A stretch of 64,000 nucleotides of DNA from Pirellulales bacterium (GTDB lineage Bacteria; Planctomycetota; Planctomycetia; Pirellulales; JAEUIK01): assembly GCA_019636335.1 (NCBI GenBank), contig JAHBXR010000018.1, positions 62,001 to 126,000 on the forward strand, written 5' to 3'. The position numbers and the translations under genes are program-made. The notes under the pieces were generated by a model, which was given only the letters and a program-made list of their open reading frames with translations, did not search any database and was not told the DNA's origin. Positions 1-64,000 of this stretch are shown in pieces. Position 1 is the stretch's first letter, and each line of letters begins with the position of its first letter.

Positions 1-5
1 AATTC

Positions 6-308
6 ATGACCCTCGAAGTTTACGACCCCGAGAAGCTCGATCAGTGGGCGCTGCGCGTGCTCGATGTGGCGGCAAACCTGCGCCATATGGCCAATCAATG
101 CCGTGAAAATGACCTGGCAGGACCGGTTCTGCACGACAAGAAGGCCTCGGAGTGGCTGGCCAAGCTCGAGCAGTGGAGCCAGCAGGCCACGGCCCATGTC
201 CACCTGCGCGCCGTGCAGGCGCGGGCACAACGCCGCGCCATGGCCAGCACATCACTCGAGAGGAAGCCAGCCCCCGCGAGGCGCAAATCGCAGCGGAAAG
301 CACGCTAG
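6..308 (+). CDS. Small hydrophilic protein of unknown function
   Basis: About 100 residues, rich in charged and Gln/Ala residues, with no signal peptide or membrane segment. The first 80 residues look helical and the last 25 are Arg/Lys/Pro-rich, like a nucleic-acid-binding or disordered tail. I recognise no domain. The ATG at 6 is used, but the frame is open to the window edge, so the true start may lie upstream. The amino-acid composition is more protein-like than the overlapping frames, which are Arg/Pro/Trp-rich as expected of GC-rich shadows. No function is proposed. Confidence 0.5.
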   Translation: MTLEVYDPEKLDQWALRVLDVAANLRHMANQCRENDLAGPVLHDKKASEWLAKLEQWSQQATAHVHLRAVQARAQRRAMASTSLERKPAPARRKSQRKAR

Positions 309-600
309 TTTTTTGGCCAAAATTTATGCAATATTTCGGGCGCAAAGCGGGCGTTATTCAGTGCCCGTGGACCGTTGCCAGGCGCAAATCGATTTGACGA
401 CAGCAGGGGGAAGGAGGTCGTTTTCCCGCGCTGGAACTGCTTGTCAGGTTCGATCCGAACTCGAACAATACAGACAGTCGACCGCTCGGATGCCCCCGCC
501 TACCCGCGATGCTTCGCGATGGCGACGAGTACGAAACCACACACCTTGCTCGTCGCGGCGACCTCGCCCGGAATGCGCCACCCAGTAAGGGAGTCACACC

Positions 601-861
601 ATGAAACGCTTCGCCCTGTGGATTTGCTTGTCGCTGGCCGTGTTCGCCGGCACGTTGACCGCGACCGCTGGCAAGGCCGACGCCGGTCCGTGGGCTTATC
701 GTCCCTACCGTGCTTACCGGCCCTACGCGTATCGACCCTATGTCTATCGGCCGTACGCCTACCCCTATCGGGCGTATTATGCTCCACCGGTTTACTACGG
801 CCCCCCCGCCTACGGCTACTACTACGGCCCGGGCGTCTCGGTCGGGGTGGGCTGGTACTGA
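601..861 (+). CDS. Small exported Tyr/Pro-rich repeat protein
   Basis: 86 residues. Residues 1-28 form a clear Sec signal peptide (MKRF, hydrophobic core, probable cleavage after KADA). The mature part consists of reiterated YRPY/YAYRPY units followed by a Gly/Tyr-rich tail. A good ribosome binding site (AAGGGAG) precedes the ATG. Such short Tyr-Pro exported proteins are frequent in planctomycete genomes; their role is unknown, and a cell-surface or adhesive function is only a guess. A second protein of similar style is at 15291-15764. Confidence 0.8.
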   Translation: MKRFALWICLSLAVFAGTLTATAGKADAGPWAYRPYRAYRPYAYRPYVYRPYAYPYRAYYAPPVYYGPPAYGYYYGPGVSVGVGWY

Positions 862-942
862 GCTGACCAAACTCGCGCGCGAGAGCCCCGTCAACAACGC
901 GACCCGGCGGTCGAACGCTCGACCGTCGGGTCGTTTGTCGTT

Positions 943-1806
943 TCAGGCGAGCGAGCCCATGCGACCTTGCTGATAGTCGGCAAAGGCCTGCCGGATCTCG
1001 CGCTCGCTATTCATGACGAAGGGGCCGTGCCCCACGACCGGTTCGTCAATCGGCTGGCCGCTGAGCAGGAGCGCCATGGTGTCTTCCTCGCTCGCCAACT
1101 CGATCGAGTCGCCGCGTCGATCGAACCCCACCAGATCGACCCCCTGGGCAGGCTTTTCGCCATTCACGACCAGCGAACCGCGCTGCACGACCAGCAAGGC
1201 CGTATAGCCATCGGTCACCGGCAGCGTGAGGGTCTTGCCCGCTCGTAGACGCAGATCCCACAAGTGGACCGGCGTAAACGTCTGCGCGGGGCCTGGCGTT
1301 CCCAGTAGCTCGCCAGCGATGACGCGTGCCGAACCAGCATCGCCCGGCAACTCCACCGTGGGAATCTGTTGTTCGACGATCTCCTGGTAGCGCGGCGCCG
1401 ACATCTTCCACCGCGCCGGCAGGTTGACCCACAACTGCACCATCTCGAGCGTGCCACCCCGTTGCGTGAAATCGCGTTGGTGGAACTCCTCGTGGACGAC
1501 GCCGGAGGCCGCCGTCATCCACTGCACGTCACCGGGACCGATGCGCCCGTGGTTGCCGGCCGAATCGCGGTGCTCGAGCTCGCCCTGGTAGACGATCGTC
1601 ACGGTCTCGAATCCACGATGCGGATGTTCTCCCACGCCGCGCGGCTGTTGGGCCGGCGCGAAGTCGTACGGGCCCGCGTAGTCGAGCAGCAAGAACGGGC
1701 TGACCACCTCGGGATGGTTGTGATAGGAGAACAGGCTCCGCACGGGAAATCCGTCGCCCACCCAATGCCGCGGAACGTTGCGGGTAATTTCGCGAATGGC
1801 CTTCAT
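943..1806 (-). CDS. Pirin family protein
   Basis: 287 residues, typical for a bacterial pirin (bicupin). The N-terminal cupin has the metal-binding signature GEHPHRGFETVT near residues 58-69 followed by the HRDSAGN segment, and the C-terminal cupin covers the last ~110 residues. Pirins bind Fe(II); bacterial members such as YhhW have quercetin 2,3-dioxygenase activity in vitro, and others act as redox regulators, so the substrate here is unknown. AAAAGGAGC lies at the right distance upstream of the ATG. It is transcribed divergently from the flavoprotein gene at 2014. Confidence 0.9.
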   Translation of the reverse strand: MKAIREITRNVPRHWVGDGFPVRSLFSYHNHPEVVSPFLLLDYAGPYDFAPAQQPRGVGEHPHRGFETVTIVYQGELEHRDSAGNHGRIGPGDVQWMTAASGVVHEEFHQRDFTQRGGTLEMVQLWVNLPARWKMSAPRYQEIVEQQIPTVELPGDAGSARVIAGELLGTPGPAQTFTPVHLWDLRLRAGKTLTLPVTDGYTALLVVQRGSLVVNGEKPAQGVDLVGFDRRGDSIELASEEDTMALLLSGQPIDEPVVGHGPFVMNSEREIRQAFADYQQGRMGSLA

Positions 1807-2013
1807 CGGAATGCTCCTTTTGCTCGGAGGGCACGAGTACCGCGAGAGCTCGCCGCTCGATGCCTTCTATCGCGGTCCGCCCGGCGCGGCAAGCGCCGCA
1901 TGGCCGGCCGTTCGAAGCCGGTTTGCCCGGCCCTACGAAGACTTCTACAATGGAGCCGCGAAAACCTTACAGCGGGGCGATTTTCCCCCTGGATGGGGCA
2001 TCAGGCGAAACGA

Positions 2014-3291
2014 ATGAGGCCGAAGATACCGATGATTCAATCGACGCAAGCACCGCAGGAACACGTTCAGGTGGCCGTGATCGGGGGAGGGCCCGGGGGG
2101 GCTACCGCCGCGACGTTGATTGCCCAGCAGGGCTATCAGGTACGGTTGTACGAGCGGGAGCATTTTCCCCGTTTTCACATCGGCGAATCGCTGATTCCGG
2201 AAACGTACTGGGTGCTCAAGCGGCTCAATATGCTCGAGAAGTTGCACAAGAGCCCTTTCATCAAGAAGTACAGCGTGCAATTCGTCAGCGCCTCGGGACG
2301 GCTGTCGGAGCCGTTCTACTTCATGGAGCACAAGCCGCACGAGTGCTCGCAGACGTGGCAGGTGCTGCGGAGCGAGTTCGATCAGATGATGCTCGAGAAT
2401 GCCAGCGAGCATGGGGTCGACGTGCGGCACGGGGTGCGCGTGCTCGATGTGATGTTCGACGGCGACCGCCAGACGGGGCTGCGGCTGCAAGAGGAAGATG
2501 GCCGCCAGCACGAGATCACGGCCGACGTGGTCGTCGATGCTTCGGGGCAGAGCTCCCTGATCGCCAGCCGGCTCAAGCTGCGGGTGCCCGACGCCAAGTT
2601 GAAGAAAGGAGCGTTATGGACCTATTGGGAAGGCGCCTATCGCGACGAGGGACGCGATGAGGGGGCCACGATGGTGCTCCAGACGCAGGGCAAGAAGGGG
2701 TGGTTCTGGTATATCCCGCTCCACCGCAACATCGTCAGCGTGGGGGTTGTCTCGTCGTTCGAATACCTCTTCAGCAAGGAACGGGGAACGGATCACGAGA
2801 AGATCTACCAGGAGGAGGTCGATCTTTGTCCTGCCGTGAAGGAACGCATCTCGCAGGGACGCCGCGTGGCCGAGTTCTACGCCACGAAGGACTACACCTA
2901 TCGGTCCTCGCGGGTAGCGGGCGATGGTTGGGTGCTGGTGGGAGATGCGTTCGGCTTTCTCGATCCGCTTTATTCGTCGGGCGTGCTGCTGGCGCTCAAG
3001 TCGGGGCAACTGGCGGCGGATGCGGTTGTGGAAGGATTCCAGAAGCAGGATCTTTCGGCCGCGCAGCTCGGCAAATGGCAGGACAATTTCACCCAGGGCA
3101 TGGACCGCATGCGGCGGTTGGTTTGCGAGTACTACGACGGGTTCAGCTTTGGGCGGTTCGTGAAGCGGCACCCCGACCTTAAGGGCCATCTGACCGATCT
3201 GCTCATCGGCGATCTGTTCGAAGACAAGGTCGATGACGTGATCGCTCCAATGGACGTGATGCGGGCCGAGATGCAAGCCGCGGCCGAATGA
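2014..3291 (+). CDS. FAD-dependent oxidoreductase, flavin-dependent halogenase-like
   Basis: 425 residues. The N-terminal Rossmann FAD motif is GGGPGG (about residues 24-29). The segment FPRFHIGESLIP (about 51-62) is the signature seen in flavin-dependent halogenases and some geranylgeranyl-reductase-like enzymes. WFWYIP (about 230-235) matches the halogenase WxWxIP motif, and KK at about 84-85 lies near where halogenases carry their active-site lysine. The GDAFGFLDPLYSSG segment near residue 310 is the second FAD-contact motif. The closest class would be halogenases acting on free or carrier-bound aromatic substrates, but no biosynthetic cluster surrounds it, so real halogenation is unproven. 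The start is uncertain: ATG at 2032 is an alternative. Confidence 0.8.
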   Translation: MRPKIPMIQSTQAPQEHVQVAVIGGGPGGATAATLIAQQGYQVRLYEREHFPRFHIGESLIPETYWVLKRLNMLEKLHKSPFIKKYSVQFVSASGRLSEPFYFMEHKPHECSQTWQVLRSEFDQMMLENASEHGVDVRHGVRVLDVMFDGDRQTGLRLQEEDGRQHEITADVVVDASGQSSLIASRLKLRVPDAKLKKGALWTYWEGAYRDEGRDEGATMVLQTQGKKGWFWYIPLHRNIVSVGVVSSFEYLFSKERGTDHEKIYQEEVDLCPAVKERISQGRRVAEFYATKDYTYRSSRVAGDGWVLVGDAFGFLDPLYSSGVLLALKSGQLAADAVVEGFQKQDLSAAQLGKWQDNFTQGMDRMRRLVCEYYDGFSFGRFVKRHPDLKGHLTDLLIGDLFEDKVDDVIAPMDVMRAEMQAAAE

Positions 3292-3495
3292 CGCCGTGGC
3301 GCGGCATAATCGTGTCGAGGCGTTACAAACGGCGCCATCGATACCGCTGGAGTGCCGCGCCCCCACCGTGTGTTCGCGGTGCCGGCGGCCCTACGTTAGA
3401 GTGGAACTTGCGCCGTAAGGGCGTGCCGTTTCGCTCGTGCGCCGTCGTCACTCCGCAAGTAGAGTTGCCCCCTGAGTCCGCCACCCCCTGCAAGT

Positions 3496-4998
3496 TTGCG
3501 AATATGCCCACGGGCTGTCGCCGCGTCCGGCGGCGTGGGCTGGTGGTTCGCCCTGCTGGCGACGGCGTGCGCAGGTCTCGTCGTGAGCGGAACGGCTCGC
3601 GGGGCCTGGGCGCGCGCGAGCGACGATCTCACCGCGGCCCGGCACGAGCTCGAGGCCAAATACACCGCGGAGCTCGAATCGCTGGCCGCCTGGTGCGATG
3701 AGCGCAAGTTGGCCGATGAAGCGGCCGAGACCCGCGCGCAATGGCACGAGCTCGATCCTCGCAAAGTCTACTTGTCGGTGCTGCGGTCCAAAATCGAAGA
3801 CACCGCCGAGGGCGAAGCCCTGCGCCACTCGGCCGAGTGGCGCGCGCGTTTCACGAAGCTGCGACACGCTCAGGCCAGCGCCCGGTTCGATCTGGCGCAG
3901 AAGGCCATTCGACAGGGGAGGCCCTCGCTCGCCTTCGAACTGGTGTTGTCGGCACTGCACGATAATCCCGATCACGAGCCGAGCCGGCGCTTGCTGGGCT
4001 ATCAGCGTTTTCGCGGCGCGTGGCACACGCCGTTCGAGATTCGCAAGTTACGGGCCGGCCAGGTGTGGCACGAGAAGTTCGGCTGGCTACCGGCGAGCTA
4101 CGTCGAGCGTTACGAGCAAGGGCAACGCTTCACCGGCGGCCGTTGGATGAGCGCCGCCGACGAGGCCCGCGCGCGCAGCCAGATCGCCGACGGCTGGCGG
4201 ATCGAGACCGAACACTACGACATTACGACGAATCACAGTCTCGAAGCGGGCGTGGCGTTGGGCGTCGAGTTAGAACGGCTGCACCTCGTCTGGCGGCAGC
4301 TCTTCGCCAGCTACAACGCCAACGCCGGCCAATTGGCCAGCTTGTTCGAAGGTCGCGCGACGCAGCGTTCCAGCGGGCCACGGCACCGTGTGGTCTTCTT
4401 CCGCGATAGCGACGACTATCGCGCGGCGCTGAGTAGCATTCTTCCGCCCGACGTCGAAACGACCGGCTTCTACTGGGGAGATCGCCGTACGGCGTTTTTC
4501 TATGCCACCGAGGATGACGATCGCGGCACGCTCTACCACGAAGCGACGCATCAGCTCTTCAGCGAGACGCGACCAACCTCGCGCGACGTCGGCTCGCGGG
4601 CGAACTTCTGGCTGATCGAAGGCATCGCCTGTTATATGGAATCGCTGGCGCGCGAAGAGGGCTACGACACGGTGGGGGGCGCCGATGCCGTGCGCTATGG
4701 CGATGCACGCTTTCGCCTGCTCGAATCGAAGTTCTACGTCCCCTTGGCGCAACTCAGCGGCGCCGGCATGCGCGATTTCCAGCAAGATCCGAACCTGCCC
4801 CTGCTCTACAGCCAGGCGGCCGGTCTGTCGCATTTTCTGATGCACTACGACGAGGGACGCTACCGCGACGCGCTCGTGGCGCTATTGTCGCTCCTCTATG
4901 CGGGGCAGGACCGCCCAGGCAGCCTGCCCGAACTGACCGGCAAGAGCTATTCGGAGCTCGATCAGCAGTACCGCGAGTTCATGAGCGCGGCGCCGTAA
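3496..4998 (+). CDS. DUF1570-like exported protein with HExxH zinc-protease motif
   Basis: About 500 residues. A hydrophobic segment near residues 16-35 suggests a signal peptide or anchor. The middle is helical and TPR-like (roughly 40-170). The C-terminal third holds YHEATHQ (about residue 350, an HExxH motif) followed about 30 residues later by WLIEGIACYME, whose Glu would be the third zinc ligand of a gluzincin. This arrangement matches the DUF1570-type families common in planctomycetes. The assumed start is a TTG without a convincing ribosome binding site; a GTG at 3535 is an alternative. The substrate is unknown. Confidence 0.75.
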   Translation: MRICPRAVAASGGVGWWFALLATACAGLVVSGTARGAWARASDDLTAARHELEAKYTAELESLAAWCDERKLADEAAETRAQWHELDPRKVYLSVLRSKIEDTAEGEALRHSAEWRARFTKLRHAQASARFDLAQKAIRQGRPSLAFELVLSALHDNPDHEPSRRLLGYQRFRGAWHTPFEIRKLRAGQVWHEKFGWLPASYVERYEQGQRFTGGRWMSAADEARARSQIADGWRIETEHYDITTNHSLEAGVALGVELERLHLVWRQLFASYNANAGQLASLFEGRATQRSSGPRHRVVFFRDSDDYRAALSSILPPDVETTGFYWGDRRTAFFYATEDDDRGTLYHEATHQLFSETRPTSRDVGSRANFWLIEGIACYMESLAREEGYDTVGGADAVRYGDARFRLLESKFYVPLAQLSGAGMRDFQQDPNLPLLYSQAAGLSHFLMHYDEGRYRDALVALLSLLYAGQDRPGSLPELTGKSYSELDQQYREFMSAAP

Positions 4999-5066
4999 TC
5001 GCTGTGCGCCTCGGCAGGCGTAGCGCTCGTCGCACGGCGAGTCGCGCTTGGGGCATCGCGAGAGTC

Positions 5067-6521
5067 TTAGAACTCTTGATGGCCACTCTGCATCCGCATG
5101 GGCTCTTTTTCTTTCGTGGCGTCAGGCTGCTCGGCTGCTTTCGCGGCGGCGGCTTCGGCTTCCTGGCGTTTGGCTTCCTGATCGAAGAGCGTGTAGAGGC
5201 CAATCGTCTGCGGATCGCGACGGCCGAGCGACATGGCCGCCTGCAATTCGCGCACGGCCTCGGCCGCGCGACCCTGGTACCCTAGATGGTAGGCCAGCAG
5301 GTAATGTCCGGAGGGATCCTTCGGATTCTTGCCGACCCAGCCGGTCAGGGTATCGAGTTGCCGGCTGTAGAGCTCTTCGTCGAAGTAATAGCTCGAGCCG
5401 TCGGCCAGCACGCTCCCCCATTTCGCCGAGGGGAGCGTGGAGAGGGCACGATCGAGCGCCGCGGCCGATTCGTCGAACTCACCCTGCGCGAACAGGGTCT
5501 GAGCGCGCAGCAATTCGATCGAACCGTCGAGCGGCGCCTGGGCGGCGGCCGTATCGAGTTGTCGCAGCGCTTCGCGATAGCGGCGATCGCGGAAGGCGCG
5601 GATTGCCCGGGTCAATTCGGCGTTGTTCTCGGGCTGATCGAGGGCCTGCGGCTTGTCGACCGACGGGAGCAGGCCGGTTTCTTGCAGCGCGGCTTGTTCC
5701 GTGTAGGGATCGGGGGGAATGACGCCGTTATTTGCCACCGTCGGCGGGGGGGCGAGCATGGCCGGGCCACCGGGCAGGTTGCTGAACGGGTAATTGCTCA
5801 TCGGCATCCCGTTCGGACCTATCGGTCCTGGTGTGACGGGGGGAATGATGTAGGGAGCGACTTGCAAGCCACCGAGACCGTCGGGCACGAAGCCCACGCC
5901 CTGCTGGATCATGCCGTTCTGCATCATCATGCCGCCGAAAGCGGGCGTGACGCCCCCCATGCCGTCGGGGACGAAGCCGATGCTCGTCGGTGGAATCGGC
6001 ATCCAGTTCTGGCCGCCGCCGGCGAAGGTCGGATAGCGGGGCCCCATGTAACTGAAGGCCCCCGCTCCGCCCAGATAATCTTGAGCCGTGAGCGCAGGGT
6101 TGAATCGATCGAGGTTCGGCTGCGGCAGCGAGCCACGCGAAGGGGGCTTCTGAGCGCGGCGCGGCTGGCCCCCGGTCGAGCGCACCCCGTACTGCGGCAT
6201 CGGAATCGGCTCGCTGGCATCGAGTTCCGCCGAGCGTTCGCCACGCTGCAACTGGCCGATCGCCTGTGTCTGGCTGGCGCTCATGTTGCTCGCGGCGCGG
6301 CGTTGCGCCTCGAAGGCGTTGCTCTCAGCGCGGCGCTGGCCACGCTGTAGGTTATCGATCGCCTGTTGTTGCGTCTGAAAGGGATCGATCGTCGTCGGTT
6401 TGGCCGCCGGTTGCGTGGCCGTCGCGGGGGGGGAATCTTGAGCACGGGTTGGCCCGCCCCAGGTGAACAACACCACAAAAGGGGCGGTGGTTAACACCAG
6501 GGCAAAGGTGGCAGCTCTCAT
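5067..6521 (-). CDS. Exported TPR-repeat protein with Gly/Pro/Met-rich middle
   Basis: 484 residues with a signal peptide ending near the RAQDS segment. Residues ~40-110 contain a Gln/Arg/Ala-rich repeat (QRGQRRAESNAFEAQRRA-type units). A long Gly/Pro/Met-rich low-complexity stretch with two GFVPDGMGG-like units follows (~130-260). The C-terminal part (~290-450) is TPR-like helical pairs, ending in an Ala/Glu/Lys-rich tail. A strong ribosome binding site (AAAGGATGGAG) precedes the ATG. TPR domains mediate protein contacts; the partner is unknown. Confidence 0.8.
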   Translation of the reverse strand: MRAATFALVLTTAPFVVLFTWGGPTRAQDSPPATATQPAAKPTTIDPFQTQQQAIDNLQRGQRRAESNAFEAQRRAASNMSASQTQAIGQLQRGERSAELDASEPIPMPQYGVRSTGGQPRRAQKPPSRGSLPQPNLDRFNPALTAQDYLGGAGAFSYMGPRYPTFAGGGQNWMPIPPTSIGFVPDGMGGVTPAFGGMMMQNGMIQQGVGFVPDGLGGLQVAPYIIPPVTPGPIGPNGMPMSNYPFSNLPGGPAMLAPPPTVANNGVIPPDPYTEQAALQETGLLPSVDKPQALDQPENNAELTRAIRAFRDRRYREALRQLDTAAAQAPLDGSIELLRAQTLFAQGEFDESAAALDRALSTLPSAKWGSVLADGSSYYFDEELYSRQLDTLTGWVGKNPKDPSGHYLLAYHLGYQGRAAEAVRELQAAMSLGRRDPQTIGLYTLFDQEAKRQEAEAAAAKAAEQPDATKEKEPMRMQSGHQEF

Positions 6522-6692
6522 GACGACTCCATCCTTTCGGGCGACGGGCGCCGCCGGGTATGCGGAACTTCACCCGTCGTCAAAGATTTCGCGACCACCA
6601 CGACCGTTAGCTTCGTGCCAGGCGCAGGCCGACGCACCCCGCGCCAGGGCGCGGGGCATGCGCCACATCCTCATTTTCCATCGGGCCGTGGA

Positions 6693-9002
6693 TCAGTCTT
6701 CCTGTGCCTCGGCAAGGATTTTTCGGTATGCAACGCGCGCCGCCTCGTACGCGGCCTGAGCGGTGTCCCGCTCCGACGGCCGGATCTGCAGGCTTTTCTG
6801 TTTCCAACACACGTCGACTGCGTCGGCACACCACTGGGCGCTCTTCTGACTGGCCCGAATGGGCTGGCCGTCCACCTCGACGAAGATCGGATTCGTGTGC
6901 GAACTGGGAAAGATCCGTAGCGCGATCCAACTTGAGTATCGCGGGGTGTAGTCGAAAGTCAATTCAGAGACGGAACCGTCCGCTTCGATCTCCTGGCGTT
7001 CGACCGACTTGCCGTTGACGATCAACTCGACGGGCACTTTGCGGGAGTCCCCCACTCGGGCCCGTTCGACGTGCCAGTACGGCTTCTCGTCGAGCGGTCG
7101 CTCGCGGATCTCACGTTCTTTTTCTCCCGGTTCTGCGGCCAGCAGGGCCGCGGCCTGCACTTTCAACTTAAGCGGTTTGCCCGACTTGAGGGCCAGTACG
7201 CTGGGCCGGCCATCGGCGCCAGGTTCGCCCACGCCCAAGCCGTTGGCCTCGAAGTCGATCAAGTGGCTCAGCCCGTCGCAGCAGTAGCTGCGACCGTCGC
7301 GAATGCCGAGCACCCACTGGTCGTAGTCGAGCGGACCGTCGGCGGCGTCCAACTTCACGTAGGCACGTCCCAGGCCGACCCGTTCTCCGTAGATGCAGGG
7401 GAAATCGGTCTCGCCGCTGATACGGCACGTGTAGCCGCAATTCAGCGTGTGGTACCAGATGTTCAATTCCCACACCGCCGGCGTATCGACTGCCGAGATG
7501 AAGTCGCACGCGTCATGTACGACGTCGACGACGTATTCGTTCGCGCCGATACCGTCGAACGGTGGCATCTCGTAGGTGGGGAGCTTCGCGCCGTCGACCT
7601 TGAGTCCCCAGCCACTGTGCGAGAATCCGACCACGCCCCCCTGTCGCTTGCCCCACTGCAGCACGGGCAGGTCCCAACTGGGCCACTCTTCGATCCTGGT
7701 CGTACCGGGATAATCGTCTTCGGTCAGCCGCAGCAGGCAGAGGTGACCCGCGTGCGAGCTGGGAAAGCCGGAGACCTCGACGTCGTAGCGCATCAGATTT
7801 TGTGGCGTCGAGAGCTGGCTGACCTTGCCGTCGAAGTATTGCTTCTGGAAATACCAGCAGGGGCCCCAGGACAGGACACAGCCGACGTTGAGATCCTCGC
7901 CCAGGATATGGCGCATCATGTCGACGGGCTGCACGCCTTCGGCGGGCGACTCGTAATGGGCGCAGCCCGCCGCGTGGACGTGATGATCGCCCGAGTACCA
8001 ACCGCGATCGGCCAGCTTGATCCAGCGCTTGAGGTGGACGATTTCCTTGTGCGAGACCGAGTGCGGAACGGCGACGTTGCGTTTCTCGATGAGGTACTCT
8101 GGTCCGCGCGTGCAGGTGAACTCGTAGTCACCCGGCGGCAACATGATCGATTCGCCGTGGTGGCGATAGACCTGCTCGTGAAAGAAGAGATCGGGAGCCA
8201 GCCGCCGCGACATGGCCGGATAGATTCGTCCACGTTTATCGCGGATCACGAACTGCCCGGTGGTGGGCTGGCCGTCGTCGTCGTAGATCTCGAGGACCAC
8301 TTCGACCGCGGGCTCGCCGTCGAAGAGAATGTTCACCTCGTTGCGAAACCCCAGATCCTGCGTGCCTTGTCCCACGTCGAACATGAGCTTCGCCTCGCGC
8401 TTGCCCACGTCGCGGCTATAGAGTTCGAGCAGGCGGTACTCGACGCCCAACCCTGAAAGAGGCTTATTCAGTGGCTGACCGGTGAAGAGACTGACGTCGA
8501 GCCAGCGGTCCCCCACGTCGGTCGGTTTGATCGAGACCTCTGGATCGGGCTTGCCGCTCGACCGCTTTTGCAGCGGTTCGGCGTTCGGGCTCTTCACGGC
8601 CAGCTCGGCGGTCACGCCCGCCTCGTTCTGCACCTTGACGAGAAAGACGGTCCAACCCTGTTGCACGAGCTTGGGCGCCGCTGTGCCTTGTGCGACCTTC
8701 ACGCGGCTTTCGGGATTGATGTTCACGCCGACCAGGCAGAGCGGGTCGAGCACGGCCTGAATCGCGACGACACGTCTGGCATCATCCGCCTCGGCGAGCG
8801 CGGCGTCGAAGGCCTGCTGTTGCTCGGTGGTCAGCGGCGCGCCGAGCATCTCGAGCGCCTGCACGATGCGTTTCGCCTGCGCGGTAAAAGGCTGCGCCTC
8901 GACCTGTCGGACCACGGGCAAGGGCTCGCCCCACGCCAGCGAGGCGCCAACGGCGACGTACAGAGAGAGCAATCCAGCGGCAACACGGGAACGCGCGCGC
9001 AT
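6693..9002 (-). CDS. Exported CehA/McbA-like metallohydrolase (PHP-type domain)
   Basis: 769 residues from the chosen start. That ATG (9002) has AGGAG eight bases upstream and gives a clean signal peptide (MRARSRVAAG...SLAWG); the ORF extends 23 codons further, but without a ribosome binding site. The central part has WYSGDHHVHAAGC near residue 340, the first metal-ligand motif (HxH) of PHP-type phosphoesterase domains as in CehA/McbA carbaryl-hydrolase-like proteins, and a later FSHSGWGLK segment that can supply further His ligands. N- and C-terminal parts look like beta-sandwich and carbohydrate-binding regions. Such proteins are expanded in planctomycetes; their substrates are unknown. Confidence 0.8.
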   Translation of the reverse strand: MRARSRVAAGLLSLYVAVGASLAWGEPLPVVRQVEAQPFTAQAKRIVQALEMLGAPLTTEQQQAFDAALAEADDARRVVAIQAVLDPLCLVGVNINPESRVKVAQGTAAPKLVQQGWTVFLVKVQNEAGVTAELAVKSPNAEPLQKRSSGKPDPEVSIKPTDVGDRWLDVSLFTGQPLNKPLSGLGVEYRLLELYSRDVGKREAKLMFDVGQGTQDLGFRNEVNILFDGEPAVEVVLEIYDDDGQPTTGQFVIRDKRGRIYPAMSRRLAPDLFFHEQVYRHHGESIMLPPGDYEFTCTRGPEYLIEKRNVAVPHSVSHKEIVHLKRWIKLADRGWYSGDHHVHAAGCAHYESPAEGVQPVDMMRHILGEDLNVGCVLSWGPCWYFQKQYFDGKVSQLSTPQNLMRYDVEVSGFPSSHAGHLCLLRLTEDDYPGTTRIEEWPSWDLPVLQWGKRQGGVVGFSHSGWGLKVDGAKLPTYEMPPFDGIGANEYVVDVVHDACDFISAVDTPAVWELNIWYHTLNCGYTCRISGETDFPCIYGERVGLGRAYVKLDAADGPLDYDQWVLGIRDGRSYCCDGLSHLIDFEANGLGVGEPGADGRPSVLALKSGKPLKLKVQAAALLAAEPGEKEREIRERPLDEKPYWHVERARVGDSRKVPVELIVNGKSVERQEIEADGSVSELTFDYTPRYSSWIALRIFPSSHTNPIFVEVDGQPIRASQKSAQWCADAVDVCWKQKSLQIRPSERDTAQAAYEAARVAYRKILAEAQED

Positions 9003-9127
9003 CAATAGACTCCTGAGAAACATGCAGCCCGGAGCGGGCCGATTCAGCCCGTATGATGGTCGCTGACTCACACCCTACGCAAGGGAAAAGCGGCCGTCGA
9101 AGTGAGGCTCGGCCGTGCCTGGCGTTG

Positions 9128-9212
9128 CAGGTCGGGTAGGCGCGTACCTGACAACTGTTCGATGTGGCGAACTCGATCCCTTTGTGAGGTACGGCGTACC
9201 TGATCTACTTTG
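9128..9212. repeat. Two-armed palindromic repeat, family A (degenerate copy)
   Basis: Two imperfect GTACCTGAC-type palindromic arms separated by about 30 bases that include TCGATGTGGCGAACTCGA. The layout matches the cleaner copies at 35259-35339 and 57401-57480, in the opposite orientation. The right edge (ATCTACTTT) overlaps the 3' end of the dehydrogenase gene and provides its TAG stop at 9205-9207. Confidence 0.7.
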
Positions 9213-10254
9213 GCGCCACGACGCCCAGTTGCTCGGCCAGTTTGGCAAGTTGCCCCCAGTTGCCGTCGTCGAGCGTGATGCCGGCGGCGAGGCGTTCTTG
9301 ACGCAGGCGGCGCTCGGGATCGCCGGGGAGTTGGATCTCGTTCACTCCATCGACCGTGGGGCAACTGCGCACGAAGGTCGTCAGTTCGGCGACCTCGCGT
9401 CGAAAGTGATCGACGCCGCTGATCTGGGCCGGGTCGATCAACTGCAGATAGACGCAGTTGCCGAGTTGATTGATCGGCTTCTCACGCGCGCAGACACCGC
9501 CCGAGAGTGCCCCGGCAAAGATCTCGATCATCAGCGCCAGGCCGAAGCCCTTGTAGGCCTGGTCGCCTCCCATCGGTCGGATCGTGCCGGGGGGATCGGC
9601 ATAGAGCGAGTGGGGATCGTTCGTCGGCCGACCCGTCGAGTCGAGCAGCCAGCCATCGGGACAAAGTTGCCCGCCGATACGCCGCACGCGGACCTTGCCT
9701 TCGGCCGTAGCGCTGGTGCCGATATCGAGTACCAGGGGACCATCGGCGTGCGGGACACCGATGGCGAGTGGATTGGTGCCCAAGCGTGGCGCCGTGCCGC
9801 CGACCGGCGCCACGCGCCGCGCGGTGCCGTGGGTATTGACCATCATCAGCGAGACGAGCTCTGCCTCGGCGGCCTGTTCGCAGTATTCACCGAGTCGCCC
9901 CACGTGGGCACACTGGATCAACGTGCCGATAGCCACGCCGCACGTTTTCGCCTTGGTGATCAATCGCTCGGTGAGCCGGCGCGCCTGCGTCTGGCCAAAG
10001 CCCCAGTTGCCGTCGGCGGCCAGGATCGAGGGAGTTTCATGAATGACGCGCAATTCGGCCCCCGGCGTGACTTCTCCCTTGCGCACGCCGTCGAGATAGA
10101 AGGGCACGCGCATCACGCCATGCGAATCGTGTCCGCGGAGGTTGGCCTCGACGAGACTCTCGGCCACAAGTAGAGCCTCGTCCGGACCCACGCCGCCGGA
10201 CTCGAGGAGCCGCTGCGAGAAGTCGATCAATTGCTGAGCGGGAATCGTAGGCAC
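9205..10254 (-). CDS. Ldh/YiaK-family (malate/L-lactate/ureidoglycolate-type) NAD(P)-dependent dehydrogenase
   Basis: 349 residues, the usual length of the type 2 malate/L-lactate dehydrogenase family (YlbC, YiaK, AllD, ComC). Seen: RGHDSHGVMRVP near residue 46 with the family's conserved catalytic His, a Gly-rich QAYKGFGLALM segment, and GVDHFRREVAEL toward the end. The family reduces 2-oxo acids with NAD(P)H; substrate cannot be assigned. The GTG at 10254 is chosen because AGGGAGAG precedes it and the alignment begins there; the ORF can be read up to an ATG at 10326. The last codons (AAG TAG) lie in a family A repeat. Confidence 0.85.
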   Translation of the reverse strand: MPTIPAQQLIDFSQRLLESGGVGPDEALLVAESLVEANLRGHDSHGVMRVPFYLDGVRKGEVTPGAELRVIHETPSILAADGNWGFGQTQARRLTERLITKAKTCGVAIGTLIQCAHVGRLGEYCEQAAEAELVSLMMVNTHGTARRVAPVGGTAPRLGTNPLAIGVPHADGPLVLDIGTSATAEGKVRVRRIGGQLCPDGWLLDSTGRPTNDPHSLYADPPGTIRPMGGDQAYKGFGLALMIEIFAGALSGGVCAREKPINQLGNCVYLQLIDPAQISGVDHFRREVAELTTFVRSCPTVDGVNEIQLPGDPERRLRQERLAAGITLDDGNWGQLAKLAEQLGVVAPK

Positions 10255-10452
10255 GGCAGCACTCTCCCTGAGCTGGGCGAATCGAAAATCCGGCGCCAGC
10301 ATTGGCAACCCGGCGAAGTGCGACAAACTAGCAGTCGCGAAAGGGCCGGTCCAGCATGGCGGTGGTCGGCGTTTCTCGTCGGTATCGAATTGAGCTGTCC
10401 CGGGAATCCCGGCTCATCGTAAAATCGACCCGACGGCGGTAGATCACGGACG

Positions 10453-11799
10453 ATGGACCAATCGCAAGACGAGATGGAAGTTCGCGGCAAACGAGTCACG
10501 GTGATGGGACTGGGGCGCCACGGCGGTGGTGTGGCCGTGGCGCGCTACCTGGCCGAGCGGGGGGCGATCGTCACCGTCACCGATCGGGCCGCTGCCGCTG
10601 CGCTGCGAGAATCGTTCGAGGCACTCTCGGGAGTGCCGCTCGCCGATGTTTTTGTCGGCGGGCATCGAGAGCGAGATTTTCGATCGGCCGAGATCGTCGT
10701 CGTCAACCCGGCCGTGCGGCCCGATCATCCGCTCGTGCTGTTGGCGGCCGATTCAGGCGCCGTGTTGACGAGCGAGATCGTGCTGTTTGCCGACGCCTGC
10801 CCGGGCAAGATCGTCGGTGTGACCGGCTCGAATGGCAAGTCGACCACCGCGGCGATGACGGCGGCGATCTTGCAGGCCGACAGTCGCCGCACGTGGCTGG
10901 GGGGCAACATCGGGGGCAGCCTGTTGGGCGAATTGCCTGCCATCACCACGGACGACTGGGTCGTGCTCGAATTGTCGAGCTTTCAGCTCGCACGCTGGCC
11001 CGACGAGGCGCGTTTTCCGGAGGTGGCAGTCGTTACGAACTGCACGCCGAACCACCTCGACTGGCATGAGAGCTTGGCGGACTACGTCCGAGCGAAGCAG
11101 CGCTTGCTGCACGGTCAGGGGCGCGGCTCGCTGGCGGTGCTCAACGACACTTGTCCGCAGGTCGCCACCTGGCATATGCACGTTCGTGGTCGGCAACTCG
11201 ATCTCGTTGGTGAGGCCGAGTTGCCGACCCTGGCGGTGCCCGGCAGGCACAACCGGCAGAACGCGCGGCTCGCGGCCACCGCCGCGCTAGGGATCGGTTG
11301 TGGCCGCGACGCGATCGAGCGCGGCTTGCGCGAATATCGTGGCTTGCCGCACCGGCTCGAGTTGGTGGCCGAAGTCGCGGGGCTGCGCTTCTACAACGAT
11401 AGCCAGGCGACGACGCCCGAGTCGGCCATCGCGGCGCTGCGCGCGTTCGAGGCGCCCGTCTGGCTGCTTGCCGGCGGTTACGACAAGGGGTGCGAGCTGG
11501 CGCCCCTGGCACAGGAAATCGCCCGGCGCGCGCGGGGCGCAGCGCTGTATGGCGCCGTGCGAAGCAAACTTCATGCGCTGATCGTGGAGGAGCGGCCCCA
11601 AGGCGAGTTTACTTCGCGCGAGACGCTCGCCGAGGGATTTGCCTGGTGTGTCGAGCGAGCACAGCCGGGAGAGGCGATCGTCCTTTCGCCGGCCTGCGCG
11701 AGCTTCGATCAGTTTCGCGATTACGCCGATCGGGCCGCATGCTTCCAACGGTTGGTGCGCGCGTTCGCGGAATGTCACACGGCCACGGCCACGCGCTGA
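10453..11799 (+). CDS. murD: UDP-N-acetylmuramoyl-L-alanine--D-glutamate ligase
   Basis: 448 residues, normal length. MurD adds D-Glu to UDP-MurNAc-L-Ala in cytoplasmic peptidoglycan precursor synthesis. Seen: N-terminal Rossmann GLGRHGGG (about residues 19-26), Mur-ligase P-loop GSNGKST (125-131), LELSSFQL (about 176-183), the NHLDWH segment, and C-terminal GGYDKG and SPACASFDQF motifs diagnostic of MurD. It is not part of a dcw cluster here; neighbours are unrelated. Intact peptidoglycan precursor genes fit the current view that planctomycetes make a cell wall. Confidence 0.95.
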   Translation: MDQSQDEMEVRGKRVTVMGLGRHGGGVAVARYLAERGAIVTVTDRAAAAALRESFEALSGVPLADVFVGGHRERDFRSAEIVVVNPAVRPDHPLVLLAADSGAVLTSEIVLFADACPGKIVGVTGSNGKSTTAAMTAAILQADSRRTWLGGNIGGSLLGELPAITTDDWVVLELSSFQLARWPDEARFPEVAVVTNCTPNHLDWHESLADYVRAKQRLLHGQGRGSLAVLNDTCPQVATWHMHVRGRQLDLVGEAELPTLAVPGRHNRQNARLAATAALGIGCGRDAIERGLREYRGLPHRLELVAEVAGLRFYNDSQATTPESAIAALRAFEAPVWLLAGGYDKGCELAPLAQEIARRARGAALYGAVRSKLHALIVEERPQGEFTSRETLAEGFAWCVERAQPGEAIVLSPACASFDQFRDYADRAACFQRLVRAFAECHTATATR

Positions 11800-12318
11800 C
11801 GTGCGCGCTGCTTGCCCTCACGCGCCAGAATCTCTTGCAAGAATTTTTTTCGCTCGATAGATTGAATCGCGTGGATGGCAATGCTTGCATTGCGATCGAC
11901 GGAGACCTCGGGGTCGACGGCTGTAAGGTTTCCTCGTGGGAAACTTGTTCGGCGCTGGGAGCCGTCGCCTCGAGGTTCTTTTATGCGCGTGGAGCAACGC
12001 GCATCGTATTCAAGGTGGCACCGCCTGTCGGCCTGCGCTGGTGCGAGAGCAACTCGGCCTCACCAGGCAGTTCGTCAAAGCTGCTGAGACAACCAAAAGC
12101 TCGGGCGGACAACCGGGGCCAGCTGCTCGCGCCCGCGAACCGGTGACGCGAGTTCTGCGTCGTACTTATGGAGTGTTCGCGGTCGCAATCGGTCCGCAGG
12201 GCCCCGGAATCGCACGGGGGAACGCGAGGCTCCTCACCTTGACGGCTGGCGGGGGCCGCCTTAACTTACGTAAACGTCCCGCCGGTACGGGGTTATCCCG
12301 AGCGGCGGGCGTGCCCTT
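11800..12318. other. Long intergenic region between murD and tRNA-Gln, no gene recognised
   Basis: About 520 bases without a credible ORF; the only longer frame is Arg/Gly/Ala-rich and shadow-like. It contains a T-run at about 11845-11851, a hairpin with AAGGTTTCC/GGGAAACTT arms near 11927-11948, and a perfect ATGCGCGT/ACGCGCAT hairpin near 11981-12002. It could hold the murD terminator, the tRNA promoter or a structured RNA. I tested it by eye for tmRNA and SRP RNA signatures and found none. Confidence 0.4.
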
Positions 12319-12389
12319 TCCCGGGTAGTGTAATGGTAGCACGACTGGCTCTGAACCAGTTAGTCGAGGTTCAAATCCTTGCCTGGGAG
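12319..12389 (+). tRNA. tRNA-Gln, anticodon CTG
   Basis: Cloverleaf by eye: acceptor TCCCGGG pairs with CCTGGGA (one G-T pair). The anticodon stem ACTGG/CCAGT encloses the loop CTCTGAA with anticodon CTG, reading CAG (Gln). The T-arm is CGAGG/CCTTG with loop TTCAAAT. Discriminator base is G at 12389. The 3' CCA is not encoded. The D-arm shows the expected GGTAGC. Confidence 0.93.
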
Positions 12390-12545
12390 CTTGTTACGTA
12401 AGGCGTTGCCAGCGACCAACGTCTGTCCTTGCGGTAGGCCCCTCGCACGCAGGATGTTTTCGCGACCGCCGCGCCGCTGGCGAACGGCGGCAGTAGGCCT
12501 GTCGGCGTTTCCCGCGTCGCGCGCCTCCCCTTCGAGCGAGACGCC

Positions 12546-14912
12546 ATGCCTGTGCTGCGCGCGTTTCCGACCCTCTCTGTGCTCGCGATGTCATGCTTTG
12601 TTCTCCCGCTGGCGAGGGCAGATGCGATGAAAATCGGTCCCGACTCGCGCTATGCCGCCGTGGCCGAGTCGCTTCGTAAAGTCATTCGGAGCGAGATTGC
12701 CGCGCATCAGATTCCCGGCTTTGCCATTGCGCTGGTCGATGGCGAGCACACCGTCTGGGCCGAAGGGTTCGGCCATGCCGATCTCGCCCGATCGCGTCCG
12801 GCCGGCGCCGACACGCTCTTCCGCGTGGGCTCCGTTTCAAAGGTGTTCACCGCGATGGCCGTGATGCAACTGGTCGAGGCGGGCAAGCTCGACCTCGACG
12901 CGCCCGTCACGAAGTACCTGCCCGACTTTCATCCACAGAATCCCTTCGACCAGCCGATCACGTTGCGGCAACTCATGTCGCATCGCAGCGGGCTGGTCCG
13001 CGAGCCACCGGTCGGCAGCTACTTCGATGCCAGCGAACCCTCGGTCGAGGAGGCGATCGCCAGTCTGAACGACACCGAGCTCGTCTACGAACCGACGAAA
13101 CGTACCAAGTACTCGAACGCGGGGGTGACGGTCGTGGGTCGCGTGGTCGAGGTCGTCTGTGGCCGCCCGCTCGACGAGTACGTGCGCGAGGAGATCCTGG
13201 CGCCGCTGGCGGCGCGCGATACGACATTTGCTCCCGGCGAGGCGTTGCGCCCGCGCATCGCCGAAGCGGCGATGTGGACCTACGACGGGCGCGTGTTTCC
13301 TGCGCCGACGTTCGAACTGGCGACCACGGCGGCAGGCAATCTCTATTCGACGGCGATCGATCAGGCGAGGTTTCTCGAGCTGTTTTTCGCCGGCGGCAGG
13401 GGAGGGGACCGCCAGGTGCTGCAAGCCGAGACGCTGCGACAGATGTGGCAGCCGCAGTTCCCCGACGCCGAGGGGCGTGGCGATTTCGGACTGGGCTTCG
13501 CGCTGGCGCGGTTCGAGGGGCACGAGCGCGTGCGGCATGGCGGCGCCGTGTACGGTTTTTCGACCGAGCTGACCGCGCTCACTGACGTGAAGCTTGGTGT
13601 CGCGGCGATGGCCTCGATGGACGTGTCGAATGCCATCGTGAATCGCATTGCCGACCATGCCCTGCGGCTGATGCTGGCCGTGCGCGAGGGTAAGCCGCTT
13701 CCCACGTGGGAGGCAACCGGTCCGATCCCGCCGGAACGCGCGAAACGCCTGGCCGGCTCTTTCCGCGGATCGAAGCAAGCGGTCGAGCTGTTCGAGCTCG
13801 CCGGCAAGCTTTACCTGTGGCACGGCAGTTCACGCGGCGAGTTGCGACAACGCGGCGACGGCAAGCTGGTGGTCGACGACCGCCACGAGCAGGGGACCGT
13901 GCTCGAACCGTTGGGCGAAGATCGACTGAAGATCGGCGACGAAACGCTTGCACGCGTGCAGACCGACGCTCCGCCATCGGCGCCGCCCGAGCGCTGGAAG
14001 GGGCTGATCGGCGAATACGGCCCCGATCACAACACGCTTTACGTTCTCGAGCGCAACGGCAAGCTGCACGCGCTGATCGAGTGGATCTTCTGCTACGAGC
14101 TCGAGGAGCTCGACGAGAACACGTTCGCCTTTCCGAACGAGGGTTTGTACCACGGCGAAAGGATCGTCTTCACGCGCGATGACGAGGGGCGCACGACGAG
14201 AGCCGTGGCCGCGGGGGTCGCGTTCGAGCGGCGCGAGACGGGGCCGCCGCCGGGCGAGACCTTCAAGGTCGAGCCGGTGGTTTCGGTCGAATCGCTCCGC
14301 CCCCAAGCAGCGGCTGCATCACCGCCACGCGAAGAGGGAGACTTTCTCGCCGCCGACCTGGTGGAGCTCGCCGGCCTGGATCCGACGATCAAGTACGACA
14401 TCCGCTACGCGACGACGAACAATTTTCTGGGGTCGGTGTTTTACCAGCAGGCCCGGGCGATGATGCAGCGTCCCGCGGCCGAGGCGCTTGTGCGAGCGAA
14501 CCAATCGCTCGCGCCGCTCGGTTATGGACTGCTGATTCACGACGCGTATCGCCCCTGGGCAGTGACGCGCATGTTCTGGGATGCGACGCCGGAAGCGATG
14601 CGGCATTTCGTCGCCAATCCGGCGAAGGGCTCGCGCCACAACCGTGGTTGCGCGGTCGACCTGACGCTTTACACTTTGGCCGATGGTCAACCGGTGGAGA
14701 TGGTCGGGGGTTACGACGAGTTCTCGATGCGCTCGTACCCGAGCTATCCCGGCGGCACCTCGCGGCAGCGCTGGCAGCGCGAGCTATTGCGCCGCGCGAT
14801 CGAAGCACAGGGCTTCAACGTCTACGAATTCGAGTGGTGGCACTTCGACTTTGGCGACTGGCAGCGTTATCCGATCTTGAACCAGCCCTTCGAGGAGATC
14901 CCGCGTTCTTAG
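12546..14912 (+). CDS. Fusion: serine beta-lactamase-like hydrolase + VanX-type D-Ala-D-Ala dipeptidase
   Basis: 788 residues with an N-terminal signal peptide (cleavage around residue 25). Residues ~40-390 are a class C beta-lactamase/DD-peptidase fold: SVSK (96-99) is the SxxK nucleophile motif and YSN (189-191) the second motif. Residues ~395-590 form a beta-rich domain like the C-terminal extensions of such hydrolases. Residues ~600-788 are a VanX/DdpX-type zinc D,D-dipeptidase: SRHNRGCAVD (about 696-705) gives the His and Asp ligands, and EWWH (about 763-766) the catalytic Glu and third ligand His. Both halves act on D-Ala-D-Ala chemistry, suggesting wall-peptide turnover or scavenging in the periplasm. 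The reading frame is uninterrupted. Confidence 0.88.
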   Translation: MPVLRAFPTLSVLAMSCFVLPLARADAMKIGPDSRYAAVAESLRKVIRSEIAAHQIPGFAIALVDGEHTVWAEGFGHADLARSRPAGADTLFRVGSVSKVFTAMAVMQLVEAGKLDLDAPVTKYLPDFHPQNPFDQPITLRQLMSHRSGLVREPPVGSYFDASEPSVEEAIASLNDTELVYEPTKRTKYSNAGVTVVGRVVEVVCGRPLDEYVREEILAPLAARDTTFAPGEALRPRIAEAAMWTYDGRVFPAPTFELATTAAGNLYSTAIDQARFLELFFAGGRGGDRQVLQAETLRQMWQPQFPDAEGRGDFGLGFALARFEGHERVRHGGAVYGFSTELTALTDVKLGVAAMASMDVSNAIVNRIADHALRLMLAVREGKPLPTWEATGPIPPERAKRLAGSFRGSKQAVELFELAGKLYLWHGSSRGELRQRGDGKLVVDDRHEQGTVLEPLGEDRLKIGDETLARVQTDAPPSAPPERWKGLIGEYGPDHNTLYVLERNGKLHALIEWIFCYELEELDENTFAFPNEGLYHGERIVFTRDDEGRTTRAVAAGVAFERRETGPPPGETFKVEPVVSVESLRPQAAAASPPREEGDFLAADLVELAGLDPTIKYDIRYATTNNFLGSVFYQQARAMMQRPAAEALVRANQSLAPLGYGLLIHDAYRPWAVTRMFWDATPEAMRHFVANPAKGSRHNRGCAVDLTLYTLADGQPVEMVGGYDEFSMRSYPSYPGGTSRQRWQRELLRRAIEAQGFNVYEFEWWHFDFGDWQRYPILNQPFEEIPRS

Positions 14913-14925
14913 TCCCTGCTTTTTT

Positions 14926-15184
14926 TAACGCAAAGACGCGAAGACGCAGAGAATTATTGCTGTCCGCGCGGCTAAAGAGCCTCGTTCAGGAATGATGCTA
15001 CCACGTTTTCCGGGCTTCCGTTGGGCGCCCTAGGATCATTGGCTGCGCGGAGCGGAGTAAGAGTTTGAGACCGATCTCACAGGAGCAGTCGATTTGTTTA
15101 CCACAACGGCACGACGACACGACGTAGGGTGCAAAGAGTCTCTCTCTCGCTGATCCTTGCGCCTTTGCGTCTCTGCGTTAAAAG
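14926..15184. repeat. Intergenic repeat island: inverted pair of GCAAAGACGC elements and an ACCACAACGGCACGACG element
   Basis: TTAACGCAAAGACGCGAAG at 14926-14944 (continuing to 14953) reappears in inverse orientation at 15157-15184 (CTTTGCGTCTCTGCGTTAA core), so the two bracket about 200 bases. A related copy lies at 18911-18946. Between them, 15098-15125 carries ACCACAACGGCACGACG, related to 17411-17430 and, inverted, to 30427-30450. The stretch 14913-15216 otherwise holds no gene. Confidence 0.65.
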
Positions 15185-15216
15185 ACTCTTCGTGTGAGCT
15201 TCTTTTGTTCGATAGC

Positions 15217-15255
15217 AAAAAAAAAATGCCCACTCGGTCGGAACCAAGTGGGCAT
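15217..15255 (-). terminator. Rho-independent terminator of the Tyr/Pro-rich protein gene
   Basis: Read on the minus strand: stem TGCCCACTT, loop of about 11 bases, stem AGTGGGCA, then a run of ten T (plus-strand A-run 15217-15226). It sits about 35 bases after the stop of the gene at 15291-15764. Confidence 0.85.
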
Positions 15256-15290
15256 TCGCGGAACTCTATTCTGTGACGAACTCGGCAGCG

Positions 15291-15764
15291 TCAGTTCGTG
15301 GCCGAGGGGTAGATCACCTTCGGCTTGCGGACTTCGACCGCGACTGGCGTGCTCGATTCGGTCTCTTCCGACTGCACGAGTGCCTGGTCGACGTACGGGT
15401 TGCGGATCCGCAGCGGTTCGACGCGGGCCGTGTTTTCGGTCTTGGCTACCGACGGTTTGTTTCGTTGGACGTGCGGATTGACGACCGTGAGGGGCTCGGG
15501 GGCGGAATACTCTGGCGTCAGCACACCGGGCGGATAGGCGTAAGGGCTCCAGCCGTAGGTCCGCGCCACGGGGTAGCTGTAGTAGACGGGCGGGTGCCGA
15601 GAAAAGTACGGGATGTAGTCCTGGCCGTAGATGCTGTATTGCAGGCCGGGATAGAAGCCAAAGCCGCCACAGGGCCAGCCGGCTTGCGATTCGCGCGGGA
15701 CGAAAGACAGGGCCGCCACGGCCAGCGTCAGGCAGAATAGAACACGCAGGGGGAGCGATCTCAT
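15291..15764 (-). CDS. Exported Tyr/Pro-rich protein of unknown function
   Basis: 157 residues with a Sec signal peptide (MRSLPLRVLF..., cleavage near SQAG). The mature N-terminal half is rich in Tyr, Pro and Gly (YPGLQYSIYGQDY-type sequence), and the C-terminal half is polar. The ATG at 15764 has AGAGGTC upstream and starts the signal peptide correctly; an upstream in-frame start at 15782 is less likely. It is similar in style to the exported protein at 601-861. A strong terminator follows. Function unknown. Confidence 0.8.
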   Translation of the reverse strand: MRSLPLRVLFCLTLAVAALSFVPRESQAGWPCGGFGFYPGLQYSIYGQDYIPYFSRHPPVYYSYPVARTYGWSPYAYPPGVLTPEYSAPEPLTVVNPHVQRNKPSVAKTENTARVEPLRIRNPYVDQALVQSEETESSTPVAVEVRKPKVIYPSATN

Positions 15765-15812
15765 CGCAGTGACCTCTAACAAGTGCAGGAGGGCCGTCGG
15801 TGGCTCGTGATT

Positions 15813-16127
15813 TCAGGCCCGGCGGGGTCGAAGTTCTCGGGCCAGTGATCCAGCGTAATTGCGCATCTGCCGGGTACAAGACCTAGGGGATTCTGCCGAC
15901 GAAACGGGGGTTTTCGGCTCATTTTCCGCTGGGGAATCGCGGGGGGCCGTTTCGGCATCTTCCGAATCCTCGAGCTCGGGCAGAGGATAGGGCTCGCTTG
16001 TCCCAGGCAAGGCGGGGAGCGTTTGCGAGATTTCGCCCAACTCCGCGGGGGCGATGCGCGGACCGCAACCCACCACGACCGCGAGCAGCACGGACAACAT
16101 TCCCCAAACGCGACCAGACGTTTTCAT
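15813..16127 (-). CDS. Small putative lipoprotein
   Basis: 104 residues. The N-terminus has a lipoprotein signal peptide ending in VVVGC (Cys 21 as lipidation site). The mature part is a Pro/Glu/Ser-rich, probably disordered chain with an Arg-rich end. GAGAGA precedes the ATG. No domain is recognised. It is co-directional with and just upstream of the gene at 15291 and may be co-transcribed with it. Confidence 0.6.
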   Translation of the reverse strand: MKTSGRVWGMLSVLLAVVVGCGPRIAPAELGEISQTLPALPGTSEPYPLPELEDSEDAETAPRDSPAENEPKTPVSSAESPRSCTRQMRNYAGSLARELRPRRA

Positions 16128-16214
16128 GCGCGAGTCTCTCTTTGAGCGTGGGCGGCAGTGCCGCGGATTCTAGCCTGATTGAACTCGTTCGACCTCGCGC
16201 GGACAATAGGTCTC

Positions 16215-17348
16215 ATGCCGGACGATGCCCCCGAGACGCTTACCGAGGAATTGAAAGCCGAAGCCGCGCGGCTGGGGTTTCAGATGGCGGGCGCCTGCCC
16301 GGCGGTCACGCCCGTGGGCATTTCGCGGTTGGGCGAATGGCTGACGGCGGGCTTCGCCGGCGAGATGCACTACATTGCCGAGCGCCGTGCGGCCTACGAA
16401 CATCCGCGGCACGTCCTCGACGGCGCGCGGAGCATCGTCGTGTTGGCGATGAACTATCGCCCGCCCGAGCCGGCCGCCATCGAACGCGGCGCGGGACGCG
16501 TGGCCCGTTACGCTCGAGGGCGTGACTATCACGATGTGATTCACGAGCGCTTGAAGCGACTGGCCGCCTGGCTGGTGGCGCGGCGGCCGGGGGCGCGGGT
16601 GCGGGGCGTGGTCGATTCGGCGCCCCTCATGGAGCGCGAGTTCGCCCAGTTGGCGGGGCTCGGCTGGATCGGCAAGAACACGCTCTTGCTCAACAAGCGG
16701 TTGGGAAGTTGGTTCTTTCTGGCGGCCTTGCTGACCGATCTCGAGTTGACTTATGACGACGCCCACGAGAAGGATCATTGCGGTACGTGCCGGGCGTGCC
16801 TCGATGCCTGTCCGACCGATGCGTTCGTCGATGCGTACCAGCTCGATGCGCGGCGCTGCATCAGTTATCTGACGATCGAGCTGCGTTCGCCTATTCCGGT
16901 GGAACTGCGCGAGGGAATCGGCGATTGGCTCTTCGGCTGCGACATCTGCCAGGAGGTTTGCCCCTGGAATCGCGAGGCGCCGCTGGCGGAAGAAGTAGAG
17001 TTTGCACCACTACCGTATCTGAATCCGGTTGATGCGGCGAAGCTGTTTGAACTGGACGAGGGGACATTTCGAGAGCGTTTTCGCCACTCGCCGTTGTGGC
17101 GTGCGAAGCGACGCGGACTGCTGCGCAACGCCGCGATCGTGCTGGGGAATTCCAAGAATGACGGCGCGATCCCAGTTCTCGTGCGCGGGTTGAATGATGA
17201 AGAGCCGCTCGTGCGCGCGGCCAGTGCCTGGGCATTAAGGCAATACACAGGCGAGGAAGCAATCGCGGCGCTGATAGCACGTCAGGCAATCGAAACGGAT
17301 GCAGACGTGCTCGCCGAGATACAGGGTGTCGTGCCTGCACCACCATAA
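16215..17348 (+). CDS. queG: Epoxyqueuosine reductase
   Basis: 377 residues. QueG performs the last step of queuosine synthesis in tRNA, reducing epoxyqueuosine with a cobalamin and two [4Fe-4S] clusters. Seen: the N-terminal family segment with YIAERRAAYEHPRHVLDGAR, the PLMEREFAQLAGLGWIGKNT substrate-domain motif, the first cluster ligands CGTCRACLDACP (about residue 194) and the second CDICQEVCPWN (about 245), and a HEAT-like C-terminus. The ATG at 16215 is preferred over an upstream TTG at 16179 because the family alignment begins just after it. Confidence 0.95.
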   Translation: MPDDAPETLTEELKAEAARLGFQMAGACPAVTPVGISRLGEWLTAGFAGEMHYIAERRAAYEHPRHVLDGARSIVVLAMNYRPPEPAAIERGAGRVARYARGRDYHDVIHERLKRLAAWLVARRPGARVRGVVDSAPLMEREFAQLAGLGWIGKNTLLLNKRLGSWFFLAALLTDLELTYDDAHEKDHCGTCRACLDACPTDAFVDAYQLDARRCISYLTIELRSPIPVELREGIGDWLFGCDICQEVCPWNREAPLAEEVEFAPLPYLNPVDAAKLFELDEGTFRERFRHSPLWRAKRRGLLRNAAIVLGNSKNDGAIPVLVRGLNDEEPLVRAASAWALRQYTGEEAIAALIARQAIETDADVLAEIQGVVPAPP

Positions 17349-17380
17349 GTGGGCGGGCAGGCGTGGTGTGGTCGCCGTCG

Positions 17381-17430
17381 TGGTTCATATTCGGATGGTT
17401 ACGGATTGATGAACCACAACGGCACGAAGA
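17381..17430. repeat. Short inverted GTCGTGGTTCAT / GAACCACAAC element
   Basis: CGTCGTGGTTCAT near 17381-17392 faces GAACCACAACGGCACGA at 17411-17427. The latter is shared with the repeat at 15098-15125. It lies in the gap between two convergent genes and may serve as a transcription end. Confidence 0.4.
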
Positions 17431-17464
17431 ATTTTAATCTTCTCGTCTCCGTTCGAGCCTTTTA

Positions 17465-18814
17465 TCAGGCCTTCGCTGGTGGCGCCATGCCGCGCGGTTC
17501 CGGCATGTCTTCGGTGATGAGCTTCCAACTGGCTCCCATCTCGCGCATGGCGCGGTAGTCGCGCGGCTGGTAGGCGATGTCGAGCTGCGGCGTGTCGATC
17601 GGCACGCCCCCCTGGTAGCGCGAGTCCATCTCGGCGTCGAGAATGCCGGTGACCAGCAGCGTACGCTCGACAGGGTAGGGCGTTTGGCCTTCGCGAAAGA
17701 AGGTTTGAATGGCGTGGGAAAGGGCCTTGAACAGGTTGCGGTTCTGCCACGGGCCGACATAGAACGCCGTGGCGACCGGTTTTGCTTTTCCCTTCAGCTT
17801 GGCGGCGAAATTCCAGCGCGTGCTGCTGTCGCCCACCTTGAGGGCGATGGCGCGAAGCCCGTCGCGATAGGTGACGAGCACGCCGTGGGGCGCGCCGCTG
17901 CCGAGCTTTTGCGAATCGCACAGTTCCTTGACCGGCGGCAGGTCGGGCCCCAGTTCGGCGGCCATGGCGCGATCGGCCAGGTCGCGCGACCAGAGTCCTG
18001 CGTCGGCCGCCTTCCAGAGGGCGTCGCCGGTGAGGAACTGCACCTGCTTCACGCCCGACTCGCCGCCGCGGCGCGACTCGATCATCGACTGCAAGACCTC
18101 GAGCGCATGGAAGTCGTACGATTCGACGCCGCCGCCGTGAATCGAGACTGCCGCTTCGTACTGGGCGTCGGCAGGCATCTCGAGCGGCGGCTTTCGTTCG
18201 GCCAGGGGGACGGAGCTGCCAGCCATGAGCGGAAAGCCCAGCTCGCGCGAGGTGTCGTACATCTCGCGCGCCCAATCGAAGCGATAACTGAGATGCTTGT
18301 CGCTGAAGACCGGCACGGCGCGGTCGCTGTTGCGAAACACGGCCACGATCTCGTCGAAGAACCGCTTGCGCGGATACATGTGCTGGCCTTTTTCGTTGTG
18401 CGGATAGCTGCCGTGCTCGCCGATCGACAGCACGGCGTCGACCGCCAGCTTGTCGCTCCCCAGGGTGATCGCTTCGCCGATCGTTTCGAAGATCGGGATG
18501 TTGTATTGCTTCGACACGTCGCGGGACATTTCACCGTCGGGGAATTGATCGACGTACATGCTGACGATCTCGACGCCCGGATCGGTTGGCTGGCCGTTGA
18601 ACAGATAAGGCTGCACGCAATTCTCGAGGATCACATGCGCGTGGCTGCGGTAGCTGAACTCGGTGAGCACGACGCCCACCTTGGGGCGGGCTGACGCTGC
18701 AGCGAATGCGGGACGCATGAATGAGGGAGCGATGGCGCCCGCCGCGCCGGCGGCGAGGGCGCCTTGTAAGAAACGACGGCGATTCAACGCGTCACGATGC
18801 GAGAGCGAATTCAT
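17465..18814 (-). CDS. Tat-exported protein of unknown function
   Basis: 449 residues. The twin-arginine signal RRRFLQGALAAG (about residues 12-23) is followed by a hydrophobic Ala-rich core. The mature protein opens with a beta-alpha segment (PKVGVVLTEFSYRSHA) that looks Rossmann-like, then has a conserved-looking SIGEHGSYPHNEKGQ motif (about 130-144) and a SIHGGGVESYDFHALE segment. I recall similar annotated hypothetical proteins in planctomycetes but know no function. Tat export implies folding, perhaps with a cofactor, before export. Confidence 0.75.
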   Translation of the reverse strand: MNSLSHRDALNRRRFLQGALAAGAAGAIAPSFMRPAFAAASARPKVGVVLTEFSYRSHAHVILENCVQPYLFNGQPTDPGVEIVSMYVDQFPDGEMSRDVSKQYNIPIFETIGEAITLGSDKLAVDAVLSIGEHGSYPHNEKGQHMYPRKRFFDEIVAVFRNSDRAVPVFSDKHLSYRFDWAREMYDTSRELGFPLMAGSSVPLAERKPPLEMPADAQYEAAVSIHGGGVESYDFHALEVLQSMIESRRGGESGVKQVQFLTGDALWKAADAGLWSRDLADRAMAAELGPDLPPVKELCDSQKLGSGAPHGVLVTYRDGLRAIALKVGDSSTRWNFAAKLKGKAKPVATAFYVGPWQNRNLFKALSHAIQTFFREGQTPYPVERTLLVTGILDAEMDSRYQGGVPIDTPQLDIAYQPRDYRAMREMGASWKLITEDMPEPRGMAPPAKA

Positions 18815-18831
18815 CGGCTGCTCCCAATGAG

Positions 18832-18978
18832 AAGTGGCACAAGCTGTCTAGTCTGTGCTTAAAGCTTGATTGATTTCCAGCACAGGCTGGCAACCTGTGC
18901 CACTTTATTCCTTGCGCCTTTGCTTCTTGGCGTCTTGGCGTTAAATCCTTTGTCAGGTACGGAGTACCTGACCTACTT
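18832..18978. repeat. Composite of three dispersed repeat families in one intergenic gap
   Basis: In sequence: 18832-18905 is a hairpin with AGTGGCACAAGCTG and CAACCTGTGCCACT ends (family B, compare 42301-42360); 18911-18946 is a GCGCCTTTGC...GGCGTTAA element (compare 15157-15184); 18951-18978 is a single palindromic arm of family A (GTCAGGTACGGAGTACCTGAC). The last one supplies the TAG stop (18973-18975) of the adenylating enzyme gene. Confidence 0.75.
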
Positions 18979-20709
18979 ATCCCACTGGCCGGCGGCGCGA
19001 AGTTGTTCGACTTCGGCCAGGGCTCGTTCTTTCAGGCCGACGTAGTCTGTCTTGGCCGAACGATTCAGGGGCAACTCGCCGGGGCCCAGCATAACGTAGT
19101 GCGAAGGGCGCATGTAGCCGGCGATTTCCTTGGCGTGCTGATCGAGCAGGTCTTGAGAGAGGCTTGCGCCGGGCTTCATCTCGACGAAGAGCACGATCGC
19201 CTCGCTGTAGATCTCGTGCGGCACGCCCACCGCTCCGCAGGCCGAAACGTGCGACGTGAGCATGGCGAAGTGGTTCTCGACCTGCGCCGGGTGTACCTGG
19301 TAGCCCTTGGGCTTGATGACCAGCTTCGAGCGGCCGGAGAAAATCAGTCCACGTTCGGTCTTGGCCCCCAGGTCGCCCGTGTAGCAGACGCCGTCGGTGC
19401 TGACGGTGCGGCGGTAGGCCTCGTCGTCGTTCACGTACGAGATGAAGACCTGCGGGCCCGTGAAGCAGATTTCTCCCACTTCGCCGTCGGGCAGTTCCGG
19501 TCCCGCGCTGCCATCGGGATTCATGGGGGCGCGGATTGAGAGGGGCGTCACCGGCATGTCGTAGCCGACGCCGGCGAGGAGATCGTCGATCGAACCGTCG
19601 AGCGGCGTATAGGTGACGAAGCCGGCCATCTCGGTCAAGCCGAGCCCGCCGCCACAACGAGGGGCCATCTGTTGCAACTGCTCGAGAAATTGCCGCGTCA
19701 CCTGCTGTCCACCGAACAGGGCGAAACGCAACGACGAGAGATCGAACTCGCGATAGTTCGGCAAACGCCACTGCATGGCGAACATGGCGGGGATCTGGCC
19801 GAAGCAATCGACACGATGCTTCTCGATGGCGCGGAGCGATTTTTCGGCGTCGAACATGTGCAGGATCACCGCCGTTCCGCCGGAGAACAACGTCGTCATC
19901 AACTGCTCGGCCTGGCAGCCCACGTGCGAAGGGGGCAGGTTGACCAGCATGCGCGGGTTGTCGGTCATGTCGAACCCGCCCGCGAGACACATGTTCTGGC
20001 AAGTGATGTTGCGGTGCGAGAGGAGGGCCGGCTTAGGCATGCCGGTCGAGCCGGTGGTGTAGATCACCTGCGCGCCGTCGGTCTCTTGAATCGATCCGTT
20101 CACTTCCTGGTAGAGTTGCCAGAGGGGCGAATGGCTGGGGTTGGCCGTTACCTGGCGTGCGAGCTCCAGCGCATCGGCGCCAAGCTGCAGCGCCGAGATG
20201 GCTCCTTCGATTTGCTTGCCGGATGGGACGAACTGGATGAAGTGCTCGATGTAGGGGCACGCCTCTTGAATGGCGCGCCCGAGCTGCGAGAAGTCGGCGA
20301 CGGGCGTCTTGCCGAGAAAGACGAAGCCGCGCGGCTTGATCAAATCGAGCGAACGCGCGACCTCGGGCGCCTTCAGGCGCAGGTCGAGTGGCGCGTGGAT
20401 CACCCCGATGCGGAAGCAGGCATACTCGAGAAAAATATGCTCGGCCAACAACGGCAGCGAGGTGGCGAGAAAGTCCCCCTTGCGAAAGCCGAGCTCGAGC
20501 AGCTTGAGCGCGAGCGCCCCGGTGAGCTGATGAAACTGCGCGTAGCTGCACTCGCGGCCGGTGTCGTGCTCGACGAGGGCGATTTTGTCGGGCGTTTCGC
20601 GGGCCCACTTGGCGATGACGCCGTGCAGCAGGTGCCGATCGGCGAAATCCTGTTCGTAATGTTCCAGCGTGTATTGAGCGACACCATGACGTTTCGAAAC
20701 CGGCATCAT
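18973..20709 (-). CDS. Class I adenylate-forming enzyme (acyl-CoA synthetase-like)
   Basis: 578 residues, usual length for AMP-dependent acyl-CoA/aryl synthetases. Seen: the P-loop-like TTGSTGMPK near residue 215, the A5-type GLTEMAG, the A7-type YTGDLG (about 444) and KPKGYQVHPAQVE; the C-terminal catalytic-lysine region reads LPLNRSAKTDY. It would activate a carboxylate with ATP. It overlaps the acyl-CoA dehydrogenase gene by ATGA (20706-20709), so the two are translationally coupled and likely act on the same acyl chain. The last residue and stop come from a family A repeat. Confidence 0.87.
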   Translation of the reverse strand: MMPVSKRHGVAQYTLEHYEQDFADRHLLHGVIAKWARETPDKIALVEHDTGRECSYAQFHQLTGALALKLLELGFRKGDFLATSLPLLAEHIFLEYACFRIGVIHAPLDLRLKAPEVARSLDLIKPRGFVFLGKTPVADFSQLGRAIQEACPYIEHFIQFVPSGKQIEGAISALQLGADALELARQVTANPSHSPLWQLYQEVNGSIQETDGAQVIYTTGSTGMPKPALLSHRNITCQNMCLAGGFDMTDNPRMLVNLPPSHVGCQAEQLMTTLFSGGTAVILHMFDAEKSLRAIEKHRVDCFGQIPAMFAMQWRLPNYREFDLSSLRFALFGGQQVTRQFLEQLQQMAPRCGGGLGLTEMAGFVTYTPLDGSIDDLLAGVGYDMPVTPLSIRAPMNPDGSAGPELPDGEVGEICFTGPQVFISYVNDDEAYRRTVSTDGVCYTGDLGAKTERGLIFSGRSKLVIKPKGYQVHPAQVENHFAMLTSHVSACGAVGVPHEIYSEAIVLFVEMKPGASLSQDLLDQHAKEIAGYMRPSHYVMLGPGELPLNRSAKTDYVGLKERALAEVEQLRAAGQWDK

Positions 20710-22457
20710 CGAGCGAGCGCACCTTTCGGACGAGCGGAAACAGATTCAGTGGCAGACGTTTCAAGCGGTTCGTCGAGCGCCAAGGCCCGGGCCGCGGCGC
20801 GGTGGGCATCGTCGGCGTCGAGGATCGGCGCCAGCGACTGGCGGCACCACCAGCGTGCGGCCAGCAGGTCGCGGCGTTCGTTCTTCTCGGCCAGCGACCA
20901 GGCCGCATGTTCAATCAAGAGCGACGCCATATAGGTCCGCGCCAGGCTATAGGCAAAGCCGCGGGCACTCGCCTGCACGCAGTCGAGCCCCTCGGACAGT
21001 GCCCGCGGCAGATGGCCGCGAATGTCGTCGAGCGCGCGGCGCACGGTGGCGACTTCCTCGTTCAGCTCTGGCGCGGCGCTGCGTTCAACGCGGCGCACGA
21101 TGTCTTCGAGGAAGGGCCCCAGGGCGTCGTCGCGCTCGATGGCCCGCAGCACGTCGAGGCTCAAGACGTTCGTCGTTCCTTCCCAGATCGGCGTGACCTG
21201 CGTATCGCGCAAGAGTCGCGGCAGGCCGGTGTCTTCGATATAGCCCGCGCCGCCGAAGAGTTCGAGAATCTCGCTGGTGACGGCGACGCTTTGCTTGGCC
21301 GTGTAGAGCTTGGCCAACGGCGTGAGCAGCCGCAGCACGGCGGTTTCGTGCGCCGTGGCTTCGCCACACTCTTCGCGTCCCAGCAGCTCGACCGCTTTGA
21401 AGACCAGGTGCAATCCCGCGGCGAACTCGACTTCGAGCCCCGCCAGGGTCTCGAGGTGGAGGGGTTGTTTGGCGAGTGGCTTGCCGAACGCGATGCGGCG
21501 TTGGGCATAGTCTCGCGCCAGGGCAATCCCGCGCCGCATGGTCGAGACTGAGCTGACGGCGTTGTAGACGCGCGTCACGTTCATCAACACGGCGATGTTG
21601 GGCACGCCGCGTCCTTGCGCGCCGACGAGCCGCGCCGGAGTGCCGTCGAGGGTCAGCTCGGCGGTGGGCACCGCCTTGGTGCCGAGCTTGTCCTTCAAGC
21701 GGTGCAGGGCAATCTTGTTGAGCCGGCCGGCCGCGTCGCGCGTCTCGAGATAGAAGAGGGACAGCCCGCGGCTACCATCCACCTGGCTGCCATCGGGGGA
21801 AACAACGCGGGCCAGCGTCATCGCCATCTGCGACGTCGTGGCCGAGGTAAACCATTTCACGCCGTGCAGCGTGTAGTGGTGGCCTGCGTGCCGGGCGAGC
21901 GTTTCGCTCTGCGAGACGTCGGAGCCGCCGGTGCGTTCGGTCATCCACTGACCCGAGGTCCAGAATTTCTCTGGATCGCGGCTGGTGAGTCGCGAATAGG
22001 GGCCGGACTTCAGTTCGGCGTCGCCGTGGACCTCGATCAGCCGCGCGGCGCCGTCGGTCATGGCCAAGGGGCAGGTGTAGACCGCCGACGAGGGGCTGAA
22101 CAAGTAGAGCTTGGCGAACTGGTGCAGTCGCGACGCGGCGCCGTGACGCCGCTCGTAGCCGATCGCGACCAAACCTTCTTCGGCCGAGATGCGTTCTAGT
22201 TGTTTCCAGCCATGCGAGACGTCGATCCGGTCGATACGATGTCCCCAGGGATCGTAGGGGACCAGTTGCGGCGGATGCGTGTTCGCGTCGTCGGCGAGCT
22301 CGGCGATGTCTTTCAGCACGCGGGCGCCGAAACGCCGCAAGTCTGCTTCGATCTCCGAGCGATCGGCCGCCGGAACGCTGCGTTGCAAGATCGCGCGCAG
22401 CAGGCGGTCCTCTTCGAACTGATTGCCCAACTGGGGCGGGTCTTGAAAGAAGTTCAC
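20706..22457 (-). CDS. Acyl-CoA dehydrogenase, AidB-like subgroup
   Basis: 583 residues, longer than short-chain acyl-CoA dehydrogenases (~380) and matching the AidB/long group. Seen: TERTGGSDV (about 183-191), the GVKWFTSA segment, RRIAFGKPLAKQPLH of the FAD domain, and PIWEGTTNVLSLDVLRA (about 425-441), a motif typical of AidB-like members. A C-terminal helical extension of ~130 residues follows. It probably oxidises a CoA-linked acyl substrate delivered by the coupled ligase; a role in alkylation damage as for E. coli AidB is possible but not suggested by the neighbours. Confidence 0.88.
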   Translation of the reverse strand: MNFFQDPPQLGNQFEEDRLLRAILQRSVPAADRSEIEADLRRFGARVLKDIAELADDANTHPPQLVPYDPWGHRIDRIDVSHGWKQLERISAEEGLVAIGYERRHGAASRLHQFAKLYLFSPSSAVYTCPLAMTDGAARLIEVHGDAELKSGPYSRLTSRDPEKFWTSGQWMTERTGGSDVSQSETLARHAGHHYTLHGVKWFTSATTSQMAMTLARVVSPDGSQVDGSRGLSLFYLETRDAAGRLNKIALHRLKDKLGTKAVPTAELTLDGTPARLVGAQGRGVPNIAVLMNVTRVYNAVSSVSTMRRGIALARDYAQRRIAFGKPLAKQPLHLETLAGLEVEFAAGLHLVFKAVELLGREECGEATAHETAVLRLLTPLAKLYTAKQSVAVTSEILELFGGAGYIEDTGLPRLLRDTQVTPIWEGTTNVLSLDVLRAIERDDALGPFLEDIVRRVERSAAPELNEEVATVRRALDDIRGHLPRALSEGLDCVQASARGFAYSLARTYMASLLIEHAAWSLAEKNERRDLLAARWWCRQSLAPILDADDAHRAAARALALDEPLETSATESVSARPKGALAR

Positions 22458-22484
22458 GGCGCGCTCCCGAACAGTGTTTCCCCT

Positions 22485-22637
22485 AACAGCCCGTTGAAAG
22501 ATGCCCTCGTGGCATTTTTCAACCTCGCCAAGTGCGGAGCAAAGCTCCGCACGGCTCGCAAAATAACGACTTACGTCGCTATTTTGTCATCGCATCCCTG
22601 CGATGTCGCAGTCCGTTGAGTTTTTCAACGGACTGCT
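22485..22637. repeat. Palindrome-mosaic intergenic repeat
   Basis: About 150 bases made of successive hairpins: GTTGAAAgATGC...GGCATTTTTCAAC, TGCGGAGCaaaGCTCCGCA, AAAATAaCGAC...GTCGcTATTTT and CAGTCCGTTGAgttttTCAACGGACTG. The outermost CCGTTGA halves also pair with each other. It lies upstream of the acyl-CoA dehydrogenase gene and the region 22458-22830 contains no ORF worth calling. 22740-22766 is a further partial GTGGCACAGGC hairpin of family B. Confidence 0.7.
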
Positions 22638-22830
22638 AAAGGCCGATCCGGCGGCGCCATTGTAACGCGCCCGGATAGGCCAGGCCGAGACGCGAGGCAG
22701 CCGAAGCGTGGTCGAGGTGGGACTGGGGTAGAGGAAGGAAAGTGGCACAGGCCTCCGGCCTGTGGAGGGCCGTGGTTGAACTCTCGCCTCCAGCCTCTCG
22801 CCCTCGGCGGCTAGCGTCTATATTGTTGAA

Positions 22831-23288
22831 TAGGGATTCGGAGTGGACCGGGTGGCCGCTGGCCGGCGCGGCGATGCGCTTCGCGCATCGGCGTGTCGAC
22901 GAGAGGCAAAGTCCGGGCTCCGCAGGACAGGGTGGTGGGTAACGCCCACCGGCCGCGAGGCCAGGGAAAGTGCAGCAGAAAGCAGACCGCCTCGCGCGGA
23001 GCGATCCGCGCGCGGTAAGGGTGAAACGGTGAGGTAAGAGCTCACCAGCAGGCCGGGTGACCGGTCTGGCTAGGCAAACCCCACCCGGAGCAAGGCCAAA
23101 CAGGGAGCAGTGGGTCACCCCGAACTTCCGTGTTCGGGGTGACCCCACGGGGTTGTCCGGTCCGTGGACTCCCGGGTAGGCCGCTGGAGGCGTCGAGCAA
23201 TCGGCGTCCTAGAGAAATGGCCACCGCTTGCTCGGCTCTGCCGAGGCAAGACCAGAACCCGGCTTACAGGTCCACTCCGAATCCCTCT
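22831..23288 (+). ncRNA. rnpB: RNase P RNA (bacterial type A)
   Basis: Catalytic RNA of RNase P, which matures the 5' ends of tRNAs. Universally conserved elements are visible: GAGGCAAAGTCCGGGCTCC at about 22903, the CAGGGTGGTGGGTAACGCCC region, GGTAAGGGTGAAACGGTGAGG followed by TAAGAGCTCACC, GGCAAACCCCACCCGGAGC with GGCCAAACAGGGAGC, AGAGAAATGGCC, and ACCAGAACCCGGCTTACAGG near 23251. The two ends pair to form P1: GGGATTCGGAGTGGACC (22833 on) with GGTCCACTCCGAATCCC (up to 23285). The length of about 455 nt fits type A. A TATATT at 22819-22824 could be the -10 box. ORFs here are not genes. Confidence 0.95.
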
Positions 23289-23398
23289 TGTTTCTCTCCC
23301 TGGCCGACCCCGCACCCGGGGACGCACCTCGCTTGTGGCTGCGACCGAATCGAACGCGGCGAGACTCCTCGCGGGTGGAGTCCGTCTCGCGCGGCGAC

Positions 23399-23791
23399 TC
23401 AGGCCTCGATCATGATCAACTCGGCGTCGATCACTTGCAGCAGCTTGGCGATGCACAGGCGGTTCATGCTCGTGCGACGCTCGTGCGCCTCGGCGCGAAG
23501 CGAATCGTGCAGGCTCTTCGGCAGGCGGACCGTGATGACCTTGGTCGGCTCGTTGGCGCCGGCCTTCACGCTGCTGCGATCGCGGAGCCGGGCCAGCATG
23601 GCCTGGATCTGCGCGTACTCGTCGGTCTGTTCGAACGCGGCCATTTCCTCGGCCCCCGGGAAGGCCTGGCGGACGACGCCCTGGAGTCCCAACACCTCGC
23701 GGAAGAAGGTCACCCAATCGGGCGCCTGATAGAAGAGTTCCTGAGCTACGTTGAAGACTTCCTGTCGCTTGTCGGACATCAGGTCGGACAT
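23399..23791 (-). CDS. Ribbon-helix-helix domain protein
   Basis: 130 residues. The C-terminal ~45 residues fit a ribbon-helix-helix DNA-binding fold of the HicB/Arc kind: a beta strand KVITVRLP followed by two helices (SLHDSLRAEAHERR, then SMNRLCIAKLLQ). The N-terminal ~85 residues are an unassigned helical domain. The ATG at 23791 has AAAGGA upstream and fits better than the longer reading. No HicA-like toxin gene is adjacent, so this is more likely a stand-alone regulator than part of a toxin-antitoxin pair. Confidence 0.78.
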   Translation of the reverse strand: MSDLMSDKRQEVFNVAQELFYQAPDWVTFFREVLGLQGVVRQAFPGAEEMAAFEQTDEYAQIQAMLARLRDRSSVKAGANEPTKVITVRLPKSLHDSLRAEAHERRTSMNRLCIAKLLQVIDAELIMIEA

Positions 23792-24152
23792 GATCGAATC
23801 CTTTCTCACTACTGGTCAGAAAAAAGTAGAGTGGCTGTCCGGCCACGGCGGCCAGACTTTCGCTCCGATTGTGCCTTCAAGTCAAGAGCGCGCTGGATCT
23901 GATTGTCTAGCTAGCACTTACGTCACTGCATGCAGGCTGCATGAAGTGCAGGCATGGCTGCCCAAAAACGGGCATGGGTGGCTGTGCCTAAGAAGTGGGC
24001 AGAGGCGTTTTTCCCATTGGCCAAAGTGTCCTGTCCGGCAAGGGGGCTCGCGCGTCAAGTTGGGCACTTGAGATATGACCCGGGGAAGAAATTCTTGCCG
24101 GGGATGAATCTTGCGGGTCGCGTCAAGCAGCCAGGCTTCAGGTGGTGATGGA
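23792..24152. other. Intergenic region without a recognisable gene
   Basis: About 360 bases between two minus-strand genes. It holds small direct and inverted repeats (GTGGCTGTCCGGCCAC near 23831; CTGCATGCAGGCTGCATG near 23926; GGCATGGCTGCCC and GGGCATGGGTGGC near 23951-23985) but no ORF, RNA signature or clear promoter beyond the leader of the RHH gene. Confidence 0.4.
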
Positions 24153-24431
24153 CTAGAGGGTCACCACCAAGTAGGACAAGACAGCCACCGAAGCGAGGAC
24201 CGCCACCCCGAGCAGCCGGCTGCGGGGGAGGATGTAGGCGTCGATGTCGACGCGGCGATCGAGACATTCCAACGCGCGACTCGAGTCGACCCAGCGGTCG
24301 GTTTGTCCGGCCAGCTTCTGGAACAGCCGCGGACTGACGACGGCGAGCAGCCCGAGCGCCCCGGCGAAGGCCAGTAGTCCCAGCGCGATCGGTTCCCAGG
24401 CGATCTGGACGGCGACGAATAGTCCTGGCAT
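24153..24431 (-). CDS. Small membrane protein with two transmembrane helices
   Basis: 92 residues. Two hydrophobic segments (about 11-31 and 74-92) flank a polar loop containing DRWVDSSRALECLDRRVDIDAYI, which looks conserved and cytoplasmic. The ATG at 24431 is preceded by GAGGTACGAACCG, a good ribosome binding site; the longer frame upstream is Arg/Pro/Ser-rich and not credible. Function unknown. Confidence 0.7.
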   Translation of the reverse strand: MPGLFVAVQIAWEPIALGLLAFAGALGLLAVVSPRLFQKLAGQTDRWVDSSRALECLDRRVDIDAYILPRSRLLGVAVLASVAVLSYLVVTL

Positions 24432-24727
24432 CGGTTCGTACCTCGCGGCTCTCGGTGACTGGGACCAGATCGGGGCGGCTCGTCGAGCGCTCCATCGAAA
24501 ACCTAGTTCGCCGGCCGGGGGAGTCAAACTCGGCGCTGCCGACCTGGCGGGGTCGAAGCGGTTGTGTGGCCTCGCTTGACCGTAGTTCGAGGATCGATGG
24601 AGAATCACCGCCGAGGGCTTCGCTCGCCGGCGCTTGCGCGGCGGCGGTAAGCCATCCTTGGGGCAGGTGGGGGACCGCGATTCCCGGTCCAACCAACTTT
24701 TCCATGTTTTCCTCTGAGCAAGGACCC

Positions 24728-25237
24728 ATGAACATGCTTCGGACCCGAATCGGTCGTTTCGCGCCCCTGAGTCTGTTGGCCCTGTGCAGCCTGGGCATCG
24801 TCGGGTGCGGCGAGTGCGCGCGAGAGGCCGAGGTCGAGGTAGGGGCCGCCGTGGCAGACCCCGCCGCCTGGAATCATCACACCCAAGGATTGACGTTCTC
24901 GTTCGGCTACGAGCATGGCCTGGAAAAGGCGAAGGCCGAACACAAGCCGGTCATGTTCTTTGTGACGGCGACGTGGTGCGGGCCCTGCAAGCAACTGGCG
25001 AACGAAAGCTTCAGCGATCCCGAGATCCGCGAGATGCTCGACAAGTTCGTGCTCGTCATCGTCAACTACGATACGGAGCATGCCGCGGTGAAGGCGCTGG
25101 GAGCCGAGGAGACGGGCGTGCCGCGCATCATCTTCGAATCGCCAGAGGGCAAGAAGCTGGCGGTGGCCGAAGGCTATATGCCGGCGCCGGAGTTCAAGGC
25201 AGTGGTCCAGCACGCGCTCGACCGGCTCGACGGCTGA
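24728..25237 (+). CDS. Thioredoxin-fold lipoprotein with CGPC active site
   Basis: 169 residues. A lipoprotein signal peptide ends in GIVGC. The mature part is a thioredoxin-like domain with WCGPCKQL (about residue 84), the classical redox-active CxxC, followed by helix and strand elements and the cis-Pro segment TGVPRIIF. AAGGA precedes the ATG. The protein probably reduces or isomerises disulfides in the periplasm or supplies electrons to a partner. A degenerate paralog follows directly (25293-25850). Confidence 0.9.
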   Translation: MNMLRTRIGRFAPLSLLALCSLGIVGCGECAREAEVEVGAAVADPAAWNHHTQGLTFSFGYEHGLEKAKAEHKPVMFFVTATWCGPCKQLANESFSDPEIREMLDKFVLVIVNYDTEHAAVKALGAEETGVPRIIFESPEGKKLAVAEGYMPAPEFKAVVQHALDRLDG

Positions 25238-25292
25238 ACTGTGTTTAACGCGAGTACGGACGCCGCGCTGCAATAATTAGAAGGAGCTAACA

Positions 25293-25850
25293 GTGTCGCC
25301 ACATGTGGTCGTATCGTGGCGTCCGTCGTCGTTGCTGCTGCTTGGTCTGCTCTCTGCTGGCATCGGCTGCTCGAGACAGGAGCCTGGCGCCGCAGAACTC
25401 GAGACGAAGTCGCCTGCGCGCACGCTGACGGACTGGGGCGAGCACACGCAGGGGCTCAACTTCGTCGTCGGCTACCACGCCGGGATGGCGAAAGCGCGAG
25501 GGTTGAACAAACCTGCCCTGCTGTTTGTCACCGAGTCGCCCTGCGGTTGGAGCAAACGCCTGGCCAGCGAGAACTTCAACGATCCGCAATTCCGTGACAT
25601 CCTCGATCATTTCGTCTTGGTGATCGTCGATCGCCATCGCGAACGTGACGTGGCGGACCGATTGGGTGCCACGCAGTCGCCTTTCATCGCCATCGACATG
25701 CCAATGCCCCGACGACGTCCTCGTCCTATCCCGATCATTAAGCACTATATGCCGCGACCGGAGTTCGAGCGGTCGTTTTGGAAGGTGTTCGAGCGCTTGG
25801 GCATCGACTTTACCGTACTACCCGTTAGCCCCGGCGTCTCTCCCGCGTAG
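25293..25850 (+). CDS. Thioredoxin-like lipoprotein, degenerate active site
   Basis: 185 residues starting at a GTG with a strong AAGGAG site seven bases upstream. A lipoprotein signal ends in AGIGC. The body aligns with the preceding gene (shared HTQGLxFxxGYxxGxxKA, KPxxxFVT, NDPxxRDIL-type segments), but the CGPC motif is replaced by CGWS, so the second cysteine is missing. The region around the cis-Pro loop is also replaced by a basic PRRRPRP stretch. A gene duplication followed by loss of the dithiol is the simplest reading; a binding or monothiol role remains possible. Confidence 0.85.
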   Translation: MSPHVVVSWRPSSLLLLGLLSAGIGCSRQEPGAAELETKSPARTLTDWGEHTQGLNFVVGYHAGMAKARGLNKPALLFVTESPCGWSKRLASENFNDPQFRDILDHFVLVIVDRHRERDVADRLGATQSPFIAIDMPMPRRRPRPIPIIKHYMPRPEFERSFWKVFERLGIDFTVLPVSPGVSPA

Positions 25851-25887
25851 GGACCGAGGGGATGTTTTCGCGTGTCCGCCTGATTGG

Positions 25888-27408
25888 CTACACCGTACCG
25901 CGTTGCTGGTCGAACTTGTCGGCGCCGACCCACGTGCCGTGGAAGCCGTAGGGGACGCGCGTCGGCAGCTTGACGCGGGCCAGCGGCTCGGCGGTGAAGT
26001 CTTGGGCGTCGACGACCACCAGCTCGCTCTTTTGTTCTGCCTCGTCGTAGACGAAGGTGACGAGCCAGCCGTCGTCCTCGCCGTTTGCCTCGGGACGTGC
26101 CACGAAGACCGGTTCACCTCCCTTGCGACCCGGTCCGTGCGGATGACGCACCGAGGCGCCGCTGGTGTGGTCGTACTTCACGAGTCCGCCGGTGGGTAGA
26201 TCCATGGCATAGCCGAATTGTGCCGGCCGCCCCAGCAGCTTGTCGTTGAGACGTGGGAAATCGACGGCCAGGTCGTCGAGCGCTTCTTCGCGTGTCTCGC
26301 CCGACTTCAGATTGAAGCGCCAGCGGTAGAGCGCCGTGGGGATGTTGAGCGGATCCCCCTCGATCGTTTTCGGAGGGGGCATCTTCACGACGTCGGGATA
26401 ATCGCTCAGCCGGCAGGCCAGCAGGACGACGTCGTCCCCTTCTTCGTAGGCGTTGAGCGTGTGGAAGACGAAACAGCCGGGCGAATCGAACCAGCGGATT
26501 TCCTTGGCGCGGCCATGACGGGGGAGCACGCCGAAACGGCTTCCTCGCTCGGGCTCGTACGCCAGCAGCGGTTCGCCCCGCGCCTGGCGCCGCAGATCGA
26601 ACGTCACGGGCAGGTCCATGAAGATCGAATAGTTCTCGGTGACGGCGAAGTCGTGCATCATCACCGGCTTGGTCAACCGCACGCCGACCGTGTTCGACAG
26701 CTCGCCCGCCGCGTTCACCACGTTGTATTGCAGCAGCGGCGCGAGGGCGGAGTAGCCGAAGAACATCATCTCGCCCGTCGCGGCGTCCACCTTCGGGTGC
26801 GCGGTGAAGGGATGCTTCAACTTGCCGCTGTACTTGTACGCGCCGATGGTGTCGAGATCGGGGACGCGGACGGCGTACGGTTCGCCCCCTTCCCACAGGG
26901 CGAGGAGTCGGCCGTCGTGCCAGACGAGCGCCGTGTTCGCGGCATTCTTGAAGAGGGGCTGCCCGGAGGCGAGCTTCTTGATATCGGGGGGATCGGCCAG
27001 TCCGCCCCACAGCGCGCGGCCGGCGGCGCGTTCTGCTTCGAAGCCCGCCGTACGCACCCAACGATTGCGGTAGCTGGCCTTGTCGTCGGCGAGGCGCACG
27101 CCGTGCAGCATGCCGTCGCCGTCGAACCAGTGGTAGTTGCCCGGCGGCGCGAATTGCGGATTCGGACCGGTGCGGACGTACATGCCCAAGAGATCCTTCG
27201 GCAGCTTGCCGATGACGGGCAGATCCAGGGCCGTGATCTCTTCTTGCACCGGCGCGAAGTTGCCCTGCAGGAAAGGACTCTCGGGCCACGCGGGTTCGGC
27301 GGGTAGCGGCTCGCCGAAGCAGTAGGGCAGGCCTTCGCCCGTCGTGACGAGGCAGCCTGCCATGGCCGATAGGCGTAGAAAATCGCGGCGCGAGAAACGC
27401 GTGGACAT
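25888..27408 (-). CDS. Carotenoid oxygenase (RPE65/CCO family), Tat-exported
   Basis: 506 residues. The N-terminus has a twin-arginine signal SRRDFLRLS. The four iron-ligand histidines of the seven-bladed propeller family are visible in order: FTAHPKVD, MMHDFAVT, FHTLNAYEE and, near the C-terminus, GFHGTWV. The WFDGDGMLHGV segment is also typical. These Fe(II) dioxygenases cleave carotenoids, apocarotenoids or stilbenes; the substrate here is unknown. Export is unusual for the family though seen in bacterial lignostilbene-like members. Confidence 0.92.
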   Translation of the reverse strand: MSTRFSRRDFLRLSAMAGCLVTTGEGLPYCFGEPLPAEPAWPESPFLQGNFAPVQEEITALDLPVIGKLPKDLLGMYVRTGPNPQFAPPGNYHWFDGDGMLHGVRLADDKASYRNRWVRTAGFEAERAAGRALWGGLADPPDIKKLASGQPLFKNAANTALVWHDGRLLALWEGGEPYAVRVPDLDTIGAYKYSGKLKHPFTAHPKVDAATGEMMFFGYSALAPLLQYNVVNAAGELSNTVGVRLTKPVMMHDFAVTENYSIFMDLPVTFDLRRQARGEPLLAYEPERGSRFGVLPRHGRAKEIRWFDSPGCFVFHTLNAYEEGDDVVLLACRLSDYPDVVKMPPPKTIEGDPLNIPTALYRWRFNLKSGETREEALDDLAVDFPRLNDKLLGRPAQFGYAMDLPTGGLVKYDHTSGASVRHPHGPGRKGGEPVFVARPEANGEDDGWLVTFVYDEAEQKSELVVVDAQDFTAEPLARVKLPTRVPYGFHGTWVGADKFDQQRGTV

Positions 27409-27546
27409 GGAAACGACTCCGTCGTGCGACGACTTGAAGAGCGATAAAACGATAAGAGGTAGAGCGCACGAAGCGATCGGACAGGGGCAAGTATCGACTG
27501 TCGCGCCGCGTGTCGCAAGCGGAGATTCTTTCGTCGCAGGCTCGCA

Positions 27547-29112
27547 TCAGTGCGCGAGATCGCACGCCTCTTCTTGGAACGTGATCGACGAAGAGGCAAC
27601 ACGTCGCGGAGGGGGGTTGAAGTGTTCGACCGAGACGCTCAGCGAGAGCCAGAAGATGCGTGCCAGGCAGACGACGCGCGCGGCCTGGATCGTCCAGCCG
27701 AGCCACGTAGGAGGGTAGTTGATGCCCGTCAGGCCGATCAACCAGGGGTGACCTGCCTGCACCAACAAGGCCGCGACCAGGAAAGTGTGCCGCACGCGCA
27801 GGCCCGCTTCGCCCGGCACCAGCAGCACCAGGGGAAACAACCAGATGAAGAACTGCGGACTCAGAACTTTGCCCGTCAGCATGAAGCCCGCCGTCAACGC
27901 GAGCACGTAGGTGGGCAAGAGAGCGGCGGCGTACTCGGGCATGCCGTGACGCACCGCATCCTTCACGCGCGAGGCGTAGGTGGCGATCACGATCAGTGGC
28001 AGAACAACCGAGGCAAACGTGGAGAGCAGTAGCGCGCCAGCGACGAACGGCCCGGTGATTTCACGGGCGCCGAAACGCATGCCAGCGTCATAGTGGGCGA
28101 ATCCCAGCTTCTCGAGCAGCGTGAGGGCGATGCCCCAGGTCGAATCGGCTTGCAATCCTCGCTCCGCGTGAAAGCGGAACGTGTCGAGGAACGTCTGTCC
28201 CCCCAGCCATAAGAAGGGAACATTGATTACCGCCAGTGTCACGCAGAACGCGAGAAGTGAGCCTGCGAGTTGACGATTCGCGGCCGACTTGTCTGCCGAT
28301 TGCCCGGTGGCGCGTGCCGGCAACAGGTATGAGAGCAGGAACAGTGGCAGCAGCAGGATCGGAAAGATCTTGGCGCTCGTGGCCGCGGCGAGAGCAACCG
28401 CCGCCGTGCGTGGCCGCCCGGTCAATTGCGCTGCGATAGCCGCCATGACGAGCAGTGACACTAGCGCGTCGAACTGCGTCAGTAGCAGAATGCCGAACGC
28501 AAGTTGAAAACACACGCCATACAGCAGCGCGAGGACCATTCGGCGGCGCTTCGACTCAGGGTCGGTTTCGTGGCGAGCGGCGAGCCACGCCGCCAGGTAG
28601 AGTGCGCCGACGAGACAGAGAGACATCTCGATGGCGAACAGCACGCCATACTCGGCGAGTGAATCGACCCAAGGACGGGGCAGGAGCATGACCGCCAGCG
28701 CCACCGGCGGATATTCGACCTGCATGTCTCGGTAGGGGAGGCGGTAAGCGGCCTCGTCGCGCGGGGCGAACATCGATTCGAAGCCAGGCACCTCGCCATG
28801 CTTCACTTGCAGGTATTCATAGTCGACCGGCTGCCCCAGTACGAGGTTGGCGTACTCGTAGTACAGCACCTCGTCGTAGCCCTGATGGTAGAAGGTTCGC
28901 AGTGGCAGGAGCCAGCGATTCACCTCGGCGCCGAGTTTCCCCTCGACGAGTCGCGGGCGAATGTCATCGTGCCAGATGTGGCCGTGGTAACCGCTATTGA
29001 GCCAGATGCAGCCGACGAACAGATTCGCCCCGAGCCAGAAGGGGACGCTGGCGAAGAGCTTCGCCAGCAGCGTACGACGCGCAGGGCGCGACAACGGGGG
29101 GCGGTAGTCCAT
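27547..29112 (-). CDS. GT87/DUF2029-like integral membrane glycosyltransferase
   Basis: 521 residues with about ten hydrophobic segments. The first extracytoplasmic loop contains DDIRPRLVEGK and, further on, YPPVALAVM, like the acidic first loop of GT-C polyprenyl-phosphate-mannose-dependent transferases (GT87, DUF2029). Also seen: LTQFDALVSLLVMAA and a late KVLSPQFFIWLFPL segment common to the family. It would transfer a sugar from a lipid carrier on the periplasmic face. The ATG at 29112 is preferred over a TTG at 29154. Confidence 0.8.
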   Translation of the reverse strand: MDYRPPLSRPARRTLLAKLFASVPFWLGANLFVGCIWLNSGYHGHIWHDDIRPRLVEGKLGAEVNRWLLPLRTFYHQGYDEVLYYEYANLVLGQPVDYEYLQVKHGEVPGFESMFAPRDEAAYRLPYRDMQVEYPPVALAVMLLPRPWVDSLAEYGVLFAIEMSLCLVGALYLAAWLAARHETDPESKRRRMVLALLYGVCFQLAFGILLLTQFDALVSLLVMAAIAAQLTGRPRTAAVALAAATSAKIFPILLLPLFLLSYLLPARATGQSADKSAANRQLAGSLLAFCVTLAVINVPFLWLGGQTFLDTFRFHAERGLQADSTWGIALTLLEKLGFAHYDAGMRFGAREITGPFVAGALLLSTFASVVLPLIVIATYASRVKDAVRHGMPEYAAALLPTYVLALTAGFMLTGKVLSPQFFIWLFPLVLLVPGEAGLRVRHTFLVAALLVQAGHPWLIGLTGINYPPTWLGWTIQAARVVCLARIFWLSLSVSVEHFNPPPRRVASSSITFQEEACDLAH

Positions 29113-29328
29113 GGGAAGAAACCGTGAAGTTTCGCGAAGTTTTCCTCGTCGCAAGTGTAGCTTTCGGTGGTGCGCGCCGTGGGGGGCTGAAAACAGGCAT
29201 TTCGTGCGTGGCCCTGTACCTGGCAGGTGAACGGATTAGGATTGAAGGGAGCGAGACGACCGGCCTATAATCTCGCCGCCCCACGCCACCGCGCCGCATT
29301 GATGGCTTTCTCTCGGCGCACGAGGCCC

Positions 29329-30423
29329 ATGTCGCACGAACGCATCCGCAGGCAGGTTGCCTACGAAGCTGCCCGGCTCATGCTCCGCCGGCACGAGTCG
29401 GAGTTGACCCGTGCCAAGACGCGGGCCGCGCAGAGCATTACGCGCGGCTGGCAACATCCCGACGATCTGCCCACCGATCGCGAGATCCGGGACGAGCTCG
29501 AGCTGATGGCCGAGCGGCAGCATGCCGATGGCGCGGACGACGATCGGCGTTTGTTGAGTCTCGACGCCTTGAGGTTGATGCGCCGGTTGAAGGCCTTTCG
29601 GCCCGTGCTGGTGGGACGGCTCTTGTCCGCTCTCGAAATCGATTTTTCTATGACGGGGGTAGTCGTCGGCTGGATTCATGTCTTTGCCGAGTCTGCCCGC
29701 GAAGTGCTGGCGATGCTTGCGGACGACGGTGTGCGCTTTCGCGCCGTCGATGAGCCGGAACGAGATGCGATGCGTTTATCGCTCGACGCGCCGGCCGGCT
29801 TCGAGGTGCTGGTACACGGCGACGAGACGTCGGTCTTTGCCAGTGGCGATGGCCTGACGTTGCACGGTTGGGCCGATCTGGTGGAGTTCGAGCATCTGCT
29901 TGTCGAGCGATATGCCGACATCACGTTGGGGGCGGAGCTGCTCGAGCCGGTGCCTGAGGATCGCTTCGAGGTCTATCGCATGCTGCTCGCACCACTCGAG
30001 CACGTGAAGCAAAGCCCGAAGCGACATCCGGAAGGGGACGCCCTTTGCCATAGCTTGCAGGTTTTCGACCTGGCACGTGGTCACTTGCCCTATGACGAAG
30101 AATTCCTGCTCGCGGCGTTGTTGCACGACGTGGGCAAGGGAATCGATCGCCACGATCACATCCGCGCGGCGCTCGCCGCCCTGGGGGATGCGATCACGCC
30201 ACGCACGGCCTGGCTCATCGAGCATCACGCGGACGCAACCGCCCTGCGTGAAGGGAAGCTCGGTGCTCGTTCGCGTCGGCGACTCGAGGCGGACGAATCG
30301 TTTGAAGAGCTGATGCTGCTGGCGCGCTGTGACCGCGAAGGACGCCGGCGGAAGGTCGAAGTGCCGGAACTCGACGAGGCGATCGACTATCTGCGCGAGC
30401 TGGCCGAGATCTGCGGTGAGTGA
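29329..30423 (+). CDS. HD-domain protein
   Basis: 364 residues from the chosen ATG (GAGG upstream; ATG at 29302 is an alternative). The C-terminal half carries the HD metal-dependent phosphohydrolase signature: His in ALCHSLQVF (about 240), LLHDVGKG (about 265), EHHAD (about 302) and a later Asp. The N-terminal ~190 residues are an unassigned alpha/beta domain. The overall layout resembles the HD-containing half of tRNA nucleotidyltransferase-type proteins, but I do not see a nucleotidyltransferase GS...D.D motif. Phosphohydrolase activity on an unknown nucleotide is inferred. Confidence 0.75.
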   Translation: MSHERIRRQVAYEAARLMLRRHESELTRAKTRAAQSITRGWQHPDDLPTDREIRDELELMAERQHADGADDDRRLLSLDALRLMRRLKAFRPVLVGRLLSALEIDFSMTGVVVGWIHVFAESAREVLAMLADDGVRFRAVDEPERDAMRLSLDAPAGFEVLVHGDETSVFASGDGLTLHGWADLVEFEHLLVERYADITLGAELLEPVPEDRFEVYRMLLAPLEHVKQSPKRHPEGDALCHSLQVFDLARGHLPYDEEFLLAALLHDVGKGIDRHDHIRAALAALGDAITPRTAWLIEHHADATALREGKLGARSRRRLEADESFEELMLLARCDREGRRRKVEVPELDEAIDYLRELAEICGE

Positions 30424-30514
30424 GCGGCACGTCGTGTCGTCGTGGTCATGCAAACGAAGGTGAACCACCGTTGCGCGAGACCACGCGGTCCCAGGTCCTC
30501 TTGTCGCTGCGCGA

Positions 30515-30578
30515 CACCGACCATCTTGCGACTTGTGCTTGTTTCGAAAGGAACGCTTCTAGCGCAAGATGATCGGTG
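30515..30578. terminator. Long hairpin between convergent genes
   Basis: CACCGACCATCTTGCG (30515-30530) pairs with CGCAAGATGATCGGTG (30563-30578): sixteen base pairs with a single G-T position and a 32-base loop. It lies between the end of the HD gene (plus strand) and the end of the BMC locus (minus strand), so it may end both transcripts. There is no T-run, so it could instead be a small palindromic repeat. Confidence 0.45.
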
Positions 30579-30637
30579 CTACCCGCTAGCAACATCACAA
30601 TCCGACGCGTCAGCGAGGACCGGTTCGATCTTCGACA

Positions 30638-31855
30638 CTACCCAAAGATGCGATCGCGGCGGGCTTTGTTGTAGGCCAGCTTCTCGGCCTGCGTCATCTG
30701 GGCGAAGTTTGGCTTGTCCGGCGTCGAAGGGGCCACGCCAGCAGTGGTCGGGCGCGAGGCAACCGTCTTTGCCGGCTGCTTCGAGGTCGGAATTCCCGTC
30801 GGCAGCGAGACCGACGACGAGCCGCCGTAGCTCATGACATTGGTTTGCAGCGTGAGGTCGTCTGCGAGCGAGCGCTGCGGCTTGATGCTCAGCTTTTCAA
30901 GCACGCCGTGGTAGGCGCGAACCGCTTCTTCCGGTTCGATCTCGCCGTCGGCGAGCAGACGCAGGAACTGCACGAAGGCGAGCTGGCACTCGGCGTTGTT
31001 GATCTTGCGTCCGAAGAGGGCCACGCGGGCGCCATAGCGGCGTGCTTCGGCCAGCAGCTTGAAGGCGTCGTAGGTCGTGCCCGATCCACCGCCGAGGATG
31101 CCCACGACCAGATGCGGATCGTAGGCACAAAGCTCTTCGAGTGCTTTCGGACCGTGGTAGACGATCTTCAAGAACTGCGGACGCCCCGTCTGCGAGACGC
31201 CGGCCAGCGCTCGGGCGATACAGTCGTTGACGAAAGAGGGGATCTGCTCGGCAGATAGCCCTTCGGGAGAGTTCGGATCAAAGACTTCGAGGAAATGCCG
31301 AAAGCCTTTTTGTTCTGCCTCGATTCGGAAGCGGCGGTATTCTTCGAGCGAGCGGAGATCTTCGTCCAACCGGTTGTTGAACGTCATGCTGTAGAGGCCC
31401 AGGTTCGCTCCACGCTGGCGTTCGTGCGGGGCGCAATCGACCTTGCCGCACTGGATGTGGTCGATGGTAGCGGTGCGGAAGGGCTGCGAGGGTTGCTCGA
31501 GGTACTTCGCACCGCGCAAGACGAAGATGTCGCTCGTGTCGTTGGCCCGGGCGGCTGGTGTGACCGCGCTGTCGTCGAACAGGCGCTCGCCGATCGAGAG
31601 GACGTCGTTCGTGCTGGCCGACATGAGCATGATGTCGACATAACCTTGTCGCACGATCTGACGAATCTGCTCGCGATACTCGGCCAACGTGCGGAGTCGT
31701 ACCTCGCCGGCATGCATTTCGGGCGAATGCCCCGGCGCGCCGATACCGAAGGCCATGTCGGCATCCTTGGCATCGGCCAGAATGAACTCGCGGCAGCCGG
31801 AAGGATCGGCGTGAATGGCGGCAAGCTTGCGATCGAGCGATTTTTCTACCGGCAT
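30638..31855 (-). CDS. DhnA/FbaB-like class I aldolase-fold protein with C-terminal encapsulation peptide
   Basis: 405 residues; last gene of the BMC locus. Residues ~1-340 look like a TIM-barrel related to the DhnA/FbaB class I aldolases: FLKIVYHG (about 224) holds a lysine at the position of the Schiff-base lysine, and VGILGGGSGTTYDAF plus RVALFGRKINNAE match the late phosphate-binding Gly-rich strands of that family. A Thr/Pro/Ala/Ser linker (about 345-380) then leads to a terminal amphipathic helix, NFAQMTQAEKLAYNKARR (about 383-400), resembling an encapsulation peptide. The ATG at 31855 is chosen; the longer frame upstream runs through a dispersed repeat. Substrate unknown. It would be a second aldolase next to the class II enzyme at 33009. 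Confidence 0.75.
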   Translation of the reverse strand: MPVEKSLDRKLAAIHADPSGCREFILADAKDADMAFGIGAPGHSPEMHAGEVRLRTLAEYREQIRQIVRQGYVDIMLMSASTNDVLSIGERLFDDSAVTPAARANDTSDIFVLRGAKYLEQPSQPFRTATIDHIQCGKVDCAPHERQRGANLGLYSMTFNNRLDEDLRSLEEYRRFRIEAEQKGFRHFLEVFDPNSPEGLSAEQIPSFVNDCIARALAGVSQTGRPQFLKIVYHGPKALEELCAYDPHLVVGILGGGSGTTYDAFKLLAEARRYGARVALFGRKINNAECQLAFVQFLRLLADGEIEPEEAVRAYHGVLEKLSIKPQRSLADDLTLQTNVMSYGGSSSVSLPTGIPTSKQPAKTVASRPTTAGVAPSTPDKPNFAQMTQAEKLAYNKARRDRIFG

Positions 31856-31905
31856 GATATTCGTTTCGTCCGTGTCATCGTTTTCCGTCAGTCTCGAAGC
31901 TCCCC

Positions 31906-31948
31906 GCATGCCTACCCAGCTAGCGCTGTGAAGGCATGGCACACTGTC
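31906..31948. repeat. Dispersed palindromic element, family D
   Basis: GCATGCCTACCCAGCTAGCG followed by CTGTGAAGGCATGGCAC. The ATGCC and GGCAT ends pair. A near-identical copy lies at 40018-40054, also inside the BMC locus. It sits between the dehydrogenase and the aldolase-fold gene and inflates the apparent 5' end of the latter's ORF. Confidence 0.7.
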
Positions 31949-31982
31949 CGGCTTTTTCTACCGGCATCTCTATCACTTCCTG

Positions 31983-32930
31983 CTACTTATGGGTCGCACC
32001 CACGCGCGAGAGGACGGTGTCGGTCGTTTGACGGAGTACGCCCGCGCTGGTGCGCAGGGCCTGGAGTTCCTTGGGCCACAGCTCCGGCTCGACCGTACCG
32101 AGTACCCCCTGGCGTCCCACGATCGTCGGCACCGAGAGGGCGACGTTGCGAATGCCGTACGCGCCGCGCTGCACGCTCGAGACGGGCAGCACGCGGCGGC
32201 GATCGAGGGCGATCGATTCGATGACCTCGCGAATGGCGATGCCGACGGCGAAGCCCGCGCCCCCCTTGCGCTTGATGACCTCGGCGCCGGAGCCCTTGGT
32301 GCGCGTGAAGAGTTCGGTGGCCAGGTGGGGCGTCCAGCCGGGGTACTTGTCGAGGGGTAGACTGGCGGCCGTGGCGCTCGACCAGATCGGCACCATGCTG
32401 TCGCCGTGCTCACCCAGGATCAGGGCCGAGACCTGCGTCGGCGGCAGCGTCAGCTTTTCGGCAATCAGGCTGCGAAAGCGGATCGTGTCGAGCTGCGTGC
32501 CCAGGCCGATCACTTGCGACGAAGGCAGGTTCAATCGATCGGCGGCCAGGTAGGTCAGCACGTCGACGGGGTTCGAAACAACGACGACGATGGCATCTTG
32601 CCTATGACCGACCTTTTGGATCTCGCCCAGGATGCCGAGGAAGAGATCGACGTTGCGATTGATGAGATCCAAGCGGCTTTCGTCGGGCTTGCGCCGCAGG
32701 CCGGCGGTGATGCAGATCACGTCGCTGTCGGGGATCTCGTCGTAGCCGTCGGCCGTGATGGTTTGATCAGCGACGAGCGTCGCGCCGTGCAACAGGTCGA
32801 GGGCCTGTCCCGCGGCCAACTCCGCATTCACGTCGAGCAGCGCCAAATGTCGTACGACGGCGCCCATTTGCAGGGCGAAGGCGGTCGAAGAGCCGACGAG
32901 ACCGCCGCCGCCGATGATACTGACTTTCAT
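31983..32930 (-). CDS. Lactate/malate dehydrogenase family enzyme of the BMC locus
   Basis: 315 residues, normal for the NAD-dependent L-LDH/MDH family. Seen: NAD motif GGGGLVGSS (about 7-15), the mobile-loop segment TAGLRRKPDESRLDL (about 75-89), VSNPVDV (about 119), the Asp/Arg pair in TQLDTIRFR, and the catalytic His in LGEHGDSMVP. In LDHs the loop has Gln where this protein has Arg before KP, and Arg there is the malate-dehydrogenase discriminator, although the following ESRLDL is LDH-like. No encapsulation peptide is visible at either end. A role in NADH/NAD recycling or lactate/lactaldehyde metabolism linked to the microcompartment is inferred. Confidence 0.9.
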   Translation of the reverse strand: MKVSIIGGGGLVGSSTAFALQMGAVVRHLALLDVNAELAAGQALDLLHGATLVADQTITADGYDEIPDSDVICITAGLRRKPDESRLDLINRNVDLFLGILGEIQKVGHRQDAIVVVVSNPVDVLTYLAADRLNLPSSQVIGLGTQLDTIRFRSLIAEKLTLPPTQVSALILGEHGDSMVPIWSSATAASLPLDKYPGWTPHLATELFTRTKGSGAEVIKRKGGAGFAVGIAIREVIESIALDRRRVLPVSSVQRGAYGIRNVALSVPTIVGRQGVLGTVEPELWPKELQALRTSAGVLRQTTDTVLSRVGATHK

Positions 32931-32985
32931 GCGGGAATCTTTCTCTTTGCGACTACGCGACTTGGCGTGAGTCTTTTCTGATCTC

Positions 32986-33014
32986 TGTCAGGTACGGGGG
33001 TACCTGACCTACTT
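32986..33014. repeat. Family A palindromic arm
   Basis: TGTCAGGTACGGGGGTACCT followed by GACCTACTT. It overlaps the 3' end of the class II aldolase gene, whose final AAG TAG is encoded by the repeat edge (stop 33009-33011). Confidence 0.8.
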
Positions 33015-33884
33015 TTGCGCGAGCGCTTCGAGCACGCGGGTGGTGATTGCCTGCACGAGCGCTTCTTGATCGATGCCGGCGGGTAGCGATGCTACGGCGG
33101 CACTGGTCGCCGCGGCGGTCGCCTTCCGCATCACTGGGGGAGCGTCGAAGGCACGCTGCTCGATGCCGGCTTCCTTCCAGCTCTCGCGGAAGACGTCGTT
33201 CGCACAGATGTCGCAGTTCTGCATATCTTCGTTGAAGCGGGCGTCGGCGAAACCGAGACGCGACTTCAGATCCAGCAGTTCGCGAGTTTCGCCTTCGGTG
33301 AAGTAGTTCACGCGGCCCAATTGTTTCGCCAAGAGCAGCATGCGGCAGTAGGCGTCGAGGATCTCGGTCCACCAGTAGGCCTGCTCGACCGACGTGCCGT
33401 AGCTGATCGTGCCGTGGTTGGCCAGGATCATCACGTTCGTCTTCTTGGCGAAGGGCAAGACCGTGTCGGCGAACTTCTGCGTGCCGGGGGTTTCGTACTT
33501 CGCGATGGGGATGTCGCCGAGGAACACCTCGACCTCGGGCAGCACGCACTGCGGGATCGGCTCGCGGGCAATGGCGAAGGCCGTGGCATGGGGCGGATGG
33601 CAGTGGACGACGCTCTTCACGTCGGGCCGTTCGCGCATGATCGCCAGGTGGAGCAGGATCTCGCTCGTGCGCTTGCGGCGGCCCGAGAGTTGCTTGCCAT
33701 CGAGATCGACCGTGCAGAGATCCTCGGGGGTCATGAACCCCTTGCAGATCATCGTCGGCGAGCAGACGACTTCGTTCTCGCCGATGCGATAGCTGATGTT
33801 GCCGTCGTTGGCGGCGGCAAAGCCCTTCTGATACAGCCGGCGGCCGATCTCGCAGATGTCTTTCTTGATTTGATAAACGTTCAT
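33009..33884 (-). CDS. Class II aldolase (fuculose/rhamnulose-phosphate aldolase type) with C-terminal encapsulation peptide
   Basis: 291 residues, longer than FucA (~215) because of a C-terminal extension. Core: GNISYRIG (about 28-35), PEVEVF with the presumed catalytic Glu, the zinc ligands HCHPPH (about 94-99) and ANHG (about 155). After residue ~240 come an Ala/Thr/Pro linker and a terminal amphipathic helix (QEALVQAITTRVLEALAQ), the form of a BMC encapsulation peptide. By analogy with the planctomycete BMC aldolase it would split L-fuculose-1-phosphate or L-rhamnulose-1-phosphate into DHAP and L-lactaldehyde inside the shell. It overlaps the upstream BMC-P gene by ATGA. Confidence 0.92.
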   Translation of the reverse strand: MNVYQIKKDICEIGRRLYQKGFAAANDGNISYRIGENEVVCSPTMICKGFMTPEDLCTVDLDGKQLSGRRKRTSEILLHLAIMRERPDVKSVVHCHPPHATAFAIAREPIPQCVLPEVEVFLGDIPIAKYETPGTQKFADTVLPFAKKTNVMILANHGTISYGTSVEQAYWWTEILDAYCRMLLLAKQLGRVNYFTEGETRELLDLKSRLGFADARFNEDMQNCDICANDVFRESWKEAGIEQRAFDAPPVMRKATAAATSAAVASLPAGIDQEALVQAITTRVLEALAQK

Positions 33885-34198
33885 GCGCGTGACTTTCGAT
33901 TTCCTTTCCTGGTCGGCGGCTCGAGATCGATGGTGTCGAGGATGGCCGCGTTGTAAGCGTCGATCGGTTTGCCTGCGGGGTCGAAGGGTTGGGCAGCCTC
34001 GCGTCCTTCGCTGATGGCGATCAAGCTGCCGTTGCCGGCGCCGAGGTCGTCGTACACGACGATCGGCTCGGCCCGCTGGCCGGGCTCGCCCCGGAGATTG
34101 TCGAGCGTGAGGGGCACTGCCAGACGCAAGCTTCCACCCACGAGGAGCGGGTGGGCACGATTGAGCGTGACGGTGCCGATGACTTCGCCAATTCGCAT
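33881..34198 (-). CDS. BMC-P shell vertex protein (EutN/CcmL family)
   Basis: 105 residues. N-terminal MRIGEVIGTVTLNRAHPLLVG is the first strands of the pentameric EutN/CcmL fold, and YDDLGAGNGSLIAISEGREA is the conserved D-x-GAG-x-G loop. Pentamers cap the vertices of the icosahedral shell. One of three BMC-P paralogs in the locus. It starts one base after the stop of the upstream gene and its own stop overlaps the aldolase start, so expression is coupled. Its C-terminal tail PTRKGNRKSRA is basic. Confidence 0.93.
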   Translation of the reverse strand: MRIGEVIGTVTLNRAHPLLVGGSLRLAVPLTLDNLRGEPGQRAEPIVVYDDLGAGNGSLIAISEGREAAQPFDPAGKPIDAYNAAILDTIDLEPPTRKGNRKSRA

Positions 34199-34199
34199 T

Positions 34200-34913
34200 T
34201 CAGACCAAGCGTTGCTTGACTCCTTCTCCGAGCGAGTGACCTGCTGGCGCCGTCGTGGCGACGACGATCTGTCTCAGCTCGAACAGGCTTTTTCCTTTTG
34301 GCTCGATGACGAACAAGTTCGCGGCGAGCGAGGCTCGAGCTTGTCGCGCCAGGTTCGCCGACCGTGCCAGCACGGCCCGCACGCCCGAGGTTCGGTTCGC
34401 CAGGCAGAGGGCCGCATCGGCGGCATCGGTGAAGAGCACGCCGATCGCGCCGCCACGCGCGACTTGATCGACGATTTCGTCCACCACACCTACCAGACCG
34501 ACTCGAGACACTTGCTGTACTTCTTCCTTCAGCCCTGCCAGCAGACCGGTTGGCTCATCGTTCGTTTCTGCCACGCCGACGACCCTACGCAAGCCTAGCT
34601 GCGCCGGGGGCTTTCGCGGCGCCTGCCGTACGAGCGAAATGCCGCGATCCCACAACAGATCGCGTGTGGCGGGCGTGACGATCGCCGTGGCCGGCACGAC
34701 CACCGCGCGTTTGTTCGTCAGACGATCGACGATCGTGGCTACGCTCACCACACGTTCGTGCAGCACAAGTCGCTCGCCGTTGTCGTTTGGTTCCTCTGCT
34801 TTCACCGCCGGGGCCTGTTTCTCCGCGGCACCATTCCCCTGTAGGCGGGCGAGCACGTCGCGCACGATTCGTTCGATTTCGCTTTCGTTTGGCAGTCCTT
34901 GCACGTGGCTCAT
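34200..34913 (-). CDS. BMC-locus protein of unknown function, RpiB-like C-terminal half, N-terminal encapsulation peptide
   Basis: 237 residues. Residues ~8-26 (NESEIERIVRDVLARLQG) form an amphipathic helix of the encapsulation-peptide kind, followed by a Lys/Ala/Pro/Glu linker. Residues ~47-95 (LHERVVSVATIVDRL..., TPATRDLLWDRGI) resemble a short conserved region found in several BMC-associated proteins. Residues ~125-225 weakly resemble the RpiB/LacAB sugar-phosphate isomerase fold: ANRTSGVRAVLARS and ARASLAANLFVIE parallel ANKxPGVRAAL and NxANVLxLG. The GTGxG active-site motif of RpiB is not evident. It overlaps the upstream BMC-P gene by ATGA, implying tightly linked production. Function unknown; a cargo or structural role is inferred. 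Confidence 0.75.
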   Translation of the reverse strand: MSHVQGLPNESEIERIVRDVLARLQGNGAAEKQAPAVKAEEPNDNGERLVLHERVVSVATIVDRLTNKRAVVVPATAIVTPATRDLLWDRGISLVRQAPRKPPAQLGLRRVVGVAETNDEPTGLLAGLKEEVQQVSRVGLVGVVDEIVDQVARGGAIGVLFTDAADAALCLANRTSGVRAVLARSANLARQARASLAANLFVIEPKGKSLFELRQIVVATTAPAGHSLGEGVKQRLV

Positions 34914-35170
34914 GGATCGACGATTCCCTGCACGCTCCAGCGGACCGGCGTTCGGTCGTCCCCTAGGATCTTGGCCGCTTCGGGACCGTCGCTGGTGAGC
35001 ATGACCATCGCGCCGCGGCCGGCGCCGAGCGTGTCGATCACGAGCACCGGATCTTCGTCGGGCGTGACGCCGTCGGTCTGGTAACGCTGCACGATGAGCA
35101 GCTTCGCGCCGTTCATCGACGCGTGCTTCACCGTGGAGGTTGCCGTTCCGACGACTCGCCCGAGGTTCAT
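34910..35170 (-). CDS. BMC-P shell vertex protein (EutN/CcmL family)
   Basis: 86 residues, the minimal EutN/CcmL length. MNLGRVVGTATSTVKHASMN opens the fold and IDTLGAGRGAMVMLTSDGPEA is the conserved loop, ending in VQGIVDP. The ATG at 35170 is used; the ORF extends further upstream only through Lys/Arg-rich sequence next to a family A repeat. Coupled by ATGA overlap to the RpiB-like gene. Confidence 0.93.
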   Translation of the reverse strand: MNLGRVVGTATSTVKHASMNGAKLLIVQRYQTDGVTPDEDPVLVIDTLGAGRGAMVMLTSDGPEAAKILGDDRTPVRWSVQGIVDP

Positions 35171-35258
35171 GGCTTGTTCTCTTGCCGTCTGTGTTGCTTG
35201 GCGACTTTGGGTCGAATCCTTCGCTCTCCCTCGCTTACGCTTCGGGTTGGGATTCTTG

Positions 35259-35339
35259 TAGGTCAGGTACGCCGTACCTGACAACCTATCGAGTTAGCAA
35301 CATCGAACATTGTCAGGTACGGCGTACCTGACCTACTTT
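35259..35339. repeat. Two-armed palindromic repeat, family A (clean copy)
   Basis: TAGGTCAGGTACGCCGTACC...TGAC, a 30-base middle containing TCGAGTTAGCAACATCGA, then TGTCAGGTACGGCGTACCTG...ACCTACTTT. Each arm is itself palindromic and the two arms are inverted copies of each other, a REPIN-like layout. It lies between the aldehyde dehydrogenase and BMC-P genes, inside the presumed operon. Confidence 0.85.
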
Positions 35340-35359
35340 GGCTTTGCGTTGACCGTGTT

Positions 35360-36793
35360 TTACTTGCCCAGGATGCACAGGTCGTCGATCAGCGAGCAGC
35401 GCCGCTCGCGGGTAAAAGTCAGTGGTGTGGTCACGCCTTCGCCCGTCGGCGTGGCGATCGAGAAGCTGATGTAGCCTTCGCCCCCCAAGCCGAGCGACGA
35501 CATGCATGGCCCGTTCTTGACGAAGAGCGTGGTGTCGAGCGCGCGCCCCATCTTGGTCATGTTGCGGACGTCGTTCGAGTGAATGATGGCCGTGTGGCGG
35601 AAGCCATGTTCGAAGTGCTTGGCCTTGGCGATCGCCTCGTCGACGTCGCGGCAGCGCACGAAGGGGAGGAAAGGCATCATCTGTTCGACCGGCACGAAGG
35701 GGTTCGACTCGTCGGTCTCGCCGAAGAGCACCTCGGTTTCCGCCGATACGCTCTTGCCGATGCCTCGTGCGAGGACGGCCGCGTCCTGGCCGAGGAACTC
35801 CTTGGCGGGCACGTCGTGGCGATGATTGCCTTCGCCCACCTGGGTGATGGCGACCTTCGTCAGCGCGTCGACTTCACGGGCACAGAGCTTGACGGCGCCC
35901 GCTTTTTCCATCGCCGCGAGCATGCGATCGAAGACCGCATCGACGACGAAGACCTCTTTCTCCGCGATGCAGAGCAGGTTGTTGTCGTACGAGGCGCCCT
36001 GGATGATCGCCCGGGCCGCACGGTCGAGGTCGGCCGTTTCGTCCACCACCACGGGCGGATTGCCGGGGCCGGCCACGATGGCGCGCTTGCCGCTGTTCAT
36101 GGCGGCGCGGGCCACGGCCGGACCGCCCGTCACGCAGATCAGCTTCACGCCGCGATGGCGGAAGATGGCGTCGGCCGATTCGAGCGTCGGCTCGGCGATG
36201 ACGCAGATCAGGTTGTCGATGCCGAGATCGCGATAGATGGCCTCGTTGAAGCGGCGCACGCCTTCAGCGGCCACGCGGCGACCGCTCGGGTGGGGATTCA
36301 CCACCAGCGTATTACCGCCGGCGATCATGCTCACCGCGTTGCCGGTGATCGTGGGAAGCGAGTGGGTGACGGGCGTGATGCAGCCGATGACGCCGAACGG
36401 GGCATGTTCGATGACGGCCAGGCCGCGATCGCCGCTGAAGACCTCGCTGCGGAGAAACTCGACGCCGGGCGTGCGCTCGCCGAGCGTTTTGAGCTTTTCG
36501 ATCTTGTGGACGAGCCGGCCGATTTTCGTCTCTTCCATTTCCATCGTGCCGAGCTCGACCGACTGCTCGATCGAGATACGGCGGATGTGATCGATGACCC
36601 GCTTGCGATCGGCGACCGTGCGGGTCGAGAGTTGCTCGAAGGCGTCGGTGGCGGCGTCGACGGCGTCGTCGACCGAATCGAAGATGCCGAAACGCCCCTT
36701 GCTGCGCGGGGCAGCAACGGCGGCCGGCGCGCCTTTGAGCTGCGCGAGCACCTCTTCGACCACATTGCGAATCAAGGCTTCAGTAGCTTGCAT
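35360..36793 (-). CDS. CoA-acylating aldehyde dehydrogenase with N-terminal encapsulation peptide
   Basis: 477 residues, PduP/EutE-like length. Residues 1-20 ([20 protein letters not shown]) are an amphipathic helix like the PduP signal, followed by an Ala/Pro linker. The catalytic Cys lies in [16 protein letters not shown] (about 280-295), a signature of CoA-acylating members; [14 protein letters not shown] (about 247-260) is the conserved NAD-domain segment. By locus analogy it converts L-lactaldehyde to lactyl-CoA with NAD and CoA inside the shell, retaining the toxic aldehyde. It lies between two BMC-P genes. Confidence 0.94.
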
Positions 36794-36884
36794 CTCGAAT
36801 TGATCTCTAGCGGATTAGGTTGTCTTGTTCGTTATCTCCCCGCCGCTCTGGCGAGAGAGGGCAGGGGGAGAGCTGGTGCAGTCA

Positions 36885-37211
36885 CTACCGCCCCGGCGAA
36901 TCCCCTTCGCGGTGGAAGACTCTTGCTTGATCGACGTGGACCGTGTCGACGATGCCGATCACGGCGCAATCGACCGGTAGCTGCTTCGTCTCGGGCGTGA
37001 GTCGGGCGCTCGAGCCTTGTACGATGAGCACGAACTCGTCGATGCCGGCGCCGAGCGTATCGACGGCGACAAACGTGCGGCCCGTCCCCTTCAGACGCGA
37101 GCGATCTTGCTCATCGACGCGATAGGGTTCGACGACGAGCAGCTTGTAGCCCACCATCGAGGCGACCTTCTGCGTCGAAACGACGCTGCCGGTTACTTTG
37201 GCCAGGAACAT
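36885..37211 (-). CDS. BMC-P shell vertex protein (EutN/CcmL family)
   Basis: 108 residues. MFLAKVTGSVVSTQKVASMVG and VDTLGAGIDEFVLIVQGSSARL match the EutN/CcmL fold; VIGIVDTVHVD closes the domain, with a charged tail after it. Third BMC-P paralog of the locus. It starts three bases after the kinase stop codon. Confidence 0.93.
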   Translation of the reverse strand: MFLAKVTGSVVSTQKVASMVGYKLLVVEPYRVDEQDRSRLKGTGRTFVAVDTLGAGIDEFVLIVQGSSARLTPETKQLPVDCAVIGIVDTVHVDQARVFHREGDSPGR

Positions 37212-37214
37212 TGG

Positions 37215-38402
37215 TTAGCTTTCGTTGAGTAGTTGCCTTGTCTGCCGCGCGACGATCAGCTCTTCGTTCGTGGGAATCGTCCAGATCGCCGTACGGCTTT
37301 CGGCCGCGCTGATCTTCGCTTCTCCCCGCGCCGCTTGATTGGCCGCCAGGTCGAGTTCGAGGCCCAATTCACGCAAGTCGCGGCAGACCGCTTCGCGTAC
37401 ACGCGCGCCGTTCTCGCCGATGCCCCCGGTGAAGACGAGCACGTCGGCTCCGCCGAGTTCGACGAGCAAGGCCCCCAATTCACGTCGCGTCGCACCGATG
37501 AAGACATCCAGTGCGAGTTGTGCCTGCTGATTGCCCTGCGCGGCGGCCTCTTCCAGATCGCGCACGTCGCCGCTCGTGCCGCTGAGGCCGAGCAAGCCGC
37601 TCCGCTCGGCCAGCTCGTCGAGCAGTTCGTCGAGCGACTTGCCCGTGGCTTCCATCAATACCGGCAGGGAGAACGCGTCGAAGTCTCCCACACGATTGTT
37701 GTGGGGCACACCCGACTGCGGGCTCATGCCCATCGAGGTGGCCACGCTCTGCCCGTTTCGTATCGCACAGAGCGAGCTCGAGCCACCGAGATGGCAGGAG
37801 ATGATTCGCAGATCGTTGCGCCCCAACAACTCGGCCGTGCGCGTGGCGATGTAGCGATGGCTGGCGCCATGGAAGCCCCAGCGACGCACGTGATACTTCG
37901 TGGCCCACTCGTAAGGGACCGCGTAGTACTTGTTGTGCTCGGGCATCGTTTGGTGAAAGCCCGTCTCGAACGCCGCGATGAGTGGCATCTCGGGCAGGCG
38001 TTCGCGCAGGACTCGCATGGCCTTGGCATAGGGGGGATTGTGTGCCGGTGCGACCCGGGCCATGCGATCGAGCGCCGCGAGCACGCGCTCGTCCACCAAC
38101 TGCACGCCACTGATATCGCCGCCGTGTACGGCCTTGAAGCCGATGGCGGCGACATCCTCGGCCCGCGCGAGGCATCCTTGCTGCGGGTCGGTGAGCTGCG
38201 CGAGGCACTGACGCACCGCGACGGCATGGTCGGGCACGTGCATGGTCTCTTCGCGACGCACGCCGCCGATTTCGACGAACGTGCGGCTTTCTGGCGCACC
38301 GATGCGCTCGACGCCCCCCCGCGCCAGTTGCCGCTCGTCGCGCATGTCGAACAAGCGGTACTTGAAGCTGGTTGAGCCGAGATTGGCTACCAGGACGTAC
38401 AT
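37215..38402 (-). CDS. ackA: Acetate/propionate-kinase family enzyme of the BMC locus (lactyl-phosphate kinase candidate)
   Basis: 395 residues, full AckA length. Family motifs: NLGSTSFKYRLF at the N-terminus, AHNPPYAK (about 120-127), GFHGASHRYIATR (about 176-188), CHLGGSSS and FTGGIGENG. Several active-site positions differ from the well-studied Methanosarcina enzyme: Arg91 is Lys90, Asp148 is Glu146, and pocket residue Leu122 is Ala120, while His123, His180, Arg241 and Phe179 equivalents are kept. It probably makes ATP from an acyl-phosphate produced by PduL. The ATG at 38402 gives the correct N-terminus; the longer frame runs into a repeat. Confidence 0.9.
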   Translation of the reverse strand: MYVLVANLGSTSFKYRLFDMRDERQLARGGVERIGAPESRTFVEIGGVRREETMHVPDHAVAVRQCLAQLTDPQQGCLARAEDVAAIGFKAVHGGDISGVQLVDERVLAALDRMARVAPAHNPPYAKAMRVLRERLPEMPLIAAFETGFHQTMPEHNKYYAVPYEWATKYHVRRWGFHGASHRYIATRTAELLGRNDLRIISCHLGGSSSLCAIRNGQSVATSMGMSPQSGVPHNNRVGDFDAFSLPVLMEATGKSLDELLDELAERSGLLGLSGTSGDVRDLEEAAAQGNQQAQLALDVFIGATRRELGALLVELGGADVLVFTGGIGENGARVREAVCRDLRELGLELDLAANQAARGEAKISAAESRTAIWTIPTNEELIVARQTRQLLNES

Positions 38403-38471
38403 GTGGTTGCGACTCCTGCGATCCTTCGGACAGATTTCCTCAGAAGCAATGAAGGGAATCCATTGCTCGAA

Positions 38472-38557
38472 GCGTGGCACTGCTGGCTTGCCCAGCAGTG
38501 GTTCTTCGATTTGCTTCAGCCTTTCCGACACTGCTGGGCGAGCCAGCAGTGCCACGC
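38472..38557. repeat. Inverted GTGGCACTGCTGG elements, family B
   Basis: GCGTGGCACTGCTGGCTTGC followed by CCAGCAGTG (38472-38500) is mirrored by CACTGCTGGGCGAGCCAGCA then GTGCCACGC (38529-38557), with about 28 bases between. Each half can also fold alone. It fills the gap between the second BMC-H gene and the kinase gene. A small GCAATG/CATTGC hairpin is at 38446-38466. Confidence 0.8.
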
Positions 38558-38587
38558 ACGCTTGGAGTTCTCCCCGTGATGGCCTGC

Positions 38588-38866
38588 TTACGACAGGAAG
38601 GCGGTGACGAGACCTTCGGCCGGACGGGGGATAATGTGGCTGGCCACGAGCTCGCCGACTTGCGTCGCCGCATTCGCGCCGGCCTCGACCGCCGCACGCA
38701 CGCTGCCGACGTCGCCGCGGACGATGGTCGTGCCGTAGGCGCCGCCGATCTGCACTTGCTTTACGATCTGCACGTTGGCCGCCTTGGCCATGGCGTCGGT
38801 CGCCTCGATCAAGGCCACGAGGCCGCGTGTTTCAATCAATCCGATGGCGTCTTGCATGTTGAGCAC
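38588..38866 (-). CDS. BMC-H hexameric shell protein
   Basis: 92 residues, single Pfam-BMC domain. DAIGLIETRGLVALIEATDA opens the domain; the pore loop reads QIGGAYGTT, and IVRGDVGSVRAAVEAGA and HIIPRP are canonical. Hexamers tile the shell facets. The pore loop differs from the KIGSG loop of its neighbour at 38975, implying different pore selectivity. The start is either the GTG at 38866 (GGAAAGG five bases upstream) or the ATG at 38857. Confidence 0.95.
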   Translation of the reverse strand: MLNMQDAIGLIETRGLVALIEATDAMAKAANVQIVKQVQIGGAYGTTIVRGDVGSVRAAVEAGANAATQVGELVASHIIPRPAEGLVTAFLS

Positions 38867-38974
38867 TATGCCTTTCCGTTGGTGATCTGTTCGATGCGTC
38901 TGTGTGACACTGCTGGGTTGTTTTGGCAGTGGGTTGTTCGCGAGGCGCTCTATTCATCGCGCCTAATACGAATA

Positions 38975-39262
38975 CTAGTGGCCGATCTCGGGGAGGACGG
39001 TCTTCAGGTCGTCGTGCGGACGGGGAATGACCTGCACGCTGACCACTTCGCCGATACGACCCGCGGCGGCGGCGCCCGCGTCGGTAGCAGCCTTCACGGC
39101 GGCCACATCCCCCGTGACGAACGCCGTCACCAGGCCGCTGCCGATCTTCTGCCAGCCCAGGAACTGGACGTTGGCCGCCTTCATCATTGCGTCGCTCGCC
39201 TCGATCAGGGTCACGAAACCCTTGGTCTCGATCATGCCGAGCGCTTCCATTGCCTTAGCCAT
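38975..39262 (-). CDS. BMC-H hexameric shell protein
   Basis: 95 residues, single BMC domain very close to PduA/CcmK types: [21 protein letters not shown], pore loop [25 protein letters not shown] and [11 protein letters not shown]. The KIGSG pore is the PduA-like form. It is expected to be the main facet protein. It precedes the second BMC-H gene by about 110 bases. Confidence 0.96.
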
Positions 39263-39302
39263 GTAAGTCGTCTCCAGGAATCAAGGAACAAAAACGTACG
39301 GT

Positions 39303-39995
39303 CTAGTGCGCACAGGCGCACGGTTTCGGTTTCTTCACCAGCTCGACGCGGGTGGCGTGGTCGAGATCGACCGCGTTCCCTTCGTCGGTGTCGATGTGGA
39401 CTTCGAGCTTGCTCGTCGCGTCGGCCCGCACGAGCAGGTCCTCGAGCACGGTCGAGCAGCTCGACTCGATCCGCAGGTTGATGCGGTCGCCATTCTTCAC
39501 GCCGTAAAAGGCGGCGTGATCGTGGTGCATGTGGACGTGCCGCTCGGCGCGGATCACGCCTGCTTTCAATTCGACGACGCCGTGCGGTCCGACGAGGACG
39601 CAACCGGGCGTGTCCGCGATATTGCCACTGGCACGCACCGGCACATCGATGCCGAGCGAGATGGCATCGGTGAAGGCGAGCTCGACCTGGCTCTTCGGCC
39701 GCGTGGGACCGAGCACGCGCACCGAGGGGAGCATGCGCTTGCGCGGGCCGACGATCATGACCGTCTCTTCCGCCGCGTAGAAGCCATCTTGATAGAGGGG
39801 CTTAGCGGGCGTGAGCTTGCGCCCGGGGCCGAAGAGGGTCTCGACGTGCTCATCGGTCAGATGCACGTGCCGCGCCGAGATGCTGACGACCAGTTCTGGC
39901 ATGCCGCTGGCGCGGCCGCCAAATTGGCGCGAGACGATTTCGCGGACGATCCGTTCGACGGTGGCTCGATCGAGCGATGATGTGTTGGCAATCAT
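39303..39995 (-). CDS. pduL: Phosphate acyltransferase PduL with N-terminal encapsulation peptide
   Basis: 230 residues. The two-domain PduL fold is recognisable from [21 protein letters not shown] (zinc His pair) and [22 protein letters not shown] (further zinc ligands). Residues ~6-24 ([20 protein letters not shown]) form the amphipathic signal helix known for PduL in microcompartments. It converts acyl-CoA plus phosphate to acyl-phosphate, recycling CoA inside the shell; here the acyl group is probably lactyl. It lies first after the regulator. The C-terminus ends in a CACAH cysteine-rich tail. Confidence 0.95.
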
Positions 39996-40017
39996 GCGTG
40001 TTGTTCGCGTGTATGGA

Positions 40018-40054
40018 ACATGCCGACGCAGCTAGCGCCGTGAGGGCATGGCAC
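40018..40054. repeat. Dispersed palindromic element, family D
   Basis: CATGCCGACGCAGCTAGCGC followed by CGTGAGGGCATGGCACC, near-identical to 31906-31948. Located between the regulator and pduL. Confidence 0.7.
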
Positions 40055-40070
40055 CCGTTGGATTTCCCGT

Positions 40071-40847
40071 TTATCCGTTGTCTGTCTGGCCGGCGAGGGA
40101 GAGTTTCACTCCGGCCGCGATGAGGCGGCTGCGCCAGTCTTCGGTGATCTCGGTGTCGACGACGAGTCGATCGACGGCGCCGAGCTCGGCGAGATGGGCC
40201 AGGCTTTGCTTCCCGAATTTCGAACTGTCGGTCACGACGATGACTTCATCCGCGGCGTTCATCATGGCGCGTTCGGTCTCGACCAGCAGCAGGTTGCTGT
40301 TGAAGTAACCCCGCTCGGTGATGCCTCCCACGCTGAGCACGGTGCGCCGCACGCGGATCTCGGCGAGCATCTGGTTGGCATACGGTCCCAGCGACACGCC
40401 CGTGCGGGGATAGACGTAGCCCCCCAGCAACACGAGATCGGCGCTCGGATCGGCGGCAAACAGGTTCGCCACGGGCAGCGAGTTGGTCACCACCTGTAGC
40501 GAGCGTCCGACGAGCAGTCGGGCCACCTCGTAGGTGGTCGATCCGCCGTCGAGCAGCACGGTGTCGCCACTTTCGATGAGGGCTACCGCCCGCTCGGCGA
40601 TGGCCCGTTTTTTGTCCCACTGCGCCGGCTGGCGTTCCTCGAAGTGAGGAAACTTCGGGGCATGACCGGCATAGAAGACGCCGCCGTGCGTGCGCCGCGC
40701 GGCGCCGGCCTCTTCGAGGTAGTCGAGATCGCGGCGGATCGTCGATTCGGAGACGGCCAGCTCCTCGACCAGCTCCGGCAGCGAGGCAAAGCCGCGCGTG
40801 CGGACCAGCTCGAGCAGACGATGGCGACGTTCCTCGGCTAGGACCAT
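40071..40847 (-). CDS. DeoR/GlpR-family transcriptional regulator
   Basis: 258 residues. The N-terminal HTH (RRHRLLELVRTRGFASLPEL, then VSESTIRRDLDYLEEAG) is the DeoR signature with the conserved STIRRDL recognition helix. The C-terminal sugar-phosphate sensor domain shows LLDGGSTTYEVARLL (about 101-115), NSLPVANL and a late VTDSSKFGK. DeoR proteins usually repress sugar genes and release DNA on binding a sugar phosphate. Being first in the BMC locus, it is the likely local regulator and probably senses a fuculose/rhamnulose-type phosphate. Confidence 0.93.
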   Translation of the reverse strand: MVLAEERRHRLLELVRTRGFASLPELVEELAVSESTIRRDLDYLEEAGAARRTHGGVFYAGHAPKFPHFEERQPAQWDKKRAIAERAVALIESGDTVLLDGGSTTYEVARLLVGRSLQVVTNSLPVANLFAADPSADLVLLGGYVYPRTGVSLGPYANQMLAEIRVRRTVLSVGGITERGYFNSNLLLVETERAMMNAADEVIVVTDSSKFGKQSLAHLAELGAVDRLVVDTEITEDWRSRLIAAGVKLSLAGQTDNG

Positions 40848-40902
40848 GCTTCGTATCCTGGAGAACCGAACTTGGCTCCTTGCGATCGATTATCCAGGAG
40901 TT

Positions 40903-40917
40903 TTGATTTGAAATCAA
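40903..40917. promoter_or_regulatory. Candidate DeoR operator upstream of the BMC locus
   Basis: TTGATTTGAAATCAA, a perfect 15-base palindrome about 55 bases upstream of the regulator gene, in an AT-rich stretch (40895-40975) unlike the GC-rich surroundings. Further TTGATT/AATCAA half-sites and a TGAATTCA palindrome lie just beyond (to ~40970). Position and symmetry fit an autoregulated promoter; binding is inferred. Confidence 0.5.
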
Positions 40918-41112
40918 TCAGTTTAGTGAATGAATTCAATCAAGTTCGCGCTTTAATTTGGACGATAATTGATCGAATCGCCTCACCTGGCGAACCAGCG
41001 ATTGAGTTCTAAGTTGTTGTTTTGTATTGTGTTGTGGGTTGATGGATGGGCTCGTGTTGGTTCGCCGAGGCCTCTAGCAGGCGGCGACGGATTTTGGATG
41101 AGGATGACGGGA

Positions 41113-41610
41113 ATGTCGGACGTGCTGCAGCTTATTCACCGGCTCGAAGGGCGGCCGGAGCTGCAGCCTCTCCCCGGAGTGACGATCCGCCACTACGCCG
41201 GGCCGGCCGACGTCGAGGCGTGGCTCGACGTGCGTCATGCGGCCTTTGCGCGGCAGCAAGTAGGGGTACGTCGCTGGACGTCGCGAGATTTTGAGGTCGA
41301 GATTCTCGCGAAGCCGTGGTGGCGGCCCGAGCGAATGTGGATCGCCGAGGTGGAACAATTGCCCGGCGTCCGTCAGGCAATCGGCACGGTGACGATGGCC
41401 CTACGCACCGGCCAGGCGAGCGAAGTGCCGGTCGTGCATTGGCTGGCCGTGCGACCGATCTGGCGACGACGTGGAATCGCGCAGCATTTGATGTCGCTGC
41501 TGGAACAGGCCGCATGGGACGCCGGCTATCGCGAAGTGCGTCTCGAGACGCACCAGGCCTGGTCCGAAGCGGTCGCGCTCTATCGCTCGCTGGGATATGT
41601 CGAGGTTTGA
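41113..41610 (+). CDS. GNAT-family N-acetyltransferase
   Basis: 165 residues from the ATG at 41113 (GAGGA nine bases upstream; ATGs at 41098 and 41104 are alternatives). The acetyl-CoA-binding motif A reads VHWLAVRPIWRRRGIAQHLM (the R-R-x-G-I-A core), followed by AAWDAGYREVRLETH and the terminal ALYRSLGYVE. Substrate unknown. It is divergent from the BMC regulator and shares the AT-rich intergenic region. Confidence 0.88.
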   Translation: MSDVLQLIHRLEGRPELQPLPGVTIRHYAGPADVEAWLDVRHAAFARQQVGVRRWTSRDFEVEILAKPWWRPERMWIAEVEQLPGVRQAIGTVTMALRTGQASEVPVVHWLAVRPIWRRRGIAQHLMSLLEQAAWDAGYREVRLETHQAWSEAVALYRSLGYVEV

Positions 41611-41625
41611 GCCCTTTAAGCTCCG

Positions 41626-42270
41626 CTACTCGGGCGCGACATGCACGACGCGGCCGTCGATGCGTAAACGGCCAGCGGCAAAGAGCTGCAGTGCCGCGGG
41701 ATACGCCTCGCACTCGGCGGCGAAGACGCGGGCAGCAAGGTCGTCGGGCGTGTCTCCCGCTTCGACCGGCACGGTACGCTGTAGAACGATCGGCCCGTGG
41801 TCGTATTGGTTGTCGACGAAGTGAACGGTGCAGCCGCTCACCTTGGCGCCGTACTCGAGCACCGCTTCGTGGACGTGATGTCCGTAAAAACCCTTGCCGC
41901 AAAACGCGGGGATGAGCGAAGGGTGAATGTTCATGACGCGGCCGGCGAAATCGTCGGGAATCGGCACGAGCTTCAAGTAGCCACCCATCGCCACCAGATC
42001 GACGCCCGCCTTGCGGATTGGGTCGAAGTTCGCGCGACTGAAGTCGGCCAGATCGCGGTATTCGCTGCGCTCGATGATCTCGACCGGAATGCCGGCTCGC
42101 AGGGCGATGTCGATCCCACGCGCGGCGGGGTTGCTGGTGATGACGAGGCGCACCTCGGCGTCGAGCGCGCATTCGTCGATCTTGGCGAGCAGATTGGCCA
42201 GCGTCGTGCCGCCGCCCGAGATGAGGACGGCCAAGCGCAGTGGTGAATAGGTGTTCGCCGTGCCGCTCAT
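41626..42270 (-). CDS. purN: Phosphoribosylglycinamide formyltransferase
   Basis: 214 residues. PurN transfers a formyl group from 10-formyl-THF to GAR in purine synthesis. Seen: N-terminal LAVLISGGGTTLANLL, the catalytic motif MNIHPSLIPAF (Asn and His), GHHVHEAVLEYGAKVSGCTV and the DHGPIVLQ segment with the catalytic Asp. The ATG at 42270 is used; the ORF can be read 13 codons further. Family members often have GSN where this has GGT, a minor variation. Confidence 0.95.
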   Translation of the reverse strand: MSGTANTYSPLRLAVLISGGGTTLANLLAKIDECALDAEVRLVITSNPAARGIDIALRAGIPVEIIERSEYRDLADFSRANFDPIRKAGVDLVAMGGYLKLVPIPDDFAGRVMNIHPSLIPAFCGKGFYGHHVHEAVLEYGAKVSGCTVHFVDNQYDHGPIVLQRTVPVEAGDTPDDLAARVFAAECEAYPAALQLFAAGRLRIDGRVVHVAPE

Positions 42271-42300
42271 GGCTGCGCGCTCCTGGCACAGTCCAGTGCA

Positions 42301-42360
42301 AAGTGGCACAGGCTGCTAGTCTGTGCTGGGATTGCACAGGCTAGCAGCCTGTGCCACTTG
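42301..42360. repeat. GTGGCACAGGCTGCTAG hairpin, family B
   Basis: AAGTGGCACAGGCTGCTAGT (42301-42320) then CTGTGC pairs with GCACAGGCTAGCAGCCTGTG then CCACTT. A long near-perfect hairpin between purN and ileS, close to 18832-18905 and to the half copy at 22740-22766. Confidence 0.8.
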
Positions 42361-42384
42361 CTTGATGGTAAATGTATCCAATGG

Positions 42385-45300
42385 CTAGCCATTCGCGGCC
42401 ACCTTCACATACAGGTGCAACGTCGCGCCGTCGAGCTTTGCTTCGACCGGATCGACGCCCGGTAGGGCCTCGTGCGTCAGTTCGAGGGCTAGCGTCTCGG
42501 TTCGAATATAGTCGCCATGCGCGCTCATTGCGGCGTGAACTTCGGTGCTGTCGGTCACGACGCCCACGGCGATGCGGTCGGTGTAGGCACAACTGAGATC
42601 CTTGCGGCGGCCTTGGATCAGGTGGACGAGCTCGCGGGCACGACCTTCGGCCAATAGTTCATCGGTCAGCTCGGCAGCCAGCACGACGACCGCCTCGGGG
42701 CCATGCGCCGCGGCCCAGCCGGGCTTGGCCTGTAGGCGGATCTGCAGGTCGTCGCGATCGAGCGCAAGCTCGCCGTCGGGCAGGGCAAGCTTCACCACAC
42801 CGCTCGATTCCAGCTCGCGCAGCAACGCCGCCGCGTCGGCCTGGGCGAGCGTCGACTTGAGCGCCGGCAATCGCTTGCCCAACTTGGGGCCGAGCTTCTT
42901 CAGGTCGGGCAGCACCGTGTATTCGATATACTCATCGGCCGCGCGGGTGAATTCCACTTGGTGGACGTTCAACTCCTCGCGAATCAGTGGGGCGTGCTGC
43001 TCGAGCCAGGCCTGATGCGACGGTTCGGCCAGGATGATCTCCACTTTCGAGAGGGGTTGTCGCACCTTGAGCTTCGCTCCCATGCGGGCACTGCGTCCGA
43101 GCGAAACGATTTCGCGCACCAGGTGCATCTCGGCCGAGAGCTTGGCGTCGATCGCCTCTTCGCGCGCCGCGGGAAAGTTGCAGAGGTGTACGCTTTCGAC
43201 CGCACGCTGGTGGAACGGCGCCACCACCAGGTTTTGCCATAGCGACTCGGCCAGGAACGGGACGAAGGACGCGATCAGCTTCGACGTCGTGACGAGACAC
43301 TCGTACAGCGTCCAGTAGGCGTCAGTCTTGTCGGGCCCGGCATCATTGCTCCAAAAGCGGTCGCGGCTGCGGCGGACGTACCAGTTCGACAGGGCATCGA
43401 CGAACTCGGTGATCTGTCCGCAGGCGGCGTAGTTGTCGTAGGCGTCCATCCGCTCGGTAACGAATTGCGTCGTGCGATGCAACTCGCCCAGCAGCCAGCG
43501 ATCGAGCTCGCCTCGTTCGGCGATGGGGCGATATCCGTCTGCCCGCGCGAGCACGGCATCGTCGAGCTGGCCCGCCTCGCCGCGCAGCCGCGCGGCGGGG
43601 TCGAAGCCGTCGATGTTGGCGTAGATGACAAAGAAGCTGTAGACGTTCCACAGTCGCAGTAGAAATTCCGGGATGCTTTCCTTGATCGCCTGCTCGCTGT
43701 AGCGGATCGACGTCCAGGGGGGCTGATTGGCGAAGAAGTACCAGCGCAAGGCGTCGGCGCCGTAGCGATCGAAGATCTCGTTCGGCTCGCGATAGTTCCG
43801 CTTGCTTTTGGACATCTTCTGCCCGTCTTCGCCCAGCATGAGCCCGAGAACGATGCAATTGCGGAAGGGGTGCGGATAATCGACTGGCTTACAAGCCGGC
43901 ACGTTCTTCTTCGCTTCATCGCCGAATAAGAGCGTGCTGATGGCCAACTGGCTGTAGAACCAGCCACGTGTCTGGTCGATCGCCTCGCTGATGAAATCGG
44001 CGGGAAACTGTTCCGCGAATCTCTCCGCGCCTTGATGGGGATAACCCCACTGGGCGAAGGGCATCGCGCCGCTGTCGAACCAGCAGTCGATGACCTCGGT
44101 CACGCGGCGCATCCGTTTGCCCGGCGCGCGCGGCGAATCGTACGTTACGGCGTCGATGTAGGGCTTGTGAACGCGCAGGTGATCGGAGAGCTGCGGATTC
44201 GCCTTCTTCGCCGCTTCCCAGACATCCGTGCCGGCGATGCCTGGCTTGGCGAGCAGCTCGTCGTAGCTGGCGATGGCCTCCATGTGCCCTGTCGCTTCGC
44301 AGACCCAGATCGGCAGCGGCGTGCCCCAGTAGCGTTCGCGCGAGATGGCCCAATCGACGTTCGTCTCGAGGAAATTGCCGAAGCGGCCGTCGCGGATGTG
44401 CTCGGGCAGCCAGTTGATGCGGCTGTTGTTGGCCAGCATCCGGTCCTTGAATTCGGTCGTGCGGATGAACCAGCTTTTGCGCGGATATTGGATGAGCGGA
44501 TCTTCATCGCTCCGCCAGCAAAAGGGATAGTCGTGGAGGTATTGCTCCAGATGGAACAGCAACTCGCGGCGTCGCAACTCGCGCGAGATGTCCTTGTCGG
44601 CCTCTTTCACCCAGCGGCCTTTCCAGTCGGGCGCTTCGTCCGTGAAGCGACCATCGGGACCGACGGCGCAGATCAGTTCGGGGCCTTCGCCGGGAGCGAA
44701 CCGGGCTTGCTCGCTCGTGAGCAGCTCGAAGTCGACCTCGCCGAAGGCGGGCGCTTGATGCACCACGCCCGTGCCACTGTCGACGGTGACGAAGTCGGCC
44801 GCGACGACGCGCCAAGCCACCTGCTGCGATCCCCCGGCCATCAGTCCGCCGCGGCGCGCGCCAAGCGTCTGGTAGTAGTAATCGAAGGGGGGCTGGTAAC
44901 GCAGGCCGATGAGATCGGCGCCGCGCAGCGTGCGTTCGACGGTGAATTCCTTCCCCACCTTGGCGGCGATGGTCTCGACCAGCGCGGCGGCGAGGATCAA
45001 ACGCCGCTGCTCTTCGGCCACACGAACCACGGCGTAGTCCAGTTCGGGATGGACCGCGGCGAATTGATTGCTGGGGAGCGTCCAGGGAGTGGTCGTCCAG
45101 ACGAGCAGGTCGGTATCGGCGAGTTCCCGCGGCGCGTCGACGAGCGGGAATCGCACGTAGACGCTCGGATCGGCCACTTCGCGGTAGCCTTGTCCGACTT
45201 CGCCCGACGAGAGGGCGGTGCCCCCTTGGGCCCACCACCAGACGATCTTGTGTCCCTGGTAGAGCAGTCCGCGGTTGAACAGGTTGGCCAGCGCCCACCA

Positions 45301-45810
45301 GACGCTTTCGATGAAGCTCTGGTGGTAGGTGACGTAGGCCTCGTCGAGGCGGATCCAGAAGCCGATGCGTTCGGTGAGCCGTTCCCACTGCTGCGTGTAG
45401 CGAAAGACGCTCTCGATGCAGCGATGGATGAAGGGCTCGATGCCGTAGGCCTCGATCTCTTCTTTCGAGTGGATGCCGAGCTCTTTGCTGACTTCGACCT
45501 CGACCGGCAGGCCGTGCGTGTCCCAGCCCGCTTTGCGTTCGCAAAGGTAGCCCCGCATGGTGCGGTAGCGCGGGAAGAGATCCTTGATGGCCCGCGTCAG
45601 GCAATGTCCCGGGTGGGGCAGGCCGTTGGCGGTCGGAGGGCCCTCATAAAAAACGAAGCGGGGAGCGTTCTCGCTCTTGCGCGCGGCGAGCGACTTGTCG
45701 TAGATTTTCCGCTCGTTCCAGAGCCGAATCAGGCCCAACTCCATTTCCGGAAAGTTCGGACTGCCTTTGGGTTCGGGAAAAACAGGGCGTTCGGCTGGCA
45801 TGGGCGGCAA
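42385..45810 (-). CDS. ileS: Isoleucyl-tRNA synthetase, eukaryote-like (type 2) form
   Basis: 1141 residues, longer than the usual bacterial ~930. The class I signature HIGH is HPGH (66-69, in [17 protein letters not shown]), and KMSKS is intact in [11 protein letters not shown] (about 664-668). The N-terminal [20 protein letters not shown] and the [15 protein letters not shown] segment are those of the eukaryotic/type 2 IleRS, which tends to be mupirocin-insensitive. A CP1 editing domain lies at roughly 200-400. The C-terminal domain of ~200 residues lacks the bacterial zinc-finger Cys set as far as I can see. Confidence 0.95.
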
Positions 45811-45957
45811 TAGTTCGTGGTGGCACGAAGTCTGGGTGCAGGTGGCAGAGCAGTGCGTGGGCGCTCAATCAGATAGGACACCGCCAACGCGAAAAGGGAG
45901 AGTAGACCACGCGCGGCATGATTGTTCAATCGCGGCGACGGGCCAGCGTCGCTCGCT

Positions 45958-46560
45958 TTACTCGGGCTCGAGATGCGCTCGATGGAGCGCGATGAGGGGA
46001 GCGAGATCACCAGCGTCGGCAGCGCGGCAGGCAGCGAGGTATTCGTCGCGAATCGGGCTCGTGCCGGTCGAGAAGCCGGTCTCGGGCCAGATGACGATCG
46101 CGTGCCGATGCTGTGCTAGCCAGATATTGGCCAGCAGGCGCGCCCAGCGCCCGTTGCCATTCGCGAAAGGATGAATGGCCACGGCGCGATAGTGCAGCGT
46201 GGCGGACTGCACTACGACCTCGAAGGGCGGTTGCTTCCGCCAGTAGGCAAGATCGCTCGCCAGGTCGAGCAGGCTTGGACCGACTTGCTGCCAGACGCTG
46301 CCTAGATTCAGGTTTTCTGTGCGTGTCTGTCCGGCCCACTGCCACACTTCGCCGAACATCTCGCCGTGCAATCCGAGCATCCACTCGAAGGTGAACGGAG
46401 CCAGCCGACGATTCGGGCGGCTCGAAAGGTAACGCACGATCGGCCGCCGTATGTTGGCGAATTCTCGCCGCGCGAGCTCCGCACGCGTGCGGATCGATCG
46501 GTCGCGCAGGTGGCTAACGTCGATCGGCGTCTCGCCCGGTATCGGCGCGAAGTCGGACAT
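45958..46560 (-). CDS. Fic-domain protein
   Basis: 200 residues. The Fic catalytic motif HPFANGNGR (130-138) is intact, with the upstream EVWQWAGQTRTENLNLGSVW flap region. Fic proteins transfer AMP or related groups to target proteins. The overall size and the N-terminus resemble the so-called mobile mystery protein B group, which is found beside an HTH partner, as here (46566-46931). The ATG at 46560 is five bases after the stop of the HTH gene. The pair may be a toxin-antitoxin-like module. Confidence 0.88.
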   Translation of the reverse strand: MSDFAPIPGETPIDVSHLRDRSIRTRAELARREFANIRRPIVRYLSSRPNRRLAPFTFEWMLGLHGEMFGEVWQWAGQTRTENLNLGSVWQQVGPSLLDLASDLAYWRKQPPFEVVVQSATLHYRAVAIHPFANGNGRWARLLANIWLAQHRHAIVIWPETGFSTGTSPIRDEYLAACRAADAGDLAPLIALHRAHLEPE

Positions 46561-46565
46561 CGAGA

Positions 46566-46931
46566 TCACGCCCAGAGACGTCGTGGTGAGCCGGCTAGAA
46601 GTTCGTGCATCGTCTGTTGCACCATGCCGTCAAAGGTCGCTTGATCCACGGCCTGCGCCTCGAGCGCAGACGTACCCTGTGCCAGTCCTACCAGTCGCCT
46701 GGCTTTCGACAGGGCCTGCTGCTCGCGCATCTCGGATGCGGCTGTCGTCGAGAACTGAGCCGCCATGCCCAGCGCATCAGCCACGGCAATCACGTTGCCG
46801 AAACTGTGGTGAGTCAGCTCTCCGTGGAGCATACGCTTGAGGGTCGGCTGGGAGACGCCGCTCCGTTGGGCAAGCGTAGCGAAGCTCAGCCCGAGCTGCC
46901 GGCGGCGTGCTTCGAAGTCAGTGCCATCCAT
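46566..46931 (-). CDS. HTH (XRE-type) regulator paired with Fic protein
   Basis: 121 residues. The helix-turn-helix reads LSFATLAQRSGVSQPTLKRML (about 14-34), followed by a helical region and a C-terminal segment with TSALEAQAVDQATFDGMVQ. The ATG at 46931 is preferred over a TTG at 46946. It probably represses its own AT-rich promoter (see 46971-46990) and may neutralise the Fic protein. The pair is transcribed away from the metal transporter genes. Confidence 0.83.
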   Translation of the reverse strand: MDGTDFEARRRQLGLSFATLAQRSGVSQPTLKRMLHGELTHHSFGNVIAVADALGMAAQFSTTAASEMREQQALSKARRLVGLAQGTSALEAQAVDQATFDGMVQQTMHELLAGSPRRLWA

Positions 46932-46970
46932 AGAATAATAGATCAATAAAGATACAGATTTAAAACTTTT

Positions 46971-46990
46971 TAGTATCGTTTATGATACTA
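46971..46990. promoter_or_regulatory. Candidate operator of the HTH/Fic pair
   Basis: TAGTATCgtttatGATACTA, a perfect 7-base inverted repeat with a 6-base spacer, 40 bases upstream of the HTH gene start. The surrounding 46930-47000 is markedly AT-rich compared with the window. A typical position for an autorepressor site; binding is inferred. Confidence 0.5.
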
Positions 46991-47062
46991 TTTTTAAAGA
47001 GGCTGTCAACACGTAAGCCATGATGGAAAAAGGCTTAGAGGGTACTGAAACTCGGGTTAGGG

Positions 47063-47115
47063 TTGACAAATCGCACTGAGGTTCAAAAAATAATTTTTGG
47101 ATATCAAAAATAATT
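47063..47115 (+). promoter_or_regulatory. Putative promoter/operator of the metal transporter genes
   Basis: TTGACA (47063-47068) resembles a -35 box. Downstream, CAAAAAATAATTTTTG (47084-47099) is palindromic and TCAAAAA-TAATT recurs at about 47103-47114, giving a direct repeat. An AT-rich symmetrical site in front of a Mn/Zn uptake gene fits a metal-dependent repressor, but no known box is matched. Confidence 0.35.
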
Positions 47116-47144
47116 GGCGTTTCCCCGCTTGCGAACGGACTTCT

Positions 47145-48155
47145 ATGGGTAGCCGAATCTCATTTCAAATCGTATTGCTCCTCTGCGTCGCGGTCCTCTC
47201 TTTCTTCACCGGTTGTGAAGCCTCGACCGATTCCACTTCTAAAACTCGGGTGGCCAAGGAGGGGGCTTACTCGATCGTCACCACCTGTGGCATGGTGACC
47301 GACATCGTTCGTAACGTGGCCGGAGATCGTGCGCAGGTCGTGGGGATCATGGGCGAGGGGGTCGATCCGCACCTTTACAAGCCGACGCGCGGCGACGTGA
47401 AAAAGCTCATGGATGCCGACGTCGTTTTCTACTCCGGGCTGATGCTCGAAGGGCGGATGGGAGACACGTTCGCCAAGGTGGCACGCTCGGGCAAGCCGGT
47501 GTTCGCCGTTACCGAGGGGATCGACGAGACCTACCTGCGCGAGCCACCGGAGTTTGCCGGGCACTGGGATCCGCACGTCTGGATGGACGTGGCGGCCTGG
47601 AGCAAGGCCGTGGAGTACATCGCCGAGATGCTAGCCCAATACGATCCGGCCCATGCCGACGAGTATCGCCAGCGAGCGGCCGCTTATCAGGCCGAGTTGA
47701 AACAGCTCGACGACTACACGCGCCAGGTGATCGCCAGCGTGCCGGCAGCGCAGCGCTACCTGATCACGGCGCACGACGCTTTCGGCTACTTCTCGCGAGC
47801 CTACGATATCCCGGTGCGCTCCGTGCAGGGGATCAGCACCGAGAGTGAGGCCGGCGTCGACGACATCAACGAGCTGGTCGATTTTCTCGTGGGCAATCAG
47901 GTGCCGGCCATCTTCGTCGAGTCGAGCGTCTCGCAAAAGAGCGTCGAGGCGGTGCGAGAAGGGGCCAGGAGCAAGGGGCACGACGTCAAGATCGGCGGTC
48001 AGCTCTACTCCGATGCCATGGGGCCGGCCGGCTCGTACGAAGGGACCTATCTCGGCATGATCGACCACAATGCCACGACGATTGCCCGCGCCCTGGGCGG
48101 CGAGGCCCCCGAGCGAGGCCTCCACGGAAAGCTCGCTCTCCCCGTTGTTCACTAA
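47145..48155 (+). CDS. Metal ABC transporter substrate-binding lipoprotein (ZnuA/TroA/MntA type)
   Basis: 336 residues from the ATG at 47145. A lipoprotein signal ends in FFTGC. The cluster A-I fold is shown by the first metal ligand in [14 protein letters not shown] (about 74), the second in HWDPHVWMD (about 145), the [12 protein letters not shown] segment with Glu, and a C-terminal YSDAMGP Asp. The set His/His/Glu/Asp points to Mn or Fe/Zn. No His-rich loop is present, which argues against a dedicated Zn form. The ATPase gene follows; no permease does. Confidence 0.92.
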
Positions 48156-48273
48156 CCCATCGCTCGCCGACGACTCTATGATGGCGCCCGACCGTTCGAA
48201 TCCCGTCGCTCGGCCGGCTTCTTCGTGGAAGACCGTGGACGTGGAACGCCGGATTCGACAGCCCGAGGGCCGT

Positions 48274-49038
48274 ATGTCGGCGCCCCTTTCGATTCGAGAT
48301 CTCACGGTGGCGTACCACCGCAAGCCCGTCTTGTGGGAGGTGGACTACACGTCTCCCGAGGGGAGCCTCGTGGCGGTGGTGGGGCCCAACGGTTCGGGCA
48401 AGACGACGCTGTTGAAGGCCGTGCTCGAGCTGGTTCCCCGCGTGTCGGGCGAAGTGCTTTTTTTCGGCGAGGCCTACCGCCACGTGCGCCAGCGCGTGGG
48501 CTACGTTCCGCAGCGCGAAACGGTGGACTGGGATTTTCCCGTCCACGCGCTGGATGTGGTGGCCATGGGGCTCTACCGTCAGATCGGCTGGTTTCGTCCC
48601 GTGACGAAGAAATATCGCGAACGTGCCTTGCACGCCCTGTCCCGAGTGGGCATGGCCGACTTCGCGCGGCGGCAGATCAGCCAACTCTCGGGGGGGCAGC
48701 AGCAACGCGTGTTTCTGGCGCGGGCGCTTGCGCAGGATGCGGATCTTTATTTCATGGACGAGCCGTTCGCCGCGGTCGATGCCACGACGGAGCAGGCGAT
48801 CGTGGCGATTCTCGGCGAGCTGCGCGCGGCCGGCAAGACGGTGCTGGTCGTGCATCACGATTTGCCGACGGTGACAGAGTACTTCGATCACGTCGTGCTG
48901 CTCAACATGCGCGTGGTGGCCGCCGGTCCCACGCGCGAGGTATTCACGGAAGAGAACCTACGTAAGGCCTACGGTGGCAAGCTCGCCCTGCTCGATCAGG
49001 TGGGGCAACAGTGGGGCCTGGGCCGCGGCGATACTTAA
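48274..49038 (+). CDS. Metal ABC transporter ATP-binding protein
   Basis: 254 residues. Walker [10 protein letters not shown] (about 40-48), signature [16 protein letters not shown] (about 140-155), Walker [10 protein letters not shown], and the H-loop VVHHDL. The [18 protein letters not shown]-loop region matches Mn/Zn transporters (MntA/TroB/ZnuC). The ATG at 48274 is preceded by GAGGG; an earlier in-frame ATG at 48178 lies 22 bases after the binding-protein gene. The gene downstream is on the other strand, so the expected membrane permease is absent. Confidence 0.92.
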
Positions 49039-49077
49039 GCCTTCTCGGGCGTGGCTGGTAAACGGCAAGCCTGCGCG

Positions 49078-49110
49078 CAAAAAACAAGCCCGAGCGAAGC
49101 CGGGCTTGTG
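49078..49110 (-). terminator. Rho-independent terminator of the poly-Asn protein gene
   Basis: On the minus strand: ACAAGCCCGgcttcgctCGGGCTTGT followed by a T-run (plus-strand AAAAAA at 49079-49084). Only 27 bases past the stop of the gene at 49137-50960. The hairpin can also act on the ATPase transcript, where TTTTTT follows 15 bases further on. Confidence 0.85.
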
Positions 49111-49136
49111 TGGGTCGGTCGTTTTTTGACGAGGGG

Positions 49137-50960
49137 CTATAGTTCGGGCTGCCCTGCCACGCCGAACACGTTGATGCCCGGCTCGATGTTGCCGCGGTCT
49201 TCGCGGAGTCGCGCGGCGGCACGATCCTGGCCAGCGCGCTTGGCATCGGACAGGCGCTCGGCGATTCGCCAGGGGGCATCGTCGCGGTTCAAGCGTGAGG
49301 CACGCTTGCCGAAGAGTTCGGTGGGGGCGTCTCCCTTGGTCGGGCCGAACAGGCCACGCTTGGCGTCCTTTCCGACCGAGGCGATTTCCGTACGGGGCGT
49401 GGTGGCGTCGAGCAGGTCGAGCGTGTTGCTGGCGATATCGACTCCCACCTGCAGTTCACCCTTGGTCAGCTTCTTTTGCTTGACGGCGCCGTTGCCGTCG
49501 TCGAAGCGAACCATGAGGGGATAGTCTCCCTTGTGTTGCTGTTTTTCGCCGGCGGCCAGTTTTTGCGGCTCTTCGTTGAGCACGTAGTGGAAGTCGATCG
49601 AGCTGGCCGAGTTGTCGATGGTGACGTCGTACGACTGGCGGTAGAGTTCCCAGGCCTTATCGCTCGCTTCAAAGGCGTAGGTGCCAGGCGAGAGGGTGTA
49701 CCTGGCCTGCCCTTTGCTATCTCCCTTGTCGAACTCGACGACCCAGGTCGTGCCCGCGGCGAGGGGCTGCGAGAAGCCCGGCTTCATCGTGTACGAGCTG
49801 CCGTTGACCACGTAGTTCACTTCGACGTCGGCATTGTTCAGCAGCAACGTGCCGCTGGTGACGACCTTCGAGGTGGAGTCGGGGGCCGGGGTGCCTTCGA
49901 TCGGTAGCCCTGACATTTCGGCAATACAGCCCGTCGTAATCGTGGGGCCGTCTTCCTCGGTGCTGCCCGAGATGAGCACCATGCCCCCTCCCAGCGAGAT
50001 GATGGTGCCCGGGGGGAGCGTGGGCAAGAGGGCAATCAGGTTGTCGTTGCCGGTGGGCAAGGTGGGATTGTCGGGTGTCGCCGCGATGAGCATTTGTTGA
50101 ATGGTCGACGAGGTGCCGAGATCGGCGATCGTATTGTTGATCGCGTCGCTGTCGGCCTTCGAGAAGCCGAGCCGGTCGAACGCCGCGTCGAGATCGGCCA
50201 ACTGCGTGGCGGTCAGCTTGCCATCGCGTGCCGCGTCGCGGGCGTCGTTCAGTTCTTTCCAGGCATCGGCCGCGTCGCGGGCGCCGGCGTCGAGCGGTGG
50301 CGTGAGCCCAGCCAGCGTCGCTTCCGAGGCGTTGCTCAGCCTGCCGTCGGTAATTTCGCGCGCGATGCGATCGGCTTCGGCCGGCGTAACTCCCGCTTTC
50401 TGCAGCTTATCCGAGAGTTGCGCTTCGGAGGCGAGCTTGTCTTCCAACTGGTCGAACTGCTCGTCCATTACCTCTTCGATCTGATCCTTGGCCGCCTCGA
50501 GCTCCTTTTTCGTCAGAGAGCGTCCTTCGGCGATGTTCTGATTCTTTTCAGGCTCGACCACCTTGGGGGGGAGCTTGTTCGGTTGCGGCGTGGCCGGTGG
50601 CGGAGGGGCCGCGGGACGCACCTGCACGGGGCGCGACGGTTCGTAGTAGTCGTAGTTGCGACGATTGCGCGGCGGTCGGTAATCGTCGTCGAAATTGTTA
50701 TTGTTGTTATTGTTATTGTTCGATGGCTTCGGCAGCTTGCTCAAGCCGTCGAGGAGGCCGGGCAGCGTCTTGATGATCGTGCTGCCGATGTCTTCCGATT
50801 CGTACCCGTCGTTGTAGTAATCGCGAGTGCGCTGCCCACCACGAGACTGCTGCTGGCGATTCTGATTGAAAAGCCCCTGCCCGAAGACCTCCTGGTCCAG
50901 GCTGGGGAGCGTCAGCAGGGCGACGATTGCCAAGCCGAAGGGGATTCGTGAGGTACGCAT
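49137..50960 (-). CDS. Large exported protein with poly-Asn tract
   Basis: 607 residues. Signal peptide (cleavage near VFGQG). A run of nine Asn (about 80-89), encoded by AAC/AAT codons, sits in an otherwise Tyr/Arg/Asp-rich linker, followed by a Pro-rich stretch (APPPPATPQP). Residues ~150-300 are helical, with SxADSDAINNTIADLG-type segments reminiscent of EF-hand-like or dockerin-like pairs but without a full calcium loop. The C-terminal ~200 residues look beta-rich. AAGGAG precedes the ATG. Function unknown. Confidence 0.8.
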   Translation of the reverse strand: MRTSRIPFGLAIVALLTLPSLDQEVFGQGLFNQNRQQQSRGGQRTRDYYNDGYESEDIGSTIIKTLPGLLDGLSKLPKPSNNNNNNNNNFDDDYRPPRNRRNYDYYEPSRPVQVRPAAPPPPATPQPNKLPPKVVEPEKNQNIAEGRSLTKKELEAAKDQIEEVMDEQFDQLEDKLASEAQLSDKLQKAGVTPAEADRIAREITDGRLSNASEATLAGLTPPLDAGARDAADAWKELNDARDAARDGKLTATQLADLDAAFDRLGFSKADSDAINNTIADLGTSSTIQQMLIAATPDNPTLPTGNDNLIALLPTLPPGTIISLGGGMVLISGSTEEDGPTITTGCIAEMSGLPIEGTPAPDSTSKVVTSGTLLLNNADVEVNYVVNGSSYTMKPGFSQPLAAGTTWVVEFDKGDSKGQARYTLSPGTYAFEASDKAWELYRQSYDVTIDNSASSIDFHYVLNEEPQKLAAGEKQQHKGDYPLMVRFDDGNGAVKQKKLTKGELQVGVDIASNTLDLLDATTPRTEIASVGKDAKRGLFGPTKGDAPTELFGKRASRLNRDDAPWRIAERLSDAKRAGQDRAAARLREDRGNIEPGINVFGVAGQPEL

Positions 50961-51353
50961 CGTGGTACTCCTTGGTCAGCGCCTCGCGGAGGGCCGATCA
51001 CGCTCACGGCTGCCCCCGAGACTTAGCTTTCGCATCGCGCCACTGCTCTCCGTCCGGTATCTCCCCGGAGTGCGACTTCCACACCCGGTCCCAACGAGAC
51101 GCCTGCGTACTGGCAAACCGCGCGCCGCGAATTCGCGGCAACGGACGACACCGTGCTAAATCGCTAGAAAACAGTGATTTGCGTTTCTTGGGGCGAGACG
51201 CTCGGCCGAGCAAGCGACTCGCTGTTGTCGCGATTTCGCATCGTTGTCATCAATTCGATAGCACATCGCGCTCCCCGCCGACTACTTTGGGGGGGCGTGC
51301 GCCACGACACATTTCTACTCCAGCACGCTGCTGCTTTCCAGCAGAAAGTTAGC

Positions 51354-51393
51354 GGTCAGTAGTCAGGGGGCAGTGATTAGTGGTCAGGGGCAG
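51354..51393. repeat. Degenerate AGTGGTCAG tandem repeat
   Basis: GGTCAGTAGTCAGGGGGCAG followed by TGATTAGTGGTCAGGGGCAG: about four imperfect AGT(A/G)GTCAG(G)-type units. It lies in the 464-base gap 50961-51424, which otherwise contains only the leader of the poly-Asn gene and an imperfect AAATCGCT/AGTGATTT hairpin near 51157. No gene is seen there. Confidence 0.6.
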
Positions 51394-51424
51394 AATTCAA
51401 CAGAGAGTCTGGCTGTGTCTGGCG

Positions 51425-52477
51425 TTAGCGTACGGTGCGCAGCGTGCCTGTATCGGGCGTGCTGTAGCCGGGCAATTCGCCGAGCAGTTTGCGGAAACGT
51501 GCCGACTCGACGACCTCGACGAGGGCCCGGATGCGTGGATCTTGTTCCGCGCCAGACGAATAGCAGAGATCGTAGGCCTCTTCGCGAATGCCGAGAAAAT
51601 CGAGCCCTGCTTGCTGGCTCGTGAGGCGCAGGCAGACTCCGGCATCGGCGAGCCCCGCGCGAATTACCTCGGCCACCCCCTGGTGACTGCGCGCTTCGTG
51701 CCGCGGGGCCTTGCGATCTCCCAGGATCTCGTCGAGGCACTGGCGGGCTCCACTGCCCGCTTCTCGGCCGACCCAGCGCAGTCGTGAATCGACCGCCGAG
51801 CGAATCGACGTCACGCGCTGGCCGGGGGCCACGGCGAGCCCCTCTTGCCAACGGGCAAGGCGCAGCAGGCGGTAGCCCGAGCCGAGCGTTTCCTGCACGG
51901 CGGCGGCATTCCCCTCTTCGCCCGAGCGAGAAAGATGGACGCCAGCCACGTGAACGAGCCCCTGTTGCAGCAGTTGCAGTGCCAGGCGGCTAGAACGGGA
52001 AAGGACGAGCAGGCGAATCTGTTTCTGGGCGAGCTCGGCCGCCAGCAGGCTCACGGCCGGGTCGCAGCAGGCCAGCACCAGCGTGCGCTCGGCCAGCTCT
52101 CGCGGGCCGGGCGCGGGGAGATTTCCCTCGAAATAACCGTCGTGGGCCAGCAGCGAATCGCTGACCGCATCGCCAGGATAGAGCAGGCGGCGTCCGGCGA
52201 TCTCGGCCTCCCAGTAGCGGCAGGGGGCGTCCGTCGGCTGCCAGGCCCAGGTGGGCGTGGCCGGCGATTCCTCGAGCTGAAACAGATCCTCGACTCGGCA
52301 GGCCAGCGCTTTCGCCAAGGCCAGGGCGCCGGCGGCGGAAGGGACCAGTCGTTCGGTCTCGATGGCGCTGATGCCGCTGCGCGAGAGCCCGCTGGCGCGG
52401 GCCAGCTCTTCCTGCGACCAGCCGCGAGCGAGCCGCGTGGCCTTCAGGCGGTTTTTGAGGGTCGGTTCTATTGACAT
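51425..52477 (-). CDS. XRE-type HTH regulator fused to a periplasmic-binding-protein-like domain
   Basis: 350 residues from the ATG at 52477. The HTH (LKATRLARGWSQEELARASG, then SRSGISAIE) occupies residues ~10-60. From ~90 on the protein resembles a type 2 periplasmic-binding (molybdate-binding-like) domain: LVLACCDPAVSLLAAELAQ, LRWVGREAGSGARQCLDEIL and VCLRLTSQQAGLDFLGIREEAYDLC. Such fusions are ligand-sensing one-component regulators. The ligand is not known; molybdate or tungstate is one possibility. An ATG at 52498 is an alternative start. The repeated ATCGTGC at 52484 and 52500 could be its binding site. Confidence 0.82.
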   Translation of the reverse strand: MSIEPTLKNRLKATRLARGWSQEELARASGLSRSGISAIETERLVPSAAGALALAKALACRVEDLFQLEESPATPTWAWQPTDAPCRYWEAEIAGRRLLYPGDAVSDSLLAHDGYFEGNLPAPGPRELAERTLVLACCDPAVSLLAAELAQKQIRLLVLSRSSRLALQLLQQGLVHVAGVHLSRSGEEGNAAAVQETLGSGYRLLRLARWQEGLAVAPGQRVTSIRSAVDSRLRWVGREAGSGARQCLDEILGDRKAPRHEARSHQGVAEVIRAGLADAGVCLRLTSQQAGLDFLGIREEAYDLCYSSGAEQDPRIRALVEVVESARFRKLLGELPGYSTPDTGTLRTVR

Positions 52478-52684
52478 GATGCTATCGTGCAGAGACATTA
52501 TCGTGCCGATGACGTGCATGCAGAGCGGTTGCACGTGGTGGCGTGGGCGCCATCCTATCCGTTCGCCGCCAGGGTCTCCAGAAGGAAACGCTCGTGAGTC
52601 GTAGACGTTCGTAGAGCGAGCAACTTTTTTTGCTCGTCGCTCCGTCACGGTTCACTCGAAGCCCTTTTTGGAGAGACCCGCATC

Positions 52685-53500
52685 ATGCACATACGCCACC
52701 TTTCCGCGGCCGCCTTCTTGGCGCTTATCGTACCGTTTGCCGTCTCGGCCGAGACGATTTCCCTGACACCCGATAGAGACAATACGCTGATCGAGCAGAC
52801 GAATCCGGCGAATCAACTCAGCAATGGGCAAGGAGACATCTTCTCCGGCCGTACGAATCAGGGAGCCGGCATCAGCATTCGTCGCGGCCTGATTTACTTC
52901 GATATCGATGCGAGCGCGATTCCCGACGGCGCGACGATTACCGGCGTCAAGCTTACGGTACGTGACATCATGGGATTGAATGGCGATCGCACGCACTCGT
53001 TGCGGCGCGTGTTGCAGGACTGGGGCGAGGGAACTTCCTTCTTCGCGGGCGGAGTCGGCGCCCCGGCGACCGAGGGGGACGCCACCTGGCTGTATACCTT
53101 CTACAATGCGACCAATCCCGCTCTGAGCCCTACTTGGGACACTCCTGGCGGGGACTTCAGTTCCACGGTCAGCGGCTCGACTCTCATCAGCGACGACTTC
53201 GGAGGTCTGCAGTTCTTCTCCTGGTCGAGTTCTACGCCTGGAAACGAACAGATGATTGCCGATGTGCAAAGTTGGTTGGATAATCCGGCGGCGAACTTCG
53301 GTTGGGCGATTCTCGGTGATGAGTCCGTTGGTCAGACGGCAAAGCGTCTGAACAGCAGTGAATCACCCACGTTCACGCCCCCCGGCGTGGCGCCAGTTCT
53401 GGAAGTGACCTACGTCGTGCCGGAGCCGAGCTCGTTCGTGCTCGCCGCGCTCGGCGCGATGCTGGGCCTGGCGATCATGAGACGTCGCCGCTGCAACTAA
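52685..53500 (+). CDS. PEP-CTERM-anchored exported protein, DNRLRE-like domain
   Basis: 271 residues. Signal peptide ends near VSAE. The mature N-terminal region (ETISLTPDRDNTLIE, LIYFDIDAS..., GATITGVKLTVRD) is the beta-sandwich type called DNRLRE. The C-terminus is a PEP-CTERM sorting tail: VPEPSSFVLAALGAMLG followed by RRRR. Proteins of this kind are processed by an exosortase and sent to the surface or to exopolysaccharide; the exosortase is not in the window. Confidence 0.88.
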   Translation: MHIRHLSAAAFLALIVPFAVSAETISLTPDRDNTLIEQTNPANQLSNGQGDIFSGRTNQGAGISIRRGLIYFDIDASAIPDGATITGVKLTVRDIMGLNGDRTHSLRRVLQDWGEGTSFFAGGVGAPATEGDATWLYTFYNATNPALSPTWDTPGGDFSSTVSGSTLISDDFGGLQFFSWSSSTPGNEQMIADVQSWLDNPAANFGWAILGDESVGQTAKRLNSSESPTFTPPGVAPVLEVTYVVPEPSSFVLAALGAMLGLAIMRRRRCN

Positions 53501-53513
53501 GGGAGGAACTTAC

Positions 53514-54131
53514 ATGGCCGCCTGGACGACGGTGAATGCCGAGTTGCTGGGGGCGCGGCGCTGGCGTGGCTTCGCGTCCTCCGCGGCGCGCGCGTCGGCC
53601 GCGGAAGTGGCCTGGCTGCTTGCGCTCGGCGGACTAGCCTCTTGTTTGCTCGCGCTGGTGCATGTGCGCGTGCCACTGCCGGGGCATGTGATTCTGCTGG
53701 CCGCGCTCCCCGTGGCGGCGGGGCTGGCGACGGTGCCGCGCAGTACATCGGGCACGATCGTATCGGCCGGCGGCGGTATCGGGGCGCTGCTGCTCGCCGC
53801 GGGGGGGGTGGGAGGAGGAGTGCAGAGCGCGGCGCTCGTGGGCCTGCTCGTGCTCGGTCCCGTGCTCGACCTGATGCTGCGCGGGAATGTCGTCGGCTGG
53901 CGGCTCTATGCGAAGTTTCTGGCGGCTGGGGGGGTGGCCAATCTGGCCGCCTTCGCGGTGCGATTGCTCCTGGCGCTGGCGCAGATGGATCCGCCTGGCA
54001 GTCGGCCCTTTCTCAGCTTCTGGCCTGCGGCGCTGGCGAGCTTTCTCGCCTGCGGCGCCGTGGCTGGGTTGTTGAGCGCGGCGGTTTGCTTTCGTCCACC
54101 GATGGCGCGCTCGCGGTCGACGGCGAGTTGA
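53514..54131 (+). CDS. Integral membrane protein of unknown function
   Basis: 205 residues. Five or six hydrophobic segments, Gly/Ala/Leu/Val-rich, such as VAWLLALGGLASCLLALVHV and LLVLGPVLDLMLRGNVVGW. GGGAGGAAC precedes the ATG only 13 bases after the PEP-CTERM gene. It resembles small substrate-binding membrane components of energy-coupling transporters in size and hydrophobicity, but I see no specific motif. The TiaS-like gene follows closely (48 bases). Confidence 0.7.
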   Translation: MAAWTTVNAELLGARRWRGFASSAARASAAEVAWLLALGGLASCLLALVHVRVPLPGHVILLAALPVAAGLATVPRSTSGTIVSAGGGIGALLLAAGGVGGGVQSAALVGLLVLGPVLDLMLRGNVVGWRLYAKFLAAGGVANLAAFAVRLLLALAQMDPPGSRPFLSFWPAALASFLACGAVAGLLSAAVCFRPPMARSRSTAS

Positions 54132-54178
54132 TCTTGCGCCGCTGATCGAGGAGCACGCGGCCATCCTTTGGCAGTGCC

Positions 54179-54901
54179 ATGATTTATCTCGGGATCGATG
54201 ATACCGACATGCCCGACACACCGGGCACGAACAAGCTGTCGCAGCATTTGGCGCAGCTAGAATCGTCGCGCTATCGCACCGAGTTGATCGTGCGGCACCA
54301 GTTGCTCGTCGATCCCCGCGTCCCTTGCACGAACAAGAATGGGTGCGCGGCGATGCTGCTGCGACCGCTCGTGAAGGAGCCGCTCGGCGCGCTGGCGGCG
54401 CGCCTCAGAGCAGCCATCCTCGACTGGATTCCCGCGGGGAGCGATCCGGGATTCTGTCTCACGCGCGACGTGCCGCGGGCGATCTCGCAGTTCGGTTTTC
54501 GCTGTCAGCGCGAGTTGGTTACGCAGGATGATGCGCGACGGCTGGCCGCGGAACATGGCCTGCACCTCGAAGGGCTCGCTGGGACACAGGGAGGGGTGAT
54601 TGGCGCGCTGGCCGCCGTCGGGTTGGTGGCGAGTGGCAATGATGGCCGCGTCGTGTATCGCGGAGGCGAGGCGGCCGAGGCCTTCGAATGGGGCTTCGTG
54701 CGGCAGATCGACGAGTTGCTCGAGCGTGCCGTCGACGCGGTTATCCGCTTCGACAGTGGCGAGGAACTGTCGGCGGGCATGGTCGATCTCGGCAAGCGAC
54801 TGCGGCCGAATTTGCGCAACGGCCGCATCGTGTTGTTCGTCGAGTCGAACGACTTGGGCACTCCCACGGCGCCGGTATGGACGGCCGTACGCGTCACGTG
54901 A
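54179..54901 (+). CDS. TiaS-like protein (archaeal tRNA-Ile2 agmatidine synthetase family)
   Basis: 240 residues. N-terminal [22 protein letters not shown] is the GIDDTDSP kinase-like motif of archaeal TiaS and its short relatives; [11 protein letters not shown] and [19 protein letters not shown] match later conserved parts. Archaeal TiaS is about 420 residues and modifies the wobble C of tRNA-Ile2. This protein has only the TCKD-like first half, without the C-terminal OB-fold and zinc ribbon. Bacteria normally use TilS for this job, so this homolog probably acts on another substrate. Confidence 0.82.
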
Positions 54902-54917
54902 AAGAAGGGCTCGAGCC

Positions 54918-55913
54918 ATGCGCGACTGCCATCGACCGTCTGGCTTTACCCTGGTCGAGCTCCTCGTCGTCATCGCGATCATCGGCATCTTGATCGCCAT
55001 TCTGCTGCCTGCCGTGCAGGCGGCGCGCGAAGCAGCGCGACGCACGCAGTGCCAGAATCGTCTGAAGCAGTTGGCGCTCGCCGCGCACAACTACCACGAG
55101 TCGCACGCCTATTTTCCGCCGGGCGTGGATCAACGTTCGTTTCCAGCGCCTCCCGCCTATCGGCAAGTGCCGCTGTTCGTGTACTTGCTGCCTTTCCTCG
55201 AGGAGACGGCCCGCGTCGCGGCGTGGGAACGCGACGACCCGATGTTGAACACCTCCGGCGGCGCCGCGTCGCGCACCAGTCGAGTAGTCGGCGGCTTCGT
55301 TTGTCCTTCGGACGTCTTGCCGCAGAACCCGATTGCGACGCAGCAGGGCTGGTACTACGCCCTCACCAGCTATGGCGGCAACGGGGGCACACGTTCCTAC
55401 TTCACGCAACTCGCCACGCTCGATGGCATCTTCCACGCGGTGGGTCCCGGCGCCGTGCCGAAGGCCAATGCACACTTGACACGCTTGCCCGATGTGATCG
55501 ACGGCACGTCGAATACCTTTCTTTTCGGCGAGCGCAGTCACGACGACCCAAATCTCGAATCGTTCGCCGATGCAGGGCTCTGCCCCGATCGCCTCTCGAC
55601 GTGGGGCTGGTGGGGGGTCTCGGGAGGACTGAAGGCGATCGGACACGTCACGATGAGCGGGCATGCGCCGATCAACTATCGCGTGCCGATGCACTACAAC
55701 GCCCGCCAGTCGGCCGTACCGCCGGCCAATGATGCAGAGATGTTCCAATACTATTCCGACCAGCGGCTCTGCTCCTGGGGGAGCAATCATCCCGGGGGCG
55801 CGCAGTTCGCGCTGGCCGACGGTTCGGGGCGATTCGTGGTAGATGCGATGCCGCTCGAGGTGCTGCAGGCATTCAGCACCCGTGCCGGACGCGAGGTGCC
55901 CGATGCCGAGTGA
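54918..55913 (+). CDS. DUF1559 prepilin-like protein
   Basis: 331 residues. The N-terminus [20 protein letters not shown] is a type IV pilin/pseudopilin methylation motif; [20 protein letters not shown] follows, with the DUF1559 (SBP_bac_10-like) body after it: [20 protein letters not shown], and near the end [13 protein letters not shown]. Such proteins are massively expanded in planctomycetes. AAGAAGGGC precedes the ATG. It overlaps the next lipoprotein gene by 11 bases. Confidence 0.93.
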
Positions 55914-56340
55914 AGTGTTGCGCCGGCTGATGCCGGCGTTGGCGTGTTGCCTAATGGTGGGTTGCGCGCGTCCGCCGCAGGTAACGCCAGTCTCGGGTAG
56001 CGTGTCGATTGGCGGGAAGCCCGCCGAGCAAATCCTGGTCACCTTCGTGCCCGAGTCGAAAGGTGGCGTCCCTCAGGTGAAATCATCGGCCGTGACGGAC
56101 GGAAGCGGGCGATTCGAGTTGCGGGCCGGGGATGGTCGCGACGGGGCGGTGATCGGGCCGCATCGCGTCATGCTCGAGGATTTGCGCGTGTACTACCTGC
56201 CGCGCAATGATTCGGCTCCTTCGATCGCGCAGCCGGCCCCTTCGCGCATCGCCATGAAGTATCGCGCCGCGAACACGACGCCGTTGCGGCACAACGTGAG
56301 CGAGGGAGCGGACGAGGCACGCTTTGACCTTGCGCCGTGA
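55903..56340 (+). CDS. Small lipoprotein with carboxypeptidase-regulatory-like fold
   Basis: 145 residues. Lipoprotein signal ends in LMVGC. The mature part begins [21 protein letters not shown], then [20 protein letters not shown], the form of a CarboxypepD_reg/transthyretin-like beta domain. Such proteins routinely sit directly after DUF1559 pseudopilins in planctomycetes. GAGGTG precedes the ATG within the end of the preceding gene. The two are probably co-translated and surface-associated. Function unknown. Confidence 0.88.
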
Positions 56341-56390
56341 CGCGATCGCTGACGGAGCCGTGCATGCCCGCTTGACCCTTTGGCGACGGC

Positions 56391-56870
56391 GTGTTATTTC
56401 CTGCGAGCGTGAAGTACGAACCGCTCTTGCACGTCGTTCTCTATCAGCCCGAGATCCCGCACAACACGGGGAGCGTCGGCCGGACGTGCGTTGCCGTGGG
56501 GGCCAAGCTGTGGCTCGTGCGGCCGTTGGGCTTTCGCGTGGACGACTACTACCTGCGCCGCGCGGGGCTCGACTACTGGGAGCACCTCGAGTGGGAAGTG
56601 GTCGACGATTGGGCCGCGCTCGTCGAGCGGCTGCCGGACCGCCAACCCTGGCTCTTCACCAAGACCGCCGAGCGTGCGTACACGTCGGTCTCGTACCAGC
56701 GGGGGGACGTGCTGGTGTTCGGCTGCGAATCGAGCGGCTTGCCACGATCGTTGCTCGAGCAGTATGCCAGCCGCCAGTTGCTGATTCCGATTCGCCCCGC
56801 CGTACGCAGTCTGAATCTCTCGAACAGCGTGGCCATCGCCTTGTACGAGGGACTGCGGCAGGGGCTTTAG
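56391..56870 (+). CDS. trmL: tRNA (cytidine/uridine-34-2'-O)-methyltransferase, TrmL
   Basis: About 159 residues, typical for TrmL of the SPOUT family. It methylates the wobble ribose of tRNA-Leu from SAM. Seen: HVVLYQPEIPHNTGSVGRTC (motif 1), LVFGCESSGLPRSLL (motif 2) and IPIRPAVRSLNLSNSVAIAL (motif 3, knot). The start is a GTG at 56391 or, equally plausible, the GTG at 56409. Confidence 0.95.
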   Translation: MLFPASVKYEPLLHVVLYQPEIPHNTGSVGRTCVAVGAKLWLVRPLGFRVDDYYLRRAGLDYWEHLEWEVVDDWAALVERLPDRQPWLFTKTAERAYTSVSYQRGDVLVFGCESSGLPRSLLEQYASRQLLIPIRPAVRSLNLSNSVAIALYEGLRQGL

Positions 56871-57037
56871 CTTGCGTACCGGCCGGCACGACCCGAACAT
56901 CCGGCGTGCCAGGCGCGGTGGCGATTCTCTCGTCGAGAAGTTGTACGCGGAGGGCTAAGCGCCGAGCGTTGCCCGGCACGATGAACGAATAGAACGACGC
57001 ATTGAAGCATCGACACTATTCGGGCAAGGAGGTCGTC

Positions 57038-57379
57038 GTGAGGCGGCTCATTATCGCGCTCTTGGCATGTCTGGTCTGCCACGCCTGGCAGGATGCATCC
57101 GCGGCCTCGCTCCATCAGCAGATCTGCCGCAAGATGGGGGTGGGATTCAGCTCGGGCTATCACGCCGAAACGTGCTGCACGGGCTGCGCGCCTTATTCGA
57201 ACGGCGTCCGCCGTCCTTGCTACACACCGGTCTATGTCGGCTGCGGTCCGCAGGGCTGTGGCGCGACGCCAATTCACGGTGAAGGTGAATACGTCCCGGC
57301 GCCCGAGCCCGCTCGGGCAGCGCAGATCTACCACACGCCGGTCGGTTGGGGGCGCTCGCTGGAAGTGATTGCTCCGTAG
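57038..57379 (+). CDS. Small exported Cys-rich protein
   Basis: 113 residues from a GTG with a strong AAGGAGG site 5 bases upstream (an upstream TTG start lacks one). Signal peptide ends near ASAASLHQ. The mature domain has at least eight Cys (CCTGCAPYSNGVRRPCY, CGPQGCG), likely forming disulfides. Resembles small planctomycete exported proteins of unknown role. Confidence 0.78.
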   Translation: MRRLIIALLACLVCHAWQDASAASLHQQICRKMGVGFSSGYHAETCCTGCAPYSNGVRRPCYTPVYVGCGPQGCGATPIHGEGEYVPAPEPARAAQIYHTPVGWGRSLEVIAP

Positions 57380-57400
57380 GGAGACGATTCCGATGCGAAG

Positions 57401-57480
57401 TAGGTCAGGTACTCCGTACCTGACACTTTTTCGAGTTGGCCACGTCGAATGATTGTCAGGTACGGCGTACCTGACCTACG
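57401..57480. repeat. Two-armed palindromic repeat, family A
   Basis: TAGGTCAGGTACTCCGTACC...TGAC, a middle containing TCGAGTTGGCCACGTCGA, then TGTCAGGTACGGCGTACCTG...ACCTAC. Same layout and orientation as 35259-35339. Found 20 bases after the Cys-rich protein gene. Confidence 0.85.
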
Positions 57481-57529
57481 TCTACGTCTGGCAGAGCCAG
57501 TGCCCCCCCGGAACCCGTCCTGCGATTCG

Positions 57530-60500
57530 CTACTTGAGCGATGACAAGTAGGCGATGAGGTCGCGCAGTTCCTCGTTCGACAGTTGACGATCGAGGCCGT
57601 CGGGCATGACGGAGATCTGGCTGCGCTCGATCGCTTCGATGTCTTCGCGCGGAATGCGGAGCTCCTCGCGGTTCGTCGTGCGCAGCACGATCGTGGTGGC
57701 GGTTTCCTTGGCGATGACTCCCGTCAGAGGGATGCCCGTCGAGGTGGCGATCGCGTAGGTCTCGTATCCCCGGGCAAACGATGCGCTGGGCACGACGATC
57801 GACTCGAGCAGATCGCGCGGAGCGCGGATGGAGCCGATCTTCGTCAGGTCGGGACCGATCTGCCCCCCTTCGTTCTGCACGCGGTGACAGACGACGCACG
57901 CCGCGCGATTGTCATGGAAGATGCGCTCGCCTTGTTTCGCATTACCACCTTCTAACCGTGAGGCCAGTTCTTCGAGCCGCTTTTTCTGGTCCGCGGTCGA
58001 TTGATCGCGGCGAATGGTGCTGAGATTTCGTGCGTTCTCGCGTATCTCGGCCGGAAACGCGGCGAAGATCTCGTCGACCTGCTCGGTGCTGAAGGTGTCG
58101 GCGATGGCCAGTCGGTTGAGGCACCCCAACAGCCGCTTACCGAGTTCGGGATCGCTTTGGCCACGAAAGGCGCGGACGAGCAACGGCGTTTCCAGGGGCC
58201 CCAAGCCCTGATCGATCATCTGAAGCACCTCTTGGAATTGAGCAGGGGTCAGCTCGGACCTGCCGATGGCGGCCGCGGCGGCCATGCGTTCGGCTGGTGA
58301 AAACGAGCCGGTGAGCGACCACATCAGAAGGATGAAGCATCTGGCGCTCAGGGGCCGATGATCGCCCGCCAAGGCGATTGCCGCCGCACGGTGCAGAGAG
58401 GCGGAGTGGTTGTCGTTCGCTATCAAGGCGCTCAGTTCCGGCTCGAAATCCTTGCCACCCAGGGTGTGCGCCGCGGCGATCGCGGTGGCCAGCACTTCGG
58501 CGTCCTCGAGTTGCAGTGACTTTCCGACACCGCGTCGCAAGCGCGGGGGAACGGCGTTCAGGCTGCCGCGTGCTAATCCGTCGAGCAGGGCGAGTCGCGT
58601 TGGCCTGGGAGTCGCTTCGTTGAATAGTGCGTCGCCGACAAGTCGTTGCAGTTCCTCGTTGGATTCGAAACCGAGCACCACTCCGCGCAAGAGATCGGTA
58701 TCCTCCGGGCTCGGTTCCGCGTGGGCTACCAGTTGCTTCGCCAGTTGGATGACCTCTCCCGACCAGCTTGGATGTCGCTCGAAGATTTCGAGCGCGACGC
58801 GCATCAACGACGTATCCGATCGATCGAGCAGCGAGGCGACCATGGCGCTCGTCAGTTGGCCGTCGTCCATTTGATCCAAGGCAATGAGTGCTGCGCGCTG
58901 TGTCTGAGGATGGTTGGTATGCGCCAGACCGTCGCGCGTCTGTTGGCGAGCGCCAATCTGTATCAAGGCGTAAGTCACCGCGTGCTCGAAGTGACGGTCG
59001 GTGCTCCCCGCGGCATGAGCCAAGGGGGCCGCCTGCAGCAGGGCCGGCACCGAAGAGGAAGAACCCAGGCGACCGAGCGCGGTGGCCGCCTCGCGAGCGA
59101 CTGCCGACGATTCGTCTTTTAGAAGCTCTTCGAGCTTTGTTCGGGCCCTCGTGTCTGGATGTGAGGAGAAGACGCGTGCGGCCGTAAGACGCACCGTTGC
59201 ATCCTGATCGTCGAGGGCTGTTTGGACCACGCGGCGACTTTCGTTGCTCTGGATACGGGCGAGCGACCAGAGGGCCGCTTGTCGCACGGCGGGCGATTCC
59301 GCGTGCTTCAAGATGCTCGCGAGCAGGGGAACTACCTGGTCGCCACGCTGCGCCAAGGCGTCGATCGCACGCTCGCGCACCGCGGGTCGTCGATCGGCCA
59401 GTCGTGCCGCCAATGCTTCCTGCGTGGCGTCGCGCCAGGCGAGATGGCGGCCACGGGGGTCGTCCTCTACGGGCGCGCCCGCGCGGCGGATGCGGTAGAT
59501 CGCTCCCAGGATCTCCGGCTTGGCAATCTGGGACGTGGGGCAACCGTGACGGAACCAGCCCCCCGTGTCGATCACCAACAGGCTGCCATCGGCATCTTCG
59601 AGCACGTCGGTGGGATGGAAGTCGATGCTCGGCGAGGTGAGAAAATCTTCGTCCGCGGCGAAGAAGCTGCTCTTCTCGCGCGTCAGCACGTGCCGCAGCA
59701 CTTTGTGCGTGTTGAACTGCACGGAGAAGAAATTGTCTTGATACTCTGGACCGAACGCCGTGTGGCCGTAGCGTGTGAGCCCGGCCGGCGCGACGGTGTC
59801 GTAGAGCGACAGCGGGGGCATGAAATCGCCGGTGCGTTTGAACTCCTCGACCACCGCGTGCTTGCGCGGATAGACGCCGCCATAGGCATAGTGGACGAGC
59901 GCGTCGTGCCGCACTTCGTCGGGGTTGTAGAAGGTCATCGTGCCGAGCATTTCTCCCTCGGGCGTGAAGGCGACCTCGACCGGGTTATCCATGCCCCCGC
60001 CGGCGTAGACCTGCACATCGCTGCCGTCGGGCCGGCAGGAAAAGATGCGTGCTGCCTGGCCTTTGCTCAGGGTCTTGCCCTCGGCATCGACGAACTCGTG
60101 CCCGTGGCGTCCGTCGCACCAGTAGATGCGCCCCTCGGGACCGAGAAAACAACCGTGGATATCGGCGGCGTTGCCGACGAAGCCGAACTTGCCGACGATC
60201 TCCTCGCGCTTGTCGGCCACGCCATCGTCGTCGGTATCTTCGAGCCGCCAGATGTAGGGGGGACTGGCGGAGTAAACGGCGCCGCGATACCAGAGGGCGC
60301 CCATGGGGAAGGTCATCTTGTCGGCGAACGTGGTGGCCCGGTCGAAGCGGCCGTCGCCGTCGGTATCTTCGAGACGCTGGATGCGATTGGGCAGGTCGCG
60401 TTGTAGCTCCTCGGCGTTGAGGTTCACGCCGAGCGCGTCGGCCACGTAGAGCCGGCCGCGATCGTCGAAGCCCGCCATCATGGGGTGGGAGACCAGCGGC

Positions 60501-60727
60501 GGCCCGGCGACCATCTCGACGGTGAAACCGTCGGGCACGTGGATCTCGGGAGGGGCCGCTGGGGCCTCGGCCGTCGGGGGCGATTCGGCCGAGGCGTCGT
60601 TGGATGGCGGAGCTTGGGCTCCAGAACCGGGGGACCTGGTTCCGCCCGCCAATGCTCCGGCGAGGAGCAGCGTCAAAGGGGCAGCCAGCCACCACGCACC
60701 GCGCGGCGGCGAGGAGAGCTTGTCCAT
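57530..60727 (-). CDS. PVC-type membrane-bound dehydrogenase-like protein with HEAT repeats and cytochrome c domain
   Basis: 1065 residues. Membrane anchor or signal (WWLAAPLTLLLAGALAGG). Residues ~65-430 form a beta-propeller of the PVC-type/GSDH kind (PDGFTVEMVAGPPLV, DADGSLLVIDTGGW). The middle (~450-850) is a run of HEAT-like helical repeats (RQAALWSLARIQ, ATVRLTAARVF). The last ~130 residues carry one CVVCH heme-c motif (CxxCH) in the family context GERIFHDNRAACVVCH and IGPDLTKIG, ending in ELRDLIAYLSSL. Large family expansion of planctomycetes and verrucomicrobia; probably a periplasmic or surface redox enzyme with unknown substrate. ATG at 60727 preferred. Confidence 0.9.
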   Translation of the reverse strand: MDKLSSPPRGAWWLAAPLTLLLAGALAGGTRSPGSGAQAPPSNDASAESPPTAEAPAAPPEIHVPDGFTVEMVAGPPLVSHPMMAGFDDRGRLYVADALGVNLNAEELQRDLPNRIQRLEDTDGDGRFDRATTFADKMTFPMGALWYRGAVYSASPPYIWRLEDTDDDGVADKREEIVGKFGFVGNAADIHGCFLGPEGRIYWCDGRHGHEFVDAEGKTLSKGQAARIFSCRPDGSDVQVYAGGGMDNPVEVAFTPEGEMLGTMTFYNPDEVRHDALVHYAYGGVYPRKHAVVEEFKRTGDFMPPLSLYDTVAPAGLTRYGHTAFGPEYQDNFFSVQFNTHKVLRHVLTREKSSFFAADEDFLTSPSIDFHPTDVLEDADGSLLVIDTGGWFRHGCPTSQIAKPEILGAIYRIRRAGAPVEDDPRGRHLAWRDATQEALAARLADRRPAVRERAIDALAQRGDQVVPLLASILKHAESPAVRQAALWSLARIQSNESRRVVQTALDDQDATVRLTAARVFSSHPDTRARTKLEELLKDESSAVAREAATALGRLGSSSSVPALLQAAPLAHAAGSTDRHFEHAVTYALIQIGARQQTRDGLAHTNHPQTQRAALIALDQMDDGQLTSAMVASLLDRSDTSLMRVALEIFERHPSWSGEVIQLAKQLVAHAEPSPEDTDLLRGVVLGFESNEELQRLVGDALFNEATPRPTRLALLDGLARGSLNAVPPRLRRGVGKSLQLEDAEVLATAIAAAHTLGGKDFEPELSALIANDNHSASLHRAAAIALAGDHRPLSARCFILLMWSLTGSFSPAERMAAAAAIGRSELTPAQFQEVLQMIDQGLGPLETPLLVRAFRGQSDPELGKRLLGCLNRLAIADTFSTEQVDEIFAAFPAEIRENARNLSTIRRDQSTADQKKRLEELASRLEGGNAKQGERIFHDNRAACVVCHRVQNEGGQIGPDLTKIGSIRAPRDLLESIVVPSASFARGYETYAIATSTGIPLTGVIAKETATTIVLRTTNREELRIPREDIEAIERSQISVMPDGLDRQLSNEELRDLIAYLSSLK

Positions 60728-60865
60728 GCCTGAGTACCTGGAGGATCGACGCGTCAAACCGTCTCGTGTCACCCTGGCGATGATAGGCTCGCGGCGCAGA
60801 GGGCTCAAGCAGACGGGACACTGCCCAGAAAATGGCGAACCAGAGACGCCACCCTAGCGGTGCCG

Positions 60866-62320
60866 CTAGTCGTGGGTAATCCAGGCATTCGGAAAGCGTT
60901 GCTGCAGCGCGAAGAGGCCGGCCTGGGTGACCTTGGTGTTGCGCAGGTGGAGCTCGCTGAGCTCGGGCAATCGATGCAGGCTGACGAGACCAGCATCGGT
61001 GATGGCGGTGCCCGACAGATTCAGATCGTAGAGCTTGTTGAGCTTGGCGAGGTGCGTCAGTCCGGCGTCGGTGATGGCGGTATGCGAGAGGTCGAGCGAG
61101 ACCAGTTGTGTGAAGGGTTGGAGATGGGCCATCCCGGCGTCGGTAATACGAGTTCGCGCGAGTTCCAACGACGTGAGGGCCGTCAGGGGGGCGAGTGCCT
61201 TGAGCGCCGCATCGCCGATCCGCGTGCGCGTGAGATTCAAATCGGTGAGGCTAACGATCGCGCTGAGCGATTTCGCCGCCCCGTCGGAGATTTGCGTTTC
61301 GTCCAGTTGCAGGCTGTTGAGCCGCCCCAGTGAGGCCAAATGGGCCACGCCCGAATTGTTGGCCACCGACTGCGACAGGTCGAGCGATTCGAGCGACGGA
61401 AGATTGGCCACGTATTGCAGATCGTCGTTCTTGAAGCGTCCCCGCGAGAGCACGATGCCGTTCAGGCGATGGAGCCGTTGCAGATGTACTAGCGAGCCGG
61501 CGGCCAGCTTGAGGCCCGACAGATCGAGCCAGGTCAGACGTCGCGCGTTGGCCAGTGCGGCCAGGCCGGGTCCCTGCACCTTCGTGTCGCGGAGTTCCAG
61601 GTAGTTCAGCTTCCGCAGTTGCGACAGGTGCTGGAGTCCCTCGTCGCCGACCTTGGTGCCGGCCAGATTGAGCGATTCGAGCCGGTACCAGCGCGCGACG
61701 TGGGCGAGCGCCTCGCTTTGCAGCCGCGTGTCGCTCAACTCGACCGTAGCGAGCGATTTGAAGTTCGTCAGGTGTGCGAGGCCCGAGCCGTCGATATCAG
61801 CGCCGGACAGGTTGAGATAGCCGAGCTTTTCGAGGGTCGCCAGCGGCGCGAGGCCGGCATCGGTGATGCGTGTCTGGTCGAGATAGAGCTGCTCGAGCTG
61901 ATCGAGCGGCGCGAGATACTTGAGCCCGGCGTCGGTGATGGCGGTATCGGTCAGCGACAGCAATTTGAGGCGTGGAAACTTCGCCAGATCCGCCAACTGT
62001 TCGTCGGTCACCTGGGTTTCGTCGAGCGTGATCCCGGTGATTGGTCGACCGGAATGATGCTCCTCGAGGATACCGACCTGTGGCTCGAAGTCGTTGTCGT
62101 AATCAATGCTGCCACCGAGGTACTCGAAGCGGCGCGCCGCGAGCTCGGCCGCGGAGGGGGCCGCGTCGAGTCTCAGCACGAGCTGCACGAATCCGGCGCA
62201 GAGCAACGTCGGCAGGGCCAGGATCGCCAAGACGATCAGCGTCCATCGCAGCGCGCGGTTCGACGAGCTTGTGCTGGCCGGGTCGGCCGCCGTGTAGTCG
62301 TATTGCGTGATCGTGTCCAA
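60866..62320 (-). CDS. Leucine-rich-repeat membrane protein
   Basis: 484 residues. One transmembrane segment (WTLIVLAILALPTLLCAGF) near residue 25-45, then about fourteen LRRs of the ~24-residue form LxxLxLxxTxITDAGLxxL, of the bacterial RNI-like type. The start is a TTG at 62320, with AGGAG nine bases upstream, leaving a short N-terminal cytoplasmic stretch; the ORF could be read to an ATG at 62476, but that part lacks protein character. LRRs mediate protein or carbohydrate contact; partner unknown. Confidence 0.85.
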   Translation of the reverse strand: MDTITQYDYTAADPASTSSSNRALRWTLIVLAILALPTLLCAGFVQLVLRLDAAPSAAELAARRFEYLGGSIDYDNDFEPQVGILEEHHSGRPITGITLDETQVTDEQLADLAKFPRLKLLSLTDTAITDAGLKYLAPLDQLEQLYLDQTRITDAGLAPLATLEKLGYLNLSGADIDGSGLAHLTNFKSLATVELSDTRLQSEALAHVARWYRLESLNLAGTKVGDEGLQHLSQLRKLNYLELRDTKVQGPGLAALANARRLTWLDLSGLKLAAGSLVHLQRLHRLNGIVLSRGRFKNDDLQYVANLPSLESLDLSQSVANNSGVAHLASLGRLNSLQLDETQISDGAAKSLSAIVSLTDLNLTRTRIGDAALKALAPLTALTSLELARTRITDAGMAHLQPFTQLVSLDLSHTAITDAGLTHLAKLNKLYDLNLSGTAITDAGLVSLHRLPELSELHLRNTKVTQAGLFALQQRFPNAWITHD

Positions 62321-62511
62321 CGCCGGTGCTCCTGCCTGTCTCCAGGAACACAGATTAACAGACGCAAGGCTCCGGATGAACGTGGAGCAGCGATTCTGTC
62401 CGGGCGCCAATCCGGCCAGCCGATCGAAGCCTGCCATGCCGTGGCCGCGGAGGTCCTCCGCAGCCACGGGTGGCAATTACGTGTCCTTGCTGGAGCGGCG
62501 CGAAACCGGAA

Positions 62512-64000
62512 CTAGCGCCGCGGCTTGAGCACGACGACGCCCAAGGGGGGCAGCGTCAGTTCGAGTCGCGCCGGGCGGCCGTGGTGCGGCTCGGGCACCG
62601 AGAAGGCGCCGGGACCATTCCCCACGTTGCTGCCGGCGTAGTACATCGAGTCGCTATTGGCGACCTCTTCGAACCAGGCCACCTCGGGCACGCCGATGCA
62701 ATAGTGCTGGCGCACGACGGGCGTAAAGTTGCACGCCACGACGAGGTAATTGTTCGGATCCTTCGCCTTGCGGATGTAGCTCAGCGTGCTTTCGTCGTAC
62801 GAGTGGCAATCGATCCACTCGAAGCCGTGATGGTCGAAGTCGACCTCGAACAAGGCCGGCTCGCGGCGGTAGAGGTGATTCAGGTCGGCGACCCACTTCT
62901 GCAGGCCACGATGCGAATCCCACTGCAGCAGATCCCACTGTAGGCAGGTGTCGTGGTTCCACTCGTTCCACTGGCCGAACTCGCCCCCCATGAAGAGCAG
63001 CTTCTTGCCGGGGTGCGTCCACATGTAGCCGTAGAGCAGGCGCAGGTTGGCAAACCGCTGCCACAAGTCCCCCTGCATCTGGTCGAGCAACGATCCCTTG
63101 CCGTGGACTACTTCGTCGTGCGAGAGGGGCAGGATGAAGTTCTCGGTGAAGGCGTAGATCAAGCTGAACGTGAGCTCGTCGTGATGATACTTGCGGTGGA
63201 TCGCTTCGTGGTGCATGTACTGGCGCGTGTCGTTCATCCAGCCCATGTTCCACTTCAGGCTGAACCCGAGCCCACCCAGGTAGGTGGGACGAGAAACGCT
63301 CGGCCAGGCGGTCGACTCTTCGGCGATCGTCAGCACGCCCGGGTGTTGCAGATGGATCTGCTCGTTGAACTCCTTGAGCAACGACACGGCGGGGAGATTC
63401 TCGCGACCGCCGAATTCGTTGGGGATCCACTCACCTTCGTTGCGACTGTAGTCCAGGTAGAGCATCGAGGCGACGGCGTCGACCCGCAGCCCGTCGATGT
63501 GGTACCGCTCGAGCCAGAAGAGGGCGTTCGACAAGAGGAAGTTGCGCACTTCGCAACGACCGTAGTTGAAGATCAACGTGCCCCAGTCGCGATGTTCGCC
63601 CTGGCGCGGGTCGGCATGCTCGTACAGGTGCGTGCCGTCGAACAGTCGCAAACCGTGGTCGTCGCGCGGGAAGTGGGCCGGCACCCAGTCGAGCACCACG
63701 CCGATGCCGTGCTGATGGCAGTAGTCGACGAAGTACATGAAATCGTCGGGGGTGCCGTAGCGCGACGTCGCGGCGAAGTAGCCGGTGGTCTGATATCCCC
63801 AACTCCCCGTGAAGGGGTGCTCGCTGATCGGCAACAGCTCGAGGTGGGTGTAGCCCATCTCGTGGCAATAGTCGACCAACTGGTGGGCGAGGTCGCGATA
63901 GCCGAGCCATTTCTCGGGCTGATCGGGGGAGCGGCGCCAGCTTCCCAGATGCACTTCGTAGAAGGACATCGGCGCGTCGAGCGCGTTGTGCCGCACGCGG
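62512..64000 (-). CDS. glgB: 1,4-alpha-glucan branching enzyme, C-terminal part (5' end beyond window)
   Basis: About 494 residues of GlgB are visible; the N-terminal third lies past the right edge. GlgB makes alpha-1,6 branches in glycogen. Seen in the GH13 domain: [40 protein letters not shown] (nucleophile Asp), [11 protein letters not shown] (acid/base Glu), [13 protein letters not shown] (third Asp), then a C-terminal beta domain ending in [12 protein letters not shown]. Intact to its stop codon at 62512. Confidence 0.95.

Follow-up and report, generated by a model that had tools for sequence, protein, structure and literature searches.

The closest described system is the PVM (planctomycete/verrucomicrobial) microcompartment, whose published gene set serves the aerobic breakdown of L-fucose and L-rhamnose via lactaldehyde, and in which a class II aldolase is the sole aldehyde-generating enzyme named in the accessible text of these accounts (PMC4207490, PMC8217296, PMC11958385). 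The SPU microcompartment combines a DeoC-type class I aldolase with RpiB (PMC8217296). The encapsulation peptides of metabolosomes are terminal helices of about 16–18 residues carried on a disordered, poorly conserved linker (PMC12339742).

In this work we analysed a locus within a 64,000-nucleotide stretch of DNA from a Pirellulales bacterium (the window), which holds a complete PVM-type set with all genes on the same minus strand as the class I aldolase-fold gene that terminates it (30638–31855). From the highest coordinates downwards, the set comprises a DeoR-family, PvmA-like regulator (40071–40847; PF00455/PF08220), a PduL-type phosphotransacylase (39303–39995; PF06130), two BMC-H shell proteins (38975–39262 and 38588–38866; PF00936), an acetate/propionate-type kinase (37215–38555; PF00871), a BMC-P shell protein (36885–37211; PF03319), a CoA-acylating aldehyde dehydrogenase (35360–36793; PF00171), a second BMC-P protein (34910–35284; PF03319), an RpiB/LacAB-fold protein with a tag-like N-terminal helix (34200–34913), a third BMC-P protein (33881–34198; PF03319), the class II aldolase that is the signature enzyme of PVM (33009–33884; PF00596) and a lactate/malate dehydrogenase with a putative role in NAD recycling (31983–32930; PF00056/PF02866). 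The phosphotransacylase and the aldehyde dehydrogenase carry N-terminal tags and the class II aldolase a C-terminal tag-like helix, all recognized in the sequence.

The regulator, PduL, the two BMC-H proteins, the kinase, the three BMC-P proteins, the aldehyde dehydrogenase, the class II aldolase and the lactate dehydrogenase are all shared with the pvm cluster of Planctopirus limnophila (PMC4207490, PMC8217296, PMC11958385). Compared with PVM loci as described in the accessible text of those papers, the window locus adds the class I aldolase as its last gene; in some other genomes the gene is an unlinked satellite. With both an RpiB fold and a class I aldolase fold in one BMC locus, the window set recalls SPU; however, SPU aldolases are ordinary DeoC proteins (pfam01791) whereas the window enzyme fails PF01791, the PVM gene set that the window locus possesses is absent from the description of SPU (PMC8217296), and the window RpiB-fold protein, unlike that of SPU, apparently lacks the usual catalytic loop. 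In this last protein the tag-like helix spans residues 10–26 and the C-terminal part has an RpiB/LacAB isomerase fold (matched to RpiB by Foldseek at 2.7e-7), with an RpiB-resembling CLANRxxGVRAA motif retained; because of the apparent absence of the loop it is possibly a pseudo-isomerase. Downstream of the locus, an RPE65-family carotenoid oxygenase with an apparent twin-arginine signal lies at 25888–27408 (minus strand). Searches of the open literature, a scope outside which most subscription papers fall, returned no account of PVM compartments with a class I aldolase, and an earlier mention may exist. The superfamily and the compartment are already known; what is new is their combination and the tail motif.

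The gene, its fold and its family

The open reading frame runs on the minus strand from an ATG at 31855 to a TAG at 30640–30638 and encodes 405 amino acids. Its position-specific GC content is typical of the genome and its homologs begin at the same residue; it is a genuine gene. A homolog search yielded at least 562 relatives, the best 80 of them 60–75% identical, so that the segments, linker and helix described below are not due to chance. Residues 1–342 (30830–31855) form the catalytic domain, a beta/alpha barrel delimited by the predicted strands and by residue invariance. They are followed by a disordered Ser/Thr/Pro/Ala-rich linker (residues 343–381; 30713–30829), delimited by the structural model and the family alignment, and by a conserved C-terminal tail (residues 382–405, PNFAQMTQAEKLAYNKARRDRIFG; 30641–30712) with a helix at residues 389–404. 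The KIVYHG, GGGSGTTYD and FGRKIN segments from which an earlier note had proposed a class I aldolase are found in this frame (at K230, 255–263 and 281–286, respectively), as are the linker and the terminal helix that the same note had reported. The codons of K230, GG255-256 and GR282-283 lie at 31166–31168, 31088–31093 and 31007–31012.

An AlphaFold2 model built with 58 homologs (61–75% identical) has a mean pLDDT of 84.6 and shows eight strands in barrel order (residues 25–29, 75–78, 99–103, 152–158, 186–192, 229–231, 251–254 and 278–281), with Lys230 in strand 6. Each of the top 50 Foldseek matches of this model is a class I aldolase or a close relative. Structure prediction and comparison with DhnA-type enzymes had been proposed as a check of the original assignment, an unrelated fold or a missing Schiff-base lysine being the outcomes that would speak against it; the prediction gave a barrel with Lys230 at the Schiff-base position. 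The predicted class I aldolase fold, with its lysine on strand 6, is thus backed by the model, by weak profile matches and by residue invariance.

Direct sequence searches of Pfam, NCBIfam and PDB with the window protein gave no match. PF01791 (the DeoC/LacD family) matched none of the 58 members even at E 1; the FbaB-type protein of this genome reaches 198.6 bits with that model. The highest scores come from NF005556 (ADH synthase), weakly matched by 57 of 58 members with a best E of 4.2e-6, while TIGR01949, NF040816 (class I FBP aldolase) and NF006081 (LsrF) are weakly matched by about 31–33. NCBIfam scores are only 13–23 bits against curated cut-offs of 241–430, none of which is passed; in singly scanned members NF040816, TIGR01949 and NF006081 reach 13–20 bits, against cut-offs of 430, 299 and 297. 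In many of these alignments the best block starts with residue 229 or 230, facing the part of NF005556, TIGR01949 and NF040816 that covers strand 6 and holds their Schiff-base lysine. An hhalign comparison with eight FbaB-type aldolases, including the genome's own, gave no match, a negative that carries little information because the input alignments were shallow (Neff about 2). As no curated model was passed and hhalign found nothing, the case for homology to class I aldolases is made by the fold together with the weak profile matches, and the family is probably a distant relative of the DhnA-type enzymes. Like the DhnA/FbaB/LacD group it has the barrel, a predicted Schiff-base lysine on strand 6 and the phosphate-binding Gly-Gly of strand 7 and Gly-Arg of strand 8; it differs from that group in being only about 14% identical and below every Pfam and NCBIfam cut-off, in its additional invariant residues K30, D31, D33, R103 and D106, in its near-invariant H133, C136 and C141, and in its C-terminal linker and tail. 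Since no sequence model of Pfam, NCBIfam or PDB recognizes the window protein and its relatives match the DhnA-type models only marginally, the family is, by the standard of these models, uncatalogued, and is not to be filed under PF01791 or as an equivalog of NF040816, TIGR01949 or NF006081.

Against PDB the family profile gave only weak matches, to lactate dehydrogenase and histone-doublet entries (E 0.2–0.8), which we regard as spurious since the fold is a barrel. A relocated paralogue of the housekeeping FBP aldolase was considered and rejected, the genome having a separate FbaB-type gene and a single member of this family. That FbaB-type gene is divergent from an adjoining second lactate/malate dehydrogenase homolog (L001, 1429–2493 on the minus strand and 2648–3646 on the plus strand), a pair that echoes the aldolase–dehydrogenase pairing of the PVM locus. 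One homolog (L077) is on a short contig of a metagenome-assembled genome labelled Omnitrophota, which points to contamination or transfer.

Linkage to the PVM compartment

Among 80 homologs, taken from one genome per species, the gene lies directly behind the PVM dehydrogenase in 54 and directly behind the class II aldolase in 7, and it is linked to a pvm gene in 63. Co-occurrence was assessed across 292 evenly sampled planctomycete genomes, with thresholds of E < 1e-100 for the family and E < 1e-60 for the PVM-type class II aldolase. The family is present in 29 of these genomes. BMC-P genes are found in 28 of these 29 and in 73 of the 263 others (Fisher p 1.6e-13, shared ancestry ignored), and the PVM-type class II aldolase in 28 of 29 and in 14 of 263 (Fisher p 1.6e-27, likewise ignoring shared ancestry). 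When no shell gene was present in the fetched DNA around a sampled copy, BMC-P was found elsewhere in the genome (17 of 17 copies). The class I aldolase family is therefore almost never found without the PVM compartment, and the unexpected second aldolase signalled by the earlier note is indeed tied to it, both by synteny and by co-occurrence. Twelve of the 292 genomes have the PVM shell and the class II aldolase without the class I gene, which makes the latter dispensable, an accessory rather than a core component. Its median identity is nevertheless that of a core enzyme: 63%, compared with 60% for the aldehyde dehydrogenase, 61% for PduL and 62% for the class II aldolase, and above the values of BMC-P proteins 1 and 2 and of the RpiB-fold protein.

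PVM compartments, which are widespread, break down deoxy-sugars from algae and plants and have been described with one signature aldolase. The existence of a second one that equals the core enzymes in conservation, is tied to shell genes and is invisible to Pfam-based catalogues implies that the PVM substrate range and carbon flow are incompletely known. Because the class I enzyme is almost never encoded without the compartment and has a conserved C-terminal helix of its own, the compartment probably uses two aldolases of different chemistry, where only one has been described.

The C-terminal tail and the location of the enzyme

In the AlphaFold2 model the helix at residues 389–404 has a pLDDT of about 90 and stands behind a disordered stretch with a pLDDT of about 50. 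In the family alignment mean column entropy is 1.36 bits in the tail and 3.50 in the 24 residues that precede it, compared with 1.03 in a core segment, and the linker varies in relatives from 17 to 89 amino acids. The tail follows the consensus P[DN]FxxM[TS]xx[EQ][KR]LA[YW][HNQ]xx[RK]xxRx[LF]G, in short PDFxxMTxxEKLAYHxxRxxRxLG. When 41 genomes were searched with a tail profile, 24 strong matches (E < 0.005) resulted, all of them C-termini of the class I aldolase family, the next match having an E of 0.007; as it finds this family only, the tail is a private, sequence-specific motif. SHOCT-like Pfam matches on the tails of eight members (best E 0.035) are below significance and were discarded.

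In its layout, a terminal helix that follows a poorly conserved and disordered linker, the C-terminus matches an encapsulation peptide. The tail departs from such peptides in its strong sequence motif, its net positive charge and its restriction to one protein family. It also shows no excess of amphipathicity over shuffled sequences, 44% of which attain its hydrophobic moment (0.35). The presumed tags of the neighbouring cargo are also unremarkable in this test (8–67%), which accordingly has little power. By visual comparison the tail is also unlike the IVxxVLxxL tags on other cargo of the window locus. The likeness to an encapsulation peptide that the earlier note had seen thus holds for position and architecture only; the sequence is that of a family-private motif, with an amphipathicity within the range of shuffles. 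For the same reasons targeting of the tail to the shell is, as judged from its sequence, plausible only. Still, the tail most likely recruits the class I aldolase to the compartment, of which the enzyme is probably a cargo.

The observations that weaken the encapsulation-peptide reading also fit a genuine class I aldolase that is co-regulated with the PVM locus and remains cytosolic, its C-terminal motif having another role, for example in oligomerization or in binding a soluble partner. A family-private, positively charged tail unlike the locus tags would suit such an enzyme, as would the location of the gene, unlinked or on another contig in 11 of 28 BMC-positive genomes, and the existence of BMC-positive genomes whose copies lack the tail and keep an intact active site (the tail is absent in G264 and G092, both of which have shells, and degenerate in G171). 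However, most unlinked copies retain the tail (G145, G268, G077, G263, G121, G167, G022 and G226), and the only one of the 29 family-positive genomes without BMC-P (G099) is one with a tail-less copy. Together with the encapsulation-peptide architecture, these properties lead us to consider a cytosolic enzyme unlikely. The private tail offers a test case for whether compartments rely on specific docking motifs in addition to generic encapsulation peptides. Planctopirus limnophila is open to genetic work and, if its genome carries the gene, would allow direct tests of this point and of the substrate range.

In 27 of the 80 homologs the linker contains 4–5 cysteines, mostly as CGC or CAC pairs and often with histidine (L002–L012, L016, L017, L020–L022 and others), a possible metal or redox site; the window linker has none.

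The predicted reaction

Our preferred reading, to which we give a probability slightly above one half, is that the protein is a Schiff-base (class I) aldolase working for the sugar-degrading PVM microcompartment, with a reaction of the dihydroxyacetone phosphate (DHAP) type and a tail probably used for docking. Lys230 on strand 6 would form the Schiff base, Asp28 (strand 1) and Glu190 (strand 5) would be the acid/base residues, and the Gly-Gly of strand 7 and Gly-Arg of strand 8 would hold the phosphate of DHAP, which these two motifs make the most likely donor. K30 and R103 are candidates for binding a further anionic group on the substrate. The most likely reaction is the cleavage, or reversible formation, of a ketose-1-phosphate whose aldehyde half would be lactaldehyde or a close relative, the aldehyde being usable by the aldehyde dehydrogenase of the AldDH/PduL/kinase core. 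The enzyme would thereby widen the range of sugars beyond that of the class II aldolase, or buffer lactaldehyde, while the conserved helix on its disordered linker would dock it to the shell or to another cargo. A bolder form of this model, which is possible and which we put forward tentatively, is that the compartment houses two mechanistically different aldolases, the uncatalogued class I enzyme being recruited by its private docking motif and either handling ketose-1-phosphates closed to the class II enzyme or storing lactaldehyde and DHAP reversibly as a sugar phosphate. As for clues to the substrate in other genomes, no conserved neighbour was found beside the unlinked copies, and neither the L-rhamnose isomerase RhaA nor the L-fucose isomerase FucI discriminates between genomes with and without the class I gene (RhaA is present in 5 of 28 with it and in none of 12 without it, p 0.30).

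The structural matches by themselves could point to another chemistry on the same Schiff-base fold, namely that of a thiolase like LsrF or of a transaldolase like ADH synthase, with lactaldehyde-, methylglyoxal- or CoA-linked intermediates as substrates. We compared the model with Thermoproteus tenax FBP aldolase (1ojx), Methanocaldococcus jannaschii ADH synthase (2qjg), Escherichia coli LsrF (3glc), Streptococcus pyogenes LacD (3mhg) and YihT (7ag1). The best matches are ADH synthase, which NF005556 also represents among the sequence models, and LsrF. However, VIA-align gives a Z of 22.5 for ADH synthase, 21–22 for LsrF and the archaeal FBP aldolase, and 20–21 for the LacD tagatose-bisphosphate aldolase and the YihT sulfofructose-phosphate aldolase, over alignments of about 250 residues at about 14% identity; these scores are essentially tied (within about 2), so that their ranking does not discriminate and the substrate cannot be read from it. 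Moreover, all model scores are far under the cut-offs, and the neighbouring genes are catabolic rather than aromatic-precursor or AI-2 genes. A change of chemistry is in our opinion quite unlikely.

That the protein has lost catalysis and acts as a scaffold in the compartment, as the earlier note had also envisaged, would agree with its long linker and conserved terminal helix and is very improbable, because its conservation equals that of the core enzymes and all predicted catalytic and phosphate-binding positions (D28, E190, K230, GG255-256 and GR282-283) are invariant in 110 of 110 sequences, tail-less copies included. K30, D31, D33, R103, D106, S156, T158, GTT259-261 and D263 are equally invariant. 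Within the barrel, residues 132–141 also form a near-invariant DHxQCGxxDC motif (H133, C136 and C141), missing from a few members, which lies outside the usual class I aldolase motifs and is a possible metal site.
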